Origin: Pelosinus propionicus DSM 13327 | GTDB taxonomy: Bacteria; Bacillota; Negativicutes; DSM-13327 | Assembly (NCBI RefSeq): GCF_900114615.1 | Contig: NZ_FOTS01000006.1 | Span: 62,001 to 126,000 of the forward strand | Direction: 5' to 3' | Length of the DNA: 64,000 nt | The notes under the pieces: model-generated | The model's database searches: none | Told to the model about the DNA's origin: nothing | What the model saw: the letters and a program-made list of their open reading frames with translations, nothing else | Shown here: positions 1-64,000 of the stretch, piece by piece | Numbering within the stretch: the first letter of the stretch is position 1 | How the letters are laid out: the number at the start of each line of letters is the position of its first letter | Program-made: the position numbers and the translations under genes

Positions 1-225
1 GATATTGCTTCTGCCATTGATCGAGTAGCGGCAGGCAGTGAAGAAATGGTTGTCTCAATCCGTGAGATTGAAACCATCAGCAAAGAAACAAGCGGGCAAA
101 CACAAACCGTATCCGCAGCTACTCAAGAACAATCAGCTTCCATGGAAGAGATCGCCTCCTCCAGCGAAGCACTGGCCCATCTAGCTGAAGAACTGCAAGT
201 AACAATCGCTACGTTCAAACTCTAA
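1..225 (+). CDS. Methyl-accepting chemotaxis protein, C-terminal end (partial)
   Basis: The reading frame is open from the first base and stops at TAA 223-225, giving 74 residues of a chemoreceptor cytoplasmic tail. It is rich in Ser, Glu, Ala and Gln in a heptad-like pattern and contains SAATQEQSASMEEIASSS, typical of the methylation and signalling helix that returns from the MCP hairpin tip. In the family this region contacts CheA and CheW and is methylated on Glu/Gln. The sensor domain lies outside the window, so the ligand cannot be inferred. No terminator with a T-run follows directly. Confidence 0.85.
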   Translation, partial: DIASAIDRVAAGSEEMVVSIREIETISKETSGQTQTVSAATQEQSASMEEIASSSEALAHLAEELQVTIATFKL

Positions 226-262
226 GAAAATCACTTCACAAAATCAAAAATAAAAACGTTTT

Positions 263-400
263 GAACCGCGAAGATACGAAGACTATGAAGAATTTGAAAC
301 ACAAAGACACAACGCCGCTTACGCGGACACAAAGAACACAAAGGGACAAAATAAGTACACCTCTGTGTTCTTTGCATCTTTGTGACCTTTGTGTTTTAAC
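263..400. repeat. Intergenic inverted-repeat family, copy 1
   Basis: The region from 226 to 578 has no convincing gene. It begins with GAACCGCGAAG and contains ACACAAAGAACACAAAGG facing CTTTGTGACCTTTGTG, so it can fold on itself. Similar sequences lie at 5198-5290, 7563-7590, 30523-30560, 31925-32001 and 41393-41474. Each has a GAACC(G/A)C(G/A)(A/G)AG-type left end and, in the full copies, the mirrored right end. It probably acts as a non-coding palindromic repeat; function unknown. Confidence 0.6.
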
Positions 401-458
401 ATTATCCCAAAAAACTTATAATTTTAGACTATTAAGAAAAGCACTTCACGTTCTTTTT

Positions 459-524
459 GTCATTGCGAGCATAGCGAAGCAATCTCTTAACAAGTAGGGG
501 ATTGCTTCGCTAGCTCGCAATGAC
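459..524. repeat. Palindromic GTCATTGCGAGC element
   Basis: The arms GTCATTGCGAGC (459-470) and GCTCGCAATGAC (513-524) are perfect reverse complements, and the inner parts (GCGAAGCAATC / GATTGCTTCGC) also pair. Near-identical palindromes are common intergenic repeats in many bacterial genomes. Only one copy is present here. It lies downstream of the aco operon and could slow or end transcription from that side. Confidence 0.6.
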
Positions 525-578
525 GGATCGTTGTTATGTTATTAATTCTGATGCTATAAGAAAACACTACACTTCTGA

Positions 579-1979
579 TTATAGAATCTTTGCTCCCGGA
601 GGCCAATGGATTGCATTGCCGCTCACACTGAGTGCTGCTTCGGCGATTCCTTCACTCATGGTAGGATGGGCATGAATTGTGGCAATGACTTCATCCACCG
701 TTGCTTCCAGATTCATTGCCAAAGCGATTTCTCCAATCAAATCAGTGGCTCTTGGTCCAAAAATATGTCCGCCTAGAATTTCTCCGCTTTTCTCAGCGAC
801 AATTAATTTAATCAGACCAGACTCACATCCTTCAATAAGGGACTTTCCATTTGCCATTAAAGGAAATAAACCAACTTTATAAGATATCCCCTGAGCCGCT
901 GCTTCATCTTCCGTAAGTCCCACACCTGCAGCTTCTGGAATGGTATAAATGCAAGAAGGAATGACGTTAGGATTGTACAAAGGACGATGACCTAACGCAT
1001 ATTCAACAGCTGCAACGCCTTGGGCAGATGCCGCATGTGCCAGCATCATCTGCCCATTGCAATCACCGATTGCATAAATATGAGGTATATTCGTTGCAAA
1101 ATACTCATTTACAACAATTCTCCCCCGTTCCGTCTGGATTCCCACTTCTTCAAGCCCCATATTATGAACATTGGCCTTACGCCCTGTGGCCATCAAGATA
1201 TATTCTCCTGCCACTTCATAGTTTTTTCCAGCAGTTTGTACTACGGCACTTAATTGATTAGAGGTTGGCAGTATTTCTTTTAATCCTGCTTCCAGCATAA
1301 AATTGATGCTGCACTCTGTTAACTTTTCCTTTACTCTCTTGGCAATTTGTCGATCTACCATCGGTAATATTTCCGGCAGCATCTCGACAATGGTGACCTT
1401 TGTGCCAAAAGAACTATATAACGATGCAAACTCTGTACCAATGACACCACCGCCAACAATAATCAAGGACTTTGGCACTTTAGGTAAACTTAACGCTGCT
1501 GTACTGTCAATAACTCCAGCACTATTTGCACCTGGTACAGGGATTTTACTGGGAACAGAACCAGAAGCCAGTACAATAATATCCGCATCAAGAGTTACAG
1601 TCCTCTCCCCTACGACCTGAACTTTGTGGGCATCCTGCAACACTGCCCGCCCGCTGTGAGTCTTCACTCCATGAGCTTTTAAGAGCCCCTTTACCCCTTG
1701 AACCAGGCGATTTACAATCGTATCCTTACGAGCCATAAGGGCTGACCAGTCCAAGGAGATCCCCTGGACGCGCAGTCCATTATTTGCTTCTTCCTGCACA
1801 GCATGGTACAGCTTGGCAGTATGAAGAAGGGCTTTGGTGGGAATGCAGCCCACATTTAAACATGTCCCCCCCATTTTTTCTTTTTCAATGATATGAACCT
1901 CAGCCCCAAGTTGTGCCGCACGAATGGCCGCCACATATCCTCCGGGACCGCCTCCAACAATAATTACTTTTTTCTTCAT
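579..1979 (-). CDS. acoL: Dihydrolipoamide dehydrogenase (E3) of the acetoin dehydrogenase complex
   Basis: 466 residues, the usual length for an E3 flavoprotein without an extra lipoyl domain. It re-oxidises dihydrolipoamide on the E2 subunit and passes electrons through FAD and a redox disulfide to NAD+. Visible motifs are the N-terminal FAD fold GGGPGGYVAAIRAAQLG, the redox pair in GGTCLNVGCIPTK, a second nucleotide fold IIVGGGVIGTEF, the FAD motif YAIGDCNG and the C-terminal HAHPTMSE with the catalytic His. It is the last gene of the aco operon, 35 bp after the small gene ending at 2015. Being last behind acoABC supports acoL rather than a general lpd. Confidence 0.9.
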   Translation of the reverse strand: MKKKVIIVGGGPGGYVAAIRAAQLGAEVHIIEKEKMGGTCLNVGCIPTKALLHTAKLYHAVQEEANNGLRVQGISLDWSALMARKDTIVNRLVQGVKGLLKAHGVKTHSGRAVLQDAHKVQVVGERTVTLDADIIVLASGSVPSKIPVPGANSAGVIDSTAALSLPKVPKSLIIVGGGVIGTEFASLYSSFGTKVTIVEMLPEILPMVDRQIAKRVKEKLTECSINFMLEAGLKEILPTSNQLSAVVQTAGKNYEVAGEYILMATGRKANVHNMGLEEVGIQTERGRIVVNEYFATNIPHIYAIGDCNGQMMLAHAASAQGVAAVEYALGHRPLYNPNVIPSCIYTIPEAAGVGLTEDEAAAQGISYKVGLFPLMANGKSLIEGCESGLIKLIVAEKSGEILGGHIFGPRATDLIGEIALAMNLEATVDEVIATIHAHPTMSEGIAEAALSVSGNAIHWPPGAKIL

Positions 1980-2014
1980 ATTTTCTCTCCATTTGTTTTT
2001 TCTTTCACTTAGGA

Positions 2015-2320
2015 TTAACTGAAAAATTCATCACCGCTTTTAAAGGCAAGACCGGGATGGATATCAAAACGAACCGCGCCCACATTTGCTTTGTTCTGGA
2101 CAGCCTTGGTGACCGCAGCCGTTCCAATACTGCCAAAACCGCCGCATAATTCAAGAGATGTAATTCCCTGATCTACTAGCTCTTTAGCAATTTTTTCAGC
2201 TTCTTTATAGTCCTTGACCCCCACTACCGTTAAGTGAACCTCGGGTGTTTTCACAATCGTTCGATGGTGGATAGGATCAGCCTCTGGGGCTATAAATATA
2301 AAGGCAGCTTGCAGAGCCAT
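2015..2320 (-). CDS. Small conserved protein of unknown function in the aco operon (DUF6506-like)
   Basis: 101 residues, predicted soluble, with no signal peptide or membrane segment. It starts MALQAAFIF and has a Gly-rich stretch LELCGGFGSIG followed by VGAVRFDIHPG. AGGAGG lies about nine bases before the ATG. I recall proteins of this size being labelled DUF6506, but the assignment is from memory. It sits between lipA and the E3 gene, so a role in complex assembly or in a small-molecule step linked to acetoin is possible. Nothing in the sequence proves a function. Confidence 0.6.
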   Translation of the reverse strand: MALQAAFIFIAPEADPIHHRTIVKTPEVHLTVVGVKDYKEAEKIAKELVDQGITSLELCGGFGSIGTAAVTKAVQNKANVGAVRFDIHPGLAFKSGDEFFS

Positions 2321-2326
2321 ACGATT

Positions 2327-3205
2327 CTACCTCCTACTCTTTTTTGATTCACTACGAAAAGTTTTCGCATAACATTGTCCGGCATGATAGGAACTCCGCA
2401 CCATTGGACCGGAAACAACTTGGTTAAAGCCAATCTCATATGCCTTCTCTTCCCACATTTTAAAAGTAGTGGGGTGGATATATTCCATAATAGGATGATG
2501 CTGAGGTGACGGGCGGAGATACTGTCCAATAGTCAGGATTCGGCAGCCCACTGCTTTTATATCAACCATGGTTTGTAGCACCTCGTCATGTCCTTCTCCC
2601 AACCCAAGCATAATACCCGCTTTGGCAATATTTTTACCACTGGTATTAACCCGTTTGAGCAGTTGAAGAGACCGTTCATAAATCGCCTGTGGACGCACAG
2701 CTTTATATAAGCGTGGCACGGTTTCGATATTATGACTAATTACCTCCGGTCCCGCATCAATAATCTGCCTTAGTGATGCAAACTGTCCCAAAAGATCCGG
2801 AATCAAAACTTCGACTTTCGCTGCCGGCAATGCCTGACGAATTGCCTGAATGGTTTTAGCAAAATGTGCTGCACCACCATCAGGCAAATCATCTCTTGTG
2901 ACAGAAGTTACCACCACATAGGCAAGGTTCAGCTGCTTGGCAGACAATGCCACAGCCTTAGGTTCTTCCCTGTCCACAGGCAAGGGTAACTGCCCATGCT
3001 CTACGGCACAAAATCGGCAATTGCGAGTGCATATGTTTCCCAAAATCATAAATGTACAAGTCTTCTGGGAAAAACATTCTCCGATATTGGGGCAATTTGC
3101 ACTTTCACATACTGTATGTAAATTGCCTGCATTCAGCATAGACTGCATCTGGGCAAGATCATCCTGATTAGGTGCCGGAACAACTAACCATGCCGGTCTC
3201 AGCAT
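2327..3205 (-). CDS. lipA: Lipoyl synthase
   Basis: 292 residues. This radical SAM enzyme inserts two sulfurs into protein-bound octanoyl groups to make lipoyl cofactor. The auxiliary cluster cysteines appear as CESANCPNIGEC near residue 33, and the radical SAM CxxxCxxC as CTRNCRFC near residue 58. The ending GPMVRSSYHAG has the C-terminal Arg-Ser-Ser typical of LipA. The start overlaps the end of lipB by 38 bp, so the two are probably translated together. Its place inside the aco operon suggests it is made when the acetoin dehydrogenase E2 needs lipoylation. Confidence 0.93.
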   Translation of the reverse strand: MLRPAWLVVPAPNQDDLAQMQSMLNAGNLHTVCESANCPNIGECFSQKTCTFMILGNICTRNCRFCAVEHGQLPLPVDREEPKAVALSAKQLNLAYVVVTSVTRDDLPDGGAAHFAKTIQAIRQALPAAKVEVLIPDLLGQFASLRQIIDAGPEVISHNIETVPRLYKAVRPQAIYERSLQLLKRVNTSGKNIAKAGIMLGLGEGHDEVLQTMVDIKAVGCRILTIGQYLRPSPQHHPIMEYIHPTTFKMWEEKAYEIGFNQVVSGPMVRSSYHAGQCYAKTFRSESKKSRR

Positions 3206-3887
3206 AGTGGACCATCTCCTTTATCCGCTCTACACTCACTAGTTCTGTTTGTATTTCAAATAATTCTTCAAATTGTTTTCTCAATTGCCTCCGTACCGCT
3301 CTAGAATCTATCGTCTCCAATATTCGCGACATAGAGGTGACTCCCAAGGATGTAATGCCGCAAGGTACAATAAAAGAAAAATGTGTTAGATTGGGGCAGA
3401 CATTTAGAGAAACGCCATGCATCGTGACCCATTTACGGATCGCAATGCCGATTGCCCCAATTTTTTGATCCTCTACCCATACTCCCGGATATTCTTTTTT
3501 ACGCGTCGCTGCAATCCCAAAGCATGCCAGTGTTCGAATCAATACTCCCTCCATTTTATTGGCGTAAGCATGGACATCCTTGTGTACTCCTGTTAAACCA
3601 ATGATAGGATAACAGATCAACTGTCCCGGACCATGGTAGGTAATGTCCCCGCCCCGGTTTGATTCAAATACTTTGATCTGCTGTTCATCTAATACCCGTT
3701 GACTGACTAACAGATGATTGGAACTGCCTTTTTTTCTTCCTATAGTAAAGCAAGGCTGATGCTCGAGGAGAAGCAGTGTATCCGGAATAACGCCCAGCTG
3801 CCTGGCCCGATTCAGAGCCTCCTGCAAATGAAGAATTTCATCATAACTGCAAGCTTCAAGTTCTATACAGTATCCCTTGCGTCTCAT
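3168..3887 (-). CDS. lipB: Lipoyl(octanoyl) transferase
   Basis: 239 residues. LipB moves octanoate from acyl carrier protein to the lipoyl-domain lysine, and LipA then inserts sulfur. Family motifs visible are EHQPCFTIGRK, RGGDITYHGPGQLICYPI and the catalytic region KIGAIGIAIRKWVTMHGVSLN, with the Lys of the first three residues and VPCGI downstream. The start at 3887 is preferred over the in-frame ATG at 3893 because AGGAGG abuts the upstream ATG but is six bases from this one. It directly follows acoC with a 13-bp gap. Confidence 0.92.
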   Translation of the reverse strand: MRRKGYCIELEACSYDEILHLQEALNRARQLGVIPDTLLLLEHQPCFTIGRKKGSSNHLLVSQRVLDEQQIKVFESNRGGDITYHGPGQLICYPIIGLTGVHKDVHAYANKMEGVLIRTLACFGIAATRKKEYPGVWVEDQKIGAIGIAIRKWVTMHGVSLNVCPNLTHFSFIVPCGITSLGVTSMSRILETIDSRAVRRQLRKQFEELFEIQTELVSVERIKEMVHYAETGMVSCSGT

Positions 3888-3900
3888 TTGCATCCTCCTA

Positions 3901-5124
3901 TTAAATCAAGGCTTGATATGGTTTTTTTATTAATTTTAAGAGCAATCCTAAGAATTCAGCGGCAGGTGCCCCATCAATAACGCGATGGTCAAAGGATAAA
4001 GAAAGTCCGATCATTGGTTTAATTACAATTTCTCCATTTTCTACTACCGGTGTGTCTACCGTTCTGCCTACTCCTAAGATCGCTGCTTCCGGCTGATTAA
4101 TAATAGGGGTAAACCAATCAACGGATTGATATGCGCCGATATTCGTAACCGTAAAGGTTCCTCCCCGCATTTCATGCGAACCTAACTGGTTGTCTCTTGC
4201 CCGTAAGGATAGGTCTTTAATTTCCCGGCTAATTTGAGAGATGGTTTTGATATCTGCATGTTTCACTACTGGTACAACTAACCCTTGACTAATGGCAACA
4301 GCTACCCCTACATGGACTTCTTTATAGTTTCTAATATTTTTGTCAACTAATGCGATATTAATATGTGGCGACATTCTAAGTGCCACAGCAACAATTTTCA
4401 CCAGCATATCTGTAATGGTGATTTTAACTTCCGCTTCTTCATTAATCGTTTTTCGTAAGGCTAGCAATGCAGAAAGATCCGTACTGACATGGTAATTGAC
4501 TTTTGGTGCAACGGACCAGCTATGAGACATATTATCACCGACGGCTTTTCGCATGCCGGCATAAGGGGTCAGAGTAAAGTTCTCTTGCTCTTCGATGGGA
4601 GCAGGACTGCCACTGCTCTTTGGTGTGCTTGCCTGCTGGGAACTGCTACCTTGGGCAATATATGCAAGAACGTCATTTCGAATAATGCGCCCCGATGGAC
4701 CCGTACCAGTAATATGCGTAAAATCCACATTGTTTTCCTTGGCCAACTTGCGGGCTAAAGGAGAAGCCTTCACTCTCTTTCCCGTAACTTCATGACTGCC
4801 ACTATCTGCCTGCTTCGTTTTGGAGATCACTGGCTCTGCAGCAGGTACTGCTTTGCTCGCAGCTTTTGCACCTTGAACGGCTTCACCTTCCATACCAATG
4901 ATCCCCAGTAAAGCACCAATGGGAAGTTCTTCTTCCTCTTGGGCAACGATCCTGAGCAGCACGCCATCTGCTGGAGCATCAATGGTATTGGTCAGTTTAT
5001 CCGTCATTACCTCCAAGATAATATCGCCCTTAGTGACTGCATCCCCTTCATTCTTCAGCCATTTCGCAATGGTCCCTGTTACCATGGACAGACCCATTTT
5101 GGGCATAGTAATTTCTACTGCCAT
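3901..5124 (-). CDS. acoC: Acetoin dehydrogenase E2 (dihydrolipoyllysine acetyltransferase)
   Basis: 407 residues. An N-terminal lipoyl domain (about 1-80) carries the lipoylated Lys in EVMTDKLTN. A linker and an E3/E1-binding domain follow (KASPLARKLAKEN...GTGPSGRIIRNDV, about 115-150), then a catalytic core ending in SFDHRVIDGAPAAEF with the HxxxDG acetyltransferase motif. It takes the acetyl group from cleaved acetoin to CoA. The open frame runs further upstream into an intergenic repeat, but the start at MAVEITMPKMG is chosen because AAGGAG lies nine bases before it and E2 proteins begin with this sequence. Confidence 0.92.
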   Translation of the reverse strand: MAVEITMPKMGLSMVTGTIAKWLKNEGDAVTKGDIILEVMTDKLTNTIDAPADGVLLRIVAQEEEELPIGALLGIIGMEGEAVQGAKAASKAVPAAEPVISKTKQADSGSHEVTGKRVKASPLARKLAKENNVDFTHITGTGPSGRIIRNDVLAYIAQGSSSQQASTPKSSGSPAPIEEQENFTLTPYAGMRKAVGDNMSHSWSVAPKVNYHVSTDLSALLALRKTINEEAEVKITITDMLVKIVAVALRMSPHINIALVDKNIRNYKEVHVGVAVAISQGLVVPVVKHADIKTISQISREIKDLSLRARDNQLGSHEMRGGTFTVTNIGAYQSVDWFTPIINQPEAAILGVGRTVDTPVVENGEIVIKPMIGLSLSFDHRVIDGAPAAEFLGLLLKLIKKPYQALI

Positions 5125-5197
5125 ATGTTCGCACTCCTTTATCATTTGAAGTTTCATAAAAAACGCTACATGTTCTTTAAAACATATAAAATGGATT

Positions 5198-5290
5198 GAA
5201 CCACAGAGGCGCAGAGAACACAGAGAAGGATAGATAAGATAGAAGCACACCCTCAGTGTCCTCTGCGTACTCTGTGCCCTCTGTGTTCCA
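5198..5290. repeat. Intergenic inverted-repeat family, copy 2
   Basis: The left arm GAACCACAGAGGCGCAGAG and right arm CTCTGTGCCCTCTGTGTTC are near reverse complements across a roughly 50-bp centre. It lies between acoB and acoC, inside the operon, and gives the acoB-acoC junction a long possible hairpin without a clear T-run. It matches the other copies listed at 263-400. Confidence 0.6.
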
Positions 5291-5312
5291 ACGTTCTCTT
5301 TAAAAGCATCTA

Positions 5313-6281
5313 TTAAAATAAGCTCTTTACTGCTGCTATGATTTTGGTTTCGTTAGGTAAATAAACGGCTTCTAGTTTCGCATTAAAGGGAACGGGGATG
5401 TCAAGAGCAGTGACACGCACGATGGGAGCATCGAGCAAATCAAAACCTTCTTCCACAACAATGGCTGCTATCTCACCAGCAAATCCGCTGGTACGAACCG
5501 CTTCGTTTACCACCACGAGTCTGTTTGTTTTCGCAACAGACTGCAAAATACATTCCTTATCTAAAGGAACCAGCGTACGCAAATCAACGACTTCTGCATT
5601 AATTCCTTCCTTTGCCAATTGTTCAGCCGCTGCTAGTGCCTTGTGAACCATCCATGACCAGGCAACAATGGTTACATCCGATCCTGCTCTTTTTATATCT
5701 GCTTTGCCCAGAGGAATGACATATTCACCTTCCGGCACCTCACCGCTCATGGCTAGCAGCTGCTTATGCTCAATATACATGACAGGATTATCATCGCGAA
5801 TGGCTGCCGCCATTAAACCTTTTGCATCGGCTGGGGTTGAAGGCATAATTGTTTTTATCCCAGGTATATGAGTGAACCATGCTTCTATACATTGGGAATG
5901 CTGAGCTGATGCCGTCATGCCGCCGCCGCAAGGAGTCCGTACCACCATAGGGACTTTTGCTTTGCCGCCAAACATATACCGCATCTTCGCAGCCTGATTG
6001 AACAATTCATCCATGCATACACCCATAAAGTCAATGAACATAATTTCAACAACTGGACGCAGTCCAGCTGCAGCCGCACCAACAGCATGACCGACAATCG
6101 CTGTTTCGCTAATCGGTGTATCAAGTACCCGACCAGGAAATTCATCAAATAATCCTGCCGTAACTCCAAAGCAGCCCCCAAATTTTCCAACATCTTCACC
6201 TGCAATATATACGTTGGCGTCCCTTTGCATTTCTACTCTCATACCATCCCGTATGGCTTCGGCATATGTCATTTTTTTCAT
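5313..6281 (-). CDS. acoB: Acetoin dehydrogenase E1 beta subunit
   Basis: 322 residues. With AcoA it forms the thiamine-diphosphate-dependent E1 that splits acetoin into acetaldehyde and a hydroxyethyl group. It has the transketolase pyrimidine-binding domain (YIAGEDVGKFGGCFG, DTPISE with the conserved Glu) and the C-terminal domain (VVDLRTLVPLDKECI, VVNEAVRTSGF). Several in-frame ATGs crowd the start. The one at 6281 (MKKMTYAEAI) is chosen because AAGGAAGG lies nine bases upstream. The call is by operon context, since the same fold serves pyruvate and branched-chain E1. Confidence 0.9.
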   Translation of the reverse strand: MKKMTYAEAIRDGMRVEMQRDANVYIAGEDVGKFGGCFGVTAGLFDEFPGRVLDTPISETAIVGHAVGAAAAGLRPVVEIMFIDFMGVCMDELFNQAAKMRYMFGGKAKVPMVVRTPCGGGMTASAQHSQCIEAWFTHIPGIKTIMPSTPADAKGLMAAAIRDDNPVMYIEHKQLLAMSGEVPEGEYVIPLGKADIKRAGSDVTIVAWSWMVHKALAAAEQLAKEGINAEVVDLRTLVPLDKECILQSVAKTNRLVVVNEAVRTSGFAGEIAAIVVEEGFDLLDAPIVRVTALDIPVPFNAKLEAVYLPNETKIIAAVKSLF

Positions 6282-6393
6282 TTTCTTCATCCTTCCTTTG
6301 TTCTGTATCAATCAAACTACCGATTCTAAACAACAATCTTAGGGAAGTCATAGCCTATATTCCTTTCCTCGCAGACCAACAATGCAGCGGCAA

Positions 6394-7359
6394 TCAGGGA
6401 GCATACACATCGGCCAGAACATCTTCTGTACTTGGCTCGGGACTATTTTCGGCAAATGCAACCGCCGCATCAATTTGCCCTTGTATCTGTTGTCGTATTT
6501 CCTTAAGTTCCGTATCCTTGGCAAAGTTCAGGACCTTTAATTTTTCTTCTAATTTTAGTATGGGGTCTTTTTTCAACCACTCTTCTTGTTCTTGAACATC
6601 TTTATATAAACCGGCATCTCCTTGGAAATGCCCATAATGTCTCCATGTTTTGCATTCAATCAAGCTTGGGCCTTCACCCTTTCTTGCACGACTAATTGCA
6701 TCTTTTGCCGTTTCATAAACAGCAGCAACATCATTACCATCAATTGTGACTCCGGGAATGCCATACGATATGGCCCGCTGAGAAACATCCACAATATTCA
6801 TATGATCTTTCTGATTCATAGAAATACCAAAACGATTATTTTCACAGACAAAAATCACTGGCAGTTTCCAAACTGATGCCAGATTTAATGCTTCATGAAA
6901 GGTGCCTCGATTAGAAGCAGCATCACCAAAAAAACATACGGAAACTGCATCATTCTTTAGATACTGATTCGCAAACGCCGCACCAACAGCAATGGGCTGT
7001 CCTGCGCCAACAATACCATTGGCCCCCAAAATACCCAGGTCCACATCCGCAATATGCATGGACCCTCCTCTGCCTTTACAATAACCTGTTACTTTAGCAA
7101 ATAGTTCTGCCATCATCTTATCCACTTGCCCGCCTTTGGCAATTAAATGACCATGACCTCGATGAGTACTGGTGATATAATCTTTGTTTGTCAGGCTGGC
7201 ACATACCCCTGTAGCCACAGCCTCTTCCCCGCTGTACAGATGAACAAAGCCAGGAAGCCTGCCTGCTGCAAATAATTCGGCTGCCTTATCTTCAAATTTA
7301 CGGATCGTCAGCATTGTTTTATAAAAATCCAATAATTGTTCTTTCGTAACATCGCTCAT
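6394..7359 (-). CDS. acoA: Acetoin dehydrogenase E1 alpha subunit
   Basis: 321 residues. It has the thiamine diphosphate-binding motif of E1 alpha subunits, GDAASNRGTFHEALNLASVW...NN, and the THRGHGHLIAKG segment. It pairs with AcoB 80 bp downstream. It is the first structural gene behind a sigma-54 promoter at 7491-7507 and lies downstream of acoR on the same strand. That arrangement is the classic one for acetoin dehydrogenase and separates it from housekeeping pyruvate dehydrogenase, which rarely uses sigma-54. Confidence 0.92.
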   Translation of the reverse strand: MSDVTKEQLLDFYKTMLTIRKFEDKAAELFAAGRLPGFVHLYSGEEAVATGVCASLTNKDYITSTHRGHGHLIAKGGQVDKMMAELFAKVTGYCKGRGGSMHIADVDLGILGANGIVGAGQPIAVGAAFANQYLKNDAVSVCFFGDAASNRGTFHEALNLASVWKLPVIFVCENNRFGISMNQKDHMNIVDVSQRAISYGIPGVTIDGNDVAAVYETAKDAISRARKGEGPSLIECKTWRHYGHFQGDAGLYKDVQEQEEWLKKDPILKLEEKLKVLNFAKDTELKEIRQQIQGQIDAAVAFAENSPEPSTEDVLADVYAP

Positions 7360-7490
7360 ATCATAACCCTCCTAAACTATTTTGATTTTTCTTATTACTC
7401 AGATATTTTTTATGAATAAAGATCAATCCTCTCCTTCCTTGTAAGTAATTCGCTCGTAAGTTGCTTTTCATTCTTCACATACTACTATGT

Positions 7491-7507
7491 TGCAATTTTC
7501 ATACCAA
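7491..7507 (-). promoter_or_regulatory. Sigma-54 promoter of the aco operon
   Basis: Read on the minus strand the site is TTGGTATGAAAATTGCA. The GG of the -24 element and the GC of the -12 element are separated by ten bases, exactly the sigma-54 spacing. Transcription would start near 7480, leaving about 120 nt of leader before acoA. The adjacent acoR encodes a sigma-54 activator, which supports the call. Confidence 0.8.
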
Positions 7508-7562
7508 CTCTTTACAGACAATAAAATGCTGTACATCCTTTAAATACATATAAAAAGTGATT

Positions 7563-7590
7563 GAACCACAAAGGCGCAAAGGAGCAAAAG
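7563..7590. repeat. Half copy of the inverted-repeat family
   Basis: GAACCACAAAGGCGCAAAGG matches the left arm of the repeats at 263-400 and 5198-5290, but no right arm follows. It lies between the sigma-54 promoter and the acoR terminator. Confidence 0.45.
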
Positions 7591-7614
7591 ATACTGACGA
7601 CCTAAGACATATAG

Positions 7615-7645
7615 AAAAAACCCACCTGGTTTAGGTGGGTTTTTA
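7615..7645 (-). terminator. Intrinsic terminator of acoR
   Basis: The sequence forms a hairpin with arms ACCCACCT / AGGTGGGT, flanked by A-runs and T-runs, so it can act in both directions. On the minus strand it ends acoR transcription before the sigma-54 promoter of acoA. Confidence 0.8.
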
Positions 7646-7656
7646 AATAAATGAAC

Positions 7657-7706
7657 TGTAGCGTGAATGTTGTAACGGTGTATTACGGTGCTACACCTCG
7701 CTACAC
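7657..7706. promoter_or_regulatory. Candidate AcoR upstream activating sequences
   Basis: This short stretch holds TGTAGCG, two copies of (G/T)TAACGGTG or TTACGGTG in tandem, and inverted GCTACA / TGTAGC elements. It lies about 150-215 bp upstream of the sigma-54 promoter, the usual range for an enhancer-binding activator. That AcoR binds here is inference. Confidence 0.45.
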
Positions 7707-7715
7707 TTATTTCTT

Positions 7716-9716
7716 TTAATATTGTATTGCATACAATTGCATTTTTCGATAAACCGTGGTACGCGCTACACCCATTCGTTTGGCAATATGACTAATATTG
7801 CCGTTGCACTCATGAAGCAGTGTAACAATTTCTTCCCGTTCTGTCTTTTCATTCTCTCGCCTGCGCTGTTCCTTAAAAGAGCTTCTTTGGGCTGGCAGTT
7901 CTGTCAACGCTTCGCAGCAATGATATACATCGGCAGGCAAATGTACTAAGGATACGATCTTTCCCTTAACCAGATGGATAATTCGTTCTGCTACATTATG
8001 AAGTTCGCGCACATTCCCTGGCCAGCTATATTTTTTTAAACAATGCAGTACTTCCGGCTCTAGATCAAATTCGCATTTATGGCCTTTGCTCAAATGCTGC
8101 AAAAAGGAAGTCAGCAGTAAAATGATATCTTCCCCCCGTTCACGTAAAGGAGGTATAGTAACAGAGATTACATTGAGACGATAATAAAGATCTTGCCTAA
8201 AGCTCCCCATTCTCACCTCTTTCAGCAGATTTTTATTTGTAGCGCAAATGATTCGTACATCTGTAGTAATGATTCTATCGCTGCCAATACGATTTATCTT
8301 TTTATCTTGCAGTACCCGCAGTAAGGATACTTGCTGCTCTAAAGGCATATCACCAATTTCATCCAAGAAAAGCGTCCCACCTGTCGCTAACTCAAACTTT
8401 CCTGGACGTCCCCCTCGCTTGGCTCCTGTGAAAGCCCCTTCTTCATAACCGAAAAGTTCACTGCCAATCAATTCTCGGGGGATTGCACCACAATTCACAG
8501 CAATAAAGGGTCCCTTACATCTAGCACTTTTGTTATGAATTGCCTGAGCAAATAATTCCTTTCCAGTTCCGCTCTCCCCTTGCAAGAGTATATTGGAACT
8601 ACTTTCGGCTGCTAATATTGCCACCCCAATCACTTCGCGCATAGAAGAACTATTACCAATAATATCATGAAATGAGAAATCCGCATTATGGGCACTATAG
8701 CAATTTATTGAACTCTTACCTTGTTGAATTGGGCGCAGGATCAATACCCCACCGCTAACTCCTCCCTGATCATCAGCTACAATTTCACCTGACGCCAAAC
8801 AATGATTTGTTCCCTTAGAGCCAGGCAGAGATAGCTTAATACCAGAATACGATTTTTTATAATGCAGCATCTCTTTTGTAACAGGTGATATTTCTTTAAA
8901 AATAGTATCAATCGAGCAGCCGATCATACTTTGTTCATTGCGATTGAGTATTTGTTTCGTAATCGTATTTACATCTTTAATAATGCCACATTTATCAATG
9001 AGGATCACACCGTCTGACATGGCATTAAAAATACTTTCCATATGTTTATTCACTAGAATCATTTCATTTTGTTTTTGCTGCATCTTCAGCTGCATGGAAA
9101 TTGCCTCTGAAGCCGCGGCCACCATGCCCAGGGTATGAGAATTTTTCTCATGTACAGGCCCAGAAATATCTAGTACGGCAACCATTTCTCCTTGTTTATT
9201 AAAAATCGGTGCTGCCGAACAAGTCCAGCAGTGATGCGGTTGTGAAAAATGCTCCCAGCCTGAGACTTGAGCCGGCTTTCCCGTAGCTAGCGCAAGTCCA
9301 ATTGCATTTGTCCCTACGCTTGCTTCTGACCAATTGGCTCCAAGAACAAAGTTAAGATATTGTGCATTCTTTAAACGTTCTTTATCACCAAAAGATTCTA
9401 ATATATATCCTTTAATATCCGCCAATACGATAATGAATCCCGTATTGGAAAACATTTTATAAAGATTTTTCATAAAAGGATTGGCAATACGAATCGTTCT
9501 TTCGTTCTTATCGAGCAGCTCTTTAAGCTCATTACGTCCTAATTCAATTTGCCCTCGCCCTTCTGTAGGATCCATGTTCCGATTTGCACATTTTTCCCAT
9601 GACTTAGCAACCAAAGGCGAAACAATTCCTGCTGCGATTTTTCCTGAACGAATAAATTGATTCCAAGCTGCCCCTATATTATGACCAACGGGCTCACTGA
9701 GAACATTCATATCCAT
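7716..9716 (-). CDS. acoR: Sigma-54-dependent activator of acetoin catabolism
   Basis: 666 residues. The N-terminal GAF-like sensor region (about 60-230) contains SEASVGTNAIGLAL and HHCWTCSAAP, typical of AcoR-type proteins. A PAS-like region follows (about 235-300). The AAA+ domain has Walker A GESGTGKE, the sigma-54 contact loop GAFTGA and LDEIGDMPLEQQVSLLRVLQ. A Fis-type helix-turn-helix at the C-terminus reads NISHIAKRMGVARTTVYRK. The start at 9716 has GGAGGA upstream. It probably senses acetoin and activates the sigma-54 promoter at 7491-7507. Confidence 0.9.
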   Translation of the reverse strand: MDMNVLSEPVGHNIGAAWNQFIRSGKIAAGIVSPLVAKSWEKCANRNMDPTEGRGQIELGRNELKELLDKNERTIRIANPFMKNLYKMFSNTGFIIVLADIKGYILESFGDKERLKNAQYLNFVLGANWSEASVGTNAIGLALATGKPAQVSGWEHFSQPHHCWTCSAAPIFNKQGEMVAVLDISGPVHEKNSHTLGMVAAASEAISMQLKMQQKQNEMILVNKHMESIFNAMSDGVILIDKCGIIKDVNTITKQILNRNEQSMIGCSIDTIFKEISPVTKEMLHYKKSYSGIKLSLPGSKGTNHCLASGEIVADDQGGVSGGVLILRPIQQGKSSINCYSAHNADFSFHDIIGNSSSMREVIGVAILAAESSSNILLQGESGTGKELFAQAIHNKSARCKGPFIAVNCGAIPRELIGSELFGYEEGAFTGAKRGGRPGKFELATGGTLFLDEIGDMPLEQQVSLLRVLQDKKINRIGSDRIITTDVRIICATNKNLLKEVRMGSFRQDLYYRLNVISVTIPPLRERGEDIILLLTSFLQHLSKGHKCEFDLEPEVLHCLKKYSWPGNVRELHNVAERIIHLVKGKIVSLVHLPADVYHCCEALTELPAQRSSFKEQRRRENEKTEREEIVTLLHECNGNISHIAKRMGVARTTVYRKMQLYAIQY

Positions 9717-9940
9717 GAACTCTTCCTCCAATCACTACGCAAATCCCCTTACTAATCCCTTGTTTCGAATTTTCAGTCTTAAAAGATCACAATATTCTAA
9801 GGTGATGAAATAGCTAAACAACATTATTAAAAATTCTATGAAATACTGCATTACTTCATTACTTCTCACCTATATTCCTGCAATTTTCAAAAATTCTTTA
9901 CTACAGTTCAAAAAGCCAAAGAACCCACATACATAGAAAT

Positions 9941-9984
9941 AAAAAAAGTTAAGAACCTTCATCTCTTGCCGATTCTCAACTTTT
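9941..9984 (-). terminator. Probable terminator after the small membrane ORF
   Basis: On the minus strand AAAAGTTGAGAA pairs with TTCTTAACTTTT, and a run of T follows. It lies 80 bp downstream of the stop codon of the small ORF at 10066-10179, so that ORF may be its own transcription unit. Confidence 0.6.
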
Positions 9985-10065
9985 ATTTATATACCTTATG
10001 GAACCACTTCTTCAAGATTTCTTTCTGAACAAGCATCTTGAAGTTTTCTATTACGACTCACACTA

Positions 10066-10179
10066 TTAACTAAATAATACCATGATGGAGTGACTGACAG
10101 TATACACTACTAATACACCTGCAAAAATCACGATTGGACTTTCCTTCCAACTTTCTTCTGTCTCATTCATTTTTATCAT
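10066..10179 (-). CDS. Putative small single-pass membrane protein (37 aa)
   Basis: The ORF reads M-I-K-M-N-E-T-E-E-S-W-K-E, then the hydrophobic stretch SPIVIFAGVLVVYTVSHS, and ends IMVLFS. AAGGA lies four bases before the ATG at 10179; a second in-frame ATG is at 10170. It has a terminator downstream (9941-9984). The acidic amphipathic N-terminus and one transmembrane helix resemble many uncharacterised bacterial small membrane proteins. I do not recognise the family. The rest of the 9732-10532 gap holds the MITE-like repeat and a terminator. Confidence 0.45.
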   Translation of the reverse strand: MIKMNETEESWKESPIVIFAGVLVVYTVSHSIMVLFS

Positions 10180-10257
10180 CACATCCTTATCTATCCCTAG
10201 CGTTCTGTCTTTATTATTGCCGCCACGTAGGATAAATATTACAATTCAATAAAAATA

Positions 10258-10430
10258 ACTAGTACCTTGTCAGCTTTAAAACAGTAGGATAATGGCGAGG
10301 CTATTTTTCGCAACACAAGGCGGAGGAGGGAAGTATACCGGGAGTATGCCGACGACGACAACGAAGGGGTGCGGAGAATAGACTATCAGTATTCACTGAT
10401 TTAGGGCTGATAAGGTACTAATTTACAGGC
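10258..10430. mobile_element. MITE-like element, copy A
   Basis: A non-coding element of about 173 bp bounded by ACTAGTACCTTGTCAG and its imperfect complement CTGATAAGGTACTA. A second copy lies in inverted orientation at 32979-33144, with long shared stretches such as AATGGCGAGGCTATTTTTCG. The inverted ends are about 27 bp. There is no ORF. The layout is that of a miniature inverted-repeat element moved by a transposase encoded elsewhere. Confidence 0.75.
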
Positions 10431-10439
10431 TTAAAAAAA

Positions 10440-10495
10440 GGATTTCTTATATAATCACCTCTACCAATTAGAAGACGTGATTACATAAGAAATCC
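10440..10495 (-). terminator. Duplicated terminator hairpin, copy 1
   Basis: GGATTTCTTATATAATCACC and the facing GTGATTACATAAGAAATCC form a 56-bp palindrome. On the minus strand a run of seven T follows, so it should terminate the operon ending with the chemoreceptor at 10533. A near-identical palindrome lies at 28605-28660 behind an unrelated gene. Confidence 0.75.
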
Positions 10496-10532
10496 ATAAT
10501 AGGGTTTTGAGTACACCCCCTGTGCTTCTTGT

Positions 10533-11372
10533 TTATATATCCTTAAATAAGTTGTCTGCTGCGGCATTCATTTGCTGTACTGCACTGCTCACCTGCTGAG
10601 CAACGTCTGCAACATTTGCTGCCGCCTCGCTGATTCCTGTAATCATCTCTTGCAGTTCTATTGATTGGGCAGACATTTTTCCGCTTTCCTCTTTGAGCTT
10701 TGATAAGGACAACTCGATACTTTTGATGGAATTGCCGCTGTCTGAGGCCAGTTTCCTTATTTCCTCGGCTACTACACTGAACCCTCTGCCCTGTTCTCCT
10801 ACTCGTGCCGCCTCAATCGCAGCATTAAGGCCGAGTAGATTCGTCTGGCTGGCAATGCTGCGAATAAAACCTACTACCTGATCGGTCTCTCCGATACGAT
10901 TTTCCGTATTTTTCGCAACTGCCGCCAAACCAAAGCCGACCGCTGCCACTTCTTCTGTCTGGGCCGATATTTCCTCAGTAGTGCCTGCCAAACCTTCCAT
11001 ACTTCTTGTTAATGATTCCGCCATTTGCCTAAGCAGATCTTCAAGCTCAACAGACTGTGTGATCGCAATAGAGCCAATCACCTCTCCCACGGATGTTTTA
11101 ATCGGCATGGCCATGGAAATATACGGAACGCCATACAAAGCCTTATCTACATGAGCCGTAATTCTCTGTTTCTCATGAACAGCCCGATAAATACCTGTAC
11201 CAGCCGCTAATAAATCTCCAGCCTTACACTTTAAATCAAGTGTTTTGGCCGGAAGATAGAGGCTAATTTTCTCTAAGTCGGTGAGAGTAAGTCCAATGCG
11301 GCCATTATTTAAAATATGAATTGCCGGTAGTACAGTCTGATAAGCCTGATAGATACTCTTTGCCTCTTCCAT
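10533..11372 (-). CDS. Soluble chemoreceptor-like signal transducer
   Basis: 279 residues with no membrane segment. The first ~135 residues form a sensor region ([20 protein letters not shown]...[10 protein letters not shown]). The rest is a short MCP signalling domain containing [40 protein letters not shown], split here by residues typical of the hairpin tip. It is the last gene of the nicotinate operon, 18 bp after the transporter gene. This suggests that it senses cytoplasmic nicotinate, an intermediate, or energy status for chemotaxis; the ligand is inference. GGAGG lies eight bases before the ATG. Confidence 0.8.
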
Positions 11373-11390
11373 TTTAATATCCTCCGATTT

Positions 11391-12719
11391 TTATTCTCCT
11401 CCGGTTTCTTCCAAAGACTTATTCATCGTTTCCTCACCTAGTACCAACACATTTAAGCCAATAATGACCAATACACCGGTGAACATAGCAAATACCAATG
11501 AGAATTTATCAGGACCAGTAAACATCATACCTACCACTATCGGTGCCAGAATACCGCCAATCCGCCCGCAAGCACCAGCCCAACCGGTACCGGAAGCCCT
11601 CGCTTCGGTCGGGTACATTTCCGGCGTATACGTGTACATCAGCCCCCATGCACCAAGATTGAAGAAAGACATCAAGCAGCCCCACAATAAAATTTCATTC
11701 CAGGTGGTAGCATGGCCAAAAAAATATGCCGAACCCGCACACAATATTAGAAAAGAGGCTAAAGTCGGTTTACGCCCAATCTTATCAACTAAAAGAGCAG
11801 CGGTAAAATAACCGGGAATCTGCGCGCCTGTCATCCACATAACGAAGGAGAACGATTGCACCATGCTATGGCCTGCTTTAACCAGCATAGTCGGAAGCCA
11901 CATAAATATGCCGTAATAGGAAAATACCAAACCAAACCAGAGTATCCATAAACAAATTGTCTTCTTTAAATAAACGCCGGTAAAGAGCTGAGAAAAAGCA
12001 AAGGATGTTTTTTTACCAACATTGGTTTCACCTGCTGTAGGCATAGCTCCACATGGAATACCTGCTGAGCGTTCAATTTCACATACAATATCATGAGCTT
12101 CCTGAAGTTTTCCTTTTTTCACTAGATAAAGCGCCGATTCAGGAATGGCTTTCCAAACATAGATCACCCATAATGCCGGAAAAGCGCCGATAAAGAAGGC
12201 AATTTGCCAGCCATATTGCGGAATAACCAAATACGAAATTACTGCTGCCGCCAGCCAGCCAATTGCCCAGGAACTTTCTAAGAGTACAATCATGCGGCCC
12301 CGATATTTATCAGGCGAATATTCACTCATGAGGGTAACAGCAACAGGCACTTGCCCGCCGAGACCAAAACCTACAATAAAACGAAAGAACAATAACGATT
12401 CATAATTCCATGCCAAACCGCAGCCGCCTGTACCGAGTCCATAAATTAGCATAGTAGCTGCCAAAAGTTTTTTTCGTCCCATAGAGTCTGCCAAAGAGCC
12501 TGCCAGGGCCGCCCCAATTGCCATACCAACCAGCCCAATACTACCAATAAAACCCATTTGCGCACCACTCAAATTCCAAAGGCCCATCAATTTGGGCAGT
12601 ACAAAGGAAACGATCCCTGTATCCATGGCATCGAATGCCCAACCTACCGCAATAATTGCCAGCAACCGCCAATGCCAAGCACTAAGCGGCATTTCCCCTA
12701 AACGTTTTGTAATTCCCAT
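11391..12719 (-). CDS. MFS transporter, probable nicotinate/aromatic acid permease
   Basis: 442 residues with about twelve membrane helices. It has the MFS signature between helices 2 and 3 (GSLADSMGRKKLL) and its repeat in the second half (DKIGRKPTL), and a DAMDTG motif in helix 1 as in the aromatic acid:H+ symporter group. It belongs to the same subfamily as the protein at 18742-20100. Located in the operon with hnr and ena, it probably imports nicotinate or a related acid, or exports a product. Confidence 0.75.
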   Translation of the reverse strand: MGITKRLGEMPLSAWHWRLLAIIAVGWAFDAMDTGIVSFVLPKLMGLWNLSGAQMGFIGSIGLVGMAIGAALAGSLADSMGRKKLLAATMLIYGLGTGGCGLAWNYESLLFFRFIVGFGLGGQVPVAVTLMSEYSPDKYRGRMIVLLESSWAIGWLAAAVISYLVIPQYGWQIAFFIGAFPALWVIYVWKAIPESALYLVKKGKLQEAHDIVCEIERSAGIPCGAMPTAGETNVGKKTSFAFSQLFTGVYLKKTICLWILWFGLVFSYYGIFMWLPTMLVKAGHSMVQSFSFVMWMTGAQIPGYFTAALLVDKIGRKPTLASFLILCAGSAYFFGHATTWNEILLWGCLMSFFNLGAWGLMYTYTPEMYPTEARASGTGWAGACGRIGGILAPIVVGMMFTGPDKFSLVFAMFTGVLVIIGLNVLVLGEETMNKSLEETGGE

Positions 12720-12748
12720 AGTATCTCCTCCATTATAAATTATATAGA

Positions 12749-13597
12749 TTATTTATATAAAAGCTGCTCATCCGACATCAGCCAATTATCTGGAATAAGC
12801 GTGCTCCAATCTTCAATAAATAAGGCTGCTCTAAAAATCACCTGATCGGCTAAAAGCTTTATCCCATGAGTTCGCCCGTTATTAAGCGCCTTTTGAATTA
12901 TGTCGGGAGGTAAAAGCCCCACTTCTTTTACCACATAATGTCCCCGAATATCAGTATTGGGATCTAACTCTTCAGCTAGCGCCAGACGAATGTGGGGATG
13001 CTCGGTAAAAACAGCATTCCCGATACTTGTCGCACACGCATCGGCAAGCGCCGCCGATTTTGCGGCGACAACGGCTGCTGATGCAATGCCCTTGGTAAAG
13101 CTGCGTCCACCAAGGCCGCTTGTTGCAATCCCCTCAATGCCGCTTTCTTTCGTGATCAGTATCGTTGGCATAACTGTCTCGTTACGGCTGACGGCAATGC
13201 CGACTTTGGCAGTTTGTCCTTCCTGCAGCCTGATGGCAATATCACCGCCATTATTGACGATAACCTTAATGGCTCCGAGGTCTGCTACATAATCAGCGGT
13301 CATATCTGCAATTGTTCCAGCAACTGCGGCCATAGGCGTCAGCGTTTTATCTGTCGACTGCCGCACAGCGCTTATCATACGCTGTAAAACTTCAGAGCCA
13401 AAGACACTGGAGGGCAAGTCTTGCTGCGTCCTCTTGGCTATTTCTTTTTGCCTTGCAACCTCAGTTAAAAGTTCTTTTGCGTACCTGCCGGCGTCTTGTA
13501 CCTGCTTATTGCTTTGGTTACCGGCGAATACGGCCTGTATTGTCATTTGCATCGGCCCATAGTCAACAAAAATATTACTTTGGCTTGTTCCTAACAT
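12749..13597 (-). CDS. UPF0280 (ApbE-related) protein of the nicotinate operon
   Basis: 282 residues, soluble. It resembles UPF0280 proteins, distant relatives of the flavin transferase ApbE, with MAAVAGTIAD, VNNGGDIAIR and GIATSGLGGRSF motifs. The last resembles the ApbE DGT-type region but is not identical, so flavin transfer is not assured. Its start overlaps the end of hnr by 7 bp, implying coupled expression. A flavin-related service role for 6-hydroxynicotinate reductase is a reasonable inference. Confidence 0.7.
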   Translation of the reverse strand: MLGTSQSNIFVDYGPMQMTIQAVFAGNQSNKQVQDAGRYAKELLTEVARQKEIAKRTQQDLPSSVFGSEVLQRMISAVRQSTDKTLTPMAAVAGTIADMTADYVADLGAIKVIVNNGGDIAIRLQEGQTAKVGIAVSRNETVMPTILITKESGIEGIATSGLGGRSFTKGIASAAVVAAKSAALADACATSIGNAVFTEHPHIRLALAEELDPNTDIRGHYVVKEVGLLPPDIIQKALNNGRTHGIKLLADQVIFRAALFIEDWSTLIPDNWLMSDEQLLYK

Positions 13598-15099
13598 GAC
13601 ATTTTATCCTTTTTCAATTCACTTACTGGACGAATCGCTTCCATATGCCCGCCTAGCTCAGCAAAAGTTTCTTTTGCCATGGTATATTCTACCGGAACCA
13701 CCGTAGCCGGCGTAGCAACCCAGGTAAAAGCATGGGGTACAACCTTTTCTACATCAACCATAAAATTAATGCCGCCGCCAGGAAGAATGTATGTATCTCC
13801 GCCGCCAATCGTTACTTTGACATCGCCTGCGTGCACAGCTTGGGATAGTTTAATCGGATGCCTGGTAACACCAGCCCTAGCACTGCCACCAGTTCCTCCT
13901 ACATATATTGCTGAAACACGGGCATCTTCACAGTTCTCAGCGATAAAATCAACAACGCTCTGTACTTGGGCGGTCATCGGAATTTCCCTGACCGCTCCAT
14001 CAGCTTGCACCTCTAATAAACCAGCCTCTTGTCCTGTTGTTTCAGTAACCAAAATACGCATACCCGCATGGGCAATGTTCATGTCTACTGCTTTTACAGC
14101 CTCTTTCGCCGACAGAATACAGGTTCCGCCCCAGCCATGCCCCGGTTCGCCAAAATAGCGTCCCCTGGTACTTTTCCGGCCATTTGGCACTACACCGCAA
14201 TAGCTTAAACCAACTTCTTCTCCGGCTCTATGCTCACTTAATAGTCCAATTACATGAAAATCAAGAATGATCGCTTCATCAACGACTTGGCTGATTGTCT
14301 TAGCAAACATTCCGATTGTGGCGCTGCCGCAGCCTACCCGCATCTTTTTTTCCAGTTTACCGTCAATTACAGGCGCTTTACCGACCTGCAGCTTAAGAGA
14401 ACTGCCCTTCACTACCTGCAGTTCTACTTCCTCGCCATTGGCCAGTGCTACTACGGTTTTAGCGGCAATAAAACCATTTTTGCCACTTAGAATACTGGCT
14501 CCGCCAAGGGAGAGCATCTTAGCTCCATACTCTTCGGTATCAACCATACCGACAACTGCGCCTTCGCACAGTATCTGAGCACCTTGATCCCCAATATGCG
14601 TGTTGGCGTCAATTTTAACTTTTATTCCGCTATAACTTAGGGGCGCCTCGGTCACTACGGTAACAACATCGATATCATTTACTGTCTTCTCTACAATATA
14701 AGGAGCCGGGCGGCAGCAAGGATAGGAAGTGCCGGCACCTACTGCTGTTATCAACGGTTTCTCCGGCAAAAGCGCTTTTTTACTTACTGTAGGCAGTGCC
14801 TCTAATACTAAATCACGATTTCGCACAAGCTGTCCGTTTATATTGGTATATCTCTTGCAAGCCCCTTCAAAGCCAGGCTCAATCTGGCACTCAACGGGAC
14901 AACACTGGCAGCGGACAGCAGCAGAAGAACGTTCCGCCATTTTTAACGCTCCAAACGGGCAAACCCTTGTACAAACACCGCAATCTACGCACAGATCACT
15001 AATTTCCACTAGCTTTTCTTTTATCGCAATTGCTGCTTTGGGACAATTTTTTTTGCAGATCCCACAGCCTTTGCAGGACATTTTATCAACTTGAATCAT
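13591..15099 (-). CDS. hnr: 6-hydroxynicotinate reductase
   Basis: 502 residues. Two [4Fe-4S] ferredoxin motifs lie at the N-terminus (CKGCGICKKNCP and CVDCGVCTRVCP), followed by extra cysteines CQCCPVEC and the large catalytic region. In the Eubacterium barkeri nicotinate pathway this enzyme reduces 6-hydroxynicotinate to 1,4,5,6-tetrahydro-6-oxonicotinate with ferredoxin. Co-location with enamidase and a molybdenum hydroxylase supports the assignment, though I could not align it to a reference. It precedes the UPF0280 gene with overlap. Confidence 0.75.
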   Translation of the reverse strand: MIQVDKMSCKGCGICKKNCPKAAIAIKEKLVEISDLCVDCGVCTRVCPFGALKMAERSSAAVRCQCCPVECQIEPGFEGACKRYTNINGQLVRNRDLVLEALPTVSKKALLPEKPLITAVGAGTSYPCCRPAPYIVEKTVNDIDVVTVVTEAPLSYSGIKVKIDANTHIGDQGAQILCEGAVVGMVDTEEYGAKMLSLGGASILSGKNGFIAAKTVVALANGEEVELQVVKGSSLKLQVGKAPVIDGKLEKKMRVGCGSATIGMFAKTISQVVDEAIILDFHVIGLLSEHRAGEEVGLSYCGVVPNGRKSTRGRYFGEPGHGWGGTCILSAKEAVKAVDMNIAHAGMRILVTETTGQEAGLLEVQADGAVREIPMTAQVQSVVDFIAENCEDARVSAIYVGGTGGSARAGVTRHPIKLSQAVHAGDVKVTIGGGDTYILPGGGINFMVDVEKVVPHAFTWVATPATVVPVEYTMAKETFAELGGHMEAIRPVSELKKDKMSC

Positions 15100-15121
15100 A
15101 CAACTGCCTCCTAAGCTCTAT

Positions 15122-15168
15122 AAAAAAGAAAAGACCAATGGCTGCTGCAAATAGTTTGCATCCATTGG
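15122..15168 (-). terminator. Intra-operon hairpin with T-run
   Basis: On the minus strand CCAATGGATGCAAA pairs with TTTGCAGCAGCCATTGG, and TCTTTTCTTTTTT follows. It lies between the small XdhC gene (ending 15239) and hnr (starting 15099). It may act as a partial terminator that lowers expression of hnr and later genes, or protect the mRNA end. Confidence 0.55.
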
Positions 15169-15238
15169 CTTCATTGCCATTTTTATAGAATTATTTCAAT
15201 ATCTAAACTGCACACATTTTTTTTAAATCTATCATTGA

Positions 15239-15571
15239 TTATTTTTCATCATCAAACTTGGAAATCATCTGAATAAAGACTTCCATGACTCCGCCGCAAA
15301 CCATTCCTTCATCTGCAGCAGCTTCGTTTAACATAGATACGGTATATAACTGAGACTGTTTTTCATCCAAAGCAAGTAAAGCCTGCCGCTTTACTTCTGC
15401 TTCTCCGCAGCCGCCTCCTATCGTTCCATAAGATCGGCCATCCTGATAGATTAGCATTTGACAGCCTGCCTTGCGTGGCGTAGAACCTCGCGTATCAACA
15501 ATAGTAACCAGTGCAGCATTCATTTCTTCTGCTTTTTTTTCACAAATTATGTTTAGTATTGTGCTATCCAT
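15239..15571 (-). CDS. XdhC/CoxI-type N-terminal domain protein
   Basis: 110 residues matching only the first domain of XdhC/CoxI proteins, which insert the sulfurated molybdenum cofactor into molybdenum hydroxylases. Motifs are [30 protein letters not shown] and [13 protein letters not shown]. The nucleotide-binding half is encoded by the preceding gene (15564-16334), which overlaps it by 8 bp, so the usual single protein is split and reordered here. Its client is probably nicotinate dehydrogenase, encoded at 23.9-28.2 kb. Confidence 0.8.
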
Positions 15572-16334
15572 TCAATCCTCTCCCCGCTTTGCTAAGCGGT
15601 ATACCTGACCCGCCCCGAAAAACAGCTACCACTTCGGCAGCGATACTCACTGCAATCTCTGCAGGTGTTTCAGCCCCAATATCCAGGCCAATTGGTGCGT
15701 TCAGACGATTAAGACACTCTGCAGAAACACCCTCATCCTGGAGCAGCTTAATGATCTCTTTAACCCGCCTTTTACTCCCTATCATTCCCAAATAGCGAAA
15801 TTTCTTATTTATCGTAGCACGCAAGCAATCTACGTCGTAGCGATGCCCCCGTGTCACGATGATAAGTGCAGTATTGCTATCCAGTTTTAACTTCTCCAAA
15901 GCGTTAGTAAAAGTCTGACAAATGACCCTTTGGGCTGTAGGAAATCTGGTCGCATTGGCAAATTGGGGACGATCGTCAATAACGGTTACAGCAAAATTCA
16001 ACATTCCTAAAATTTGTACCAAAGGCTGACTTATGTGCCCGCCCCCCATCACAACAACACGAAATGGCTGCACAATCTTATCCCAAAAAAATCGATACTG
16101 CTTACCACCTTCATCCTCAATCCAGAAGATAATAGGTTTTTCCCATGTTGTTTGGCATCTCTTCTCCGATATTTGCTGTAAAACAAACTCGCTGCACTCA
16201 CCTTCTACCAGCCCAAAATCATCCATAATCAGCATTGTTCCGACGGATTTTTCTTTTTTCGATTTACTGTCCAGCAGCGTAAAAATATCAGCTGACGCTC
16301 CGCTATTTTGCATCAGCAGTAATTTTTTAAACAT
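15564..16334 (-). CDS. XdhC/CoxI family protein, Rossmann domain
   Basis: 256 residues. The C-terminal half is the XdhC Rossmann domain: [27 protein letters not shown], the region [13 protein letters not shown] and [15 protein letters not shown], then the family ending [23 protein letters not shown]. The first ~90 residues diverge from the usual XdhC N-domain. It probably handles molybdenum cofactor during maturation of nicotinate dehydrogenase. It abuts the hgd gene by one base and the small XdhC gene by 8 bp. Confidence 0.85.
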
Positions 16335-17224
16335 TACATGCGTACCTGAATGCCCGTAAGGTTTTCCAGCGGCTTTATGATAGCAGAAATGTCTTCTTTA
16401 CCAAGTCCCGCTGCTTGGGCCTGTCCATAAAGCTGCTGTACAACATTTGCAATCATAAGCGGTACCTTTGATTCCTTACCTGTCTGGACAGCCAGTTCAA
16501 GATCCTTATATTGCAGATCAATCATAAAGCCTGGTTCAAACGCGCCCTTGAAAACAAAGTTTTGCATTTTAGCCTCTAGAGCATAACTGTTGCCAGAGCT
16601 GGTACTAATAACATCAAACATAACCTTAGGATCTAACCCAATCTTGGCACCAAGTGTGAAGGCTTCTGCAGTTGCTGCCATATTCACGGCCAAGAGAAGG
16701 TTATTGATCATTTTTACAGCATCACCAGCTCCCACTGCTCCGACTTCATAGATTTTCCCCCCTAAGATTTCTAAGATGGGGCGACATTTGGCTACAACTT
16801 CAGAAGCTCCCCCGGCCATAATCGTGAGTGTCCCGGCGTCAGCACCTTTCACACCACCGCTGACCGGAGCATCCATATAGTCCACTTGCTTTTTTGCGGC
16901 CAAGTCTGCCATTTTACGCGTAAAGCCAGGTGCTACACTTGACATATCTAAGATACAAAGCCCCGGCTGAGCTGCTGCCAGAATACCCTGAGGGCCATTT
17001 ACTACCTGTTCAACAATATTGCCGTTTGGCAGCATTGTAATTACAATATCAACTTTCCGGGCAAGCTCTGCCGGCGTTGCAGCTGTTTTTGCCCCCATAG
17101 CACTTAGCTCTTCCATAATACTTTGATTAACATCATTAATCGTTAAGTCGCATTGTGCTTTCAGAAGGTTCATCGCCATAGGCTTTCCCATATTTCCAAG
17201 ACCGATAAATCCAATTTTCATCAT
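16334..17224 (-). CDS. hgd: 2-(hydroxymethyl)glutarate dehydrogenase-like beta-hydroxyacid dehydrogenase
   Basis: 296 residues of the 3-hydroxyisobutyrate/tartronate semialdehyde reductase family. It has the NAD-binding [18 protein letters not shown], substrate motif [33 protein letters not shown] with the catalytic Lys, and KDLELAV. In nicotinate fermentation Hgd reduces 2-formylglutarate made by enamidase to 2-(hydroxymethyl)glutarate. The operon context favours that role, but other substrates of this family cannot be excluded from sequence alone. Confidence 0.72.
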
Positions 17225-17266
17225 TCTATCTCCATTTTCAAATTACTTTCCAATCTATTTCAAGAC

Positions 17267-18673
17267 TTACATGGCATGAATCAGCGGCCAATACCAATAC
17301 ACACAGGCAATATAAACAATACAAGCTACTACGGATACACAAAAGCCAAACAACGGAAAATCCCGACTCTTTAGCTCCCCGGTATCACAGCACAGAATAT
17401 TCGGCGTAGTGTTGAAAAACATCAAGATCGGATACCCGCCAATCATAAAAGCTGCCGGTAATACCGTAAGCATCGGATTAATATTGGATACCTCTGCGAT
17501 GCCTACAAGAATCGGAAAAAATACATTCGCCATTGTAGCCGTGCCAACAAATACAACATGCATAAATTGAACAATTACGATTAAGATGCTGATGGTTGCT
17601 GCGGAAGAATACTGACTCAGATGCATCAATGAAAAAATGCTCTCTGCCAGCCAATTCGCAGCTCCGGTATCGCTCATGGCAGCCCCGAGACTAATTCCGC
17701 CGCTGCATACAAACACTACATTGAGTGAGATACTTTCCTGGCATTCCTTCCAGTCGAGACAGCCAAAAATCGGAAGACATAACACACAAGCACTCAAAAG
17801 ACATACTGTCGTACTGTCGAGTCCAAATTTTTCGCCAAATATCCAGAGTAGGATGGTTCCTAAGAATACAACAAAAACATTCTTTTCACTTTTGCTTATT
17901 GAACCCATTTGACTTAATTTCTGCCGGAAATATTCTCTGCCGTGTCCATCCGCATTGATCTTTGCTGAAAAAATCAATTGAATCAAAAGCCAGGAAACGA
18001 TTGTCATGAGAAATGCCGGAGGAAACCCCCATTCCAGCCATTTCACGAAGGATACTGTTTGACCTGTAGTCGCTGTTATATATTGCACCGCCATAGGGTT
18101 GGTCACCGTCGAGGTTAGGATTCCGGCACTGATCGTTGAATTCGTACAACAGAGCGTCATTAAAAGATTGGCTCCAAAGCGTCCGCCATTTTTTTCCTTT
18201 TTATGAAATAAATGTATAATTTTCATGCAAATCGGCAGCAGCATGGCTGTGCGCGCCGTCGAAGACGGAATCAAAAACGCCATGACAATATTCACACACA
18301 TGATGCCAAAGGATATCCGCTTGGTACTGGTACCCACGCGCACCAGCACCCAATAGGTAATTCGATCGCCTAAGTTTGATTTGAGCATGGCCGCAGCCAT
18401 AATAAAAGAACCAATAATAAGATAGGTCGAAGTTGATGCAAATCCTTTAAGGGCTGCATTAATATCGGTAATCTGAAACAGCACTAATATTGGTACGATT
18501 AAAAGACTTATAACAGCAACATGAATCGATTCAAACAAATATAAAATAAATACCGCCGAAAATACCGCCAGACATCTTTGTCCGATATACGATAAATGAT
18601 GAATTTCCGGTACGGCTAAAATACTGACAGCAACAAAAATCGCTAAAAAAATTCCGATTATTTTTTTTTTCAT
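17267..18673 (-). CDS. DASS/SLC13-family anion transporter
   Basis: 468 residues with about eleven to twelve hydrophobic helices. It contains paired polar loops typical of the divalent anion symporter family, such as MAFLIPSSTARTAMLLPI and the second-half GTATMANVFFP followed by MIGGYPILMFFNTTPN. This family moves dicarboxylates or similar anions with Na+ or H+. In a nicotinate operon it might take up or release a pathway dicarboxylate, for example a glutarate derivative; that is inference. Confidence 0.75.
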   Translation of the reverse strand: MKKKIIGIFLAIFVAVSILAVPEIHHLSYIGQRCLAVFSAVFILYLFESIHVAVISLLIVPILVLFQITDINAALKGFASTSTYLIIGSFIMAAAMLKSNLGDRITYWVLVRVGTSTKRISFGIMCVNIVMAFLIPSSTARTAMLLPICMKIIHLFHKKEKNGGRFGANLLMTLCCTNSTISAGILTSTVTNPMAVQYITATTGQTVSFVKWLEWGFPPAFLMTIVSWLLIQLIFSAKINADGHGREYFRQKLSQMGSISKSEKNVFVVFLGTILLWIFGEKFGLDSTTVCLLSACVLCLPIFGCLDWKECQESISLNVVFVCSGGISLGAAMSDTGAANWLAESIFSLMHLSQYSSAATISILIVIVQFMHVVFVGTATMANVFFPILVGIAEVSNINPMLTVLPAAFMIGGYPILMFFNTTPNILCCDTGELKSRDFPLFGFCVSVVACIVYIACVYWYWPLIHAM

Positions 18674-18741
18674 AAATTATATCATCCTGTTATGCTGACA
18701 TAAACAGTGAATCATTTCTGCTCACTTTTATGCCTGCAGAC

Positions 18742-20100
18742 TTATAACGTTTTCCCCTTTGTTTCTATTCCCATTGTCAATACAGCTACGCAGGCAAGGC
18801 CGAAGGCCACAGCCACAATTCCGTATACACCGACAACGCCGATTAAATTTAGGCTGTAACCAATAACCAGCGGTGCTGACATGGAACCAAAACGCGAGCA
18901 GGTTGAAGCCCAGCTGGTGCCAGTGGCCCTAATACCCGTCGGATACAGTTCTGGCGTATAGGTGTAGGTGATACCCCAAATTCCTGATACAAAAAACGAG
19001 GTCAGCAGGCCCAGTATCAGAACTTCTGATGTACTCAACTGATTGCCTAAGGCAATACCAAAGACAACCGTGGCAACAGCCGAAAAGAAGAGATTTCCTA
19101 CCAAAAGTTTTTTTCTGCCGACTTTGTCCATCAAATAAGCGGAAAGAATCTGATTTGGTATATATGCTAATTGCAGGAATAGCACATATTGGAAAGATTT
19201 AACCATGCTATGTCCCGCTTTTACCAGTAAGGTCGGCATCCAAGCAAACAAGCCGTAATAGCCGAACATGCCCATAAACCAAAGAATCCAAAGCATCACC
19301 GTAGTTTTAAGGTACTTTTTCTTAAATAAATCCCCAATTGGTCTTGGGTTGATATCCACTACTTTTTTCACATCTTCATCAGTAACCGGTACTAATTTAT
19401 GTGTCTTATTTACCACAGACTCAATGTCGTTCATAATGCTCTTTGCCTCTTCATAGCGTCCCTGAGATGCCAGCCAGCGCGGAGACTCCGGCAAGTGCAG
19501 GCGGATGACCCAAATATAGAGGGCCGGAAGCGCCCCGGCAACAAAAGCCCAGCGCCAGCCAACAGCTGGAATAACATAATAACTGACAGCCGTAGCAGCA
19601 ATCCAGCCAACAGCCCAAAAACAGTTCAAAAGACCTTGCACCTTCCCCCTATTCTGCGCTGGTATAAATTCTCCCAGCAGCGAAGTAACAACAGGTGTTT
19701 CTCCACCAAGTCCCACGCCAACTAAAAAACGAAAAATAATCAGTGAAGTAAAGTCCCAGGCAAATGCACACAGCAGTGAAAAAAGCGAAAACATCAGCAA
19801 TGTCCATTTAAATACCGCCTTGCGTCCATACTTATCGGCCAGCGGGCCAGAAAAGAATGCGCCAACAATCATGCCGACCATCCCGGAACTTAGCAGTACC
19901 CCAATCTGTCCCGCCGTAAGTCCCCAATCCTTAGTGAGTGCTGTCACAATAAAGGTAACGATTCCAACGTCAAAGGCATCAAATGCCCATGCCAGTCCAT
20001 TGACAAACAGCATCTTATAGTGAAAACGTGATAATGGCAAATTATCAAGCCTAGCAATTATTTTTTTTGACTCATATACCGTATCAATTCCTGTTGCCAC
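18742..20100 (-). CDS. MFS transporter, probable nicotinate permease
   Basis: 452 residues with twelve predicted helices. The helix 1 motif FDAFDVGIVTF and the loop signature GPLADKYGRKAVF are those of aromatic acid:H+ symporters. It is a paralogue of the transporter at 11391-12719. The GTG at 20100 is preferred as start because AAAGGAG is about ten bases upstream; an earlier GTG at 20109 is too close to that site. Its position directly after ena and the DUF1185 gene suggests nicotinate import. Confidence 0.75.
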   Translation of the reverse strand: MATGIDTVYESKKIIARLDNLPLSRFHYKMLFVNGLAWAFDAFDVGIVTFIVTALTKDWGLTAGQIGVLLSSGMVGMIVGAFFSGPLADKYGRKAVFKWTLLMFSLFSLLCAFAWDFTSLIIFRFLVGVGLGGETPVVTSLLGEFIPAQNRGKVQGLLNCFWAVGWIAATAVSYYVIPAVGWRWAFVAGALPALYIWVIRLHLPESPRWLASQGRYEEAKSIMNDIESVVNKTHKLVPVTDEDVKKVVDINPRPIGDLFKKKYLKTTVMLWILWFMGMFGYYGLFAWMPTLLVKAGHSMVKSFQYVLFLQLAYIPNQILSAYLMDKVGRKKLLVGNLFFSAVATVVFGIALGNQLSTSEVLILGLLTSFFVSGIWGITYTYTPELYPTGIRATGTSWASTCSRFGSMSAPLVIGYSLNLIGVVGVYGIVAVAFGLACVAVLTMGIETKGKTL

Positions 20101-20177
20101 AACCAGCACTCTCCTTTATCAAACTTATAAAAATAGACGCCATCTGTGATAGCAGTGCTCCACAGAAGTATGAATTA

Positions 20178-20759
20178 TTATCGTAAGCCGTCTTCTCCCT
20201 TAACTTCACTAATTTGTAAACCGCCAATTCTAGCATGGGGACGACCGCCATCGGTAAAAGCTACTGCAACGACAATCTCATCACTTTTGGGTGCATCTGC
20301 AATGCGGATTTCCATTGCATCATAATGGGTTCTGACAAAAGCCGCATCCTTATAATGAAGCGGTACATCAAGGCTTGTGCCCGGACCACCACACTTTTTC
20401 GCCGAAGGAATGATGGCCTTGCCACCGCCGATAACGTCACGCATTGGTTTACCGAGTTTGGGATGAAGAATGGCTGCACCATGTTCGAGTTCCCCATTAG
20501 CACCAATAATCGCACCTTTGCCATAACTCTCAATTACGGCTGTCCCCAGATTCTTTACAGCAATTTTAGTAAGATATTCTCCAAGGTATTCTCCGATCTC
20601 TATTAATTGACTGAGATCTTCCCCATAAGCACCGGCATATGGATTTTTAATAACCGCTGCAACTATGCATTTATGCAGTGGTCTTTCCAATTTTTTAAAG
20701 CCTTCAAAACATATTTCTTCGACATTCGTAACAATTTTTCTAATGATCGGTTCTTTCAT
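20178..20759 (-). CDS. DUF1185 (PF06684) protein in the nicotinate operon
   Basis: 193 residues, soluble. It shows the DUF1185 pattern AAVIKNPYAGAYGEDLSQL, YGKGAIIG, GGGKAIIPSAKKCG and a C-terminal VAFTDGGRPHARIGG. Solved members of this family have been described as a variant of the Bacillus chorismate mutase fold; their reaction is not established. It lies between ena and a transporter gene, so an enzyme acting on a cyclic amide or keto intermediate is plausible but unproven. The ATG at 20759 is chosen because GAGAGG lies nine bases before it. Confidence 0.75.
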   Translation of the reverse strand: MKEPIIRKIVTNVEEICFEGFKKLERPLHKCIVAAVIKNPYAGAYGEDLSQLIEIGEYLGEYLTKIAVKNLGTAVIESYGKGAIIGANGELEHGAAILHPKLGKPMRDVIGGGKAIIPSAKKCGGPGTSLDVPLHYKDAAFVRTHYDAMEIRIADAPKSDEIVVAVAFTDGGRPHARIGGLQISEVKGEDGLR

Positions 20760-20780
20760 ATCTATCATCCTCTCCCTCTA

Positions 20781-21938
20781 TTATTTGATTAGCACAGCTA
20801 TTTTTTTAGCAGGTGGCGTATTTTTACTCTTTGTCACCAAAATCTTGCCGTTTATCATAACAATGCTGATCCCCGGAATATCGCCTGCGGCAAATGCGCC
20901 AAGCGCATCATCGGCTACCGACCCTATAGGAGCATCCATTATGACGATATCTGCTTCTTTGCCTGGTGCAATCTCCCCTGTATTAAGACCATATACTTTA
21001 GCTGTATTGCCAGTCGCCATACAGATGGCCTGTTCCGGTGCTATAGCAGAGACAGAGGCGGCAAAACAAATATTTCTCAATATGCCCAAAGGAATCAGTC
21101 CCGTGCCTGAGGGAGCATCATTTCCAAAGATAACGCGATGGAAAGCTTTTAACTCTTTTACTTTTTCAAATACATGATGAGCGGCTTTGGGATTGCCGCA
21201 TTGTACGATTTCTACAGCCAAATCCGTCTCTTCGATAATCTTATCAATTTCGTCCAGGGAAATGGATGTGGGTCCGCCGTTAATATGTGATACCACATCA
21301 GGCTTTGTCGCCATCACATCGGCTGCACTTACTGTGGAGCTGCCTGGAATTGACGTGCCGCCTGTATGCATTTGCACTTTAAAACCATACTTATGCGCCC
21401 ACTCTACCATGACTGCCGCATCTTCTGGGGTTTTTACACTGCCAAGGCCGATTTCACCAACCAGCCACACACCGGCTTCCTTAAGTTCCGCAAAATCTTT
21501 TTCTGTTAATCCTTTTTCCAAAATCAGCGCCCCGCCATGTACCTTAACACCCGCAGGAGGTGCTTTATAAAAGGATTTGCTCGCGACAATTGCCAGAGCC
21601 TTAGTGCCAGCCGGATCATTCGGCCGGCCGGGCGTATGGCATTCGCCAGCGGAAATCATAGTTGTCACACCGCCATTTAGCGCACTGGCAATATAATCTA
21701 GAGCATTTTGCCGCGGCGCATAGTCTCCAAGTGTTGTATGCACATGGGAATCAAAAAGTCCCGGTAACACCGTAGACCCATTCGCATCGATAACTTGTGC
21801 AACATCTTCCGCCATTATCCTTTTACCTATGGAAACAATTATGTTATCTTCTATAAGAATGGAATCGCCATCCAGAATTGGTTTATTCACATCACCACTC
21901 ACAATTGTTCCTATATTTTTAATAAGCATTTTACCCAT
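20781..21938 (-). CDS. ena: Enamidase (amidohydrolase superfamily)
   Basis: 385 residues. Enamidase hydrolyses 1,4,5,6-tetrahydro-6-oxonicotinate to 2-formylglutarate and ammonia in nicotinate fermentation. The metal ligands HVH lie in LFDSHVHTTLGDYAP, further His residues in KVQMHTGGTSIPGSS and VVSHINGGPT, and the catalytic Asp in VIFGNDAPSGTGLIPLGILRN, split here by residue choice. As I recall the Eubacterium barkeri enzyme, the match is close over the whole length, including VKVHGGALILEKGLTEKDF. It is the first gene of its operon and has a structured leader at 22003-22080. Confidence 0.88.
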   Translation of the reverse strand: MGKMLIKNIGTIVSGDVNKPILDGDSILIEDNIIVSIGKRIMAEDVAQVIDANGSTVLPGLFDSHVHTTLGDYAPRQNALDYIASALNGGVTTMISAGECHTPGRPNDPAGTKALAIVASKSFYKAPPAGVKVHGGALILEKGLTEKDFAELKEAGVWLVGEIGLGSVKTPEDAAVMVEWAHKYGFKVQMHTGGTSIPGSSTVSAADVMATKPDVVSHINGGPTSISLDEIDKIIEETDLAVEIVQCGNPKAAHHVFEKVKELKAFHRVIFGNDAPSGTGLIPLGILRNICFAASVSAIAPEQAICMATGNTAKVYGLNTGEIAPGKEADIVIMDAPIGSVADDALGAFAAGDIPGISIVMINGKILVTKSKNTPPAKKIAVLIK

Positions 21939-22002
21939 AACAAAAGCCCCTTTCCAAAATTAGCGTTCAATACTGATACAGCGAAAATTCGCTAAAATAA
22001 AA

Positions 22003-22080
22003 CAAAAAGCCCCATGAAGTCCTTGACTTCACACGGCATTGTGTGTATTACTAAACCTATGGAACTGTTTCAAGCTGTTC
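22003..22080 (-). ncRNA. Leader attenuator of the ena operon (candidate cis-regulatory RNA)
   Basis: On the minus strand the leader can form a terminator: CCGTGTGAAGTC and GACTTCATGGGG around AAG, then CTTTTTG. The 5' arm of that hairpin overlaps a second hairpin, CACAC-AATGCC-GTGTG at 22030-22045, so the two exclude each other. A short upstream stem GAAC/GTTC (22062-22080) completes it. The same arrangement precedes the nicotinate dehydrogenase operon at 28316-28395, where the upstream stem is AAAC/GTTT, a compensatory change. No T-run follows on the plus strand, so it serves the minus-strand operon. Confidence 0.6.
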
Positions 22081-22172
22081 TTTAACTGCTTCTTATTATA
22101 GCAGTATAAGTATTATATTAAAAATATTAAATTTAAATCGTCTTATATAATAATTATATCACGGAGGAAATT

Positions 22173-23069
22173 ATGACCTATAAACAACTGGAGTACTTTC
22201 TTGCAATCGCCGAAACAAACAATATGACTCTGGCAGCAGCAAAACTAAATATTTCCCAACCTCCTCTCAGTTATCATCTCAAGCTTTTGGAAGACGAACT
22301 GCAGGTAAAGCTGTTCAACCGTGAAGGTCATGCATTGCATATCACCAGTGAAGGCCGGATATTCCAGGATAAGGCTATGCAAATCTTGTCACTTACCAAT
22401 CAGTCCGTCTCACTCATGCAGAATATTGGCAAGGAAATGTTCGGTACAATCAACATTGCCACCATTCCTTCTGTCTGCGGGTCTATCCTCCCGAAAAATA
22501 TTCACGAATTTCAGCTAAAATATCCAGATGTCAACTATAAGATCCATGAATGCAACAGTTTCAAAGCCATGGAACTACTTGACAATGGCCTCGTCGATTT
22601 TGCCTTTGTCCGTGCTCCCTTCAATCAAAAGCGCTACCAAATCATGATGGTAAAAAATCCGTTTCTTAAAGAAAACCAAAAAGATTTCTTCGTTGCCATC
22701 GGTTCAAAGACATTCCTTGCAGATACGAAAGAGGATACGATAGACCTGCGAAAACTCATAGGAAAACCGCTTATTGTCCACCGCCGTTACAAAAAAATAC
22801 TAGACAGCTTATGCGAGGAAAAAAATATCTCACTGCAAATCGTCTGCGAAAACGATTATATTGGTTCCTCATTTTATTTAGCCGATGCCGATATTGGCGT
22901 CGCAGTAATGCCGTACACATCAGCAATGCTTTTTGAGAATAAAAAATCCCTACTCATCAAAAAGATTGAGCATCCAACGATTGATTCACAAATCTACTTG
23001 ATTACGAAAAAAAATACTACGCTTCCCTTGCTGCCAAAGAAGTTTATCGAACAGGTTACCCGTGAGTGA
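22173..23069 (+). CDS. LysR-family regulator, probable nicotinate operon regulator
   Basis: 298 residues. The N-terminal winged helix reads YKQLEYFLAIAETNNMTLAA...LNISQPPLSYHLKLLEDEL, followed by a LysR substrate-binding domain (TINIATIPSVCGSILPKNI). It is divergent from ena and convergent with the nicotinate dehydrogenase operon, so it probably controls both. GGAGG lies seven bases before the ATG. An AT-rich element TTAAATTTAATATTTTTA in the divergent region is shared with the second operon and could be its operator. The effector is unknown; nicotinate or 6-hydroxynicotinate is likely. Confidence 0.8.
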   Translation: MTYKQLEYFLAIAETNNMTLAAAKLNISQPPLSYHLKLLEDELQVKLFNREGHALHITSEGRIFQDKAMQILSLTNQSVSLMQNIGKEMFGTINIATIPSVCGSILPKNIHEFQLKYPDVNYKIHECNSFKAMELLDNGLVDFAFVRAPFNQKRYQIMMVKNPFLKENQKDFFVAIGSKTFLADTKEDTIDLRKLIGKPLIVHRRYKKILDSLCEEKNISLQIVCENDYIGSSFYLADADIGVAVMPYTSAMLFENKKSLLIKKIEHPTIDSQIYLITKKNTTLPLLPKKFIEQVTRE

Positions 23070-23101
23070 TGCATCGCAAACTTGGAAAAGCAGAAAAGTG
23101 T

Positions 23102-23144
23102 AAAAAGAAATGGCTGGCAGCCCTGCTGCAGCCATTTCTTTTTA
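23102..23144. terminator. Bidirectional terminator between lysR and the mocA-like gene
   Basis: AAAAAGAAATGGCTG and CAGCCATTTCTTTTT form a strong stem flanked by A- and T-runs. It serves the lysR gene on the plus strand and the converging nicotinate dehydrogenase operon on the minus strand, whose last stop codon overlaps its edge. Confidence 0.85.
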
Positions 23145-23774
23145 CGTTCTCTCCATAGAACTTTGATATGCCTGTAGTCGCATATAGTCTTTCCATGTAT
23201 CAGCATCGATTGTACAACCAACATCTTTAACAGGCACACAAACAGTCTGCACTAAAAACTGTTCTAAAGCAACCCTTAGCCCTCCCTCGCCGCCAAAATT
23301 CCATATTGCCGGAAAGCAGGAACTTTTTATCAAGGGCGGATGTTTTCTTTTTCCATTAAGAGTCGGAAATACTACCTTTGCATCTGTTTGTGCCATACAT
23401 TGCCGCAGTTTAATAAAGGTTTCAACAGCAATGGCCGGCATATCCCCAGGTACGACATACGTGGCAACACAGTCTGCAACTTCTCTTAATCCCAGTTGCA
23501 CAGACTCCAACATTTCTCCATGCTGATAATTGTAATTTTTGACCAACAATACATTATCCCAGTTCAAAAATTGTTGCGCAATTTCAGTTGAACGATAACC
23601 TGTAACAACAATAATTTTGCCTACCCCGGCCTGCTTAAGATTAGCAACAGTAGTCTCAATAATACTGCTTTGCGCATAAGGCAATAGCGGCTTAAATTGC
23701 CCCATACGCCGAGACAAGCCTGCCGCCAATACAACACCTGCTATCATATTATCCGCATAATCTATTATCGTCAT
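23142..23774 (-). CDS. MocA-like molybdenum cofactor nucleotidyltransferase
   Basis: 210 residues. It has the nucleotidyltransferase motif GVVLAAGLSRRMGQFKPLLP, and TYVVPGDMPAI, in which GDMP holds the catalytic Asp. Proteins of this type add CMP to molybdopterin for xanthine-oxidase-family enzymes. It is the last gene of the nicotinate dehydrogenase operon and likely makes the cytosine-dinucleotide cofactor for that enzyme. The ATG at 23774 has GAGG five bases upstream. Confidence 0.8.
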   Translation of the reverse strand: MTIIDYADNMIAGVVLAAGLSRRMGQFKPLLPYAQSSIIETTVANLKQAGVGKIIVVTGYRSTEIAQQFLNWDNVLLVKNYNYQHGEMLESVQLGLREVADCVATYVVPGDMPAIAVETFIKLRQCMAQTDAKVVFPTLNGKRKHPPLIKSSCFPAIWNFGGEGGLRVALEQFLVQTVCVPVKDVGCTIDADTWKDYMRLQAYQSSMERT

Positions 23775-23891
23775 TATCACCTCTTATCTACTTGCCAACA
23801 GACAACAAGACTATATTCATCCCCTGATATGCAGCATACTTGCAGCAAATTTTGAAGAAATCCACCTATCCTTAAATACGTAATAAACTTT

Positions 23892-24752
23892 CTAGAACCC
23901 CAAAAAACTGCAACTATTTTTTAAAGTTCTTTGGGTTAATGCTGCTACTATTTTTTTACGGTAGTCAGCTTCCGAACGTACATCATCAATAGGATTTACA
24001 CTATCCGCAGCAGTTTTCGCTGCCTTGGCAATTACACTGTCAGTCAGCTTTCTTCCTATTATTATATTTTCCGCTGCAGTAATCCTAAGAGGAGTGGCAG
24101 CTACAGATCCCAATGCAATTCTAGCCTGAGTTACTGTTTGATCAAGGTCTACAGCAATAAACGAAGCTGCATTTACAATTGAAATTGCCAATGCTTTTCG
24201 CTTGCCAAGTTTTTCAAAGGCACTGCCTTGACCTGCCTTCTGGGCGCTAAACGAAAAGCTTAGTATAAATTCGTCTGATTTAAGTACAGTTCGTCCTGGC
24301 CCTGTAAAAAATTCATTGATTGGAATGGTTCTAGCACCTTGTGGTCCGGCAATAGTAACAACAGCTGCATATGTCATGAGAGCCGGTATTGTATCACCTG
24401 CCGGCGAAGCATTTCCAGAATTACCACCGATAGTGCCACGATTACGAATTTGCGGCGATCCTACAGAGGCCGAAGCTGCCGCAAGTGCGGGAGCAAATTC
24501 CTTCATATAAGATGAACTGGAAATTTGTGCATGAGTGACTGCCGCACCAATAGTTATTATGCCGTTATCTACTGTAAATTCCTGCAATTCTTTTAAATCA
24601 CTTATATCAATAAAAGTACCTGATACAATACGGCCTAATTTCATTCGTACTAATAAATCTGTACCGCCAGCCAGCAAATGATGTTCACTGTATTGCTGCA
24701 TAACACCAATGACCTGCTCAGTTGTTTGTGGTTTTATGTATCGATAACTCAT
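23892..24752 (-). CDS. ndhF: Nicotinate dehydrogenase FAD-binding subunit
   Basis: 286 residues of the CoxM/xanthine dehydrogenase medium-chain family. FAD-binding motifs LLAGGTDLLVRMK and RNRGTIGGNSGNASPAGD are clear, and the C-terminal CO-dehydrogenase flavoprotein domain follows (GSAFEKLGKRKALAISIVNAA, in part). It passes electrons from the Fe-S subunit to NADP+. Its start overlaps the stop of the HD-domain gene by 4 bp (ATGA). Confidence 0.85.
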   Translation of the reverse strand: MSYRYIKPQTTEQVIGVMQQYSEHHLLAGGTDLLVRMKLGRIVSGTFIDISDLKELQEFTVDNGIITIGAAVTHAQISSSSYMKEFAPALAAASASVGSPQIRNRGTIGGNSGNASPAGDTIPALMTYAAVVTIAGPQGARTIPINEFFTGPGRTVLKSDEFILSFSFSAQKAGQGSAFEKLGKRKALAISIVNAASFIAVDLDQTVTQARIALGSVAATPLRITAAENIIIGRKLTDSVIAKAAKTAADSVNPIDDVRSEADYRKKIVAALTQRTLKNSCSFLGF

Positions 24753-25420
24753 CCATTCTCACTCCCCAATATACCATTCTTATTAATAAGAATTTCCCAG
24801 ATTCCTTTTTCCGCTAAAGGAATCTGCCGATCATCAATTGCCTGTACAACACTATCACGTATAACAAATGCAGTATTAAATTTTTCTCGAATGCTAAATA
24901 ACTCCCCATAGGCTTGAATACTTTTCGCCAAACGTTGCTCCAAACTTATAAGAGTAGAACCTTTACATATTTTATCTGCCAGATATAAGATAGCGGCTTC
25001 TCCTAATGGCTGTCCCTGAAGGAAAACAAGTTCCATATGTGTCGCGATCATCGGCGCCAAAGAAAAATATCCCAATTGCACAACAAAATCTGCACCTCTC
25101 GCTGCATGATCAGAGTTAATTTTTTCCACATCATGCAGCAGACCTCCAGCTGCCAAAGCTGGAATATCGAGTTTCATACTAGAGCTTTCAGTAAGCCATT
25201 CGGCTATACGAACTGCAACATACGCCACTGCCATACTATGAGAAATAACAGCTTTCGGAAGTTGCTTTTTAGCAAAAATGACTAGAATTTCAGTTAATGT
25301 CGGCAATGCCTTCTTTTCCGCAGCCTGCAACAGTATCGGTGTCAATTTTGTTATTACAGCCTGTTCACTAAATATGTCCAATTCTTGTGTTGCTTTTAAA
25401 ACTTTCACTTGCTGCGGCAT
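24749..25420 (-). CDS. HD-domain protein of the nicotinate dehydrogenase operon
   Basis: 223 residues. It has the HD phosphohydrolase pattern: His in VISHSMAVAYVAVRIAEW, the HD pair in AAGGLLHDVEK, a later His in ATHMEL and Asp in YLADKICKG. Proteins of this kind are often coded with molybdenum hydroxylases and MocA-like transferases, where their job is not known. It lies between the large and FAD subunits with a 20-bp gap and a 4-bp overlap, so it is clearly cotranscribed. Confidence 0.75.
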   Translation of the reverse strand: MPQQVKVLKATQELDIFSEQAVITKLTPILLQAAEKKALPTLTEILVIFAKKQLPKAVISHSMAVAYVAVRIAEWLTESSSMKLDIPALAAGGLLHDVEKINSDHAARGADFVVQLGYFSLAPMIATHMELVFLQGQPLGEAAILYLADKICKGSTLISLEQRLAKSIQAYGELFSIREKFNTAFVIRDSVVQAIDDRQIPLAEKGIWEILINKNGILGSENG

Positions 25421-25439
25421 TTTTAGTCTCTCCTATTTT

Positions 25440-27695
25440 TTAGATTCTACCTGCTTCCTGCAAAGCTTTTAAAACCTTTTCAGGTGTAAGCGGCAAAGAG
25501 TTAATTCTAACACCGATTGCCTGGGACACAGCATTAGCAATCGCTGCAGCTGGAGCAACCAAAGGTGGTTCGCCAAGCCCTTTTGCACCAAAAGGTCCAG
25601 TATTGGCATTTTCTTCGACAATAATAGTATCAACAATCGGAATATCCATCGATGTAGGTATGATATAGGTTGCAAATGATGGAGTTCTTATGTTACCGTT
25701 GGCTATTTTTATTTCTTCATACAATCCGTAACCAACACCCATTATTGTACCGCCTTCAATCTGACCTTCAACATGCAGCGGATTTACAGCTTTGCCAACA
25801 TCATGAGCTGCCGCAATGCGCACTACCTCTACCTGTCCTGTTTGTGTGTCAACTTCTACCTCAGCAACATGGCTGGCAAAGGAATATACTTCATAGGGTT
25901 TGCCTTGCCCTGTCTCATCATCAAGCGGCTCTGTTGTTGGGTTATACCACCCATGCCCGATCGTCATAATACCTTTGCCACGGCAGCGCGCGATCAATTG
26001 CGCTACAGCAATATCGGTCTGCTTGCTATGAATAAACACATATTTGTTTTTTAAAGCAATAGCTTCAGGCAAAACTCTCTGCCATGCTGCAATTTCATTT
26101 ACAAGTATTTCTTTTACTATTTTAGCAGCCTTTAAAGTTGCATTGCCTGAAATGTAAGTTTGCCGACTTGCGGACGAGGCACCGCCATCAGGTGTAACAC
26201 CGGTATCCGCCGAAGTAACTTTTATGTCGTTAAAATCAAGTCCCAGCTCTTCAGCCGCAATTTGCGCCAAAATAGTATTGGAACCCTGCCCGATATCAGC
26301 TGCGCCTACCATTAAATGCGCACTTCCGTCTTCCATAACATCTAAAAAAGCACCTGCCGGGTTAGGCTGCCCAGTATTTCCGATGCCATAGTACAGGCAC
26401 CCCATACCGATACCTCGCTTTTTATAGGGCGCCAACAACTGACTTTTATTTGCCATCACTTTCTCATAAGCTGGCACTAAAGTATCACCAATATTGCCTT
26501 TAACATCCATTACCTGACCTGTTGATGTTAAACTGCCATTTTTCAATGTGTTGCGAAGGCGTATTTCCAGCGGTGATATTCCTGCTTTTTCAGCAAGCAT
26601 ATCCATTTGCTGCTCATAAGCAAAAGCTATTTGCGGCACTCCAAAACCTCGCATAGCGCCTGCAGTCGGATTGTTCGTATAAACGGTATAAGCATAAATT
26701 CTAACATTAGGCACTTCATAAGGACCGGCGGCATGTACTGCCAAACGGGTTACAGGAGCCGGACCATAAGATGAATATGCGCCGGTATCAGCAACTGCAT
26801 GTACATCAACAGCCAACAGCTTTCCAGTCTTATCAGCCGCTGTTTTATACTTAATAACACAAGGATGCCGTTTGGAAGAAGTAATGATGGATTCTTCGCG
26901 CGAATAAACAAGCTTTACAGGACGCCGAGTATTTAATGCCAAAAGTGCTAAATAAATTTGTACCGAAATATCAAGTTTGCCACCAAATCCACCTCCTGTA
27001 GGTGCCTGAATCATTCTGATGCGACTTTGCGGCAGCGCCAGATTGCGCGCAATTTCACGACAATCAAAATGTGTATTTTGTGTTGATGCTTTGACAACAA
27101 CAATATCATCTTCCATATAAGCAATTCCCGCTTCAGGCTCGATGTAAGCATGTTCCTGCATTTGTGTAACATACTCGTTTTCAACAACAATATCGGCAGT
27201 TTCGAATACTTCGTCAACATTTCCCCGAAGTATTTTGCGTAGCGCCAAAATATTACTGTCTCCATGAACTTTGGGTGCATCTTGGTCCATAGCCTGTATA
27301 GCATCAAATACCCCAGGAATTTCTTCTAGTTCAACTTCAATAAGTTTGAGTGCTTGCTGGGCTATGTCTTCAGTTTCAGCAGCGACCAGCGCTAAGCCAT
27401 CACCTATTTTACGAATTTTATCACTTATAAGTACAGGTTCATCCTTAAAAATGATTCCATGACCATTAAGTCCGGGTACGTCTTTAGCGGTAAGCACGGC
27501 ATGAACACCTGGCAAAGCAGCCGCTTGACTAACATCTAATTTTTTAACAAATGCATGAGCGACTGTACTTCTCAGCACTTTGGCATGAAGCATGTTAGGC
27601 ATTTTTATATCTGCACTATAACGTGTTTTTCCCAATACTTTATCTAATGCATCATTACGAATAACTGATTTTCCTACTACGGATAACTCTGCCAT
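25440..27695 (-). CDS. ndhL: Nicotinate dehydrogenase molybdenum-binding large subunit (fused)
   Basis: 751 residues of the CoxL/xanthine dehydrogenase family. Molybdopterin-binding motifs are GGGFGGKLDI and AGAMRGFGVPQIAF, and the catalytic Glu lies in GAKGLGEPPLV. It hydroxylates nicotinate at C6. In E. barkeri this part is split into two polypeptides (NdhL and NdhM); here one chain covers both. The open frame continues upstream, but the start MAELSVVGKS at 27695 is chosen because AAGGAGG lies eight bases before it and 13 bp after the small-subunit stop. Confidence 0.88.
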   Translation of the reverse strand: MAELSVVGKSVIRNDALDKVLGKTRYSADIKMPNMLHAKVLRSTVAHAFVKKLDVSQAAALPGVHAVLTAKDVPGLNGHGIIFKDEPVLISDKIRKIGDGLALVAAETEDIAQQALKLIEVELEEIPGVFDAIQAMDQDAPKVHGDSNILALRKILRGNVDEVFETADIVVENEYVTQMQEHAYIEPEAGIAYMEDDIVVVKASTQNTHFDCREIARNLALPQSRIRMIQAPTGGGFGGKLDISVQIYLALLALNTRRPVKLVYSREESIITSSKRHPCVIKYKTAADKTGKLLAVDVHAVADTGAYSSYGPAPVTRLAVHAAGPYEVPNVRIYAYTVYTNNPTAGAMRGFGVPQIAFAYEQQMDMLAEKAGISPLEIRLRNTLKNGSLTSTGQVMDVKGNIGDTLVPAYEKVMANKSQLLAPYKKRGIGMGCLYYGIGNTGQPNPAGAFLDVMEDGSAHLMVGAADIGQGSNTILAQIAAEELGLDFNDIKVTSADTGVTPDGGASSASRQTYISGNATLKAAKIVKEILVNEIAAWQRVLPEAIALKNKYVFIHSKQTDIAVAQLIARCRGKGIMTIGHGWYNPTTEPLDDETGQGKPYEVYSFASHVAEVEVDTQTGQVEVVRIAAAHDVGKAVNPLHVEGQIEGGTIMGVGYGLYEEIKIANGNIRTPSFATYIIPTSMDIPIVDTIIVEENANTGPFGAKGLGEPPLVAPAAAIANAVSQAIGVRINSLPLTPEKVLKALQEAGRI

Positions 27696-27708
27696 GTTTC
27701 TTTCCTCC

Positions 27709-28173
27709 TTATTTACCGCAAGCCTTTTCAATAGCATTCGCAATTTTTGCATATCCTGTGCATCGGCATAAATTTCCTGATATTGACTGCATAATTTCCT
27801 GACGGCTGGGTGTAGGGTTATGATCAAGTAAAACTTTTGCCGATAATAACATCCCAGGTGTACAAAATCCGCATTGTACAGCGCCTTCATCAATAAAAGC
27901 CTGTTGCAACGCATCCAGCTTATCATAGCTGCCTAGCCCCTCAATCGTTACAACCATTTTGCCATCAAGCTGTGCCGCTAATACCAAACAGGAATTTGCA
28001 GTTTTTCCATCAATAATGATGGTACAAGCACCACAGTCTCCTTCACCACAGCCCATTTTAGTACCTGTAAGATCAAGATTTTCCCGCAGCATATCAATCA
28101 CTCGGCAATCAGGTGTTACTTCCAAAGAAACTGGTTTATTATTTAAAATAAAGTTAACCTTTACTGTTGACAT
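27709..28173 (-). CDS. ndhS: Nicotinate dehydrogenase [2Fe-2S] small subunit
   Basis: 154 residues. Two [2Fe-2S] clusters are evident: plant-type cysteines in GCGEGDCGACTIIIDGK and NSCLVLA, and the second set in QCGFCTPGM and CRCTG. It relays electrons from the Mo site to FAD. The start MSTVKVNFIL at 28173 is chosen because GGAGGA lies seven bases upstream. It is the first structural gene of the operon behind a leader with a terminator at 28316-28348. Confidence 0.9.
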   Translation of the reverse strand: MSTVKVNFILNNKPVSLEVTPDCRVIDMLRENLDLTGTKMGCGEGDCGACTIIIDGKTANSCLVLAAQLDGKMVVTIEGLGSYDKLDALQQAFIDEGAVQCGFCTPGMLLSAKVLLDHNPTPSRQEIMQSISGNLCRCTGYAKIANAIEKACGK

Positions 28174-28234
28174 ACTATTTTCCTCCAACGCAATATACAT
28201 TTTCGACATTACCGCTCACAATGATTCCGATACT

Positions 28235-28255
28235 TTAAATCAGCTTTTTGTTCAT
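28235..28255 (-). CDS. Possible six-codon leader peptide
   Basis: AAGAGGAG lies seven bases before ATG, which opens M-N-K-K-L-I-stop. It lies between the leader terminator and the ndhS start. A short upstream ORF with a good ribosome site may tune translation of ndhS or be chance. Confidence 0.25.
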   Translation of the reverse strand: MNKKLI

Positions 28256-28315
28256 AGCCAAACTCCTCTTAAAATTATAAAGTAGTACTGGTACAGCGAA
28301 ATGTATCAAAATAAC

Positions 28316-28395
28316 AAAAAACCGCATGAAGTCCTTGACTTCACACGGCATTGTGTATTACTAAATTGATAAAACGATTTTAAGCTGTTTTTTAC
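28316..28395 (-). ncRNA. Leader attenuator of the nicotinate dehydrogenase operon (candidate cis-regulatory RNA)
   Basis: On the minus strand CCGTGTGAAGTC-AAG-GACTTCATGCGG pairs fully with wobble and is followed by TTTTTTG. The competing hairpin TACAC-AATGCC-GTGTG (28342-28357) shares the 5' arm. The upstream stem is AAAC/GTTT (28372-28390). Compared with the ena leader, the stem base pairs differ by compensatory changes while the core AGTAATACAC...AATGCCGTGTGAAGTC is retained. It lies about 140 nt before ndhS. Any ligand or sensor is unknown. Confidence 0.6.
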
Positions 28396-28482
28396 TTGAC
28401 TATATTATAACAGCACTGACATTATAATAAAAATATTAAATTTGAATCATTTTATATAATTTTTATATAATGGGTAAACAGT

Positions 28483-28552
28483 ATGACCTCTAAACTTTTT
28501 GGCAATCACTGAAACAAGCAATATGGCTTGGTCTCAAAAAACTAAATATATC
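28483..28552 (+). pseudogene. Decayed 5' end of a lysR gene
   Basis: The sequence ATGACCTCTAAAC...GGCAATCACTGAAACAAGCAATATG matches, with gaps, the first ~28 codons of the lysR gene at 22173 (ATGACCTATAAACAA...GCAATCGCCGAAACAAACAATATG), then ACTAAATATATC matches CTAAATATTTC. The frame is broken, the ribosome site is gone, and homology ends near 28552. It lies in the same position relative to the ndh leader as lysR does to the ena leader, so the control region was duplicated and this copy lost its gene. Confidence 0.75.
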
Positions 28553-28604
28553 TTTATAATGCTCTCTTTAAAGGAATAAGGTAACGCTTTATGTAATAAA
28601 AAAT

Positions 28605-28660
28605 GGATTTCTTATATAATCACCTCTGCGGATTAGAGAACGTGATTATATGAGAAATCC
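28605..28660 (-). terminator. Duplicated terminator hairpin, copy 2
   Basis: GGATTTCTTATATAATCACC faces GTGATTATATGAGAAATCC, followed on the minus strand by ATTTTTTATT. It ends the GGDEF-EAL gene at 28690. It is nearly identical to the palindrome at 10440-10495. Confidence 0.75.
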
Positions 28661-28689
28661 ATTATATTTTATCCTTTTTAACGAAAAAC

Positions 28690-30465
28690 TTAACTAACTC
28701 CTAAATGAACACAGCAGAACTTGTTTTCCTCCACTAACATAGGGCTTGGCTTTCCGATATGATATCCTTGTACATAGTCTAAACCAATTCTTTTGGCTTC
28801 TAGAAAAATAGACTCTGAGCTAACATATTCAGCGATGGTTCGAATCCCTAGCTGCTTGGCAAAATATACGATGCTTTCAACAATGGCTACCATCGCTGGA
28901 TTTGTCCCAATTTCACTAATCAATGAACCATCAATTTTAATATAATGGGCTCCCATATTCAAGATATAGGCAAAGTTTGAGTACCCGCTGCCAAAATCAT
29001 CAATTGCTATTTTGGCACCAAAAGCTTTTATTCTTTTGATAAAAAAAGATAAATCCTCAGGATTCTTGAATTCTTCTGATTCAACAAATTCAAAAGTCAC
29101 CCTCTTGGCAATACAAGAGTCTTCCAACAACTCTCCAATTAACTCTTGTACCCCATGATCTAAAATATCTGCAGCACTTAAGTTAATAGAAAAATCAACA
29201 TCTTTATCTGCAAAGTGTGTAAATGATTTTTCAAGAATAACTTCTGTTAAACGAGGATATAGCTTGGTTTTCTTAATAATCGGTAAGAAGGTTCCCGGTG
29301 AAATCACCTGCCCATCTCGGCCAAGCAAGCGAACCAATACTTCATATTTGCTAATTTCAAAGGTAAAGGTATTCATAATCGGCTGATAATATACCAAGAC
29401 CCGATCTTCCTGTATTGCATCTTGCACTTCATGTATCCAATGAAGATTATTACGGTGTGTTTCTCTCATAGGTAAATCATCATGATATACTTTTAGTGGC
29501 AGGCAGTATTGCCTAGCATACTCCAAAGCCATTTGTGCCTTTTCTAAAGGCTTATCCTTCGTAATTGCAATACCTATCGTAACAAAAAGATAAGAGCTAT
29601 GACCATGAATTTTGAAAGGTACTTTTTCAATTACATTATGAATATTCAGCATCCACTCCGTAAAATTTTTTTCATTACCCTCACTAGCAAGGATTGCATA
29701 TTCATCACCTGCTAGACGATATAAATTATAGTGATATGGCTCTATCAGTTTTATTAGACGTTCTGCTAATTCCAACAATAAATCATCCCCAGCCTGATAG
29801 CCGTAAAACTCATTAATCGTACGAAATTGTTCTACATTAATAATAGCTAAATGAGGTTTCTCAGCAACTTTCATATCTTCATTTAACTGCAGACGATTGG
29901 GAGTTGTCGTAAGTTGATCGGTATACATTTGTTTTTGCAGCTGTAGTGCCTTTTCTTGTACCCGCTCTTCCAAATTTTTATTAAGCTCTTGCACTTCTTG
30001 CAAGGCTTGCTGTCTCAGCACTTTTTCATTGGACAAAGCGAGTAACATTTCATTCATTTCGCCTGCCAAAATAGCTATTTCATCTGTTCCTGATACACAT
30101 AAAGTCGATGATAGATCCTGGGTCTTCGTTATATAAACGATACTCCTAATTAATGAATATAAGCGACGAAATAAGACTTTCTCTAATATCATCGGTAAAA
30201 GAAAACTGAAGACCAGCCCACTACATAATATCAAAATAGCTCCATAATAAATACTTTTTCGCCCCACTAAATGCAAATGCTGCTCTTCTAAGAGCGGCAT
30301 AGAAAGAACCAATTTGTTCGACCTGCTTACAATTGCATCATTACTAAAAATTTGCTTCTGCTCAAATTGCTGATCCAATGAATAATATAAAGATGCATAT
30401 ACACAAACAATAAATAGACCAAAGGTTATGATCACTAGCATTGTTATTTTGGAACGCAGGGTCAA
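28690..30465 (-). CDS. Membrane GGDEF-EAL protein, probable c-di-GMP phosphodiesterase
   Basis: 591 residues. Two membrane helices (about 8-28 and 72-95) flank a short external loop, followed by a HAMP-like segment and coiled coil (EVQELNKNLEERVQEKALQLQ in part). The GGDEF domain is degenerate at its signature, AGDEY, so cyclase activity is doubtful. The EAL domain has EVL instead of EAL but keeps NLSA, EFVESEEF, DDFGSGYSN and KIDGSL, consistent with hydrolysis of c-di-GMP. Its mRNA begins with a c-di-GMP-I riboswitch, suggesting feedback by its own substrate. Confidence 0.85.
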   Translation of the reverse strand: MTLRSKITMLVIITFGLFIVCVYASLYYSLDQQFEQKQIFSNDAIVSRSNKLVLSMPLLEEQHLHLVGRKSIYYGAILILCSGLVFSFLLPMILEKVLFRRLYSLIRSIVYITKTQDLSSTLCVSGTDEIAILAGEMNEMLLALSNEKVLRQQALQEVQELNKNLEERVQEKALQLQKQMYTDQLTTTPNRLQLNEDMKVAEKPHLAIINVEQFRTINEFYGYQAGDDLLLELAERLIKLIEPYHYNLYRLAGDEYAILASEGNEKNFTEWMLNIHNVIEKVPFKIHGHSSYLFVTIGIAITKDKPLEKAQMALEYARQYCLPLKVYHDDLPMRETHRNNLHWIHEVQDAIQEDRVLVYYQPIMNTFTFEISKYEVLVRLLGRDGQVISPGTFLPIIKKTKLYPRLTEVILEKSFTHFADKDVDFSINLSAADILDHGVQELIGELLEDSCIAKRVTFEFVESEEFKNPEDLSFFIKRIKAFGAKIAIDDFGSGYSNFAYILNMGAHYIKIDGSLISEIGTNPAMVAIVESIVYFAKQLGIRTIAEYVSSESIFLEAKRIGLDYVQGYHIGKPSPMLVEENKFCCVHLGVS

Positions 30466-30522
30466 CTATACCATCTCCTATTCCCCAATAATTAGTGTAC
30501 TTGTGCGCTTTGAAATCTAACT

Positions 30523-30560
30523 GAACCGCAAAGGCACAGAAAATAAAGAACACGAAATAA
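30523..30560. repeat. Half copy of the inverted-repeat family
   Basis: GAACCGCAAAGGCACAGA plus AAAGAACACGAAATAAA matches the left arm of the family (see 31925-32001). It lies in the leader of the GGDEF-EAL mRNA between the riboswitch terminator and the gene. Confidence 0.45.
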
Positions 30561-30586
30561 AGCACCAGCTATAGAAAGCGGGTGCT
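30553..30586 (-). terminator. Terminator downstream of the first c-di-GMP riboswitch
   Basis: On the minus strand AGCACC and GGTGCT pair, followed by TTTATTTC. It lies 28 nt after the aptamer, inside the 5' leader of the GGDEF-EAL gene, and is the likely output of the switch. Confidence 0.65.
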
Positions 30587-30613
30587 AATTTAATAATTAC
30601 AATGTAATTACAT

Positions 30614-30692
30614 TCGCAACCTGGCAGTCATAGACAATTCCTTAGACCCACGGCTTTGCGTCCTTACCTTTCGATAAGTTTGCCCAATATTA
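30614..30692 (-). promoter_or_regulatory. c-di-GMP-I (GEMM-I) riboswitch upstream of the GGDEF-EAL gene
   Basis: On the minus strand the conserved GEMM-I pieces occur in order: GGGCAAACTTAT, CGAAAG tetraloop, GTAAGGACGCAAAGCC, GTGGGTCTAA and TGACTGCCAGGTTGC. These match the aptamer core, GAAA tetraloop and receptor of this class. A TATAAT-like -10 lies just upstream (about 30710). The output is a terminator at 30553-30586 or ribosome access. The regulated gene is 150 bp downstream. Confidence 0.9.
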
Positions 30693-30814
30693 ACTTTGAA
30701 ATTTTTGTCAAATTATACATATAATTGTATTGCCTTCTTAATAGTAAGTCAAGTAAAACTTAAGGACTAAAGTCCTCCGAGCAAGGATCTTTTTAAATGC
30801 CCCTTAGAAATCTT

Positions 30815-30868
30815 TAAAATAAATCACAAGGCATAATGCCGCAGACGGAATTGTGCCTTGTGATTTAT
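30815..30868 (-). terminator. Terminator of ilvE
   Basis: AAATCACAAGGCA pairs with TGCCTTGTGATTT with a run of T on the minus strand after the stem. It lies 20 bp after the ilvE stop. The gap between 30693 and 30814 holds only the riboswitch promoter and a short AGGACT/AGTCCT palindrome. Confidence 0.8.
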
Positions 30869-30886
30869 AATATAAAATTTTACTAT

Positions 30887-31801
30887 TTAATAGACAGGTG
30901 TGCAAAAATCCGAATATGCCTTTATTTTAGACGTAGCAACCTGAAAGAATAATTCTTTTAACTTACGACACACAGGACCTTGATGACCATTGCCAATTTT
31001 TCGGTCATCCACTTCAACAACAGCTACCACTTCCATCGCTGTACCACTAAAGAAAACTTCATCTGCTGCATATAATTCCGTTCTGGTAATACTTCGCTCA
31101 ATCACTTCAATACCAAGTTCTTGACGTGCCAAACGCATCACTGTATCTCTGGTAATACCTTCAAGAATATTATCAGATGGAGGTGGAGTAATAATTTTCC
31201 CATTGCGAACCATAAATACATTTTCCCCCGGACCTTCGCAAACATGACCATTACGTGTTAAAAACAAAGCTTCGTCATACCCTTTGCTCACTACTTCTAA
31301 AGAAGCCAGAGCTGAATTAAGATAAGCTGCTGTAGGCTTAGTGCGAGGCGGCAGCATGTTATCCCCTAAACGTTCCCAAGAAGTAAATGCTGCCCGAAGT
31401 TCATCTTTACCAGTAAAGTTGCCCATTGGCTGACAATAAATTACAATTCGATTATCATCATCTAATAAGGTAGGAGCAACATGATTGGAGCCTTTAAATG
31501 CAACTGGCCTAATATAGGTTGTTGTCTGGAGGTTATTTTTCTTAAGCAATTCAATTGTAGCTTGGCATAACTCCTCTACAGTATAAGGAATATTAATATA
31601 CAACACTTTGCAGGATTGTAGAAGTCGCTCATAATGTTCTCTCAGTCGAAATACATACAGCTGTTTTTCAGTCTCATCCCAATAAGCCCGTATTCCTTCA
31701 AAACAACCGAGTCCATAGTTAAATCCTTTACAGCGTACACTGATATGTACTTCGCTCTCCAAAATAATCTTTCCCTCATAAAAAACATACATATTTTCCA
31801 T
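30887..31801 (-). CDS. ilvE: Branched-chain amino acid aminotransferase
   Basis: 304 residues of PLP fold type IV. It has GFNYGLGCFEGIRAY, the PLP lysine in PRTKPTAAYLNSALA, the Glu of DEALFLTRNGHVCEGPGENVF, and GITRDTVMRLA. It interconverts branched-chain 2-oxo acids and amino acids. It is monocistronic with its own terminator. GGAGG lies just upstream of the ATG. The LysE/Lrp pair further on deals with amino acids too but is not in the same operon. Confidence 0.9.
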   Translation of the reverse strand: MENMYVFYEGKIILESEVHISVRCKGFNYGLGCFEGIRAYWDETEKQLYVFRLREHYERLLQSCKVLYINIPYTVEELCQATIELLKKNNLQTTTYIRPVAFKGSNHVAPTLLDDDNRIVIYCQPMGNFTGKDELRAAFTSWERLGDNMLPPRTKPTAAYLNSALASLEVVSKGYDEALFLTRNGHVCEGPGENVFMVRNGKIITPPPSDNILEGITRDTVMRLARQELGIEVIERSITRTELYAADEVFFSGTAMEVVAVVEVDDRKIGNGHQGPVCRKLKELFFQVATSKIKAYSDFCTPVY

Positions 31802-31924
31802 TTGTATAGCTCCTCCTCATTTATAATGGTGTATTCATCATCTCAGAACATTACTCTTTTATCAAGGAGTTTTGTGATGATGACAAGTAAAAATTTATCA
31901 TCGTATCGAAAAAATAAAATATTT

Positions 31925-32001
31925 TGACCGCGAAAGTATGAAGAACACGAAGGATATGAATAACCAATCCTTCGTGTTCTTTGCATTTCCTTCGCGGTTC
32001 A
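31925..32001. repeat. Intergenic inverted-repeat family, full copy
   Basis: TGACCGCGAAAGTATGAAG opposes TTCCTTCGCGGTTCA and AGAACACGAAGGAT opposes ATCCTTCGTGTTCT, a near-perfect 77-bp palindrome. It fills most of the gap between ilvE and the FAH-family gene, which it may help terminate. Confidence 0.7.
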
Positions 32002-32043
32002 CTTCTGTTTTGTCAACGATATATTTTCTTGCTTACGATTGAA

Positions 32044-32925
32044 TCATTTTACATAATTCGTTAGTTTGCCGATGTTTTCCACTTCTACCGTTACCACGTC
32101 ACCCGACTTCATCGGGCAAGTACCGGAGGGAGATCCCAAAGCCAAAACATCGCCAGGTTCTAGAGTCATAATTTTTGATACCCAGCTGATCAAAAATGGA
32201 ATGCTCAAGGACATTTCACTTGTGTTTCCATCCTGTACTACTTTTCCATTTAAGGTTGTAACAATTCTTAAATGAGTCGGATCTATACCAGTAACCACCC
32301 ATGGCCCAATAGGTCCAAAAGTATCAAATCCCTTTCCCCGTGTAAACTGCGGATCTGTCTTAGTCAAATCTCTTGCGGTTACATCATTAAACACAGTATA
32401 ACCAAAAACATGGCTTAACGCCTCTTCTTCGGGAATGTTTCTACCGCTCTTACCAATTATTAAGGCAACTTCACCTTCAAGTTCAACCTTGTTCGTTAAA
32501 TCAATTGGCGGTAAACATATGGTTTCTTTGTCTGCAATTAATGCCGATTGGGGTTTTAAGAAAAGAAAAGGTTCTTTTAAATTCGCCGTACCACCTGTTT
32601 CTTTGGCATGTCCGGCAAATGTCCAGCCAAAATTGACTACCTTTGATGGCTCTACAGGAATTAGAATCTTTACATCGCTAAGTGCAACTTCCGTTCCCTC
32701 ATAAGAGCATGTGCCAGCAGCGATTTCTGCAAATTCATCGGTTAATTGAAAGATCGTTTTTCCCTCAATCGCACCATAGTGTATATTTCCATCTCTATCT
32801 TGATAGCGAACAATCCTCTTTGGCTCTGTTGCTATAGTATCTTCAGCAATCGTTTCTTCTGCTGTACCAACGCAGGCAGATAAATGCTCTCCTGCTAATA
32901 TTCCTTCATGATATTCTTTTTCCAT
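32044..32925 (-). CDS. Fumarylacetoacetate hydrolase-family protein
   Basis: 293 residues. An N-terminal extension (about 1-95) precedes the FAH fold with VVNFGWTFAGHAKE, metal-binding acidic residues in VELEGEVALIIGKSGRNI, and FNDVTARDL plus KGFDTFGPIGPWV. The family includes acylpyruvate hydrolases, oxaloacetate tautomerase/decarboxylase and 5-oxopent-3-ene-tricarboxylate decarboxylase, which cannot be told apart here. It is divergent from a LysR gene, its likely regulator, with a MITE between them. GAGGAG precedes the start. Confidence 0.8.
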   Translation of the reverse strand: MEKEYHEGILAGEHLSACVGTAEETIAEDTIATEPKRIVRYQDRDGNIHYGAIEGKTIFQLTDEFAEIAAGTCSYEGTEVALSDVKILIPVEPSKVVNFGWTFAGHAKETGGTANLKEPFLFLKPQSALIADKETICLPPIDLTNKVELEGEVALIIGKSGRNIPEEEALSHVFGYTVFNDVTARDLTKTDPQFTRGKGFDTFGPIGPWVVTGIDPTHLRIVTTLNGKVVQDGNTSEMSLSIPFLISWVSKIMTLEPGDVLALGSPSGTCPMKSGDVVTVEVENIGKLTNYVK

Positions 32926-32978
32926 TATAAATCTCTCCTCACTCTGTGCAAGAACATCTTTTATGACTCATATAGAGT

Positions 32979-33144
32979 ACTAGTACCTTATCAGCCTTAA
33001 TCCAGTGAATACTAGCGGTCTATTTTCTGCACCACTTCGTTGTCGTCAGTCAGCATACTAACGGTATGCCTCCTTCCTCCGCCTTGCTCTGCGAAAAATA
33101 GCCTCGCCATTCTCCTACTGTTTTAAGACTGACAAGGTACTAGT
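32979..33144. mobile_element. MITE-like element, copy B
   Basis: 166 bp, the inverted counterpart of 10258-10430. It begins ACTAGTACCTTATCAGCC and ends CTGACAAGGTACTAGT. It has inserted between the divergent FAH-family and lysR genes, so it likely sits inside their control region. Confidence 0.75.
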
Positions 33145-33240
33145 CTTTGCACTTTTAGTATAGTACGATCCTAAATATAATGAAAATATCGATTAATCAT
33201 GGTATGATAACTGTAAGTTATTGACGGGGTGGAATAAAAA

Positions 33241-34119
33241 ATGGATATAAGAGAATTAGAATACTTTGTTACGGTTTCGGAACTAAAGAATTTCACGGCT
33301 GCTGCTCATAAATTGCACATATCTCAGCCAGCTATTTCCAAAGCCATTCATAAGTTAGAGGAAGAGCTGGGATTCCAGCTGCTTGACCGAACCCAAAAAA
33401 AAGTACTCCTAACAGAAGAAGGAGTCGTATTTCTTAGTTTAGCAGAAGATATTCTGACAAGAATGGCTGCTGCCCAGAACACTATGATTGAATATAAGAA
33501 TTTGACGCGAGGTACTTTTCGAATTGCGGTACCGCCATTATTGGGAGCGTATGTGTTCCCTCAGCTATTTGCAGATTTCAAGAAAAACTACCCATCTCTT
33601 GAGATGTCAGTTATCGAAGACGGCTCTTCAACAGCTGTTGATTTGGTACAGCAAGAAGATGTGCATGTAGGTCTCGTCATCTTACCGCCCAAATTAACCG
33701 ACCTTCATTCCCACTTAATTACATCACAGGAAATTGTCGTTTGCCTTCCTACTGATCATCCATTAAGCAGCCAGCCCTTTTTGACCTTTGAACAACTAAA
33801 AGATGAACCCATCATACTTTACAATGAAGGTTTTGTCCTGCGAAGAATCATTTTAGATGAATATGCAAAATACGGCTTAGTTCCTAGGGTAGCACTTTCA
33901 ACAAACCAATTTCAGACCATTAAAGCATTAGTGGCAAAAGGAGTCGGTATCTCCTTTTTACCAAAGAATTCAATAAAAGTTGTAAACCATGTCACAAAAA
34001 TCCCTCTTCACCCTCATCTATTCCTCGAAATGGGTCTCATTTGGAAACCAAATAAAATTTTACCTCTGGCTTGCAAAGCCTTTATTGATTTTGTAAATGA
34101 ATTTGAATATGAAAAATAG
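33241..34119 (+). CDS. LysR-family transcriptional regulator
   Basis: 292 residues. The winged helix-turn-helix IRELEYFVTVSELKNFTAAA...HISQPAISKAIHKLEEEL is followed by an effector domain (FRIAVPPLLGAYVFPQLF). It resembles CidR/CynR-type regulators, but the specificity is unclear. It faces away from the FAH-family gene, the usual layout for a regulator and its target. Confidence 0.8.
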   Translation: MDIRELEYFVTVSELKNFTAAAHKLHISQPAISKAIHKLEEELGFQLLDRTQKKVLLTEEGVVFLSLAEDILTRMAAAQNTMIEYKNLTRGTFRIAVPPLLGAYVFPQLFADFKKNYPSLEMSVIEDGSSTAVDLVQQEDVHVGLVILPPKLTDLHSHLITSQEIVVCLPTDHPLSSQPFLTFEQLKDEPIILYNEGFVLRRIILDEYAKYGLVPRVALSTNQFQTIKALVAKGVGISFLPKNSIKVVNHVTKIPLHPHLFLEMGLIWKPNKILPLACKAFIDFVNEFEYEK

Positions 34120-34175
34120 CCTAATAACGTAGGAGTATCCATTGGGCGCTTCATCAGCGACATTGTACTTTGTGG

Positions 34176-34799
34176 TTATAGCAATCCTAAAAAGGAAACA
34201 ATCGCAAATCCAATGATAAGAATGCCTGACATGCGATTAACCCATATCAACCTCTGATAATTGAATCTATGCCGCAGTAAATGAACCATCCCACTTAATA
34301 TAAACCACCATAAGCAAGATCCTAAGAATACTCCTGTTACCAATAAACAAGAGGAAAGGAAATCATCCTTTGCATCAATCATCCCAAAGCCTGCAAAAAC
34401 GGCACTAAAAGATAGTATGGTCATCGGATTTGTAATGGTCAAGAAAAAGGTGGTAAGATAGGCTCTTATCCATCCGTCTTGATAAATTTCCTCCTTTATT
34501 GAAGCAGGTTTATCAATAAAAGTCCCATACCCAAGATAAAATAAAAAACCACTGCCTACAATACGAAAGTACAGGCTATTATCTACAAATACATTCGTAA
34601 TTATGGTAAGCCCAAAGGCTGCTATACTTCCATAGAATAAATCTGCTGTTGCTGCTCCTAAGCCTGCAGCCAGTCCTGTACGCATCCCTTGGGTTAATGT
34701 CCGGCGAATACACAAAATTCCTATAGGTCCTACTGGGGCGGCGATAGAAAATCCTAGTATCAGCCCTTTAACCAGCCATATCAAATCCAACATCTGCAA
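34176..34799 (-). CDS. LysE-family amino acid exporter
   Basis: 207 residues with six predicted helices. It shows the family start LIWLVKGLILGFSIAAPVGPIGILCIRR, GLAAGLGAATADLFYGS and FLTITNPMTILSFSAVFAG (in part). LysE proteins export amino acids. It lies 13 bp after an Lrp/AsnC gene on the same strand, a common regulator-exporter pair. Its substrate is unknown; basic or branched amino acids are typical of the family. Confidence 0.85.
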   Translation of the reverse strand: MQMLDLIWLVKGLILGFSIAAPVGPIGILCIRRTLTQGMRTGLAAGLGAATADLFYGSIAAFGLTIITNVFVDNSLYFRIVGSGFLFYLGYGTFIDKPASIKEEIYQDGWIRAYLTTFFLTITNPMTILSFSAVFAGFGMIDAKDDFLSSCLLVTGVFLGSCLWWFILSGMVHLLRHRFNYQRLIWVNRMSGILIIGFAIVSFLGLL

Positions 34800-34811
34800 A
34801 CAACTTCCTCT

Positions 34812-35282
34812 CTATTTTATCTCTTCAACCCTCTCTATCGGCAATATAGGAGTTTCTTTTTCTGTAGATAAAATGACCGTGGTACGAGTTTTTGCAACAC
34901 CTGGAATAGATTTAATTTTTTCACTCACGATCCGTTCTAAATCACGCGTCCCTTTACACCTTACTTTCAGCATATAGTCCTCATCCCCAGCAATATGGTG
35001 ACATTCTTGTACTTCTCTCGTATTTTGAACAAATTCCAGAAATCCTTGTCGATGTTCAGGCTTTTCAAGATATACAGCAATATAGGCAGCTAAACCATAG
35101 CCAATTGCTTCAGGATCTACTATTGCACAATATCCTCTAATAATACCGCGCTCCTCTAACTTATGAACTCGTTCAGCAGCCGCTGGAGCTGATAATCCTA
35201 AGATAAGACCTAGTTCTGCCCAAGTAGTACGCGCCCTTTCCATTAATTGTTCTACTACTTTTAAATCTAATTTATCTACCAT
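34812..35282 (-). CDS. Lrp/AsnC-family regulator
   Basis: 156 residues. An N-terminal helix-turn-helix reads RARTTWAELGLILGLSAPAAAERVHKLEERGII (given here in two parts: ARTTWAELGLILGLSAP and AAERVHKLEERG). A RAM ligand domain follows (GYGLAAYIAVYLEKP, ECHHIAGDEDYMLKV). It probably senses an amino acid and controls the adjacent LysE exporter and itself. Confidence 0.88.
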   Translation of the reverse strand: MVDKLDLKVVEQLMERARTTWAELGLILGLSAPAAAERVHKLEERGIIRGYCAIVDPEAIGYGLAAYIAVYLEKPEHRQGFLEFVQNTREVQECHHIAGDEDYMLKVRCKGTRDLERIVSEKIKSIPGVAKTRTTVILSTEKETPILPIERVEEIK

Positions 35283-35374
35283 ATATTCCTCCTATTAATA
35301 AGTTTTAATACGATTATAATTACGATTCGTAATTATAGCAACCATTTTTTATAACTAAATTACATTAAAGCCAA

Positions 35375-35411
35375 CAAAAAAAGAAGCTGTCACGAGACCA
35401 GCTTCTTTTTC
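35375..35411 (-). terminator. Terminator of the riboswitch-controlled peptide operon
   Basis: AAAGAAGCTG pairs with CAGCTTCTTT, followed on the minus strand by seven T. It closes the small transcript that begins with the riboswitch at 35818-35895. A-runs on the other side make it weakly bidirectional. Confidence 0.85.
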
Positions 35412-35453
35412 ATTCTATATGTTTATTCTTGATATAGCTCTTGCGATCTAATG

Positions 35454-35549
35454 CTAAGTCCTGTTCAGCAAAGGCATTATCTCTGCAGCAGATTTATTCA
35501 CGCCTTGATGCGTTCGATAGCGCGTTTTTATGCAAATTTTATGTTTCAT
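35454..35549 (-). CDS. Small basic peptide (31 aa) of the c-di-GMP riboswitch operon
   Basis: The ORF reads MKHKICIKTRYRTHQGVN then KSAAEIMPLLNRT. Its ribosome site AAGAGGAGGTGAT is an almost perfect complement of the 16S rRNA end, seven bases from the ATG, so translation should be strong. The site begins at the stop of the preceding 43-aa ORF, giving coupling. It is very basic in its first 15 residues. I do not recognise it. Roles such as toxin-like peptide, secreted signal or regulator are open. Confidence 0.55.
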   Translation of the reverse strand: MKHKICIKTRYRTHQGVNKSAAEIMPLLNRT

Positions 35550-35566
35550 GATAATCACCTCCTCTT

Positions 35567-35698
35567 TTATTCGCAAAATGAAAATTTAACAGCTGGAGCC
35601 GGATTCCATTTCTCTAGTTCTTCTAGAATCATAGGAAGCTTTTTAACTAAGTCATCTAATTCTTCTTGAGTCATTTCAAATTCACTCTCATCTCCCAC
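35567..35698 (-). CDS. Small acidic peptide (43 aa) of the c-di-GMP riboswitch operon
   Basis: The ORF starts at GTG 35698 with GGAGGAGG seven bases upstream: M-G-D-E-S-E-F-E then MTQEELDDLVKKLPMI, LEELEKW, ending NPAPAVKFSFCE. The acidic helical front and the short Pro/Phe/Cys-containing tail look like a leader-core precursor, but no modifying enzyme lies nearby. It is the first gene after the c-di-GMP-I riboswitch terminator at 35782-35831. Family unknown to me. Confidence 0.6.
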   Translation of the reverse strand: MGDESEFEMTQEELDDLVKKLPMILEELEKWNPAPAVKFSFCE

Positions 35699-35781
35699 AA
35701 ACTCGCCTCCTCCACAATAGTAAACTTTCATACCAATAAGTAGCACCTATTTTTTATATCAGGATAAACTGCCAAATCTAC

Positions 35782-35831
35782 AAAAAACTGCCAGGTTCAT
35801 CAAGTAATTGTTTACTGATGCAACCTGGCAG
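35782..35831 (-). terminator. Switchable terminator of the second c-di-GMP riboswitch
   Basis: On the minus strand CTGCCAGGTTGCATCA pairs with TGATGAACCTGGCAG, followed by TTTTTTG. Its 5' arm is the 3' end of the aptamer, so ligand binding and termination exclude each other. This predicts that c-di-GMP turns the operon on. Confidence 0.85.
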
Positions 35832-35895
35832 TCATTGATGCGACATCATTAGACCCATAGTTTTGCGTCCTTATTTTTCAATAAGTTTGCCAATA
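35818..35895 (-). promoter_or_regulatory. c-di-GMP-I (GEMM-I) riboswitch upstream of small peptides
   Basis: On the minus strand it has TTGGCAAACTTATTGAAA, AATAAGGACGCAAAAC, TATGGGTCTAA and TGACTGCCAGGTTGC in order, the same core as the aptamer at 30614-30692. The G in GGACGCAAA and the GAAA tetraloop are kept. It lies 150 bp after the stop of the PAS/PucR-type gene and before the two peptide genes. Confidence 0.9.
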
Positions 35896-36037
35896 AGATT
35901 CAATTTTATTCAAGTATACTATACTCATTCAAGAAATTCCATTATCCTTTGCATATAATACATCTTATCAAAATTCTCTGTTTATTATCTTCAAAAGATA
36001 AATAATTTCAATTTATTATTTCCGTTTCTTTCATAGA

Positions 36038-37636
36038 TCAGCCTTTACCTGAAATCATTCTCAGAAGATGTATCGCTGTCCCAAGCATCGTACGCACTTC
36101 TGCTGAGTCTAACGATACATTTAATATATTCTCAATTCTCTGCTTTCTATTTTGAATCGTTTTATAGTGAAAGAAGGTTTGCTTGCCAACTTCCTTTAAA
36201 CTGAGGCCCGATAAAATTTTCTCCAATGTATCAACTAACTCCGTTTGATTTTTTTGATCATATTCGAGTAAAGGACCTAACGTCTTTTTGACAAACATAT
36301 CCGATTCATCTGAATCCGCAAAAGGAATTAAAACTTGATAAACACCACAATCGTCGAAGTGATACACCATTTGCTGACTCCAAATTCTCTTGCCAATGCG
36401 TACTGCTGATTGGGCATGCTTAAATCGAAGAGCAATATGCGTTAAGGAATCAAAATAGTCGGCTACACCAATGTGAGCCTGTAAGCCAGGAAAAGATAAT
36501 GATACAAGATCAATATAAGATTCTGCCAATTGTATTTCTTTGCTTTTATGATTCGAATCACATATAGCACTCAATATGCCAATACCTTCTGGCACTTCCC
36601 AGGCAATTGTAGCCTCTTGATTGGTGAGCTGATCAATCAGCGCATCCATGTTTTTTTGTCTTTGTTCTAGTACATTGACTTCGACTTCACTAATAAAACT
36701 ACCGCTATCATCAATACTTAAAAAATATAACGAAAAATGATTAGGAAGCTGAATTCCTAATCGATAAGCATGATTATAACCATCTGCCTCAGTTTCAAAA
36801 TCACCATTTAGAAGTTTCATAAAGAAATCATTTTTTAGCCTTCGTTCATAGGATTGCTGCAAATCATTTTCTGCTAGTTTCCTTTGTGTAATATTTCTAA
36901 TTACACAAAGAAATCCCATATTCTGCCCCTCTTCATCCTTAGCGATACTCATTAATGATTCCAACCAAATGATTTCTCCATCTTTACGCTGCTGCTCTAC
37001 TTCCATAAGCACAGGAGGAGCCGCCAAATCTTGCTCAGCTATTTTTCCTAATTGAATAGTGATAAAAGGCAGTAAATGCTGCGTTAACGATAATTCAATA
37101 AAATCTGCAGCCGTATAACCCAGCAGCCTTTTAATGGACGGACTGCAATAGATAACCTTCTTGTCATCATCCATAAGTACGATCATATCGTCCATATTCT
37201 CAGCAATGAGTCGATACTTTTGCTCACTTTCCTTAAGCTGCGCCTCGCGCTTCTCTAACTCAGTCATATATTTCTTTTCATTTTCTTCTGCTTGTTTCAA
37301 CCGTTGTATCATGATGTTAAAAGATGCTGAAAAATCCCCCATAAAATCAATACGCTGACTAAAATCGCCGGAAGCAATCATACTGGTCTGCCAGGTTAAA
37401 TGCCGTAAATTAGATTGCAATGCTTTTAATGCTCCAGCCCAATACCCTTTCATACTTAAGTTTTGGGACAAATCACCATTAGATATTCCATAAGTAAATT
37501 CTCGAATGGCCATAAGATCTTCAATTAATTGCAAAATAGCCGGATGATCATTAAGCTCATCATTAACACATGCAGGAGTACCACGTTTTCTTAATAGATC
37601 ATGTAACAGCAATTCAATGGTTTCTGTATAATTCAC
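36038..37636 (-). CDS. PAS-domain regulator with PucR/CdaR-type C-terminal helix-turn-helix
   Basis: 532 residues. A HAMP-like N-terminal segment (about 45-110) leads to a coiled coil and a PAS domain (about 145-260, YRLIAENMDDMIVLMDDDKK in part). A CdaR/PucR-like middle region follows, then a C-terminal helix-turn-helix GLSLKEVGKQTFFHYKTIQN. No membrane segment is seen. The GTG at 37636 is chosen because GGGGGA is six bases upstream. It follows the V4R gene by 46 bp and probably forms a ligand-sensing pair with it. Confidence 0.7.
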   Translation of the reverse strand: MNYTETIELLLHDLLRKRGTPACVNDELNDHPAILQLIEDLMAIREFTYGISNGDLSQNLSMKGYWAGALKALQSNLRHLTWQTSMIASGDFSQRIDFMGDFSASFNIMIQRLKQAEENEKKYMTELEKREAQLKESEQKYRLIAENMDDMIVLMDDDKKVIYCSPSIKRLLGYTAADFIELSLTQHLLPFITIQLGKIAEQDLAAPPVLMEVEQQRKDGEIIWLESLMSIAKDEEGQNMGFLCVIRNITQRKLAENDLQQSYERRLKNDFFMKLLNGDFETEADGYNHAYRLGIQLPNHFSLYFLSIDDSGSFISEVEVNVLEQRQKNMDALIDQLTNQEATIAWEVPEGIGILSAICDSNHKSKEIQLAESYIDLVSLSFPGLQAHIGVADYFDSLTHIALRFKHAQSAVRIGKRIWSQQMVYHFDDCGVYQVLIPFADSDESDMFVKKTLGPLLEYDQKNQTELVDTLEKILSGLSLKEVGKQTFFHYKTIQNRKQRIENILNVSLDSAEVRTMLGTAIHLLRMISGKG

Positions 37637-37682
37637 CTTCAATCCCCCTGACGCCGTTAACTAGTAACTGCACAAAACAATA

Positions 37683-38201
37683 TTAATCGTTAATAATTTC
37701 TGCAACAAAACGACAGGTACGATCTCCTGTGCACCAGCAATCAATTTCTTTCACATGAAACCGATGTCCTGTAAAAGCTTCTAATAGACCTGCAATAAAT
37801 CCTTCATCATATCTGCAAAATTCATAGTCCAGCTCTGGTAGTCCTGAACAATCCAAATCTTCAAATACGCTAATGACGAATTTACCGTTTTCTAAGTCGA
37901 CTTCCTCCATTCTTAGTATTCCAATTCCCTTCTCAACCAAAGTTGCTTGCAATGTCTTTATAAAATCATTAAAACTAGAGGCTTCTTTTATTAAATTCTT
38001 ATAAAATTCTACTCCTGCCAATTGGCCTGACTCAAAAAACAACTGATCAGTTTTTTCTGTACCAAAGTTTTTCTCTAAAATATCACGGAAGCAATATTGC
38101 ATCAATCGATATGCTTCTATGTGCACCATAGGACCAAGATTAGGGCGTCCCTCAACAATATCGCCCAAAAGATCCCATTTAAATTCATATTTACGTGTCA
38201 T
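37683..38201 (-). CDS. V4R-domain protein (small-molecule binding)
   Basis: 172 residues. The C-terminal half shows the V4R/4-vinyl reductase pattern ending CRYDEGFIAGLLEAFTG then KEIDCWCTGDRTCRF, with Cys residues placed as in metal- or ligand-binding V4R domains. Such domains bind hydrocarbons or other small ligands. The ATG at 38201 has AGGAAGGA nine to ten bases upstream; an in-frame ATG at 38228 lacks one. It probably supplies sensory input to the downstream PAS/PucR-type protein. Confidence 0.75.
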   Translation of the reverse strand: MTRKYEFKWDLLGDIVEGRPNLGPMVHIEAYRLMQYCFRDILEKNFGTEKTDQLFFESGQLAGVEFYKNLIKEASSFNDFIKTLQATLVEKGIGILRMEEVDLENGKFVISVFEDLDCSGLPELDYEFCRYDEGFIAGLLEAFTGHRFHVKEIDCWCTGDRTCRFVAEIIND

Positions 38202-38384
38202 CGTTAAACAGTCCTTCCTATTCATCATAAAAATGGTAATTATTTCAAGAATTCTACACTATCTTACTTTTATTGATAAAGTTTCGTCATTTTAAAGTAT
38301 TTACCTTCTTAAATAGCATAAAAAATCGCTACATCATCGTCTTTCGATGCGTAACAATTTTTCAATATATACTGATATTTTCAG

Positions 38385-39812
38385 TTAACATTTTTTAAAC
38401 GCTGCGCTTGCCTTCTCAAATAAGCAGATTTTTCCTTTACCATCCCTTTTTGCTTGGTACATTGCCTCATCAGCATGCTGCAGTAGGGTTGCAGGATCAT
38501 TATCATCCTGTGGATATAAGGTAACTCCAATGCTAATGGATGCCATCACATTTTTATCACTTAAAGCAATAGGATCCGCGGCAGCTTTTAAGATACGTTC
38601 CAAAACCACTTTATACTGATTGGTCTCTTCGAGATTTTGCAAAAGGAGTACAAACTCATCGCCTCCTATCCGTGCCAATGTATCCTGTTCACGCAGGCAG
38701 GATCTAAAACGCTTTGTCACTTCGATTAGTAAACAATCACCACTCTCATGGCCTAATGTATCATTAACCAATTTAAAATTATCTAGGTCTAAGTAGCAGA
38801 TAGCCAAAATTTTCTCATCACGCTTGCTCCATGCCATAGCCTGATTAAGACGGTCATATAACAAACGTCTATTGGGGAGGCCTGTTAACGTATCAAAAAA
38901 AGCAAGGCATTCCAACTCCGCCTTATGCCGTTTCAAATCAATAATCAGCTTAGCTAGCCATGCTACTAATAAACTAAAGATCATCCCCTGCATCATCTTT
39001 AAAAACAGTCCATAAGGAACACTCCAGCCATTGATGGGGGCTATGCTAAGTATCCACGTGGCGTTAGACAGATTCACCATCCTTTCCACAGGTTCCCCTG
39101 TTAGAATGGCTTTAGATGCAATAATAATTTCTTTTTGTTTTGTATCTGGATGGATGCGCCATAATTCATAAGCGAAACCTTGCATTTCCAATTGAGAAAG
39201 GTTAGCAGATTCAAGAATCTCTGGGAAGCGAAGTACCACATTAACAAAGCCCCAAAAATAAGAATCGCCCATTTCATCATTAAGAAATACTGGCAGACGC
39301 CCTACTCCGCCAAAGGAGCCTTGAATCATTTTGAAAGGCCCTGCAAAGGTTAACTGACCTGTATCACGAGCCAAATTTGCTTCGGCAGACCTCATTTCAT
39401 CCTTCATCAGATCATGTCCAATGGCTTTTTCATTACCAGCAAGAGGTTCAATGAACTGCACAACTCCCCCAGGAGCCAACTGCAGTGAGTCTATCCCAGG
39501 ATACAACAGCAGCATTTGGCTTGCCACATCATGAAAATGAGGGACCACACCGTTTCCTTGCTTAACCAACGCCGCTAATACATAGGCAGTAGCAAAATTA
39601 CTTTCATTTGCATGTATAATTGCATCTGCATAACCACTTGCTATCTCAAAGGCATGCACTCTGGCAATTTTAATACGGTCCAGCTCCATTTGCCATATGA
39701 TCCATGTCGCAAATGCGGTAGACAAGAGGAAGACAACGATCGCTATGACCATGGGATTAGAGAATATATAATTTCTGCGTAAAGGAGTTGTGTCATAATA
39801 ATTCTTTTTCAT
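38385..39812 (-). CDS. CHASE-GGDEF membrane diguanylate cyclase
   Basis: 475 residues. Membrane helix at about 20-42, then an extracytoplasmic CHASE sensor (IDSLQLAPGGVVQFIEPLAG), a second helix near 270-290 and a GGDEF domain with an intact IGGDEF signature. The inhibitory RxxD (REQD) lies five residues before it, so product inhibition is expected. It should make c-di-GMP. The ATG at 39812 has GAAGGAG upstream, while the first in-frame ATG has none. It follows the EAL-HDOD gene by 80 bp. Confidence 0.88.
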   Translation of the reverse strand: MKKNYYDTTPLRRNYIFSNPMVIAIVVFLLSTAFATWIIWQMELDRIKIARVHAFEIASGYADAIIHANESNFATAYVLAALVKQGNGVVPHFHDVASQMLLLYPGIDSLQLAPGGVVQFIEPLAGNEKAIGHDLMKDEMRSAEANLARDTGQLTFAGPFKMIQGSFGGVGRLPVFLNDEMGDSYFWGFVNVVLRFPEILESANLSQLEMQGFAYELWRIHPDTKQKEIIIASKAILTGEPVERMVNLSNATWILSIAPINGWSVPYGLFLKMMQGMIFSLLVAWLAKLIIDLKRHKAELECLAFFDTLTGLPNRRLLYDRLNQAMAWSKRDEKILAICYLDLDNFKLVNDTLGHESGDCLLIEVTKRFRSCLREQDTLARIGGDEFVLLLQNLEETNQYKVVLERILKAAADPIALSDKNVMASISIGVTLYPQDDNDPATLLQHADEAMYQAKRDGKGKICLFEKASAAFKKC

Positions 39813-39892
39813 TCCTTCTCCTTCACCTACTTTGCAAATATTCATTTATAATCGATCAGTTGCTTGATACCTTACTAAGTCAATCTACTTAT

Positions 39893-41116
39893 TTATTGAC
39901 TGCTGCTTTCCTTTAGAAAAATACTTATCCATTGGTGGGATTTTAGATACAATTCAGGAACTTCCTCTTCCTGAATATTACATCTGTCTGCATAAAAAGA
40001 AACATCGCTCCATTCTCCTTTTTCGTAAGACAGCAGTAAGCCATAGATATTTCCTAACTGATTATTAGCACCTAACAAAGCATCTTTAACCCCAATGGAA
40101 ACAGGCAAATCTTTTAAAATTTCTTTTATGGGTCTGTTTAATAAACAATCCAACATAGAGAACATTCCCATAATAAACGCATCGGGAGCTAACATCGGCA
40201 CATTCATTTTTTGTGCGAGACTTTCACCAAATTTAGCTCTTATTACTGACAATACCACAATCTCTTCAGGGCGATCCCGCCCTAGCTCCCTCAGAATAAG
40301 AAGAGATATCCATTGCTCCACTTGACGTTTTCCAAGCAAAACGAGAGCTTGCCTAATGGAATGTACCTTCTGGCGAAAACCGAAATGAGCAGAATTAACA
40401 TATTTTAATAATTTATAAGAAAATGCAACATCATGCTTAATAATTTCTTCCATGCGACTATAATCTAAGTCCGTACGATGTATTTCCTGCAAAATACGTA
40501 TATATTGGACTTTATAGCTAGGAACATCTTCTTCTGATAAAATTTCAGGTTTACTAAAAAAATATCCCTGAAAATAACTATATCCTAAGGAAACCGCTTG
40601 CTCAAATTCCTCTCGAGTCTCCACCTTTTCTGCTAAAAACTTAATACGGGGATTATTTACTGCCGTAATAATGTTTTTACGCTCCTCCCCTAGCGTCGCC
40701 ATAAAATCCACTTTAATAATATCCACCAGTTGTATCAACTGTAAAAATTTTTTTGAAAAAATAAAATCATCAAGTGCGATTACATACCCTAGCTTTTTCA
40801 AATTCGTACATATCTCTAATATTTCTTCATCCGGTTCAATATTTTCAAGTATCTCAATCACCACGGATTGAGACGGCAGCTGCATCACAATATCTCTTTT
40901 TAACAAGTTGCGGGTAAAGTTAATAAAAGCCCTTTTTCTGTCGGTTGTCTTATCCATACCTAACAATAAAAAAGCTCCTGAAATAACACTCACAGTAGCT
41001 TCATCATCATCCTCGGCATCATAAGTTGCAACATCACCAGAACGAAAGAGCAATTCATAGGCAACAACATGCTCTTTTCGATTGAAAATCGGTTGTCTTG
41101 CCACAAAAATTTTCAT
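39893..41116 (-). CDS. EAL-HDOD (YuxH-like) signalling protein
   Basis: 407 residues. The N-terminal EAL-like domain begins FVARQPIFNRKEHVVAYELLFR and has ELL instead of EAL, with ALDDF but without the full catalytic set, so it probably does not cleave c-di-GMP. A HDOD domain follows (about 200-400, HDVAFSYKLLKYVNSAHFG). These proteins usually act as scaffolds for signalling. It heads the cluster before the CHASE-GGDEF gene. Confidence 0.85.
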   Translation of the reverse strand: MKIFVARQPIFNRKEHVVAYELLFRSGDVATYDAEDDDEATVSVISGAFLLLGMDKTTDRKRAFINFTRNLLKRDIVMQLPSQSVVIEILENIEPDEEILEICTNLKKLGYVIALDDFIFSKKFLQLIQLVDIIKVDFMATLGEERKNIITAVNNPRIKFLAEKVETREEFEQAVSLGYSYFQGYFFSKPEILSEEDVPSYKVQYIRILQEIHRTDLDYSRMEEIIKHDVAFSYKLLKYVNSAHFGFRQKVHSIRQALVLLGKRQVEQWISLLILRELGRDRPEEIVVLSVIRAKFGESLAQKMNVPMLAPDAFIMGMFSMLDCLLNRPIKEILKDLPVSIGVKDALLGANNQLGNIYGLLLSYEKGEWSDVSFYADRCNIQEEEVPELYLKSHQWISIFLKESSSQ

Positions 41117-41262
41117 CTTTTCACCACACTTTTTTGTTCAAAGAAAAAGGAGAGCAATCACCTTTCGCATTACTTACTCCGAATCGAAAGAATAGTATTT
41201 CTTCTTCTCTAAATGTTTATACTTAAATATAGTATTCTCCCTATAACAATATAACACTATGT

Positions 41263-41295
41263 AATTATTATCCAGTGTCCACATGGATAATAATT
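41263..41295. promoter_or_regulatory. Perfect palindrome upstream of the EAL-HDOD gene
   Basis: AATTATTATCC and GGATAATAATT are exact reverse complements separated by 11 bases. It lies about 150 bp before the EAL-HDOD start and has no T-run after it. It may be an operator or a hairpin in the leader. Nothing else in the 41117-41513 gap looks coding. Confidence 0.4.
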
Positions 41296-41392
41296 ATCTA
41301 ACTAAATATGTTTTATCTATCCCCCTTAGACATTCCTCGACACAAAACCTCTTTTTTACAATGCTCATGATCTATTTTTAATGCAAGAAAAT

Positions 41393-41474
41393 AAACCACA
41401 GATGTACAAAGTGCACTGAGAAATAGTGGCTTGTAATAACAAGACTCTCACGGTGCACTTTGTTTTCTGTGGTT
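41393..41474. repeat. Intergenic inverted-repeat family, full copy
   Basis: AACCACAGATGTACAAAGTG opposes CACTTTGTTTTCTGTGGTT, with a second inner arm pair GCACTGAGA / TCTCACGGTGC. It lies just after the asparaginase stop and may serve as its terminator. Confidence 0.6.
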
Positions 41475-41513
41475 CTACATATTCGAGATTTTAATTCTCA
41501 CTAAACATGCTTC

Positions 41514-42509
41514 TTAATACTCCCAAAATATCCTTTGTATTTCCACGGGATCATTGGTGGTAAGCAAGGCAAGCATCAGAAGTATCCTGGATTTTTGCGG
41601 ACTTAGGGTATCCGATACTACGAAATGATGCTTATCATCATTTACCGCGCCATTACGTGTAACAATGCCACTGCTTACACGACTACTCCTAACAATAACG
41701 ATACCTTGTTTCTCAAGGTTGATGAGCCCTTCTTTTATACTTTGCGACATATTTCCGTTACCTAATCCGGCATAAACAATTCCTCTTGCGCCAGTTTTTA
41801 CAGCGACTTCTGCCATGATTGAACTACTATCGACGTAACCGTAAATAATTTCAACCTTAGGCAGCTCAGTGACTCCTTTTGTAATAAATTCCGAGCAAAT
41901 TGTATGCCTTCGGGCTGGAAGCCGGTAAAAATATGGAATTCCCCCCTGGATATAACCTAAATATCCTAAATCAGGCGCTTGAAAACTATCCTGCAGCATT
42001 GTATTGGTTTTGGTAACTTCACGACTGCAGTTGACCGTATCATTTAGAGCAACTAACACGCCTTTCCCAATAGCTTTGTCATTGGCAGCAAGAGTTACTG
42101 CATTGTAAAGATTCATTGGACCGTCAGCACTCATCGCAGTAACAGGCCGCATAGCACCAACCAGCACTACTGGTTTTTGGCTTTTGGTTACCAAGTTCAA
42201 AAAATATGCTGTTTCCTCTAATGTATCAGTTCCATGAGTAATAACGATTCCGTCCACTTTATTAGACATTAAAAGTTCATTCACACGTGCTGCTAATTGC
42301 AGCCATATTTCACATGTCATATCACAGCTGTCTATTTGTGCTAGCTGTTCTCCACTAATATGGGCAATCTCATGAACTTCTGGAATTTCTTGAATCAGAT
42401 TATCCACCGATAAGATTGCAGAAGTATAATGCAGCGTCTCTGTTGCAGAAGAAGCTTTGCCAGCAATAGTTCCCCCCGTACCGATGATTACTATATTTTT
42501 TTTTATGAT
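41514..42509 (-). CDS. Type I/II asparaginase with a non-ATG start
   Basis: 331 residues if started at ATC 42509. The catalytic motif is IGTGGTIAG with the nucleophilic Thr, the second site GIVITHGTDTLEETA (Thr-Asp) and NLVTKSQKPVVLVGAMRP are clear. The annotation could otherwise start at a downstream GTG (42407), but that would delete the active-site Thr. No ATG, GTG or TTG exists in frame between the upstream stop and that GTG. AAGGGGGAGAGT followed by ATC ATA AAA lies exactly where a start is needed. Asparagine or related amides are likely substrates. Confidence 0.8.
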   Translation of the reverse strand: MIKKNIVIIGTGGTIAGKASSATETLHYTSAILSVDNLIQEIPEVHEIAHISGEQLAQIDSCDMTCEIWLQLAARVNELLMSNKVDGIVITHGTDTLEETAYFLNLVTKSQKPVVLVGAMRPVTAMSADGPMNLYNAVTLAANDKAIGKGVLVALNDTVNCSREVTKTNTMLQDSFQAPDLGYLGYIQGGIPYFYRLPARRHTICSEFITKGVTELPKVEIIYGYVDSSSIMAEVAVKTGARGIVYAGLGNGNMSQSIKEGLINLEKQGIVIVRSSRVSSGIVTRNGAVNDDKHHFVVSDTLSPQKSRILLMLALLTTNDPVEIQRIFWEY

Positions 42510-42591
42510 ACTCTCCCCCTTGCAGATAAATTTACAGTTAAAGTGCGTGATTCCTAGTTTATTCAGGAGATGTAAATGTTAGATCTCATTC

Positions 42592-43326
42592 TTATAGCTG
42601 CTTTACAAAACCGATAAAACTTTGAAAAATTTTTAACATAGACACGTCTTTTTCCATCATCATTTCTGGGTGCCATTGTACACCCATAACGAAATTTTCA
42701 CCTGTTTTTTCAATCCCTTCTATGATGCCATCTTTTGCCTTACCATTGATAATAAAGTTAGGCGCGGTATCTTTAATTGCCTGGTGATAAAATGTATTAA
42801 TTTTGGTAGTATCTACCCCCATAATACGATGCAATTTAGTATTGGGAATAAATTCTACCGTATGGCTTGCAGTATCCGTTTTACTTTTCTGCTGATGTTT
42901 GAAATGCTTTAATGAAAATTGATTAAGATCCTGATACAGGGTACCACCGCAAGCAACATTAAGGATTTGCATTCCTCGGCAAATGCCAAGAATCGGCTTA
43001 TTCATTTCAAGAGCCATCTGAATCAGCTTTACTTCATATTCGTCACGTTCTGGCATAATATACTCCAGCTCGGGCAACGGTTCTTCGCCATATAAAAGCG
43101 GATTTATATCATATCCACCGGAGAGCAGTAAACAATCAACCTGCCGAAGCTGCGCCCGGATCAGCAAATCATTTTTCTCCACGATAGGAAGCAGCAAGGG
43201 TGCCGCTCCAACAGCAGCTAACGCCTTTACGTAATATTTATTGACATAGGCCTGCTCATTGCCTAAACATGATCCATCCTCGGTAATCAGCATACTGGCC
43301 GAAATGCCAACTATTGGAATCGTCAA
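42592..43326 (-). CDS. Gamma-glutamyl-GABA hydrolase-like peptidase C26
   Basis: 244 residues of the class I amidotransferase-like fold. The nucleophile Cys lies in KPILGICRGMQILN, and the catalytic His-Glu in GVQWHPEMMME. Such proteins (PuuD-like) cleave gamma-glutamyl amides. It is the middle gene of the cluster with the OPT transporter and asparaginase, pointing to use of imported amides or gamma-glutamyl peptides. No ammonia-channel partner is seen. Confidence 0.8.
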   Translation of the reverse strand: MTIPIVGISASMLITEDGSCLGNEQAYVNKYYVKALAAVGAAPLLLPIVEKNDLLIRAQLRQVDCLLLSGGYDINPLLYGEEPLPELEYIMPERDEYEVKLIQMALEMNKPILGICRGMQILNVACGGTLYQDLNQFSLKHFKHQQKSKTDTASHTVEFIPNTKLHRIMGVDTTKINTFYHQAIKDTAPNFIINGKAKDGIIEGIEKTGENFVMGVQWHPEMMMEKDVSMLKIFQSFIGFVKQL

Positions 43327-43517
43327 AACAGCTCCTCCTTAGATACATATCATATAGTCTTCATCAAAACAGTAATGCAAAAGGGCTATAACACCACTTT
43401 CACCTGCGTCCTCTACTCCGGGACTCAACCGTCTTATCACAGAATAAGCGATTAATACAGGAACCGCAGCATTGCGCCGTCCTGCGCTAAAGGAGCATTA
43501 AATTGGTGCTACCTGAA

Positions 43518-45485
43518 TTAGCTGCCGACAGTCTTGTTTAAACCACTATCATTTGTAGCTGCTTTAGCACTCATAGCTATTTTATAAAGCAAGGTACAAA
43601 GCAGCAGGTAGACAAAAACTCCGAGGTACGTAGCGGCAGGTGTCTCCACCCACTCTTCCAAAAAATAATTGAACCCCATGATTCGCAATACGGCACTGAT
43701 CAAGCTGCCGATTGCTCCTCCTGCGATTAGTCCTGAGGCGATGGTTTCCCCTTTACTAAGACGTAAAGCATTTAAATGCTCATCTTTGCTGCTGTTAGAA
43801 ACAAAGTGGGAAATGAGACCTCCAACTAAAAGCGGTAAGTTAATTTCCATAGGCAGATAGGCACCAAGAGCAAAAGCCAGAGGAGGAACTTTGACCATCC
43901 ATAGAATAACGGCAAAGAAAGCACCGGTCATATAAAGAGGCCATTGCGCTGAACCACCTTCCATTAGAGGCTTAACAATAACCGCCATAGCATTGGCTTG
44001 CGGCGCTGGCAAAGCTCCCTGCCCCACGAAACCATACGCCTGGTTAAGCAGTATGAGAACGCCTATAGCCAAAGTAGCAGCCAGCATAGAAGAAACCAAT
44101 TGCCATTGTTGCATTTTGCGCGGAGTTGCCCCCAGCAAATGAGCCACTTTCAATTCTGACATAAAATTACCAGCTACCCCCAAAGTAGTGCATAAAAAAG
44201 CTGACATCATTAAGATAGCAGTAATTCCCATATCGCCATGCATTCCGACACTTCCCAGGATGAGCGCGGAAACAATGATCATAAAAATAGTCATACCAGA
44301 AACGGGTTCAGTACCGGTAAATGCAATCGAGCTGATGCCGACCACTGAGAACATGATAGAAAATACTACAACAATTACCATTGCCAGCACAGTTTGCAGG
44401 ATACTTTGAGAGAAAAAGGTATGGAAGAACGTTGCAAACAGTAAAATAATGGCAACCATGCCACTTACAATGAGAGGCATGGGAATATCTTTCTGTGTGC
44501 GCTGCAAGCTTTGCTGAGTATCGCTGCTTCTTTTAAGCAAGCCAGTCATCACGTTTTTTGCTACGCTAATCACAACGTTAGACATGGATAAAAGACCGAT
44601 AACTCCTGCCATAGCCAGCATACCAATGCCAATGTGGCGTACGTATTCACGAAATACCACACCGATGGGAGCATTCGCCAATAAGATATCTTTCCCTTTG
44701 ACAATCATATGATGATCGCCTGCCAGGTAATAAATGACAGGAATACAAACGAACCACGAAAAGAAAGAACCAGCAGTAATAATGGCGGCATAGCGCAGCC
44801 CAGTGAAAAATCCAATTCCCAGAAGAGCTGATTCATTGTCTAAGCTAAAAGTTAGCTTAGCTTTATCTGCCAACTGCTGTCCCCAGCTGAAAGTAGTACT
44901 GGAGATTACTTCCTGCCACCAGCCCAGACTGCTAAGGATAAAATCATAAATGAGAGCAATTGCACCGCTAAATATCATAAGTTTAGCTTTGCTTCCTTCA
45001 CCGGAAGTTAAGACGCCTGCAGCCGCCCTGCCTTGCGGAAAGGGGTATACGTGATGCATTTCTTCACAAAAATAACGCCGGAATATAGCGGCAATTAGAA
45101 CACCAAGCAAGCTGCCCAGGATAATTGGCACTGCCATCTGAAAATAGCTGAGACTATTATTTCCCAGAATATAAAAGGCTGGTAGGATAAACATAGCGCC
45201 GCCTATCCCATTGGTACCGGCGCTGGCAATAGCCTGAATATGAACATTTTCCGGAAATGAATTTTTCCGTTTTAGCATAATTGCCATCCCCATGGCCATG
45301 ACGGAAACAGGAGCAAATGCATCTACAGTTTGCCCTATTTTCAAACACAAATAACCAACTGCCAAAGCAAAAACAGCAGCATAGAACAATCCCCAGAATA
45401 CCACATATGAGTTTATTTCCTGGTATTCTTTGTTAGGGGACATCGGGGGATCAAACGGGGTAATCTTACTTTGATTCTCGGACAT
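43518..45485 (-). CDS. OPT/YSL-family oligopeptide transporter
   Basis: 655 residues with about 14-16 hydrophobic helices. The start SENQSKITPFDPPMSPNKEY and the first helix WGLFYAAVFALAVGYLCLKIG are typical OPT members, as is TGTEPVSGMTIFMI. It should import short peptides or metal chelates with protons. The ATG at 45485 is used because AGGAGG lies five bases upstream. Its sigma-54 promoter is at 45531-45548, and the divergent activator gene lies at 46081. Confidence 0.85.
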   Translation of the reverse strand: MSENQSKITPFDPPMSPNKEYQEINSYVVFWGLFYAAVFALAVGYLCLKIGQTVDAFAPVSVMAMGMAIMLKRKNSFPENVHIQAIASAGTNGIGGAMFILPAFYILGNNSLSYFQMAVPIILGSLLGVLIAAIFRRYFCEEMHHVYPFPQGRAAAGVLTSGEGSKAKLMIFSGAIALIYDFILSSLGWWQEVISSTTFSWGQQLADKAKLTFSLDNESALLGIGFFTGLRYAAIITAGSFFSWFVCIPVIYYLAGDHHMIVKGKDILLANAPIGVVFREYVRHIGIGMLAMAGVIGLLSMSNVVISVAKNVMTGLLKRSSDTQQSLQRTQKDIPMPLIVSGMVAIILLFATFFHTFFSQSILQTVLAMVIVVVFSIMFSVVGISSIAFTGTEPVSGMTIFMIIVSALILGSVGMHGDMGITAILMMSAFLCTTLGVAGNFMSELKVAHLLGATPRKMQQWQLVSSMLAATLAIGVLILLNQAYGFVGQGALPAPQANAMAVIVKPLMEGGSAQWPLYMTGAFFAVILWMVKVPPLAFALGAYLPMEINLPLLVGGLISHFVSNSSKDEHLNALRLSKGETIASGLIAGGAIGSLISAVLRIMGFNYFLEEWVETPAATYLGVFVYLLLCTLLYKIAMSAKAATNDSGLNKTVGS

Positions 45486-45530
45486 ACTATTCCTCCTATA
45501 ACTATGTATTAAAGTGCACTTACTAATGTA

Positions 45531-45548
45531 TTGCAAAGATTATGCCAA
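45531..45548 (-). promoter_or_regulatory. Sigma-54 promoter of the OPT/C26/asparaginase operon
   Basis: The minus strand reads TTGGCATAATCTTTGCAA. TTGGCA at -24 and TTTGCA at -12 are close to consensus and the GG-GC spacing is exact. The transcript would start near 45520, about 35 nt before the ribosome site. Confidence 0.85.
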
Positions 45549-45701
45549 AAGATTCCAAAGTATTAAAAAACGGAAAAACCAGAAAAGAAACTTATACTTA
45601 TCACGCAGAAGCCTTGTGCATCCATGCTCTAAAGCAGACTTTCATTAGTCACCGCTCGTTCATACAATTATTTTTAATAGTACTGTATTACTATAAATAG
45701 G

Positions 45702-45730
45702 TTAAATAGGAATATATTCATCCTATTTAA
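45702..45730. promoter_or_regulatory. Candidate enhancer for the sigma-54 activator
   Basis: TTAAATAGGA and TCCTATTTAA are perfect ten-base inverted repeats with a nine-base spacer. It lies about 160-190 bp upstream of the sigma-54 promoter, in the divergent region with its activator gene, the normal place for an activator site. Confidence 0.55.
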
Positions 45731-46080
45731 TGCCCTAAATGGACCTAAATTCTAAACTTCTAGTATTGGAGATGCATAAAAAGATAGACAATATGTATTC
45801 CGTATAAACTCAAAGCGATTTTAATCTATACGAGTTACATTACCCTGCCCTTATCGAAAAAAATTCCTATTTTTATTCTTACTCAGCTTCATACAACCTT
45901 TTAAGAAATTAGTTGGGGTACTGGTATTTTTATCCTTTAGGTAATTTTAATTACAAAAACTTACAATCATGGTAAAATTAAAATTGATAGAATCAAGTTT
46001 ATTCTTATTTGCCCTAAAGCTTTTCTGTGTATAGGAAAACTTACACCAAAGTAGTTGATAGCGGAAAGAGGATTAATGAA

Positions 46081-48108
46081 ATGAAAACCATTGGCATTCT
46101 TACTTTGTCTCCATCTAATCTTAGTGAGTTTATTCAAAATAACCTAGAAAAAGTCTTTTCAGACCACATAACCATCCATAGCTATTATTTATCTGATCTA
46201 AAACGCCATGACATCATCACCGATGATGTAGTGGTTGTCACTGCACAGAGTCATGCCATCGAGGCTCAGCATTACATTTCTGACAACAGCCGTATCATTC
46301 TGCTCCGCCGCACTCTTCCCAATCGGGAAATCTATAAAATAACTGCAATTCCAAAGGGCACAAATGTATTAGTAGTAAATGATTTGCCAGAAACTACTAC
46401 GGAGGCAATTACTTTTTTATACCAACTCGGCATTACACATCTAAACTTAATTGCCTGGGATCCCAAGCAAGAGTATTACGGGATCAACATTGCAATCACT
46501 TTAGGAGAAGCAAATGCAGTTCCACCCTATATAAAAAAGATAATCGATGTAGGCCACCGCTACATCGATATTTCTACTTTTTTATCGCTATTGAATTTTT
46601 TCAATTTGGATACACCAGAAACAAGCAAGCACCTTATCAAATACTCGGATACTATCGTCACGCTGGATACAGGGATTAAGAACCGCTATAAAGAACTTTT
46701 TATGAAAAATATGCAGCTTGATAAGGTTGTGAATCTTTCTCATGACGCAATCTTACTTACCGATAAAGATCATATTATTTTGCTGCACAATAAAAAGTTC
46801 AGCCAACTATTTGATATTACAGAAAATATCATTGGGAAATCTATTTTTGATGTCATCCCTAATGAATGCCTTCAGCGTTCAGACCTGGGCACAATGGATG
46901 AACTAATTCAATTCAAAGACCGCTCCTTATTAGCCAGCAGCAGCAAAATTGAATATTTCGGTGAACCCGCCGGAATCTATTACAATTTTCAAGAAGTAAC
47001 CTATATACGCAATTTAGAAAAGAGTCTTTCAAAAAAGTTACGCGAAAGTGGCTTAGTAACTCGCTATACCTTTGAAAATATCCAAACAAAATCACCTAAG
47101 ATGAAAGACTGCATCAATTTTGCCAAGCTGCTTTCACCGAAAAATCATACTGTACTGATTACAGGAGAAAGCGGAACTGGAAAAGAATTGATCGCCCATT
47201 CCATTCATGCCGCCTCTCCCCGTTCCATGTATCCTTTCATTGCTATTAATTGCGCTTCTTTTCCTGAAAATTTATTGGAAAGTGAGCTTTTCGGATACGA
47301 AGCTGGCTCCTTCACAGGTGCCATCAAAGAAGGAAAACCTGGTTTGTTTGAGCAAGCCAATAACGGCACAATTTTCTTAGATGAGGTTGGAGACATGCCC
47401 TTGTCCGTTCAGGTACGCTTACTCAGAGTACTTCAGGAGCGGCAAATTATGCGCGTTGGCTCTCCGAAGGTCGTCGATGTAGATCTGCGAGTGATTGCAG
47501 CAACCAATAAAGATTTGCAGACAGAAATACGAAAAGGGCTCTTTCGCCAAGATTTATTTTACCGTCTAAACGTTCTTCCTATCATGATCCCCCCATTGCG
47601 AGAGCGACCAGAAGATATTATACCATTATTGCATTTTTTTATGAGTAAACATCACAACCAGAAAATCACTCTTACACAAGAGGCAGAATGGAGACTATTA
47701 AAATATAATTGGTTCGGCAATGTCAGAGAATTAATTAATACAGCAGCCTATCTTTCCTGTATGGCAGTACAAACGGTTGATGTCAATAATCTTCCTGTCT
47801 ATATTTTAAGCAGCCTTACGAACTTTGATTCGGAATTTAGTTATATTTTCGCTCATTGTGATAAAGAAAAAGCCTATCTAGTACTTTCTGTCCTTGAGAA
47901 CTGCCCTTCAGGGGCAGGGAGGAAATGGATTGAAGCAAAATGTACTGAATGTGCCATGAATATTACAGAAAGTGAAATTAGACGCTTCTTATCAATCTTT
48001 AGTGAGATGGATCTAGTTGATTCACAAGTCGGCAGACGGGGCAGCTGCCTGACTGCAAAAGGTCAGCAATTTGTTACTTGGCTAAAAGGAAAATCTTTAT
48101 TAGCGTAA
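46081..48108 (+). CDS. Sigma-54-interacting regulator with winged-helix C-terminus
   Basis: 675 residues. A ~200-residue N-terminal sensor region (MKTIGILTLSPSNLSEF) is followed by a PAS-like stretch (about 215-320) and the AAA+ domain: Walker A GESGTGKE, loop SFTGA in place of GAFTGA, and LDEVGDMPLSVQVRLLRVLQ. The end lacks a Fis helix-turn-helix. It has instead a winged-helix-like tail (KWIEAKCTECAMNITESEI, GSCLTAKGQQFVTWLKG). It is divergent from the OPT operon with a sigma-54 promoter, so it is probably its activator. AGAGGA lies ten bases before the ATG. Confidence 0.8.
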   Translation: MKTIGILTLSPSNLSEFIQNNLEKVFSDHITIHSYYLSDLKRHDIITDDVVVVTAQSHAIEAQHYISDNSRIILLRRTLPNREIYKITAIPKGTNVLVVNDLPETTTEAITFLYQLGITHLNLIAWDPKQEYYGINIAITLGEANAVPPYIKKIIDVGHRYIDISTFLSLLNFFNLDTPETSKHLIKYSDTIVTLDTGIKNRYKELFMKNMQLDKVVNLSHDAILLTDKDHIILLHNKKFSQLFDITENIIGKSIFDVIPNECLQRSDLGTMDELIQFKDRSLLASSSKIEYFGEPAGIYYNFQEVTYIRNLEKSLSKKLRESGLVTRYTFENIQTKSPKMKDCINFAKLLSPKNHTVLITGESGTGKELIAHSIHAASPRSMYPFIAINCASFPENLLESELFGYEAGSFTGAIKEGKPGLFEQANNGTIFLDEVGDMPLSVQVRLLRVLQERQIMRVGSPKVVDVDLRVIAATNKDLQTEIRKGLFRQDLFYRLNVLPIMIPPLRERPEDIIPLLHFFMSKHHNQKITLTQEAEWRLLKYNWFGNVRELINTAAYLSCMAVQTVDVNNLPVYILSSLTNFDSEFSYIFAHCDKEKAYLVLSVLENCPSGAGRKWIEAKCTECAMNITESEIRRFLSIFSEMDLVDSQVGRRGSCLTAKGQQFVTWLKGKSLLA

Positions 48109-48144
48109 CCGTTCATCTATCAAAACTAAATGATTGTAATGCAT

Positions 48145-48483
48145 TTATTTTTGTGTATCAATTATTTTCATGAATTCTGCCATAAAGCTTCCCAACCCAA
48201 ACATATTAAATATTACAAACCTTCGCAGCATTTCAATTGCGATAGCAAAAATCACACTGGCTCCTACAGCCATACCTAACCCTCGTGCTATTCCTGCGAG
48301 AAAGTTATTTATAATGATTTTCTTAGGATTCTCTAACATTTCTAAATACTCAGCAATACGCATGGCTTCCAAATGATATACTAGTTTCTCTAATGTAATA
48401 GAACAAGCTTCTGCTCGATTCACAAGGTCTATCTTTTTAATATCTGCGCCTGCTAAAGGCACATTCTCTTTCTTCAGTTCCAT
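48145..48483 (-). CDS. DUF5665-like small membrane protein
   Basis: 112 residues. The middle contains a conserved EYLEMLENPKKIIINNFLAG motif and a predicted membrane helix (GMAVGASVIFAIAIEML). The start MELKKENVP at 48483 follows AGGGGGAAAG, while an earlier in-frame ATG has no ribosome site. The family name is from memory. Convergent with the sigma-54 regulator. Confidence 0.65.
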   Translation of the reverse strand: MELKKENVPLAGADIKKIDLVNRAEACSITLEKLVYHLEAMRIAEYLEMLENPKKIIINNFLAGIARGLGMAVGASVIFAIAIEMLRRFVIFNMFGLGSFMAEFMKIIDTQK

Positions 48484-48664
48484 ATCTTTCCCCCTCTTAC
48501 CATCCATTGTATCTATTTATATTACATTTATTATAAAATCACTCCTATAATTTTCACATTCATTCTTCTTTGTTTCTCCTTCGATTCACCAGTACTTTAC
48601 TTATTGCACAAAATATGTAACAATAAGGTATAGGTTTTTAACCAATATATAAGTTCATCTGATT

Positions 48665-48692
48665 AGCGGCTATCACACCAACGATAGTCGCT
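48665..48692. other. Hairpin in the leader of the GreA/GreB-C family gene
   Basis: AGCGGCTATC and GATAGTCGCT form a ten-pair stem with one wobble. No T-run follows. It lies about 100 bp before the gene at 48798. The remainder of the 48508-48797 gap shows only AT-rich promoter-like sequence. Confidence 0.35.
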
Positions 48693-48797
48693 GTATATTT
48701 ATCCAGGCACTAAGACGGCAGTAGAACAATACTTCATCTGAATTTTCATTGAAAATTATCAATTTATTCTGTAAGTTTAATTATAAAGGAGCTGCTG

Positions 48798-49214
48798 ATC
48801 ATTTCAAAAGAAATTTTTATTACTAATTTGGACAAGAAAAAATTACAAAGGCTGATTGTATTGGAAGAGGAATTTCAACCAGGTAACAAAGCTTATCTGG
48901 ACGATCTGACTTATGAGCTGGAACGAGCTGTTATCACACAGCCGGAGGAGATTCCGGCTGATGTTATCACAATGCACTCTCAAGTGGTATTAAAAGATTT
49001 GGATCATGATGAAGAGTTAATTTATACTTTGGTGTATCCGGATGAAGCCAATATAGCCGAAGATAAAATTTCAGTACTGGCACCTATTGGGACAGCGATC
49101 TTAGGCTACCGAGTAGGAGACATACTTGATTGGAAAATCCCTAATGGCACCTTAAGGCTGAAGGTGGATAAAATCCTTTTTCAACCTGAATCTAACGGTA
49201 ACTTTGAGCTATAA
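48798..49214 (+). CDS. GreA/GreB C-terminal-domain protein (Rnk-like) with non-ATG start
   Basis: 138 residues if started at ATC 48798. The C-terminal GreA/GreB domain is clear: HSQVVLKDLDHDEELIYTLV and SVLAPIGTAILGYRVGD. Such proteins (regulator of nucleoside diphosphate kinase) bind RNA polymerase. The first possible TTG (48828) would cut the N-terminus ISKEIFITNLDKKKLQRL, which fits the family. AAGGAG lies six bases before ATC ATT TCA, and no ATG, GTG or TTG occurs there. ATT 48801 or CTG 48792 are alternatives. Confidence 0.75.
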   Translation: MISKEIFITNLDKKKLQRLIVLEEEFQPGNKAYLDDLTYELERAVITQPEEIPADVITMHSQVVLKDLDHDEELIYTLVYPDEANIAEDKISVLAPIGTAILGYRVGDILDWKIPNGTLRLKVDKILFQPESNGNFEL

Positions 49215-49239
49215 CAACTATATGAACTTATTTGTTTAG

Positions 49240-49294
49240 AAATAGAAAAATCCCTGCCAAATTCATCTTAGGATGTGGCAGGGATTTTTCTATT
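49240..49294. terminator. Strong bidirectional terminator
   Basis: AAATAGAAAAATCCCTGCCA and TGGCAGGGATTTTTCTATT form a long stem with T-rich ends on both strands. It serves the Rnk-like gene and the convergent DUF2680-like gene at 49298. Confidence 0.9.
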
Positions 49295-49297
49295 CGT

Positions 49298-49576
49298 CTA
49301 TTTGCAGCTTTCTGCTGCGTCATTGTCAGCACTTTGCATCATACCATGATTTTTCCTGATTTTCTCCATAATAGGAGCCACCTTTTCCATGCTTTCATTT
49401 AAGGTAGCAGCCTCATTGCTAGAAATAGTACCATCCTTCACAGCTTGTTGTATCATCTGCTGATGGTTGCCATTTGCCGGCCCACACTGCTCCTTAACCT
49501 GGTCCTTGGCAGCCGCGAAAACTGGCACCGCAATCAATGCAGCTAGGGCTGTTATGATTAACATTTTCTTTTTCAT
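49298..49576 (-). CDS. Small exported DUF2680-like protein, paralogue 1
   Basis: 92 residues. Signal peptide MKKKMLIITALAALIAVPVFA with an AxA-type site after residue 21-22, then a helical region QQMIQQAVKDGTISSNEAAT. A paralogue lies at 59666-59944. The repeated INxxQA/NEAA pattern resembles DUF2680. It is rich in Met near the tail (KIRKNHGMMQ) and could bind metal, but this is inference. Confidence 0.7.
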   Translation of the reverse strand: MKKKMLIITALAALIAVPVFAAAKDQVKEQCGPANGNHQQMIQQAVKDGTISSNEAATLNESMEKVAPIMEKIRKNHGMMQSADNDAAESCK

Positions 49577-49821
49577 TGTCTACCTCCCGTTAATTAAGTG
49601 TACTCTCAAAAGAACAAGTATTTTCTTTACCGTCATCCTAAATGAAACTTTTCGAGAGACTACTTTTATTTATATCTTACATCCTTATTATAAACAAAGA
49701 TTGTGGATTTCTTATGAAGATCCTATTACTTATTTTGCTTATCCCCGGCTAAGAGCAGCCGACCCACTCTTGGAAAAACCTTGGAGTCACTGCCGCATAG
49801 GCGGCATAGCCTTCACCAAAT

Positions 49822-49968
49822 CATTCCAGTGATTCCCGTTCTTCTGGCATGTTATTCAGTCTCTCCTTTCCGATACCACAGCCATAAGCTGCTAGCAAGC
49901 ATTGCCGTTAACAGCGCCAAAAAAGCCTCGGCATTCGATAGTACTAAAAAACAACACAAGTTCTTCAT
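49822..49968 (-). CDS. Putative 48-aa single-pass membrane protein
   Basis: Starting at 49968 the frame reads MKNLCCFLVLSNAEAF then LALLTAMLASSLWLWY, RKGELNN and MPEERESLE. It has one hydrophobic helix ending in aromatic residues, then a charged tail, like a membrane-anchored small protein. AAGGA lies close before the ATG. It is too short for usual gene finders. The remaining gap (49577-49821 and 49969-50040) contains stable GC-rich hairpins near 49742-49817, whose role I cannot tell. Confidence 0.5.
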
Positions 49969-50040
49969 AAGTCCTTCACTAGATATTCATTTTATTTATG
50001 TATTATATTGGTAATAAGACTTAAGGGGGAAAATTTAAAA

Positions 50041-50673
50041 ATGAAAAAAACTTTTATAACTGCATCCTTATTGGTAATGAATGTAATAGGAGCTAGTATG
50101 GTTTCCGCTAATGAAATTCTTCCGGAAATAAACCCAATTAAACCAGGCATTGAAACGATCGTTAGCGGTAGTGAAAACAGTCGGCAATACACCATGATTG
50201 ACCACAATCCTACCCTTTACAATAAACAAATCGTCGGTGGTCGTACAATGGAAAGCTGGGTTAAAAACGATGTAGTTAGTACCAGAATTAACGGAGTTGT
50301 CACTAAATCCTATCCCATCAATAAAGATCTTGAAACGATCGTAAGTGGTAGCGAAAACAGCCGACAATATACCGTGATTGATCACAATCCTACCCACTAC
50401 AGTAAAAAAGCTGTCGGTAATCATATCATCGAATCCTGGACTAAAGATGGTGTAGTCAACACCAGAACGGACGGAATTACTACTAAATCTTATCGCATCA
50501 ATAAAGACCTTAAAACGATCGTAAGTGGTAGCAAAAGCAGCCGGCAATATACCGTGATTGACCACAACCCTACCCACTACAGTAAAAAGCTCATCGGTGG
50601 TCATACAGTGGAAGGCTGGATGGAAAATGGTGTAGTTAACACTAGAATTAACGGTGTTCTCTCTAAGCATTAA
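50041..50673 (+). CDS. Secreted protein with three ~63-residue tandem repeats
   Basis: 210 residues. A signal peptide (MKKTFITASLLVMNVIGASM...VSAN) precedes three copies of a unit beginning ETIVSGSENSRQYT and continuing IDHNPT, with SW or GW, VV(S/N)TR and GV(V/I)(T/S)(K/S). The second to third copies differ by only a few residues, so the duplication is recent. It is not a family I recognise. AAGGGGG lies 12 bases before the ATG. Its own terminator follows at 50691-50734. Confidence 0.7.
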   Translation: MKKTFITASLLVMNVIGASMVSANEILPEINPIKPGIETIVSGSENSRQYTMIDHNPTLYNKQIVGGRTMESWVKNDVVSTRINGVVTKSYPINKDLETIVSGSENSRQYTVIDHNPTHYSKKAVGNHIIESWTKDGVVNTRTDGITTKSYRINKDLKTIVSGSKSSRQYTVIDHNPTHYSKKLIGGHTVEGWMENGVVNTRINGVLSKH

Positions 50674-50690
50674 ACTTCCATACATAAACT

Positions 50691-50734
50691 CTAACCACTC
50701 TATCATGAACTATTGATAGAGTGGTTAGTTTTTA
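50691..50734 (+). terminator. Terminator of the repeat protein gene
   Basis: CTAACCACTCTATCA and TGATAGAGTGGTTAG form a perfect 15-bp stem followed by TTTTTATA. Strong intrinsic terminator. Confidence 0.9.
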
Positions 50735-50889
50735 TATTCATACATATGATTAATTGGTTATTTATCAAATGATCTGTATAATCACTGGCTGGATTTTATC
50801 ATCCATCCTAGCACGATTCACCCTATCGGGATCGCTATGTAGCAGTTCAAGAATTTCCCAATATATTTTATTTTGCTAATACCAACTAT

Positions 50890-50929
50890 AAAAAAGATCA
50901 GGCAGCCTTTGGAGTGCCTGATCTTTTTT
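50890..50929. terminator. Terminator of the metal-efflux operon
   Basis: AAAAAAGATCAGGCA and TGCCTGATCTTTTTT form a near-perfect stem with A/T runs on both sides. On the minus strand it closes the operon that ends with the NlpC/P60 gene at 50931. The gap 50735-50889 shows no other feature. Confidence 0.9.
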
Positions 50930-50930
50930 A

Positions 50931-51494
50931 TCATAATACACGTTTTGCACCATAATAGCGTTGCATAAAATATGGATCATTCATATCCCCAATGGCGACT
51001 ACACCTTTTGAAAAAGAGGTATGAATAAATTTATCCCTTCCAATGTAAATCCCCACATGAGATGCACCTGGTTCATAGGTAGTAAAATACACTAAATCTC
51101 CTGGCTGCAGGGAAGCTGGCGATACGGTTCTTCCAACTAAAAACTGTAAATCAGCGGTGCGAGGCAAATTGATACCCGCTTGCCTGTACACATATTGCAC
51201 GAATCCGGAACAGTCAAATCCCTGGACGGGCGAGGCCCCTCCCCACACTACTGGCTGACCGAGCAGACTGCTGGCAATGGTCAATATTTGTGCTGACTGT
51301 CCAGACTGCCCGATAGGCAGAGCAGCAGATCGAGCTGCTATCTGCTGTTCATCCGCTACCGGCATGGTCGCGCCTGTTACTATAGAATCCAATGACTGCA
51401 TAAACTGACTATAACCAGAGGTTGGAGAAGCCTGAACCACTCCTGTGCCGTTAAAAAGAGTTCCGATACATAGTAAAGCTATCCATTTTTTCAT
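50931..51494 (-). CDS. NlpC/P60 cell-wall endopeptidase
   Basis: 187 residues. After a signal peptide (MKKWIALLCIGTLFNGTGVVQA, given in part as MKKWIALLCIG and GTGVVQA), the NlpC/P60 domain has the catalytic Cys in FDCSGFVQYVYRQ and His in ASHVGIYIG. It cuts peptide stems of peptidoglycan. It closes the efflux operon; why a wall hydrolase is there is not obvious, perhaps to allow assembly of the envelope-spanning pump. The ATG at 51494 has GGAGAAG upstream. Confidence 0.85.
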   Translation of the reverse strand: MKKWIALLCIGTLFNGTGVVQASPTSGYSQFMQSLDSIVTGATMPVADEQQIAARSAALPIGQSGQSAQILTIASSLLGQPVVWGGASPVQGFDCSGFVQYVYRQAGINLPRTADLQFLVGRTVSPASLQPGDLVYFTTYEPGASHVGIYIGRDKFIHTSFSKGVVAIGDMNDPYFMQRYYGAKRVL

Positions 51495-51521
51495 GCTCCA
51501 CTTCTCCTCCCCAGACAACTT

Positions 51522-51983
51522 TTAGTGTTGCATGGTCTGTAAGTGAGATGTCGTTGATTTCATAATCTCCTGCATGGTCTTTACTTTACCTTCGATGGTA
51601 ATCAGGTCCATTTTTCCGGAGTTAACAGTATTTTTGATGTCACCTGCCGCTTTGCGCAAATTGTCTTTTAAATTGGCATCCATCATATGGGGCACAATTT
51701 TTTCCACAGTACTCACGAGTTGTGCCGCGCTCTTTTGCGCATCCATTGTCTGTCCAGCCTTGGTTTGTTTGACCACATCCTGCAAGGATTTATCCAAGTC
51801 CTTCATCATCGGCATAGGATCTTCCTTCGGCATCGATGCACTATGCCCTTGATGACCGGCAGCTTGTTCTTGATTGGCCGCTGGCGGCTGATCCTTTGTT
51901 TTGTCACTCGATCCGCACCCTGCCACCAGAGAAATAACTGCAACAATGGCCAATATACCAAAGAGTACTTTACTTTTTTTCAT
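51522..51983 (-). CDS. His/Met-containing lipoprotein of the efflux operon
   Basis: 153 residues. Lipobox LVAGC marks the lipid-anchored Cys near residue 22. A short low-complexity stretch GHQGHSASMPKEDPMPMM has several His and Met and may bind Cu or Ag. The rest is helical (KDLDKSLQDVVKQTKAGQ). It lies 30 bp after cusA. A periplasmic metal-binding or chaperone role is inferred. Confidence 0.7.
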   Translation of the reverse strand: MKKSKVLFGILAIVAVISLVAGCGSSDKTKDQPPAANQEQAAGHQGHSASMPKEDPMPMMKDLDKSLQDVVKQTKAGQTMDAQKSAAQLVSTVEKIVPHMMDANLKDNLRKAAGDIKNTVNSGKMDLITIEGKVKTMQEIMKSTTSHLQTMQH

Positions 51984-52013
51984 AACCTAATTACCTCCAA
52001 TAATTTAATTGAT

Positions 52014-55000
52014 TTAACTTCTCCTGTTCCTACGCTCCCGCCACTGATTCCAGACTAGATAGATGCAAGGCAGCACAATCAGGGTCAAAATCGTGGAAGT
52101 AACTAGACCACCCACGACAACCGTGGCCATCGGGCGCTGCACCTCGGCACCAGTACCCGTTGCAAAGATTAATGGGAACAATCCTAAACTAGCAACCAAT
52201 GCGGTAATCATAACCGGTCGCAAACGGGTAAATGCACCTTCGGTGATAGCTTCTTCCAAGGTTCGGTGATCCCGCAGATGTTTAATATAGGTAACCATAA
52301 TGACCCCATTTTGCACCGCTATTCCAAAGAGAGCGATGAAGCCAACAGCAGCTGCTACAGTCATGTAGGTGCCAGTAACATACATAGCTACAATGCCACC
52401 CACCAAGGAAAAAGGAATGTTCATCAAAATAAGGAAAGCATCACTGGCAGACTTAAATGTCATATAGAGTAAGAAGAATGTGAGCACAATGACTGCTGGT
52501 ACTACTAAAGACAGTCGATCTTTTGCACGCTGCTGATTTTCATACTGCCCCGTCCATTTTAAGGAGTATCCAGCAGGTAAATCAACTTTTTCTTTTATGA
52601 CTTTGTTAGCTTCATTTACAAAACTGACCACGTCCCGTCCCCTCGTATTCATCTGGACGATCATCCGATAAATCCCATTTTCACTGCTAATCATTGACGG
52701 ACCATCTACTACCTGAAACTGAGCCACTTCGCCCAGCGGCACATAAGCACCAGTAGCCGGGGCGGTCACTGCAGCAGCTGTACCGCCACCCATGCCTGCA
52801 CTCATTCCGTCACCGCTACTTTTCGCCGCGCCGCCACCTGTTACCGGAATGAGAATGTTTTCCATAGCATCAATGGATTCCCGATTTTCCCGATTGTAAC
52901 GCACCAAAACGTTAAAGCGCTTGCGTCCTTCAATGGTAGTAGTGGCATTTTTACCGCCTACCGCTAATTCTACGGCATCTTCTACATCGGCAATATTAAG
53001 ACCATACCGAGCTGCTTTTTCCCGGTTGACCTGAATCTCTAGATAGGATGCGCCAAAGACCCGCTCAGCCAAGAGATCGCTAACTCCTGGCACGGTTGCC
53101 AGTGCCTTTTCAATGTCGAAGGCTTTTTGCTGCAGCACCTGTAAGTCTTCTCCATAAAGTTTAATACCTAGTTCCGTACGAACTCCCGTTGTCAGCATGG
53201 ACAACCGTCCCGCAATAGGCTGGGTAAAGGCAAAATTAAGCCCAGGCATATTGGCAAGTTTAACCATCATTTCTTGTTCAATTTTTTGTTTTGTCATGCC
53301 GTCGCGCCATTGTTCTTTCGGTTTCAGCGTGACAATGGTTTCAATCATACTAATCGGTGCAGGATCCATAGCAGACTCAGCTCGGCCTACCTTCCCCACC
53401 GACATGTCGACTTCCGGAATATCCATGATGACTTTATCCATAGTTTTAGCCGCTTCCAATGCCTCGGTTAACGACACACTAGGCAGCATGGTCGGCATGA
53501 CCAGAAACGTTCCTTCATCCAATTCCGGCATAAAGGTAGTGCCAATGAAAGGCAGCAGGGAAAATCCGGCAATCATTACGACGACTGCGATACTAATGGT
53601 GATTTTGCTGTGCTTTAATACTGATTTCAAAGTGGGCACATACCATTGATGCAGCTTAGCAACAATCCAGGTGTCTTTTTCCTGAATTTTACCTTTGAGC
53701 AGCAAGGTGCACAACACCGGTACCAAGGTGAAAGCCAGCAGCAGTGATCCGCTCATAGCAAAGGATTTTGCCCAGGCCATCGGAGTATACATCTTGCCTT
53801 CCGTCCCTGTCATCGTAAATACAGGCAGAAAGGTGACAATAATAATCGTAATGGAAAAAAAGATGGGTGCTGCTACTTCTTTGGCCGCTTCCAGCGTCAC
53901 ATCAATAATACTGCGTCGACCGCCATCCTCCGCCAAATGGCGATAAATATTTTCCACCATAACAATCGCTGCATCCGTCATGACACCAATTCCGATGGCA
54001 ATGCCGCCAAGGGACATTAGGTTAGCCGACAGATGAATTTCTTTCATGGCAAACAGCGCAATCAAAATACCAATGGGAATGGCACTGGTCACAATCAGGC
54101 TGGAGCGGACATTCCCTAAAAAGAGAATGACAATGATTGAGACTAAAATAAATTCTTCAATTAATGCCCGGGTCAGCGTATTGACTGCTTTTTTTACCAG
54201 ATCCGTCTGGTCATAAAAAGGTACAATCCGCATGCCTTCCGGTAATGACGGCTGGATTTCAGCAATCTTGGCTTTCACTTGGTCAATCACGTCGAGGGTG
54301 TTTTCGCCCATACGCTGAATGACAATCCCCCCAGCCGCTTCATAACCAGATTTGGTTAGCACACCCCGGCGAAAATCCGGTCCAGTAGTTACGTTGGCTA
54401 CATCCTTGATGTAAATAGGTACATTGTTATTTTGCGAGATCACAATGTTTTTAATATCATCAGGAGACTGGATTAATCCTAATCCGCGGATAATAAATTC
54501 CTGACCATTTTGCTCAACAACTTTCGCACCAATATTCGCATTGTTGGCACCAAGTGCCCCAAATACCTGGTTGAAAGTAATTCGATAGTTTTGCAAAAGA
54601 TGAGGATCAAGATTGATCTGATATTGCATCACATAGCCGCCAATGCTGGCGACTTCTGCAACTCCAGGCACCGCACTGAGCTGCTGCTTGATGGTAAAAT
54701 CCTCAACCGTACGCAGATCAGCCAGATTATGACGATCGCTTTCTATGGTATACATAAAGACTTGACCCATGGGTGTACTGACTGGTCCCAAGGCAGGCTG
54801 CACGCCCCGGGGCAATTGAGGAATGGCCTGCTGCACTTTTTCGTTTACCACTTGACGGGCAAAGTAAGGCTCTACACCGTCTTCAAAGATGACGGTTATG
54901 AGCGACATCCCAAATGAGGAAGCTGAGCGTACTTCTTTCACCTTAGGCAGCCCACGCAAGGCAGTCTCCAATGGATACGTGACCTGATCCTGGATTTCCT

Positions 55001-55175
55001 GAGGTCCACGCCCCATCCAGTCCGCCGAGACAAGCACCTGGTTTTCACTTAGATCAGGAAAAGCATCGATTGGGGTATCCCGTACAACGAAGATTCCCCA
55101 GACAATGACGAGTGCAGATAATACCAGAATAATCACGCGGTTTTTCAAGGAAAATTCGATTAATTGATTCAGCAT
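52014..55175 (-). CDS. cusA: CusA/CzcA-family RND metal efflux pump
   Basis: 1053 residues, twelve transmembrane helices and large external loops. The fourth helix motif IAIGIGVMTDAAIVMVEN matches the monovalent-ion (Cu/Ag, HME4) type rather than the Zn/Co (DFG) type. A Gly/Ala-rich insertion near residue 780-800 is unusual. It works with CusB and TolC across both membranes. The neighbours CusB and the Met/His-rich proteins support Cu/Ag. Confidence 0.9.
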   Translation of the reverse strand: MLNQLIEFSLKNRVIILVLSALVIVWGIFVVRDTPIDAFPDLSENQVLVSADWMGRGPQEIQDQVTYPLETALRGLPKVKEVRSASSFGMSLITVIFEDGVEPYFARQVVNEKVQQAIPQLPRGVQPALGPVSTPMGQVFMYTIESDRHNLADLRTVEDFTIKQQLSAVPGVAEVASIGGYVMQYQINLDPHLLQNYRITFNQVFGALGANNANIGAKVVEQNGQEFIIRGLGLIQSPDDIKNIVISQNNNVPIYIKDVANVTTGPDFRRGVLTKSGYEAAGGIVIQRMGENTLDVIDQVKAKIAEIQPSLPEGMRIVPFYDQTDLVKKAVNTLTRALIEEFILVSIIVILFLGNVRSSLIVTSAIPIGILIALFAMKEIHLSANLMSLGGIAIGIGVMTDAAIVMVENIYRHLAEDGGRRSIIDVTLEAAKEVAAPIFFSITIIIVTFLPVFTMTGTEGKMYTPMAWAKSFAMSGSLLLAFTLVPVLCTLLLKGKIQEKDTWIVAKLHQWYVPTLKSVLKHSKITISIAVVVMIAGFSLLPFIGTTFMPELDEGTFLVMPTMLPSVSLTEALEAAKTMDKVIMDIPEVDMSVGKVGRAESAMDPAPISMIETIVTLKPKEQWRDGMTKQKIEQEMMVKLANMPGLNFAFTQPIAGRLSMLTTGVRTELGIKLYGEDLQVLQQKAFDIEKALATVPGVSDLLAERVFGASYLEIQVNREKAARYGLNIADVEDAVELAVGGKNATTTIEGRKRFNVLVRYNRENRESIDAMENILIPVTGGGAAKSSGDGMSAGMGGGTAAAVTAPATGAYVPLGEVAQFQVVDGPSMISSENGIYRMIVQMNTRGRDVVSFVNEANKVIKEKVDLPAGYSLKWTGQYENQQRAKDRLSLVVPAVIVLTFFLLYMTFKSASDAFLILMNIPFSLVGGIVAMYVTGTYMTVAAAVGFIALFGIAVQNGVIMVTYIKHLRDHRTLEEAITEGAFTRLRPVMITALVASLGLFPLIFATGTGAEVQRPMATVVVGGLVTSTILTLIVLPCIYLVWNQWRERRNRRS

Positions 55176-55186
55176 GTTGCCCCTCC

Positions 55187-56455
55187 TTACTGACCACCAT
55201 GGCCGCTGTGTTCACTCCCAGAAGGAGCAACCGCACCGCTATTTGTACCATTCACGGGTGATGGTGTACTCGTCTCTTTAGCGGCCCCGCCACCGTGACC
55301 GGCATGAGAGCCAAAGCTGCCTAATTTCGTTTGGGAATCAATGAGGAAGGTAGCCGCTGTTACCACGGTGTCACCAGGCTGTAGTCCGGACAGTATCTGA
55401 ACATAGCCTTCGGCGTATTGTCCTATGACTACATCTCGTTTGACAAAGGTATCTTCACTTTGCGCGACAAATACGATTTTACGGCTGCCAGTATCCAGCA
55501 AACTAGATTCCGGTATAACCAGGCTCTCCCCCAGCGGTAATTGAACATTGGCGTTAACAAACATATTGGGTTTTAATTTGCCGCTAGGATTGGCCATTGC
55601 CACCCGTACTTTGACTGTCCGGGTGGCATCATCAAGCACCGGGTTAATAAAGGTCACTTGTCCGGTAAAGGTTTCTCCCGGATACGCGCCGCTGGTTACC
55701 ACGACCGGCTGGCCTGTTTTAATACTGGCTATGTCTTTTTCATAAATATCAGTATACAGCCAAACGGTGGATAAGTCTGACAGACTGTACAGTTTATCGC
55801 CAGGCATAATGTATGCTCCCGGCAGCAATTGTTTTTCCAGGACGGTGCCGCCGAACTGGGCATAAATAGTCATATGCTCATTAGGCTTTTTGGTATGCTC
55901 CAGATGAGCGATATCACGATCAGGCACGTTTAACAGTTGTAGTTTTCGCTTCGCTGCTTCCCGCAGTCGATTGTTGATCTGGACCACATCTTTGCCAGCG
56001 TTTTGCAGTTTTTGCACATTGTCCAGTGTTAATAAATATTCTTCCTGGGCTGCAATATAAGTTGGGCTGTATACGGCGGCGATGGCTTGCCCAGGAGCAA
56101 TATACTCACCATCAGCGGTTATATACAGTTCATCTACCCGCCCTTCGACCCGGGAAGTAATATAAGTCCGTCCGCTTTCATTCATGGCAATCTTGCCAGT
56201 GGTTTTGACTTCCTTAGCAAGCGCCTTGACGATTGCTTGCGCCGTTTGCACTCCGGCTAATTGTCTGGCCTTGGCATCCAGGGTGACAGTATCTCCCATA
56301 GCCATAACCGGCCCAGACATTTGATGTCCGGTATGATCAATAGCCGACGGCTTACTGTGCTGCGTAGTATAGTAGTAGCCAGCACCACCGAATACTAGCA
56401 CACCAGCAGTCACCCCTATGATAATTTTCTTTTTGTCCCGCAGTTTTTCGATCAT
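55187..56455 (-). CDS. cusB: CusB-like membrane fusion protein
   Basis: 422 residues. One N-terminal helix (KKIIIGVTAGVLVFGGAGYYY) then the adaptor hairpin and lipoyl/barrel domains (GRVDELYITADGEYIAPGQA). The N-terminal HTGHQMSGPVMAMG and C-terminal SEHSGHGGQ are His/Met-rich. In CusB, Met residues near the N-terminus carry Cu or Ag. The ATG at 56455 with AAAGGAGAGG is chosen over an ATG overlapping the tolC stop at 56485. The gap to cusA is 11 bp. Confidence 0.88.
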   Translation of the reverse strand: MIEKLRDKKKIIIGVTAGVLVFGGAGYYYTTQHSKPSAIDHTGHQMSGPVMAMGDTVTLDAKARQLAGVQTAQAIVKALAKEVKTTGKIAMNESGRTYITSRVEGRVDELYITADGEYIAPGQAIAAVYSPTYIAAQEEYLLTLDNVQKLQNAGKDVVQINNRLREAAKRKLQLLNVPDRDIAHLEHTKKPNEHMTIYAQFGGTVLEKQLLPGAYIMPGDKLYSLSDLSTVWLYTDIYEKDIASIKTGQPVVVTSGAYPGETFTGQVTFINPVLDDATRTVKVRVAMANPSGKLKPNMFVNANVQLPLGESLVIPESSLLDTGSRKIVFVAQSEDTFVKRDVVIGQYAEGYVQILSGLQPGDTVVTAATFLIDSQTKLGSFGSHAGHGGGAAKETSTPSPVNGTNSGAVAPSGSEHSGHGGQ

Positions 56456-56484
56456 CCTGTCCTCTCCTTTATCTGGCTTGCTCA

Positions 56485-57783
56485 TTATGGCTGAGTCCCA
56501 CTCGTAAATAGGGGCTTCCCTACCGCTTTTTCTAAATTAGCTACCGCTTTTTCATAATTAACGCGGGCTTTATAGTAATCCAATCTCACATTACGGAGAG
56601 CATTTAGACTATCCAGGACAGCCATGAAATCCACTTTGCCGTTGGTATAGCTCACGACTCCGGCCTGGTAGGTTTGTTCCGCTTGGGGAATTACGGTATT
56701 CTTATACAGGTCGATCTGACGCCAAGCTGACTGCGCTTCGGTCAATGCCATCTGCAAGTCCAGATCAGTCATATTTTGCATATTGCTCAATGAAGCCTGA
56801 GCTGCACCCAAGCTAGCCTCAGCAGATTTAATTTCTGCTTTATTTTTCCCCTGCCAAATAGGCAGCATAACCATAACTTCCATTTTCCAGGTATCAGGTG
56901 TCGTATCCATCATCGTTTGTTTTCTATCCTTGTAGCCAATGCTGAATTGATAATCTGGTAACTGCTGTTTCTTCGCCAATTCCACACCGTTCTTCGCCAT
57001 CTCCACTTGCCGTTCCATACCTACAACAGCTGGTTTACCAGCTTGCGCTTCTGTTTGCAATTTTGTTAAATCAAAATCAGGAGGCGGCGCGCTGAACTCT
57101 TCTTTCACCGCCAGGGGTGTATCGGCAGTACGGCCAAGGACAGTATTAACTTTGGCCTGGGCTACTGCCGCCATCGAAGCCATGCTTAAGAGATCAGTAG
57201 TCATTTTTGAAAACTCAGTTTGCGCTCGCAAGGCATCTTGCAGAGGTACCATTCCAGTGGAATAGTTAACCTGAGCAATCTGCACCAGCTGGCCCATGAG
57301 CTGCTGATTTTCCTTGCCGATTTCCAGGGCTTTATCAGCATAGAGCAAATCATAATAGGCAGTTTTCGCCGCAGCATAGGCTTCCATCTGCTTATCTTGA
57401 TAATTCGCTTTCGTCATTGCAGCATCACTGCCAGCCATTTTACCCATGGCTTTCAATTTAGACGGATTCATAATGTCCTGGGTAAACGTGTATTCCGTCA
57501 TCATTGCATCAAAAGGATTTAAGCTGCTCTTAGGTATATCATCTTTCATAATCCCAAATTGAGGATTTGCCCAGGCTTTTGCCAGGGGAATGCGAGCCTC
57601 TTTTTCTTCCCAGCGTTTTTGACTCTCAATGACGGCTGGATTATTCTTGACGGCAGTATCCACTATCTCTTTTAAAGATAGAGTCTCCTGGGCTTGTTCC
57701 GCCATAACTGGTATTATAAATCCCAATACGAGCATAGCAGTCAATGATAATACTTTGCATCGAAACCATCTTCCTACGTTCAT
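56485..57783 (-). CDS. TolC-family outer membrane efflux protein
   Basis: 432 residues. Signal peptide (MNVGRWFRCKVLSLTAML), then two outer-membrane-factor repeats with long helices (KAYAAAKTAYYDLLYADKAL in part and RLDYYKARVNYEKAVANLEK). TolC forms the exit duct through the outer membrane, so the cell must be diderm. It heads the tripartite pump genes 29 bp before cusB. Confidence 0.9.
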   Translation of the reverse strand: MNVGRWFRCKVLSLTAMLVLGFIIPVMAEQAQETLSLKEIVDTAVKNNPAVIESQKRWEEKEARIPLAKAWANPQFGIMKDDIPKSSLNPFDAMMTEYTFTQDIMNPSKLKAMGKMAGSDAAMTKANYQDKQMEAYAAAKTAYYDLLYADKALEIGKENQQLMGQLVQIAQVNYSTGMVPLQDALRAQTEFSKMTTDLLSMASMAAVAQAKVNTVLGRTADTPLAVKEEFSAPPPDFDLTKLQTEAQAGKPAVVGMERQVEMAKNGVELAKKQQLPDYQFSIGYKDRKQTMMDTTPDTWKMEVMVMLPIWQGKNKAEIKSAEASLGAAQASLSNMQNMTDLDLQMALTEAQSAWRQIDLYKNTVIPQAEQTYQAGVVSYTNGKVDFMAVLDSLNALRNVRLDYYKARVNYEKAVANLEKAVGKPLFTSGTQP

Positions 57784-57830
57784 ATATCCCCCTTCGTCCC
57801 CTTATTGAAGACAATTATGTTGGTTTATCC

Positions 57831-57926
57831 TCATTCTTCTTTAGCGATTAGCCCCTCCGTTCGATTTGTAAGATAGCACCATAAATACCCCATCACTGCC
57901 AATTGGATTATAAGTAAGCCCCACAT
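57831..57926 (-). CDS. Putative 31-aa membrane peptide heading the efflux operon
   Basis: From ATG 57926 the frame reads MWGLLIIQLAVMGYLWCYL then TNRTEGLIAKEE. GAGGTG lies seven bases upstream. One hydrophobic helix with aromatic and Met residues, then a polar tail. It lies between the 11-bp-repeat operator and tolC, so it should be on the same transcript. I know no family for it. Confidence 0.55.
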   Translation of the reverse strand: MWGLLIIQLAVMGYLWCYLTNRTEGLIAKEE

Positions 57927-57979
57927 TGTGTTTCACCTCGATTGATCTTTATATTGATGTCTATCATATCCAACTAATA

Positions 57980-58012
57980 TGAAGATTTTGTGAAGAAAGT
58001 TTGAAGAACTTA
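57980..58012. promoter_or_regulatory. 11-bp-period direct-repeat operator of the tolC-cusBA operon
   Basis: TGAAGA occurs at 57980, 57991 and 58002, exactly 11 bp apart. It is typical of OmpR-family regulator sites. It lies about 55-85 bp before the small membrane ORF. Related arrays occur at 58492, 59993, 60318 and 62908. Confidence 0.7.
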
Positions 58013-58060
58013 TGTTATTTTTATTTCATAACTACTTGGTACTCTCTCCTCATTCATTGT

Positions 58061-58091
58061 TATAAAAACAGCCCTTCCTAATGGAAAGGCT
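58061..58091 (-). terminator. Terminator of the small His-rich gene
   Basis: GCAGCCTTTCC and GGAAGGGCTG form a stem followed by TTTTTA on the minus strand, right after the gene at 58101. Confidence 0.8.
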
Positions 58092-58100
58092 GCATTGCTA

Positions 58101-58283
58101 TTACATATGATGACCTGAATGCTCATTACCGCTATCTTTCGGGGCATCCTCCGGCGGTGCTGGCTGCTCTTGATTTGTTGGTTCAGCAGCAAACGCCTTG
58201 GTGGCGTTTGGCAGCAAAGCTGTACCCGATATAAACACCGCTGCCAAAGCAGCAAAGATCATTCGCGTTACTTTTTTATTCAT
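58101..58283 (-). CDS. Small secreted His-rich protein
   Basis: 60 residues. Signal peptide (MIFAALAAVFISGTALLP region) with cleavage near FAAEP, then a Pro/Glu-rich tail ending in GNEHSGHHM, a metal-binding-like cluster. AGGAGAG lies eight bases before the ATG at 58283. It has its own operator array at 58492-58530 and terminator, so it is a separate unit. Likely a periplasmic Cu/Ag buffer; inference. Confidence 0.65.
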   Translation of the reverse strand: MNKKVTRMIFAALAAVFISGTALLPNATKAFAAEPTNQEQPAPPEDAPKDSGNEHSGHHM

Positions 58284-58491
58284 ACTCAATACTCTCCTCA
58301 TTCCTTGTTCTTGTCATTCTTTATGTACTCCTATACCGCTATGCCCTTATCTCATGACCAATCGCTCTAAAACTCCCTCTTCTACAAGTCGGAGCTCTGA
58401 TAAGTGCCGCTAAGATTTAGATCGAGCTAAACACCACCTGATCAAGTCATCTTTATTACCCTGATTCTACTTTTATTCTACTAAACAGATG

Positions 58492-58530
58492 TGAAGAACT
58501 TATGAAGAAAGTTTGAATAACGTATGAAGT
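58492..58530. promoter_or_regulatory. 11-bp-period operator of the small His-rich gene
   Basis: TGAAGA, TGAAGA, TGAATA and TGAAG start at 58492, 58503, 58514 and 58525. The exact 11-bp period and near-identity with the tolC-operon array show a shared regulator. It lies about 210 bp upstream of the gene start. Confidence 0.7.
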
Positions 58531-58634
58531 TTTCTTTTCATCGTCTACGTATGCTAAAAACGTCATCTCTCACCAACTAGTGGAAAAACAAATAATTGCA
58601 TGATCTAAAATTGGCTTTAAAAACGGGTATACAA

Positions 58635-58661
58635 AAATAGAGGAAGCTTCTTCCTCTATTT
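58635..58661. other. Perfect 11-bp hairpin
   Basis: AAATAGAGGAA and TTCCTCTATTT form a stem around GCTTC. A short T-run follows on the minus strand. No clear gene ends here, so its purpose is unknown. The rest of 58302-58745 shows only the operator array. Confidence 0.4.
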
Positions 58662-58745
58662 CCGAGTTTTACGATAAACCTGAAGGTTTTTTATTGCAGC
58701 ATAACATAATTAGAATTTTAGGGACTTCTTCCACTCTATTTTAGC

Positions 58746-58773
58746 TTGCAATCTCTATAAAATATACTATAAT
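58746..58773 (+). promoter_or_regulatory. Promoter of the non-coding RNA
   Basis: TTGCAA at 58746-58751 and TATAAT at 58768-58773 are separated by 16 bp, a strong sigma-70-type promoter. The transcript should start near 58781. Confidence 0.7.
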
Positions 58774-58780
58774 TAGAAAT

Positions 58781-59039
58781 AGGTGGAAATTAAAAAAGTC
58801 GCCGTGTCCTGAGAGTGTTAGAGCACTCCCAGGCACGAGCAGGTGTGGTAGCACCTACACGTAACAGCTAGCTGTCTACGACGACAATTTATTATACCGT
58901 GATCTTTCCTTGAAAACAAGGGATGCAAGATTCGGAATAGTAAAATTGTGGGTTTTGGCAGAGGCTTAGCGTCTGCGCGCAGTCAAGACGAAGCAAAGCG
59001 CATGTGTAGGTTGAAAAGACCTCGCATATGCGTTTTTTT
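58781..59039 (+). ncRNA. Structured non-coding RNA of about 260 nt
   Basis: A promoter precedes it and a terminator ends it (CGCATGTG pairing with CATATGCG, then TTTTTTT). There is no plausible ORF. An outer stem (GTCG at 58798, CGAC at 58882) encloses CCTGAGAGTG...CACTCCCAGG, AGGTGTGG...CACCTACAC (a possible pseudoknot) and the palindrome ACAGCTAGCTGT. A second hairpin GCAGAGGC / GCGTCTGC follows at about 58958. Size and layout suggest a conserved RNA; raiA-motif is my first guess and HEARO/omega-RNA the second. Neither can be confirmed without a covariance search. Confidence 0.6.
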
Positions 59040-59066
59040 AATTTCCCCTGAAACAAACTGTATGCT

Positions 59067-59102
59067 GGTTTCTTCTATCCTGAGCTGTGGATAGAAGAAA
59101 CC
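59067..59102. other. Perfect 14-bp hairpin after the non-coding RNA
   Basis: GGTTTCTTCTATCC and GGATAGAAGAAACC pair exactly around TGAGCTGT. No T-run follows. It may be part of a second structured RNA or a binding site. The 59103-59265 gap holds only a short unlikely ORF (see rejected list) and another GTGGCG/CGCCAC hairpin. Confidence 0.45.
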
Positions 59103-59265
59103 TCCTGCAGGATGAAGATGGGGGGATATAAATTGGTAGCAATCCAAGGTAAGAAAAAAGTATGCAGTTGGGGCAAAAGCACCGCACCAGCACGTGGCGG
59201 GGACTCCTCCTCGCCACATTTACGAAGCACAAGACTCGATTCCTGGGAAAACGAGGATAGTGTAA

Positions 59266-59535
59266 ATGTACAGAACCTATAGGACAACGAAAGACACGAT
59301 TATGGGTGAGGAAACAGAGAACGCCGACGTTACACTTAAATTGATTACAGATTTGGATGGGAAAGAATATGTGATAGTCAAGAAGCAAAAAGAAGATGCG
59401 ATCTATCATCTTTCGCTGGTTGGAAAAGTCACTGAAATCGTTCACGAAATTTCATTCGAAGAATATAGAAACATTACTTATGCGAGATTAGACAATGAAT
59501 TGTTAGAACAAGGAATCAAACCCAAGAGACGGTAA
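59266..59535 (+). CDS. Hypothetical protein (89 aa)
   Basis: The frame starts at ATG 59266 with GAGGA eight bases upstream; an internal ATG at 59302 is an alternative start. It reads MYRTYRTTKDTIMGEETENA, then LKLITDLDGKEYVIVKKQ, and ends KPKRR. Mixed charge, no membrane segment, no motif I recognise. It is the only plus-strand gene of this region and has a terminator at 59614-59660. Confidence 0.5.
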   Translation: MYRTYRTTKDTIMGEETENADVTLKLITDLDGKEYVIVKKQKEDAIYHLSLVGKVTEIVHEISFEEYRNITYARLDNELLEQGIKPKRR

Positions 59536-59613
59536 AACAAATGGTGTAAAGTGTTCGAACATTTGATGTTAAAGAACAATTTAATATACATGGGAAGAAA
59601 CTACGCACATTAT

Positions 59614-59660
59614 AAAAACCTGTCTCTCATACTTTTGTATTTTGAGACAGGTCCTTTTTT
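59614..59660. terminator. Bidirectional terminator
   Basis: AAAACCTGTCTC and GAGACAGGT pair with A/T runs at both ends. It separates the plus-strand hypothetical gene from the minus-strand DUF2680-like gene. Confidence 0.85.
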
Positions 59661-59665
59661 CCACA

Positions 59666-59944
59666 TTACTTGGTGTTATTGTTATTGCAAATTCCCATCG
59701 TACCGCCATTTTGCATCATTTTTTGCATGACAGGAGCCATTTGCTGCATATGCTCATTCATCTGAGCCGCTTGCTCGGTAGTGATAGTGCCATTGTCCAC
59801 TGCCTGCTGCATCATTTGCTGATGATTTTGAGACATTTGATTGAACCAATCATTTTGTGCCTGAGTCTGATCAGTAGTTGCGGCAAATACGGGCACAGCC
59901 ATCAGAGCTGCTAACATCGTAAACATAATAATTTTCTTTTTCAT
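59666..59944 (-). CDS. Small exported DUF2680-like protein, paralogue 2
   Basis: 92 residues. Signal peptide MKKKIIMFTMLAALMAVPV(FA), then QMSQNHQQMMQQAVDNG, TEQAAQMNEHMQQMAPVM and QKMMQNGG. It is strikingly Met-rich and shares its plan with the gene at 49298-49576. Its promoter has an 11-bp-period array (59993-60030). Its Met clusters may bind Cu or Ag outside the cytoplasm; inference. Confidence 0.7.
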   Translation of the reverse strand: MKKKIIMFTMLAALMAVPVFAATTDQTQAQNDWFNQMSQNHQQMMQQAVDNGTITTEQAAQMNEHMQQMAPVMQKMMQNGGTMGICNNNNTK

Positions 59945-59992
59945 AGGGTTTCCCTCCTGCTTTTTATTTATTTTTATTGTATCCCATCATTG

Positions 59993-60030
59993 TGGAGAAA
60001 TGATGGAGCCTTTGTGGAAAATTTGTGTTT
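59993..60030. promoter_or_regulatory. 11-bp-period operator of the DUF2680-like gene
   Basis: TGGAGA, TGGAGC, TGGAAA and TGTTT start at 59993, 60004, 60015 and 60026. The period matches the TGAAGA arrays, with G for the fourth-position A, so the same or a related regulator may bind. Confidence 0.6.
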
Positions 60031-60271
60031 ATTCCATCTCTTTTTTCATACGCTGATACTCATCAGTAGTAATTTCCCCTTTGGCATACCGCTGTTTTAA
60101 TATCTCCAAAGCGTCAATCCGAAGCTCATTTTGGCTGCCACCACGGAATAACGCCTTAAATAGCCAGGCTGCCGCCATAATAACAAGAGCGGTAAACGCC
60201 AAATGAACAAGTATCCCCAGGATCATGCCCAGCCAACCGAAGGGTCCGCCGAAGCCATACCCCATCATCAT
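60029..60271 (-). CDS. SHOCT-domain small membrane protein
   Basis: 80 residues. Gly-rich start GYGFGGPFGWLGMILG leads to one membrane helix (LAFTALVIMAAAWLFKAL), then the SHOCT motif DALEILKQRYAKGEITTDEYQRMK, given in two parts: DALEILKQRYAKGE and ITTDEYQRMK. Often adjacent to signalling or transport genes. It is preceded by the operator at 60318-60345. Confidence 0.8.
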   Translation of the reverse strand: MMMGYGFGGPFGWLGMILGILVHLAFTALVIMAAAWLFKALFRGGSQNELRIDALEILKQRYAKGEITTDEYQRMKKEME

Positions 60272-60317
60272 AGTTCATATACCTCCTTTGTGTTAAGCCT
60301 AGTATAGCCTAACATTG

Positions 60318-60345
60318 TGGAGATTTTATGGAGAAACTGTGGGTT
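60318..60345. promoter_or_regulatory. 11-bp-period operator of the SHOCT gene
   Basis: TGGAGA at 60318 and 60329 and TGGG at 60340 keep the 11-bp period. It lies between the sensor kinase stop and the SHOCT gene, about 50-75 bp before the latter. Confidence 0.55.
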
Positions 60346-60346
60346 T

Positions 60347-61456
60347 TTAATGTAGATCAATCGGCAGCAGGACGCTGAAGGTACTGCCCTGGCCTAACGT
60401 ACTTTCAGCCTTGATCTTACCGCCATGGACCAAAGCCATTTGCTTGACAAGGGCTAGACCTAAGCCAGTACCGCCGCTTGCTTTGGTCCTAGCCGGGTCA
60501 ACACGGTAAAAATAATCAAAAACATGTTCAAGATCTTCCACTGCAATTCCAATTCCGGTATCAGTAACCGCAATTTTAATCATGTCATTTTCAGCAGCTG
60601 CCCTTACGCTAATCTGTCCACCGTCAGAAGTATATTTGATGGCATTTAAGACAAGATTGTACACCATTTGGTTAACCATATCCCCATCCGCCCAAATCAA
60701 TGGCAGCCGATCCTCTGTTTCTATACGCAGGCTGATGCATTTTTCACCAGCAAGAGGCTTACTTTTCCCTACAATCTCACGCAGTAGTTGGGCTACGTCT
60801 AATAGAGTGAATTCTGCCTGTAGTTGCCCTGCCTCTAATAAAGAAAGATCTCTAAGTTCTCCGACCAGCTTGGTTAGCCGATCAACTTCTTCAGTCAGCG
60901 AACTCATTTGCTCTACGTTCGGAGTAATGACACCATCTGCGATGCCTTCCAGATTAGCCTTCAGTATTGTCAGCGGTGTTCTAAGTTCGTGAGCTATCCC
61001 AGCCAAAAAGCGTTGGCGCAAGACAGTATTGGATTTTAATTTGACAGTCATGGCGTTAAACGCCATGGCTAATTGCCCCACTTCGTCTTGCCTTTCCACA
61101 CTAACGGCAGCATCCAAGTTTCCTGCTGCCACTGCATTGACTGCTCGGTTCAAGTCAATCACCGGAGTCGCAATATTGCGGGCCAAATAATAGCTAACGC
61201 CAGCTCCAATTAGCAGCATCCCCCCTGCAGCCAATAGTAAAGACTGCTTTAACGATATCATAAACTGCTTTTCTGGTGATCCCATCATAGAAGCCATATT
61301 GCCATGATTCATCATCATGCCATGCATGCCGCTCATATATAAATACGAATTAAAATTTTCGGATACCTGATAGTTGACGACCAGGATAAGTCCCACAATA
61401 ACAGCAACCGTTGTTACAAAGAAAGTGACCATTACCCGAATCAGAAGACTACCCAC
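60347..61456 (-). CDS. Sensor histidine kinase of the Cu/Ag locus
   Basis: 369 residues from GTG 61456 (GGGTGA five bases upstream). Two membrane helices flank an external loop with Met/His (MSGMHGMMMNHGNMASMMG), which likely binds metal. HAMP (about 110-165), dimerisation domain with phospho-His in FLAGIAHELRTPLTILK, then ATPase motifs NLVLNAIKYT, DTGIGI, GGTGLGLALVKQ follow. It should phosphorylate the response regulator, whose gene is frameshifted. Confidence 0.85.
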   Translation of the reverse strand: MGSLLIRVMVTFFVTTVAVIVGLILVVNYQVSENFNSYLYMSGMHGMMMNHGNMASMMGSPEKQFMISLKQSLLLAAGGMLLIGAGVSYYLARNIATPVIDLNRAVNAVAAGNLDAAVSVERQDEVGQLAMAFNAMTVKLKSNTVLRQRFLAGIAHELRTPLTILKANLEGIADGVITPNVEQMSSLTEEVDRLTKLVGELRDLSLLEAGQLQAEFTLLDVAQLLREIVGKSKPLAGEKCISLRIETEDRLPLIWADGDMVNQMVYNLVLNAIKYTSDGGQISVRAAAENDMIKIAVTDTGIGIAVEDLEHVFDYFYRVDPARTKASGGTGLGLALVKQMALVHGGKIKAESTLGQGSTFSVLLPIDLH

Positions 61457-62125
61457 AGGAATCACCCGCCAGCTTATAACCAACACCATAAACAGTTTTG
61501 ATATAACGAGGTTCACCATAGGAATCGCCAAGCTTTTTGCGAAGGTTTTTAATATGAGAATCAACCGTACGTTCATAGCCTTCAAAAGCATAGCCTTGTA
61601 CTTTCTCAATTAACTGCAGCCGAGACAAGACTTGACCAGGATGGGTCAAAAACAGTTCCAGCAGTTTATACTCGGTAGGTGTCAACTCGACAGGGTTACC
61701 TTGCACTATTAAGGTGCGGTTATGCGGATGTAATGCTATTTCTCCAACAGACAGTACATTTAAAGCTTTGTCTCGCCGCCCCTCAGGCTTAACCCGCCTA
61801 AGGATAGCTCCCGAGGACTAAAAGGCTTTGCTACATAGTCATCAGCCCCGATTTCCAGCCCAATGACCCGATCAGTCTCAGCATCCCGCGCAGTGAGCAT
61901 AATAATCGGCACATCGCTATCTCGCCGAATTTCCTTGCATACTTCCCAGCCATCTAGTTCTGGCAGCATCACATCCAGCAATACCACATCAGGCTCCCAT
62001 TGCCGTACCTTCTTCACTGCATTCCTGCCATCCATAGCTGTTTCTATCATATAGCCCTCTTTTCTCAGATAGGTTACCAGCACTTTTACAATTTTCTCAT
62101 CATCATCCACTACTAACACCTTCAT
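61449..62125 (-). pseudogene. Frameshifted OmpR-family response regulator
   Basis: The receiver (62125 down to about 61800) is intact with DVMLPELDGWEVC and KPFSPREL. A frame change follows, giving a false ending LGGLSLRGGETKL. The other frame resumes AILRRVKPEGRRDK and continues into an intact wHTH (LTPTEYKLLELFL, VDSHIKNLRKKLGD, YGVGYKL). About 19 nt and part of the linker are missing, apparently lost between two AGCT repeats. The full gene would be ~231 aa. It overlaps the kinase start. Confidence 0.8.
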
Positions 62126-62289
62126 TTATCACACCTCCGTACCCATGACAACCAGTATAAAAGCAACCACATTCTATAAGATACAACACACACTTATTGT
62201 GAAAATACTATTCGCTCATATCGATGCTATTGTACCGCATTTGCTTGTCTTTCTGCAATATCGGCAGTTACTGGCGGATATGACTGAGT

Positions 62290-62333
62290 AAAACAGCAAA
62301 GCAGCCTTTCCTGCAGGAAAAGCTGCTTTGCTA
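62290..62333 (-). terminator. Terminator of the membrane protein gene
   Basis: AGCAAAGCAGC and GCTGCTTTGCT form a stem with TGTTTTACTC on the minus strand. It follows the gene at 62349. Confidence 0.75.
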
Positions 62334-62348
62334 TCATACTCGAAATTT

Positions 62349-62858
62349 TTATGGATGCTTATGTTGCATAGGTGGCGTATTCCCACCAACAGCATTAGGA
62401 TCCCATCCCATAATCGTCGGATCCACCATCCCGAAAATCATAGCTACGTGAGCAACAACGAGAAATACGGTCAATAGAATGAAATGAAGTTTCATCTTTT
62501 CATCATCCGATTTCCCCTTGGCGATTACACCGAGTTCCAATAAAGCAATGCTGAACAGCGGAATTACACCACTGAGATAAGAACCTACTGCAAGTATATC
62601 AGCAATGCCGCGCCATTGAATCGTAGGAATAACAGTGGTTATTAAATTGAGGAAGACTCCCAGAAAGTAAAACCCCAGAAAAATACCAATTGCTTTATTA
62701 GCTGTCTTCCATCCGCCAGCATTGGACCCACGCAGGAAAACCGTAAAAAATTCGGTTGCAACAAGTGCTTCTGCCAAGGCTACAGGAATAACCATATACA
62801 AAATTAAATTCCATGGCTGGTTAACAGCCAGCAATTCCATATAGTGTGTCATAACCAT
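62349..62858 (-). CDS. Membrane protein (permease-like, unknown family)
   Basis: 169 residues with about four to five helices (WNLILYMVIPVALAEALVA, GIFLGFYFLGVFLNLITTV) and a cytoplasmic or periplasmic tail GGNTPPMQHKHP with Met and His. The family may be DUF6803, but I am not certain. Its operator array is at 62908-62945. The start ATG at 62858 has GAGGAG eight bases upstream. Confidence 0.65.
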   Translation of the reverse strand: MVMTHYMELLAVNQPWNLILYMVIPVALAEALVATEFFTVFLRGSNAGGWKTANKAIGIFLGFYFLGVFLNLITTVIPTIQWRGIADILAVGSYLSGVIPLFSIALLELGVIAKGKSDDEKMKLHFILLTVFLVVAHVAMIFGMVDPTIMGWDPNAVGGNTPPMQHKHP

Positions 62859-62907
62859 AATCATCACTCCTCATATAAACTTATATTGATAGTATACAAA
62901 GAAAATG

Positions 62908-62945
62908 TGAAGATCTTGTGAAGATACTATAAAGAATTTGTGTGC
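62908..62945. promoter_or_regulatory. 11-bp-period operator of the membrane protein gene
   Basis: TGAAGA, TGAAGA, TAAAGA and TGTGCC start at 62908, 62919, 62930 and 62941. It closely matches the arrays at 57980 and 58492. Confidence 0.65.
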
Positions 62946-62983
62946 CTATTTTCTTACAATACTTATGAATCTGATTCTATCAT

Positions 62984-63011
62984 AAAAAAGCAGAGTTCAA
63001 TTGAACTCTGC
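62984..63011 (-). terminator. Terminator of the KDPG aldolase operon
   Basis: GCAGAGTTCAA and TTGAACTCTGC form a perfect stem followed by TTTTTTA on the minus strand. Confidence 0.85.
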
Positions 63012-63071
63012 CGCATTCCATCAACTATCCTGTGATACACTAGGAATGATCATTTTTTAAACTCTTCTTTT

Positions 63072-63719
63072 TTATAATCGAGCTAAGCGTATCGCTTCTA
63101 CGAATTCTTTCGCCTTGTCTGTAATCGACTGATAATCGCCAGTCTTAGCACCTGCGGTAATGTTGCCGCCGACACCAACAGCAACGCATCCAGCCTTGAT
63201 CCACTCTCCTACGTTTTCAACACTTACGCCGCCTGTAGGCATAATCCGTGCTTGAGGCAATGGTCCTCTGATGGCTTTAACGAAGGTAGGCCCAAATAAT
63301 TCACCGGGAAATACTTTAATAATATCAGCACCAGCTTCCATGCCTTCCACAACTTCTTTAATCGTCATGGCACCAGGCATCACAGGTATACGATAACGAT
63401 TACACAATTTGATAGTATCAAGATTTAAGCTAGGTGAAACAACATATTGGGCACCGCTTAAAATTGCAATTCTAGCAGTCTCAGGATCAAGTACGGTACC
63501 GGCTCCCAATAGTATTTCCTCTGGAGAATATAATTTCGCCAATTCGCTGATGATCTCGTGAGCACCAGGAACTGTAAAGGTAAGCTCAATGGCGGTGACG
63601 CCGCCAGCAATACATGCTTCCGTAATTTTTTTTGCCTGTTCACTTGTTTCCGCTCTTATGACAGCTACTAATCCACCATCACATATTTTTGTAATTACTT
63701 TTTCTTTTTCCAATTTCAT
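63072..63719 (-). CDS. eda: 2-dehydro-3-deoxyphosphogluconate/4-hydroxy-2-oxoglutarate aldolase
   Basis: 215 residues of the class I KDPG/KHG aldolase family. The acid-base Glu is in GVTAIELTFTVPGA, and the Schiff-base Lys in GADIIKVFPGELFGP. It splits KDPG to pyruvate and glyceraldehyde 3-phosphate. It follows the sugar kinase by 8 bp, so they form a KDG-KDPG unit for sugar acids. GGGGAC precedes the ATG. Confidence 0.92.
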   Translation of the reverse strand: MKLEKEKVITKICDGGLVAVIRAETSEQAKKITEACIAGGVTAIELTFTVPGAHEIISELAKLYSPEEILLGAGTVLDPETARIAILSGAQYVVSPSLNLDTIKLCNRYRIPVMPGAMTIKEVVEGMEAGADIIKVFPGELFGPTFVKAIRGPLPQARIMPTGGVSVENVGEWIKAGCVAVGVGGNITAGAKTGDYQSITDKAKEFVEAIRLARL

Positions 63720-63727
63720 CCGTCCCC

Positions 63728-64000
63728 TTAACGATTTATGCCCATCATGTAGGTTTTTAACTGATCCGAATTAGGAAGTCCATCATTGTCACCAGGCGAC
63801 ATAACGGCAAGTGCACCAACAGCATTCCCTCTGCGTACAGCATCTTTAAGAGAAAGCCCTTCTAAAAGCCCGCTAATCACTCCCACTGCAAATCCATCAC
63901 CAGCACCAACTGTATCTACAACTTTTTCAACTTTAAAGCCTGGCACAATAAAAGAATCTTCTTTCGTTTTTACAAAAGCACCCTTTTCTCCTAACTTCAC
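63728..64000 (-). CDS. PfkB-family sugar kinase (2-keto-3-deoxygluconate kinase-like), partial
   Basis: The 90 residues visible run off the window end. The signature DTVGAGDGFAVGVISG is the PfkB anion hole and catalytic Asp. Adjacent to the KDPG aldolase, it is probably KdgK, making KDPG from 2-keto-3-deoxygluconate. The N-terminal half lies beyond 64000. Confidence 0.85.
   Translation of the reverse strand: MKLGEKGAFVKTKEDSFIVPGFKVEKVVDTVGAGDGFAVGVISGLLEGLSLKDAVRRGNAVGALAVMSPGDNDGLPNSDQLKTYMMGINR

Follow-up and report, generated by a model that had tools for sequence, protein, structure and literature searches.

What does a stretch of the Pelosinus propionicus DSM 13327 genome encode when it runs from a promoter to a terminator with no gene apparent between them? 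This region (58746-59102 of the window, the window being the whole 64,000 nucleotides of DNA analysed here) was taken by the initial annotation for a free-standing non-coding RNA of conserved structure, perhaps a raiA-motif or HEARO-like RNA. Its sequence elements are present as described: a promoter composed of TTGCAA (58746-58751), 16 nt and TATAAT (58768-58773), an RNA region with no ORF longer than 54 aa, a GTCG/CGAC stem with nested hairpins, a terminator stem (58998-59032) followed by seven T (59033-59039), and a perfect 14-bp hairpin (59067-59080/59089-59102). The plus-strand RNA predicted for 58780-59042 has a folding energy of -100.5 kcal/mol (z = -6.9, 0/200 shuffles as good), and conservation in relatives, which had been suggested as a check, is evident from matches to a 371-bp block in 20 of 60 related genomes, most of them with several copies. 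Beyond the initial annotation, the region proved to be multicopy, to continue into a small ORF, to have a conserved 5′ fold that is better explained on the minus strand, and to contain two hypervariable loops.

The suggested family assignments did not hold. Size and a multi-helix fold are all that speak for a raiA or HEARO RNA, whereas neither has an Rfam match in the region at the gathering score or with E up to 10, the searches of both strands yielding chance matches only, and this identification is extremely improbable. The plasmid ctRNA families of Rfam gave no model match on either strand, and the RNA family is absent from Rfam and new. A cmscan of the whole window found only two c-di-GMP-I riboswitches, which are located elsewhere (30612-30694 and 35816-35901, minus strand) and score above the Rfam gathering threshold.

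The reading developed below, to which we assign a probability of about 0.7, is that the region belongs to a cassette that is a mobile chromosomal expression unit under cis-encoded antisense RNA control. In this reading the element comprises two overlapping opposed RNAs, a gene leader and a small antisense RNA, and not one non-coding RNA. Its features are listed in Table 1.

TABLE 1. Positions of observed and predicted features of the element in the window.
Feature	Position	Strand	Basis or remark
Whole insertion, with the sister species' orthologous site as reference	58590-59618	+	Flank alignment to G003
Alignable cassette between copies	~58717/58729 to 59532/59622	+	Copy-to-copy alignment
Sense promoter, TTGCAA-16-TATAAT	58746-58773	+	Score 10/12; TTGCA kept in 119/137 copies
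Sense leader RNA (attenuated product), predicted start ~58780	58780-59039	+	Ends inferred from promoter and terminator
GGAAATTAAAAAA	58785-58797	+	Reverse complement of sense-terminator tail (59033-59046); on the minus strand, antisense-terminator tail
Predicted antisense RNA, ~95 nt: closing stem, hairpins C, B and A, then U-run (58797-58792)	~58790-58886/58890	-	Fold, covariation, G-U pairs
Hypervariable loop A, TTAGAG here	58818-58823		58 distinct versions among 137-143 copies
Hypervariable loop B, TGGTAG here	58846-58851		About 96-98 distinct versions among 137-143 copies
Predicted antiterminator, left strand ACCTACACGT, 3′ arm of sense hairpin B	58853-58862	+	Pairs with 59002-59011 in nascent-leader MFE
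Antisense promoter: -10 TATAAT (58896-58891), 17 nt, -35 TTGTTT (58919-58914)	58891-58919	-	Conservation
Sense intrinsic terminator, stem then T7	58998-59039	+	Mean stem -23.4 kcal/mol over copies
Predicted antiterminator, right strand ATGTGTAGGT (terminator 5′ arm)	59002-59011	+	Complementarity across copies
Small-gene leader hairpin, perfect 14-bp stem, variable loop	59059-59110	+	Sequence, copy comparison
Short upstream reading frame, alternative TTG start 59133	59112-59282	+	Conserved start MxMGGYxL
Cargo ORF, 89 aa, MYRTYRTTKDTIMG (MYRTYRTT) family, 21 copies	59266-59535	+	ORF comparison between copies

A Cassette Present in Many Copies

Homology among copies of the element begins at the promoter and stops where a small ORF ends, and the flanks are dissimilar. 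In most copies this ORF is the next one downstream, at a steady distance, and the plus-strand RNA is best read as the leader of that gene, which replaces the free-standing RNA initially proposed. The steady distance also counts against a trans-acting small RNA, the loops of which would pair with other genes: hypervariable loops and the presence of separate promoters and terminators on both strands (see below) would suit such an RNA, but cognate pairing is automatic because both strands carry the same loops, and this explanation is very unlikely.

The window flanks at 56500-58201, 58532-58587, and 59657-61634 form one contiguous place in P. fermentans JBW45 (G003), where the orthologous site is empty, the segment from 58590 to ~59618 being absent and both sides aligning; gain in the window genome and loss in G003 are not distinguishable from this site. 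A bridge-RNA or guide-RNA element was considered and rejected, as the cassette has no transposase within it and its boundaries follow promoter to stop codon.

By sequence scan the element was found in Pelosinus, Sporomusa, Propionispira, Propionispora, Anaerospora, Massilibacillus, Desulfosporosinus, and MAGs, and in one viral contig, and a covariance-model search was positive for 30/300 genomes of the class and 3/398 of the phylum. Match counts per genome include weak opposite-strand echoes; counted by place, full copies number six in the window's own genome, eight in P. fermentans JBW45, and 13 in one complete relative (G082). Plasmid and phage record collections contained no match to the element. 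The viral-contig copy (IMG/VR contig, L135 5452-9413, the same copy as L019) is a SymE-like cassette in a prophage, between lysis genes (endolysin) and serine recombinases, and phages may therefore carry cassettes.

The Conserved 5′ Fold and the Minus Strand

The description of a conserved structured RNA stands as far as promoter, terminator, and fold are concerned; the covarying structure, however, lies on the opposite strand, and the comparison of copies indicates that the conserved 5′ fold is better explained there. The predicted antisense RNA folds at -45.9 kcal/mol (z = -6.1) into 33 bp in four helices, with a terminal U-run. In the minus-strand fold alignment, 98.3% of cells are standard pairs and eight pairs covary by double changes, giving a covariation score not reached by any of the 500 shuffles or by any slid version. 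Strand preference is most apparent from G-U pairs, which among 33 diverse copies occupy 135 minus-only cells versus five plus-only cells; in the GTCG...CGAC domain, A-C mismatches of the plus strand are G-U pairs on the minus strand. Minus-strand scores of model R1 are not independent evidence, because R1 was built on that strand.

The antisense promoter has the consensus CTTGT, 17-18 nt, GTATAAT. TATAAT is present in all 99 copies that were not selected for having it, and TTGT lies 17 or 18 nt from it in 133/137 copies; the 17-nt spacers come in 61 different sequences. The T-run that follows the closing stem is short in Sporomusa and a few others, where three T are followed by more T after a base or two. 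An antisense RNA gene of ~95 nt is thus very probable, and at the sequence level it overlaps the leader with its own promoter and terminator.

Alternative Structures of the Sense Leader

The region that had been noted as a possible pseudoknot is indeed one side of a conserved long-range pairing, the other side being the 5′ arm of the terminator. This 9-nt pairing of CCTACACGT in hairpin B with ATGTGTAGG in the terminator arm is perfect in 124 of the 127 copies scored (10/137 could not be scored), although the two strands lie 147-303 nt apart. Both strands are nearly invariant, and covariation cannot test this helix. In nascent leaders, before the 3′ arm of the terminator is added, the antiterminator pairing has a predicted probability of 0.70 on average (median 0.87), with poor predictions near 0 in copy L068 and of 0.12 in L070. 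In full-length leaders, the terminator reaches 0.95 with or without the antisense region blocked, and the switch must therefore be kinetic, since the full leader at equilibrium always prefers the terminator. Prediction thus provides the alternative antiterminator and terminator of an attenuator, together with an antisense RNA covering the antiterminator. Because the terminator tail CTTTTTAATTTCC is found on both strands, the two ends of the leader can pair as well.

The -10 of the sense promoter is weaker in Sporomusa copies, and two copies are interrupted at this promoter by group II introns. The loop of the 14-bp leader hairpin (window 59081-59088) is also highly variable among copies.

Hypervariable Loops A and B

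Taken together, loops A and B occur in 132 different combinations over 143 copies, a total that includes a few same-place echoes. When copies are compared whose downstream 350 bp have diverged by only 2.3% (1-3% class), loops A and B differ by 42% and 38%, respectively, and the stems between them by 2.0%. Random pairs differ by 51% in loop A and 47% in loop B, and the loops of close relatives are therefore nearly saturated. Even the same-site orthologs L069 and L086, with 96.4% identity over 7.3 kb, differ at seven of the nine loop B positions. The U-turn motif YUNR, which occurs in known antisense recognition loops, is enriched in the loops.

A riboswitch-like cis-regulatory leader, with an accidental minus-strand promoter and unconstrained loops, is distinctly unlikely in view of these data. 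It would account for the promoter, the large fold, the competing terminator and antiterminator, the complementary 5′ and 3′ tails, and possible anti-SD pairing, but not for strand-specific G-U pairs beside a complete, conserved minus-strand promoter, nor for loop turnover that far exceeds that of flanking spacer, promoter, and ORF, which lack of constraint would not give; the regulated genes, moreover, are mutually unrelated.

With antisense control as the preferred reading, loop hypervariability likely serves orthogonality, such that each copy would be controlled only by its own antisense RNA, and by analogy the pattern fits orthogonality of the incompatibility type. Loops decide the compatibility of ColE1 and IncK plasmids (PMC9458437, PMC10724649). 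pT181-type attenuators function with swapped recognition hairpins, and in engineered versions orthogonality is not dictated by loops alone, as stems matter too (PMC3753616). Within one genome, none of the 398 copy pairs shares both loops; as ~0.5 shared pairs are expected, this avoidance is not significant, and it was set aside as a statistical signal with too few events. Covariation gave no sign, beyond loop-internal constraint, that loops A and B kiss one another, the 14-bp leader hairpin, or any other part of the element.

One route by which a loop may diversify is inversion via its palindromic stem. Pairs of loops that are reverse complements of one another are somewhat over-represented for loop A (20 versus 12.6 expected, p 0.03) and loop B (8 versus 1.3, p 0.003), and copies that are closely related show no enrichment of such pairs (8 versus 7.3). 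Given this weak over-representation and the lack of enrichment among close copies, inversion was rejected as the main source of diversity. A further idea, that the copies represent a new class of dispersed chromosomal elements whose coexistence depends on RNA incompatibility typing and on active or strongly selected loop diversification, is tentative, and we lean against it.

Cargo Genes

DUF6809-like proteins are the cargo of 44 of the 138 copies. The MYRTYRTT family follows with 21 copies, a short coiled protein in Sporomusa with 16, and a SymE-like protein (PF08845, E about 1e-11) with 15. Simple motifs left the other 42 unsorted; these include further DUF6809-like relatives, small helical proteins, receiver domains of G634, and a few copies without an ORF in reach. 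Acidic proteins also occur. The 89-aa protein of the window has no notable match in Pfam, NCBIfam, PADLOC, or PHROGs, and its structural model is too poor for use (pLDDT 59); the helical model of the DUF6809-like protein has no match in the PDB. The plain reading is that the copies share one switch and that the small genes behind it are exchangeable.

A type I toxin-antitoxin family, in which the small proteins would be toxins and the antisense RNA the antitoxin, has to be weighed here. SymE is a type I toxin in E. coli, and the 15 SymE-like copies, the small cargo of a multicopy mobile element, and the prophage copy beside serine recombinases are in line with this explanation. Most cargo, however, is not toxin-like (DUF6809-like helical proteins, G634 receiver domains, acidic proteins), PADLOC yields nothing convincing, and the window protein is not a short hydrophobic peptide, as classical type I toxins are. 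Toxin-antitoxin stays a rival and not a finding, and an unlikely one.

In copies L188, L189, and L191 (Desulfosporosinus-like G634), the cargo consists of stand-alone response-regulator receiver domains. The MxMGGYxL frame is common to copies with different downstream genes; it overlaps the cargo ORF in the window and is fused to the cargo in other copies, and may represent either a leader peptide or a constraint on the RNA.

Proposed Mechanism and Relation to Known Systems

The promoter and fold of each RNA, the covariation, the strand, the complementarity of the antiterminator, the multicopy and mobile distribution, and loop hypervariability have been shown computationally; transcription, kissing, attenuation, and orthogonality are steps that we infer. 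The sense promoter would start a leader with two alternative folds. In the nascent leader, ACCUACACGU (58853-58862) would pair with the terminator 5′ arm (59002-59011), allowing polymerase to read on as far as the small gene. The antisense RNA (58886 to ~58790, minus strand) would contact the leader via its two hairpin loops, and the contact would spread into a duplex covering ACCUACACGU, upon which the terminator would form and the gene would be off. The loops would set which antisense RNA recognises which leader, and diverged loops would prevent mutual silencing of copies in one genome, as in plasmid incompatibility groups. Attenuation is the likely mode of control, and the element is probably a chromosomal antisense-RNA transcriptional attenuator of the pT181/pIP501 kind.

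As in pT181 (RNAI) and pIP501/pAMbeta1 (RNAIII), a cis-encoded antisense RNA with its own promoter and U-run would be directed against a leader that has a terminator and an upstream pre-emptor or antiterminator. Unlike those plasmid systems, the cassette is chromosomal, present in many copies per genome, and without a Rep protein; its antisense RNA has four helices, its cargo is interchangeable, and it has no Rfam family match. Control of a plasmid replication initiator is not indicated, as the places are chromosomal, no plasmid matches, and the cargo is not Rep. The element is in these respects a new variant of a known mechanism.

With ColE1 RNAI/RNAII and CopA-type control of IncFII and the I-complex, the cassette shares loops that vary between compatible replicons and stems that are kept; loop changes alter compatibility in those systems (PMC9458437, PMC10724649). 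It differs in that no replication origin was found in the cassette and that attenuation is proposed instead of primer control or control of rep translation. The E. coli loci symE/SymR, ibs/sib, and zorO/orzO likewise combine a chromosomal antisense RNA with a small protein in duplicated copies, and one cargo family is similar to SymE; in the cassette, by contrast, the predicted antisense RNA lies over the far 5′ part of the leader, ahead of the terminator, the cargo is mostly not toxin-like, and loops are hypervariable across >130 copies. T-box and other terminator-type leaders also choose between terminator and antiterminator and have one varying recognition element per copy, but there is no T-box match here and the proposed effector is an antisense RNA from the other strand.

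Plasmids provide the known examples of loop-coded antisense attenuators. Synthetic biology has put such regulators to use, and its bottleneck there is to obtain many without cross-talk. The cassettes amount to a natural set in which a single scaffold carries >130 sequence variants with known pairings, and one chromosome holds up to 13 of them. They also suggest that genes of the chromosome can come in regulatory cassettes that escape mutual silencing through rapid loop evolution, which opens the origin of orthogonal RNA pairs to direct testing.

Group II Introns Beside Cassettes

Retrotransposition, which 5′ truncation of copies had suggested, was rejected, since L036 and L038 are truncated by inserted group II introns instead. 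ORFs for group II intron reverse transcriptase and intron-like 5′ ends abut the cassettes L036, L038 (G003), and L039. The introns of L036 and L038 lie upstream of the cassette, against the sense start, and that of L039 (G000 contig 106) lies just after TTTTTAATTTC, the terminator tail, as if cassette terminators were targets of these introns.
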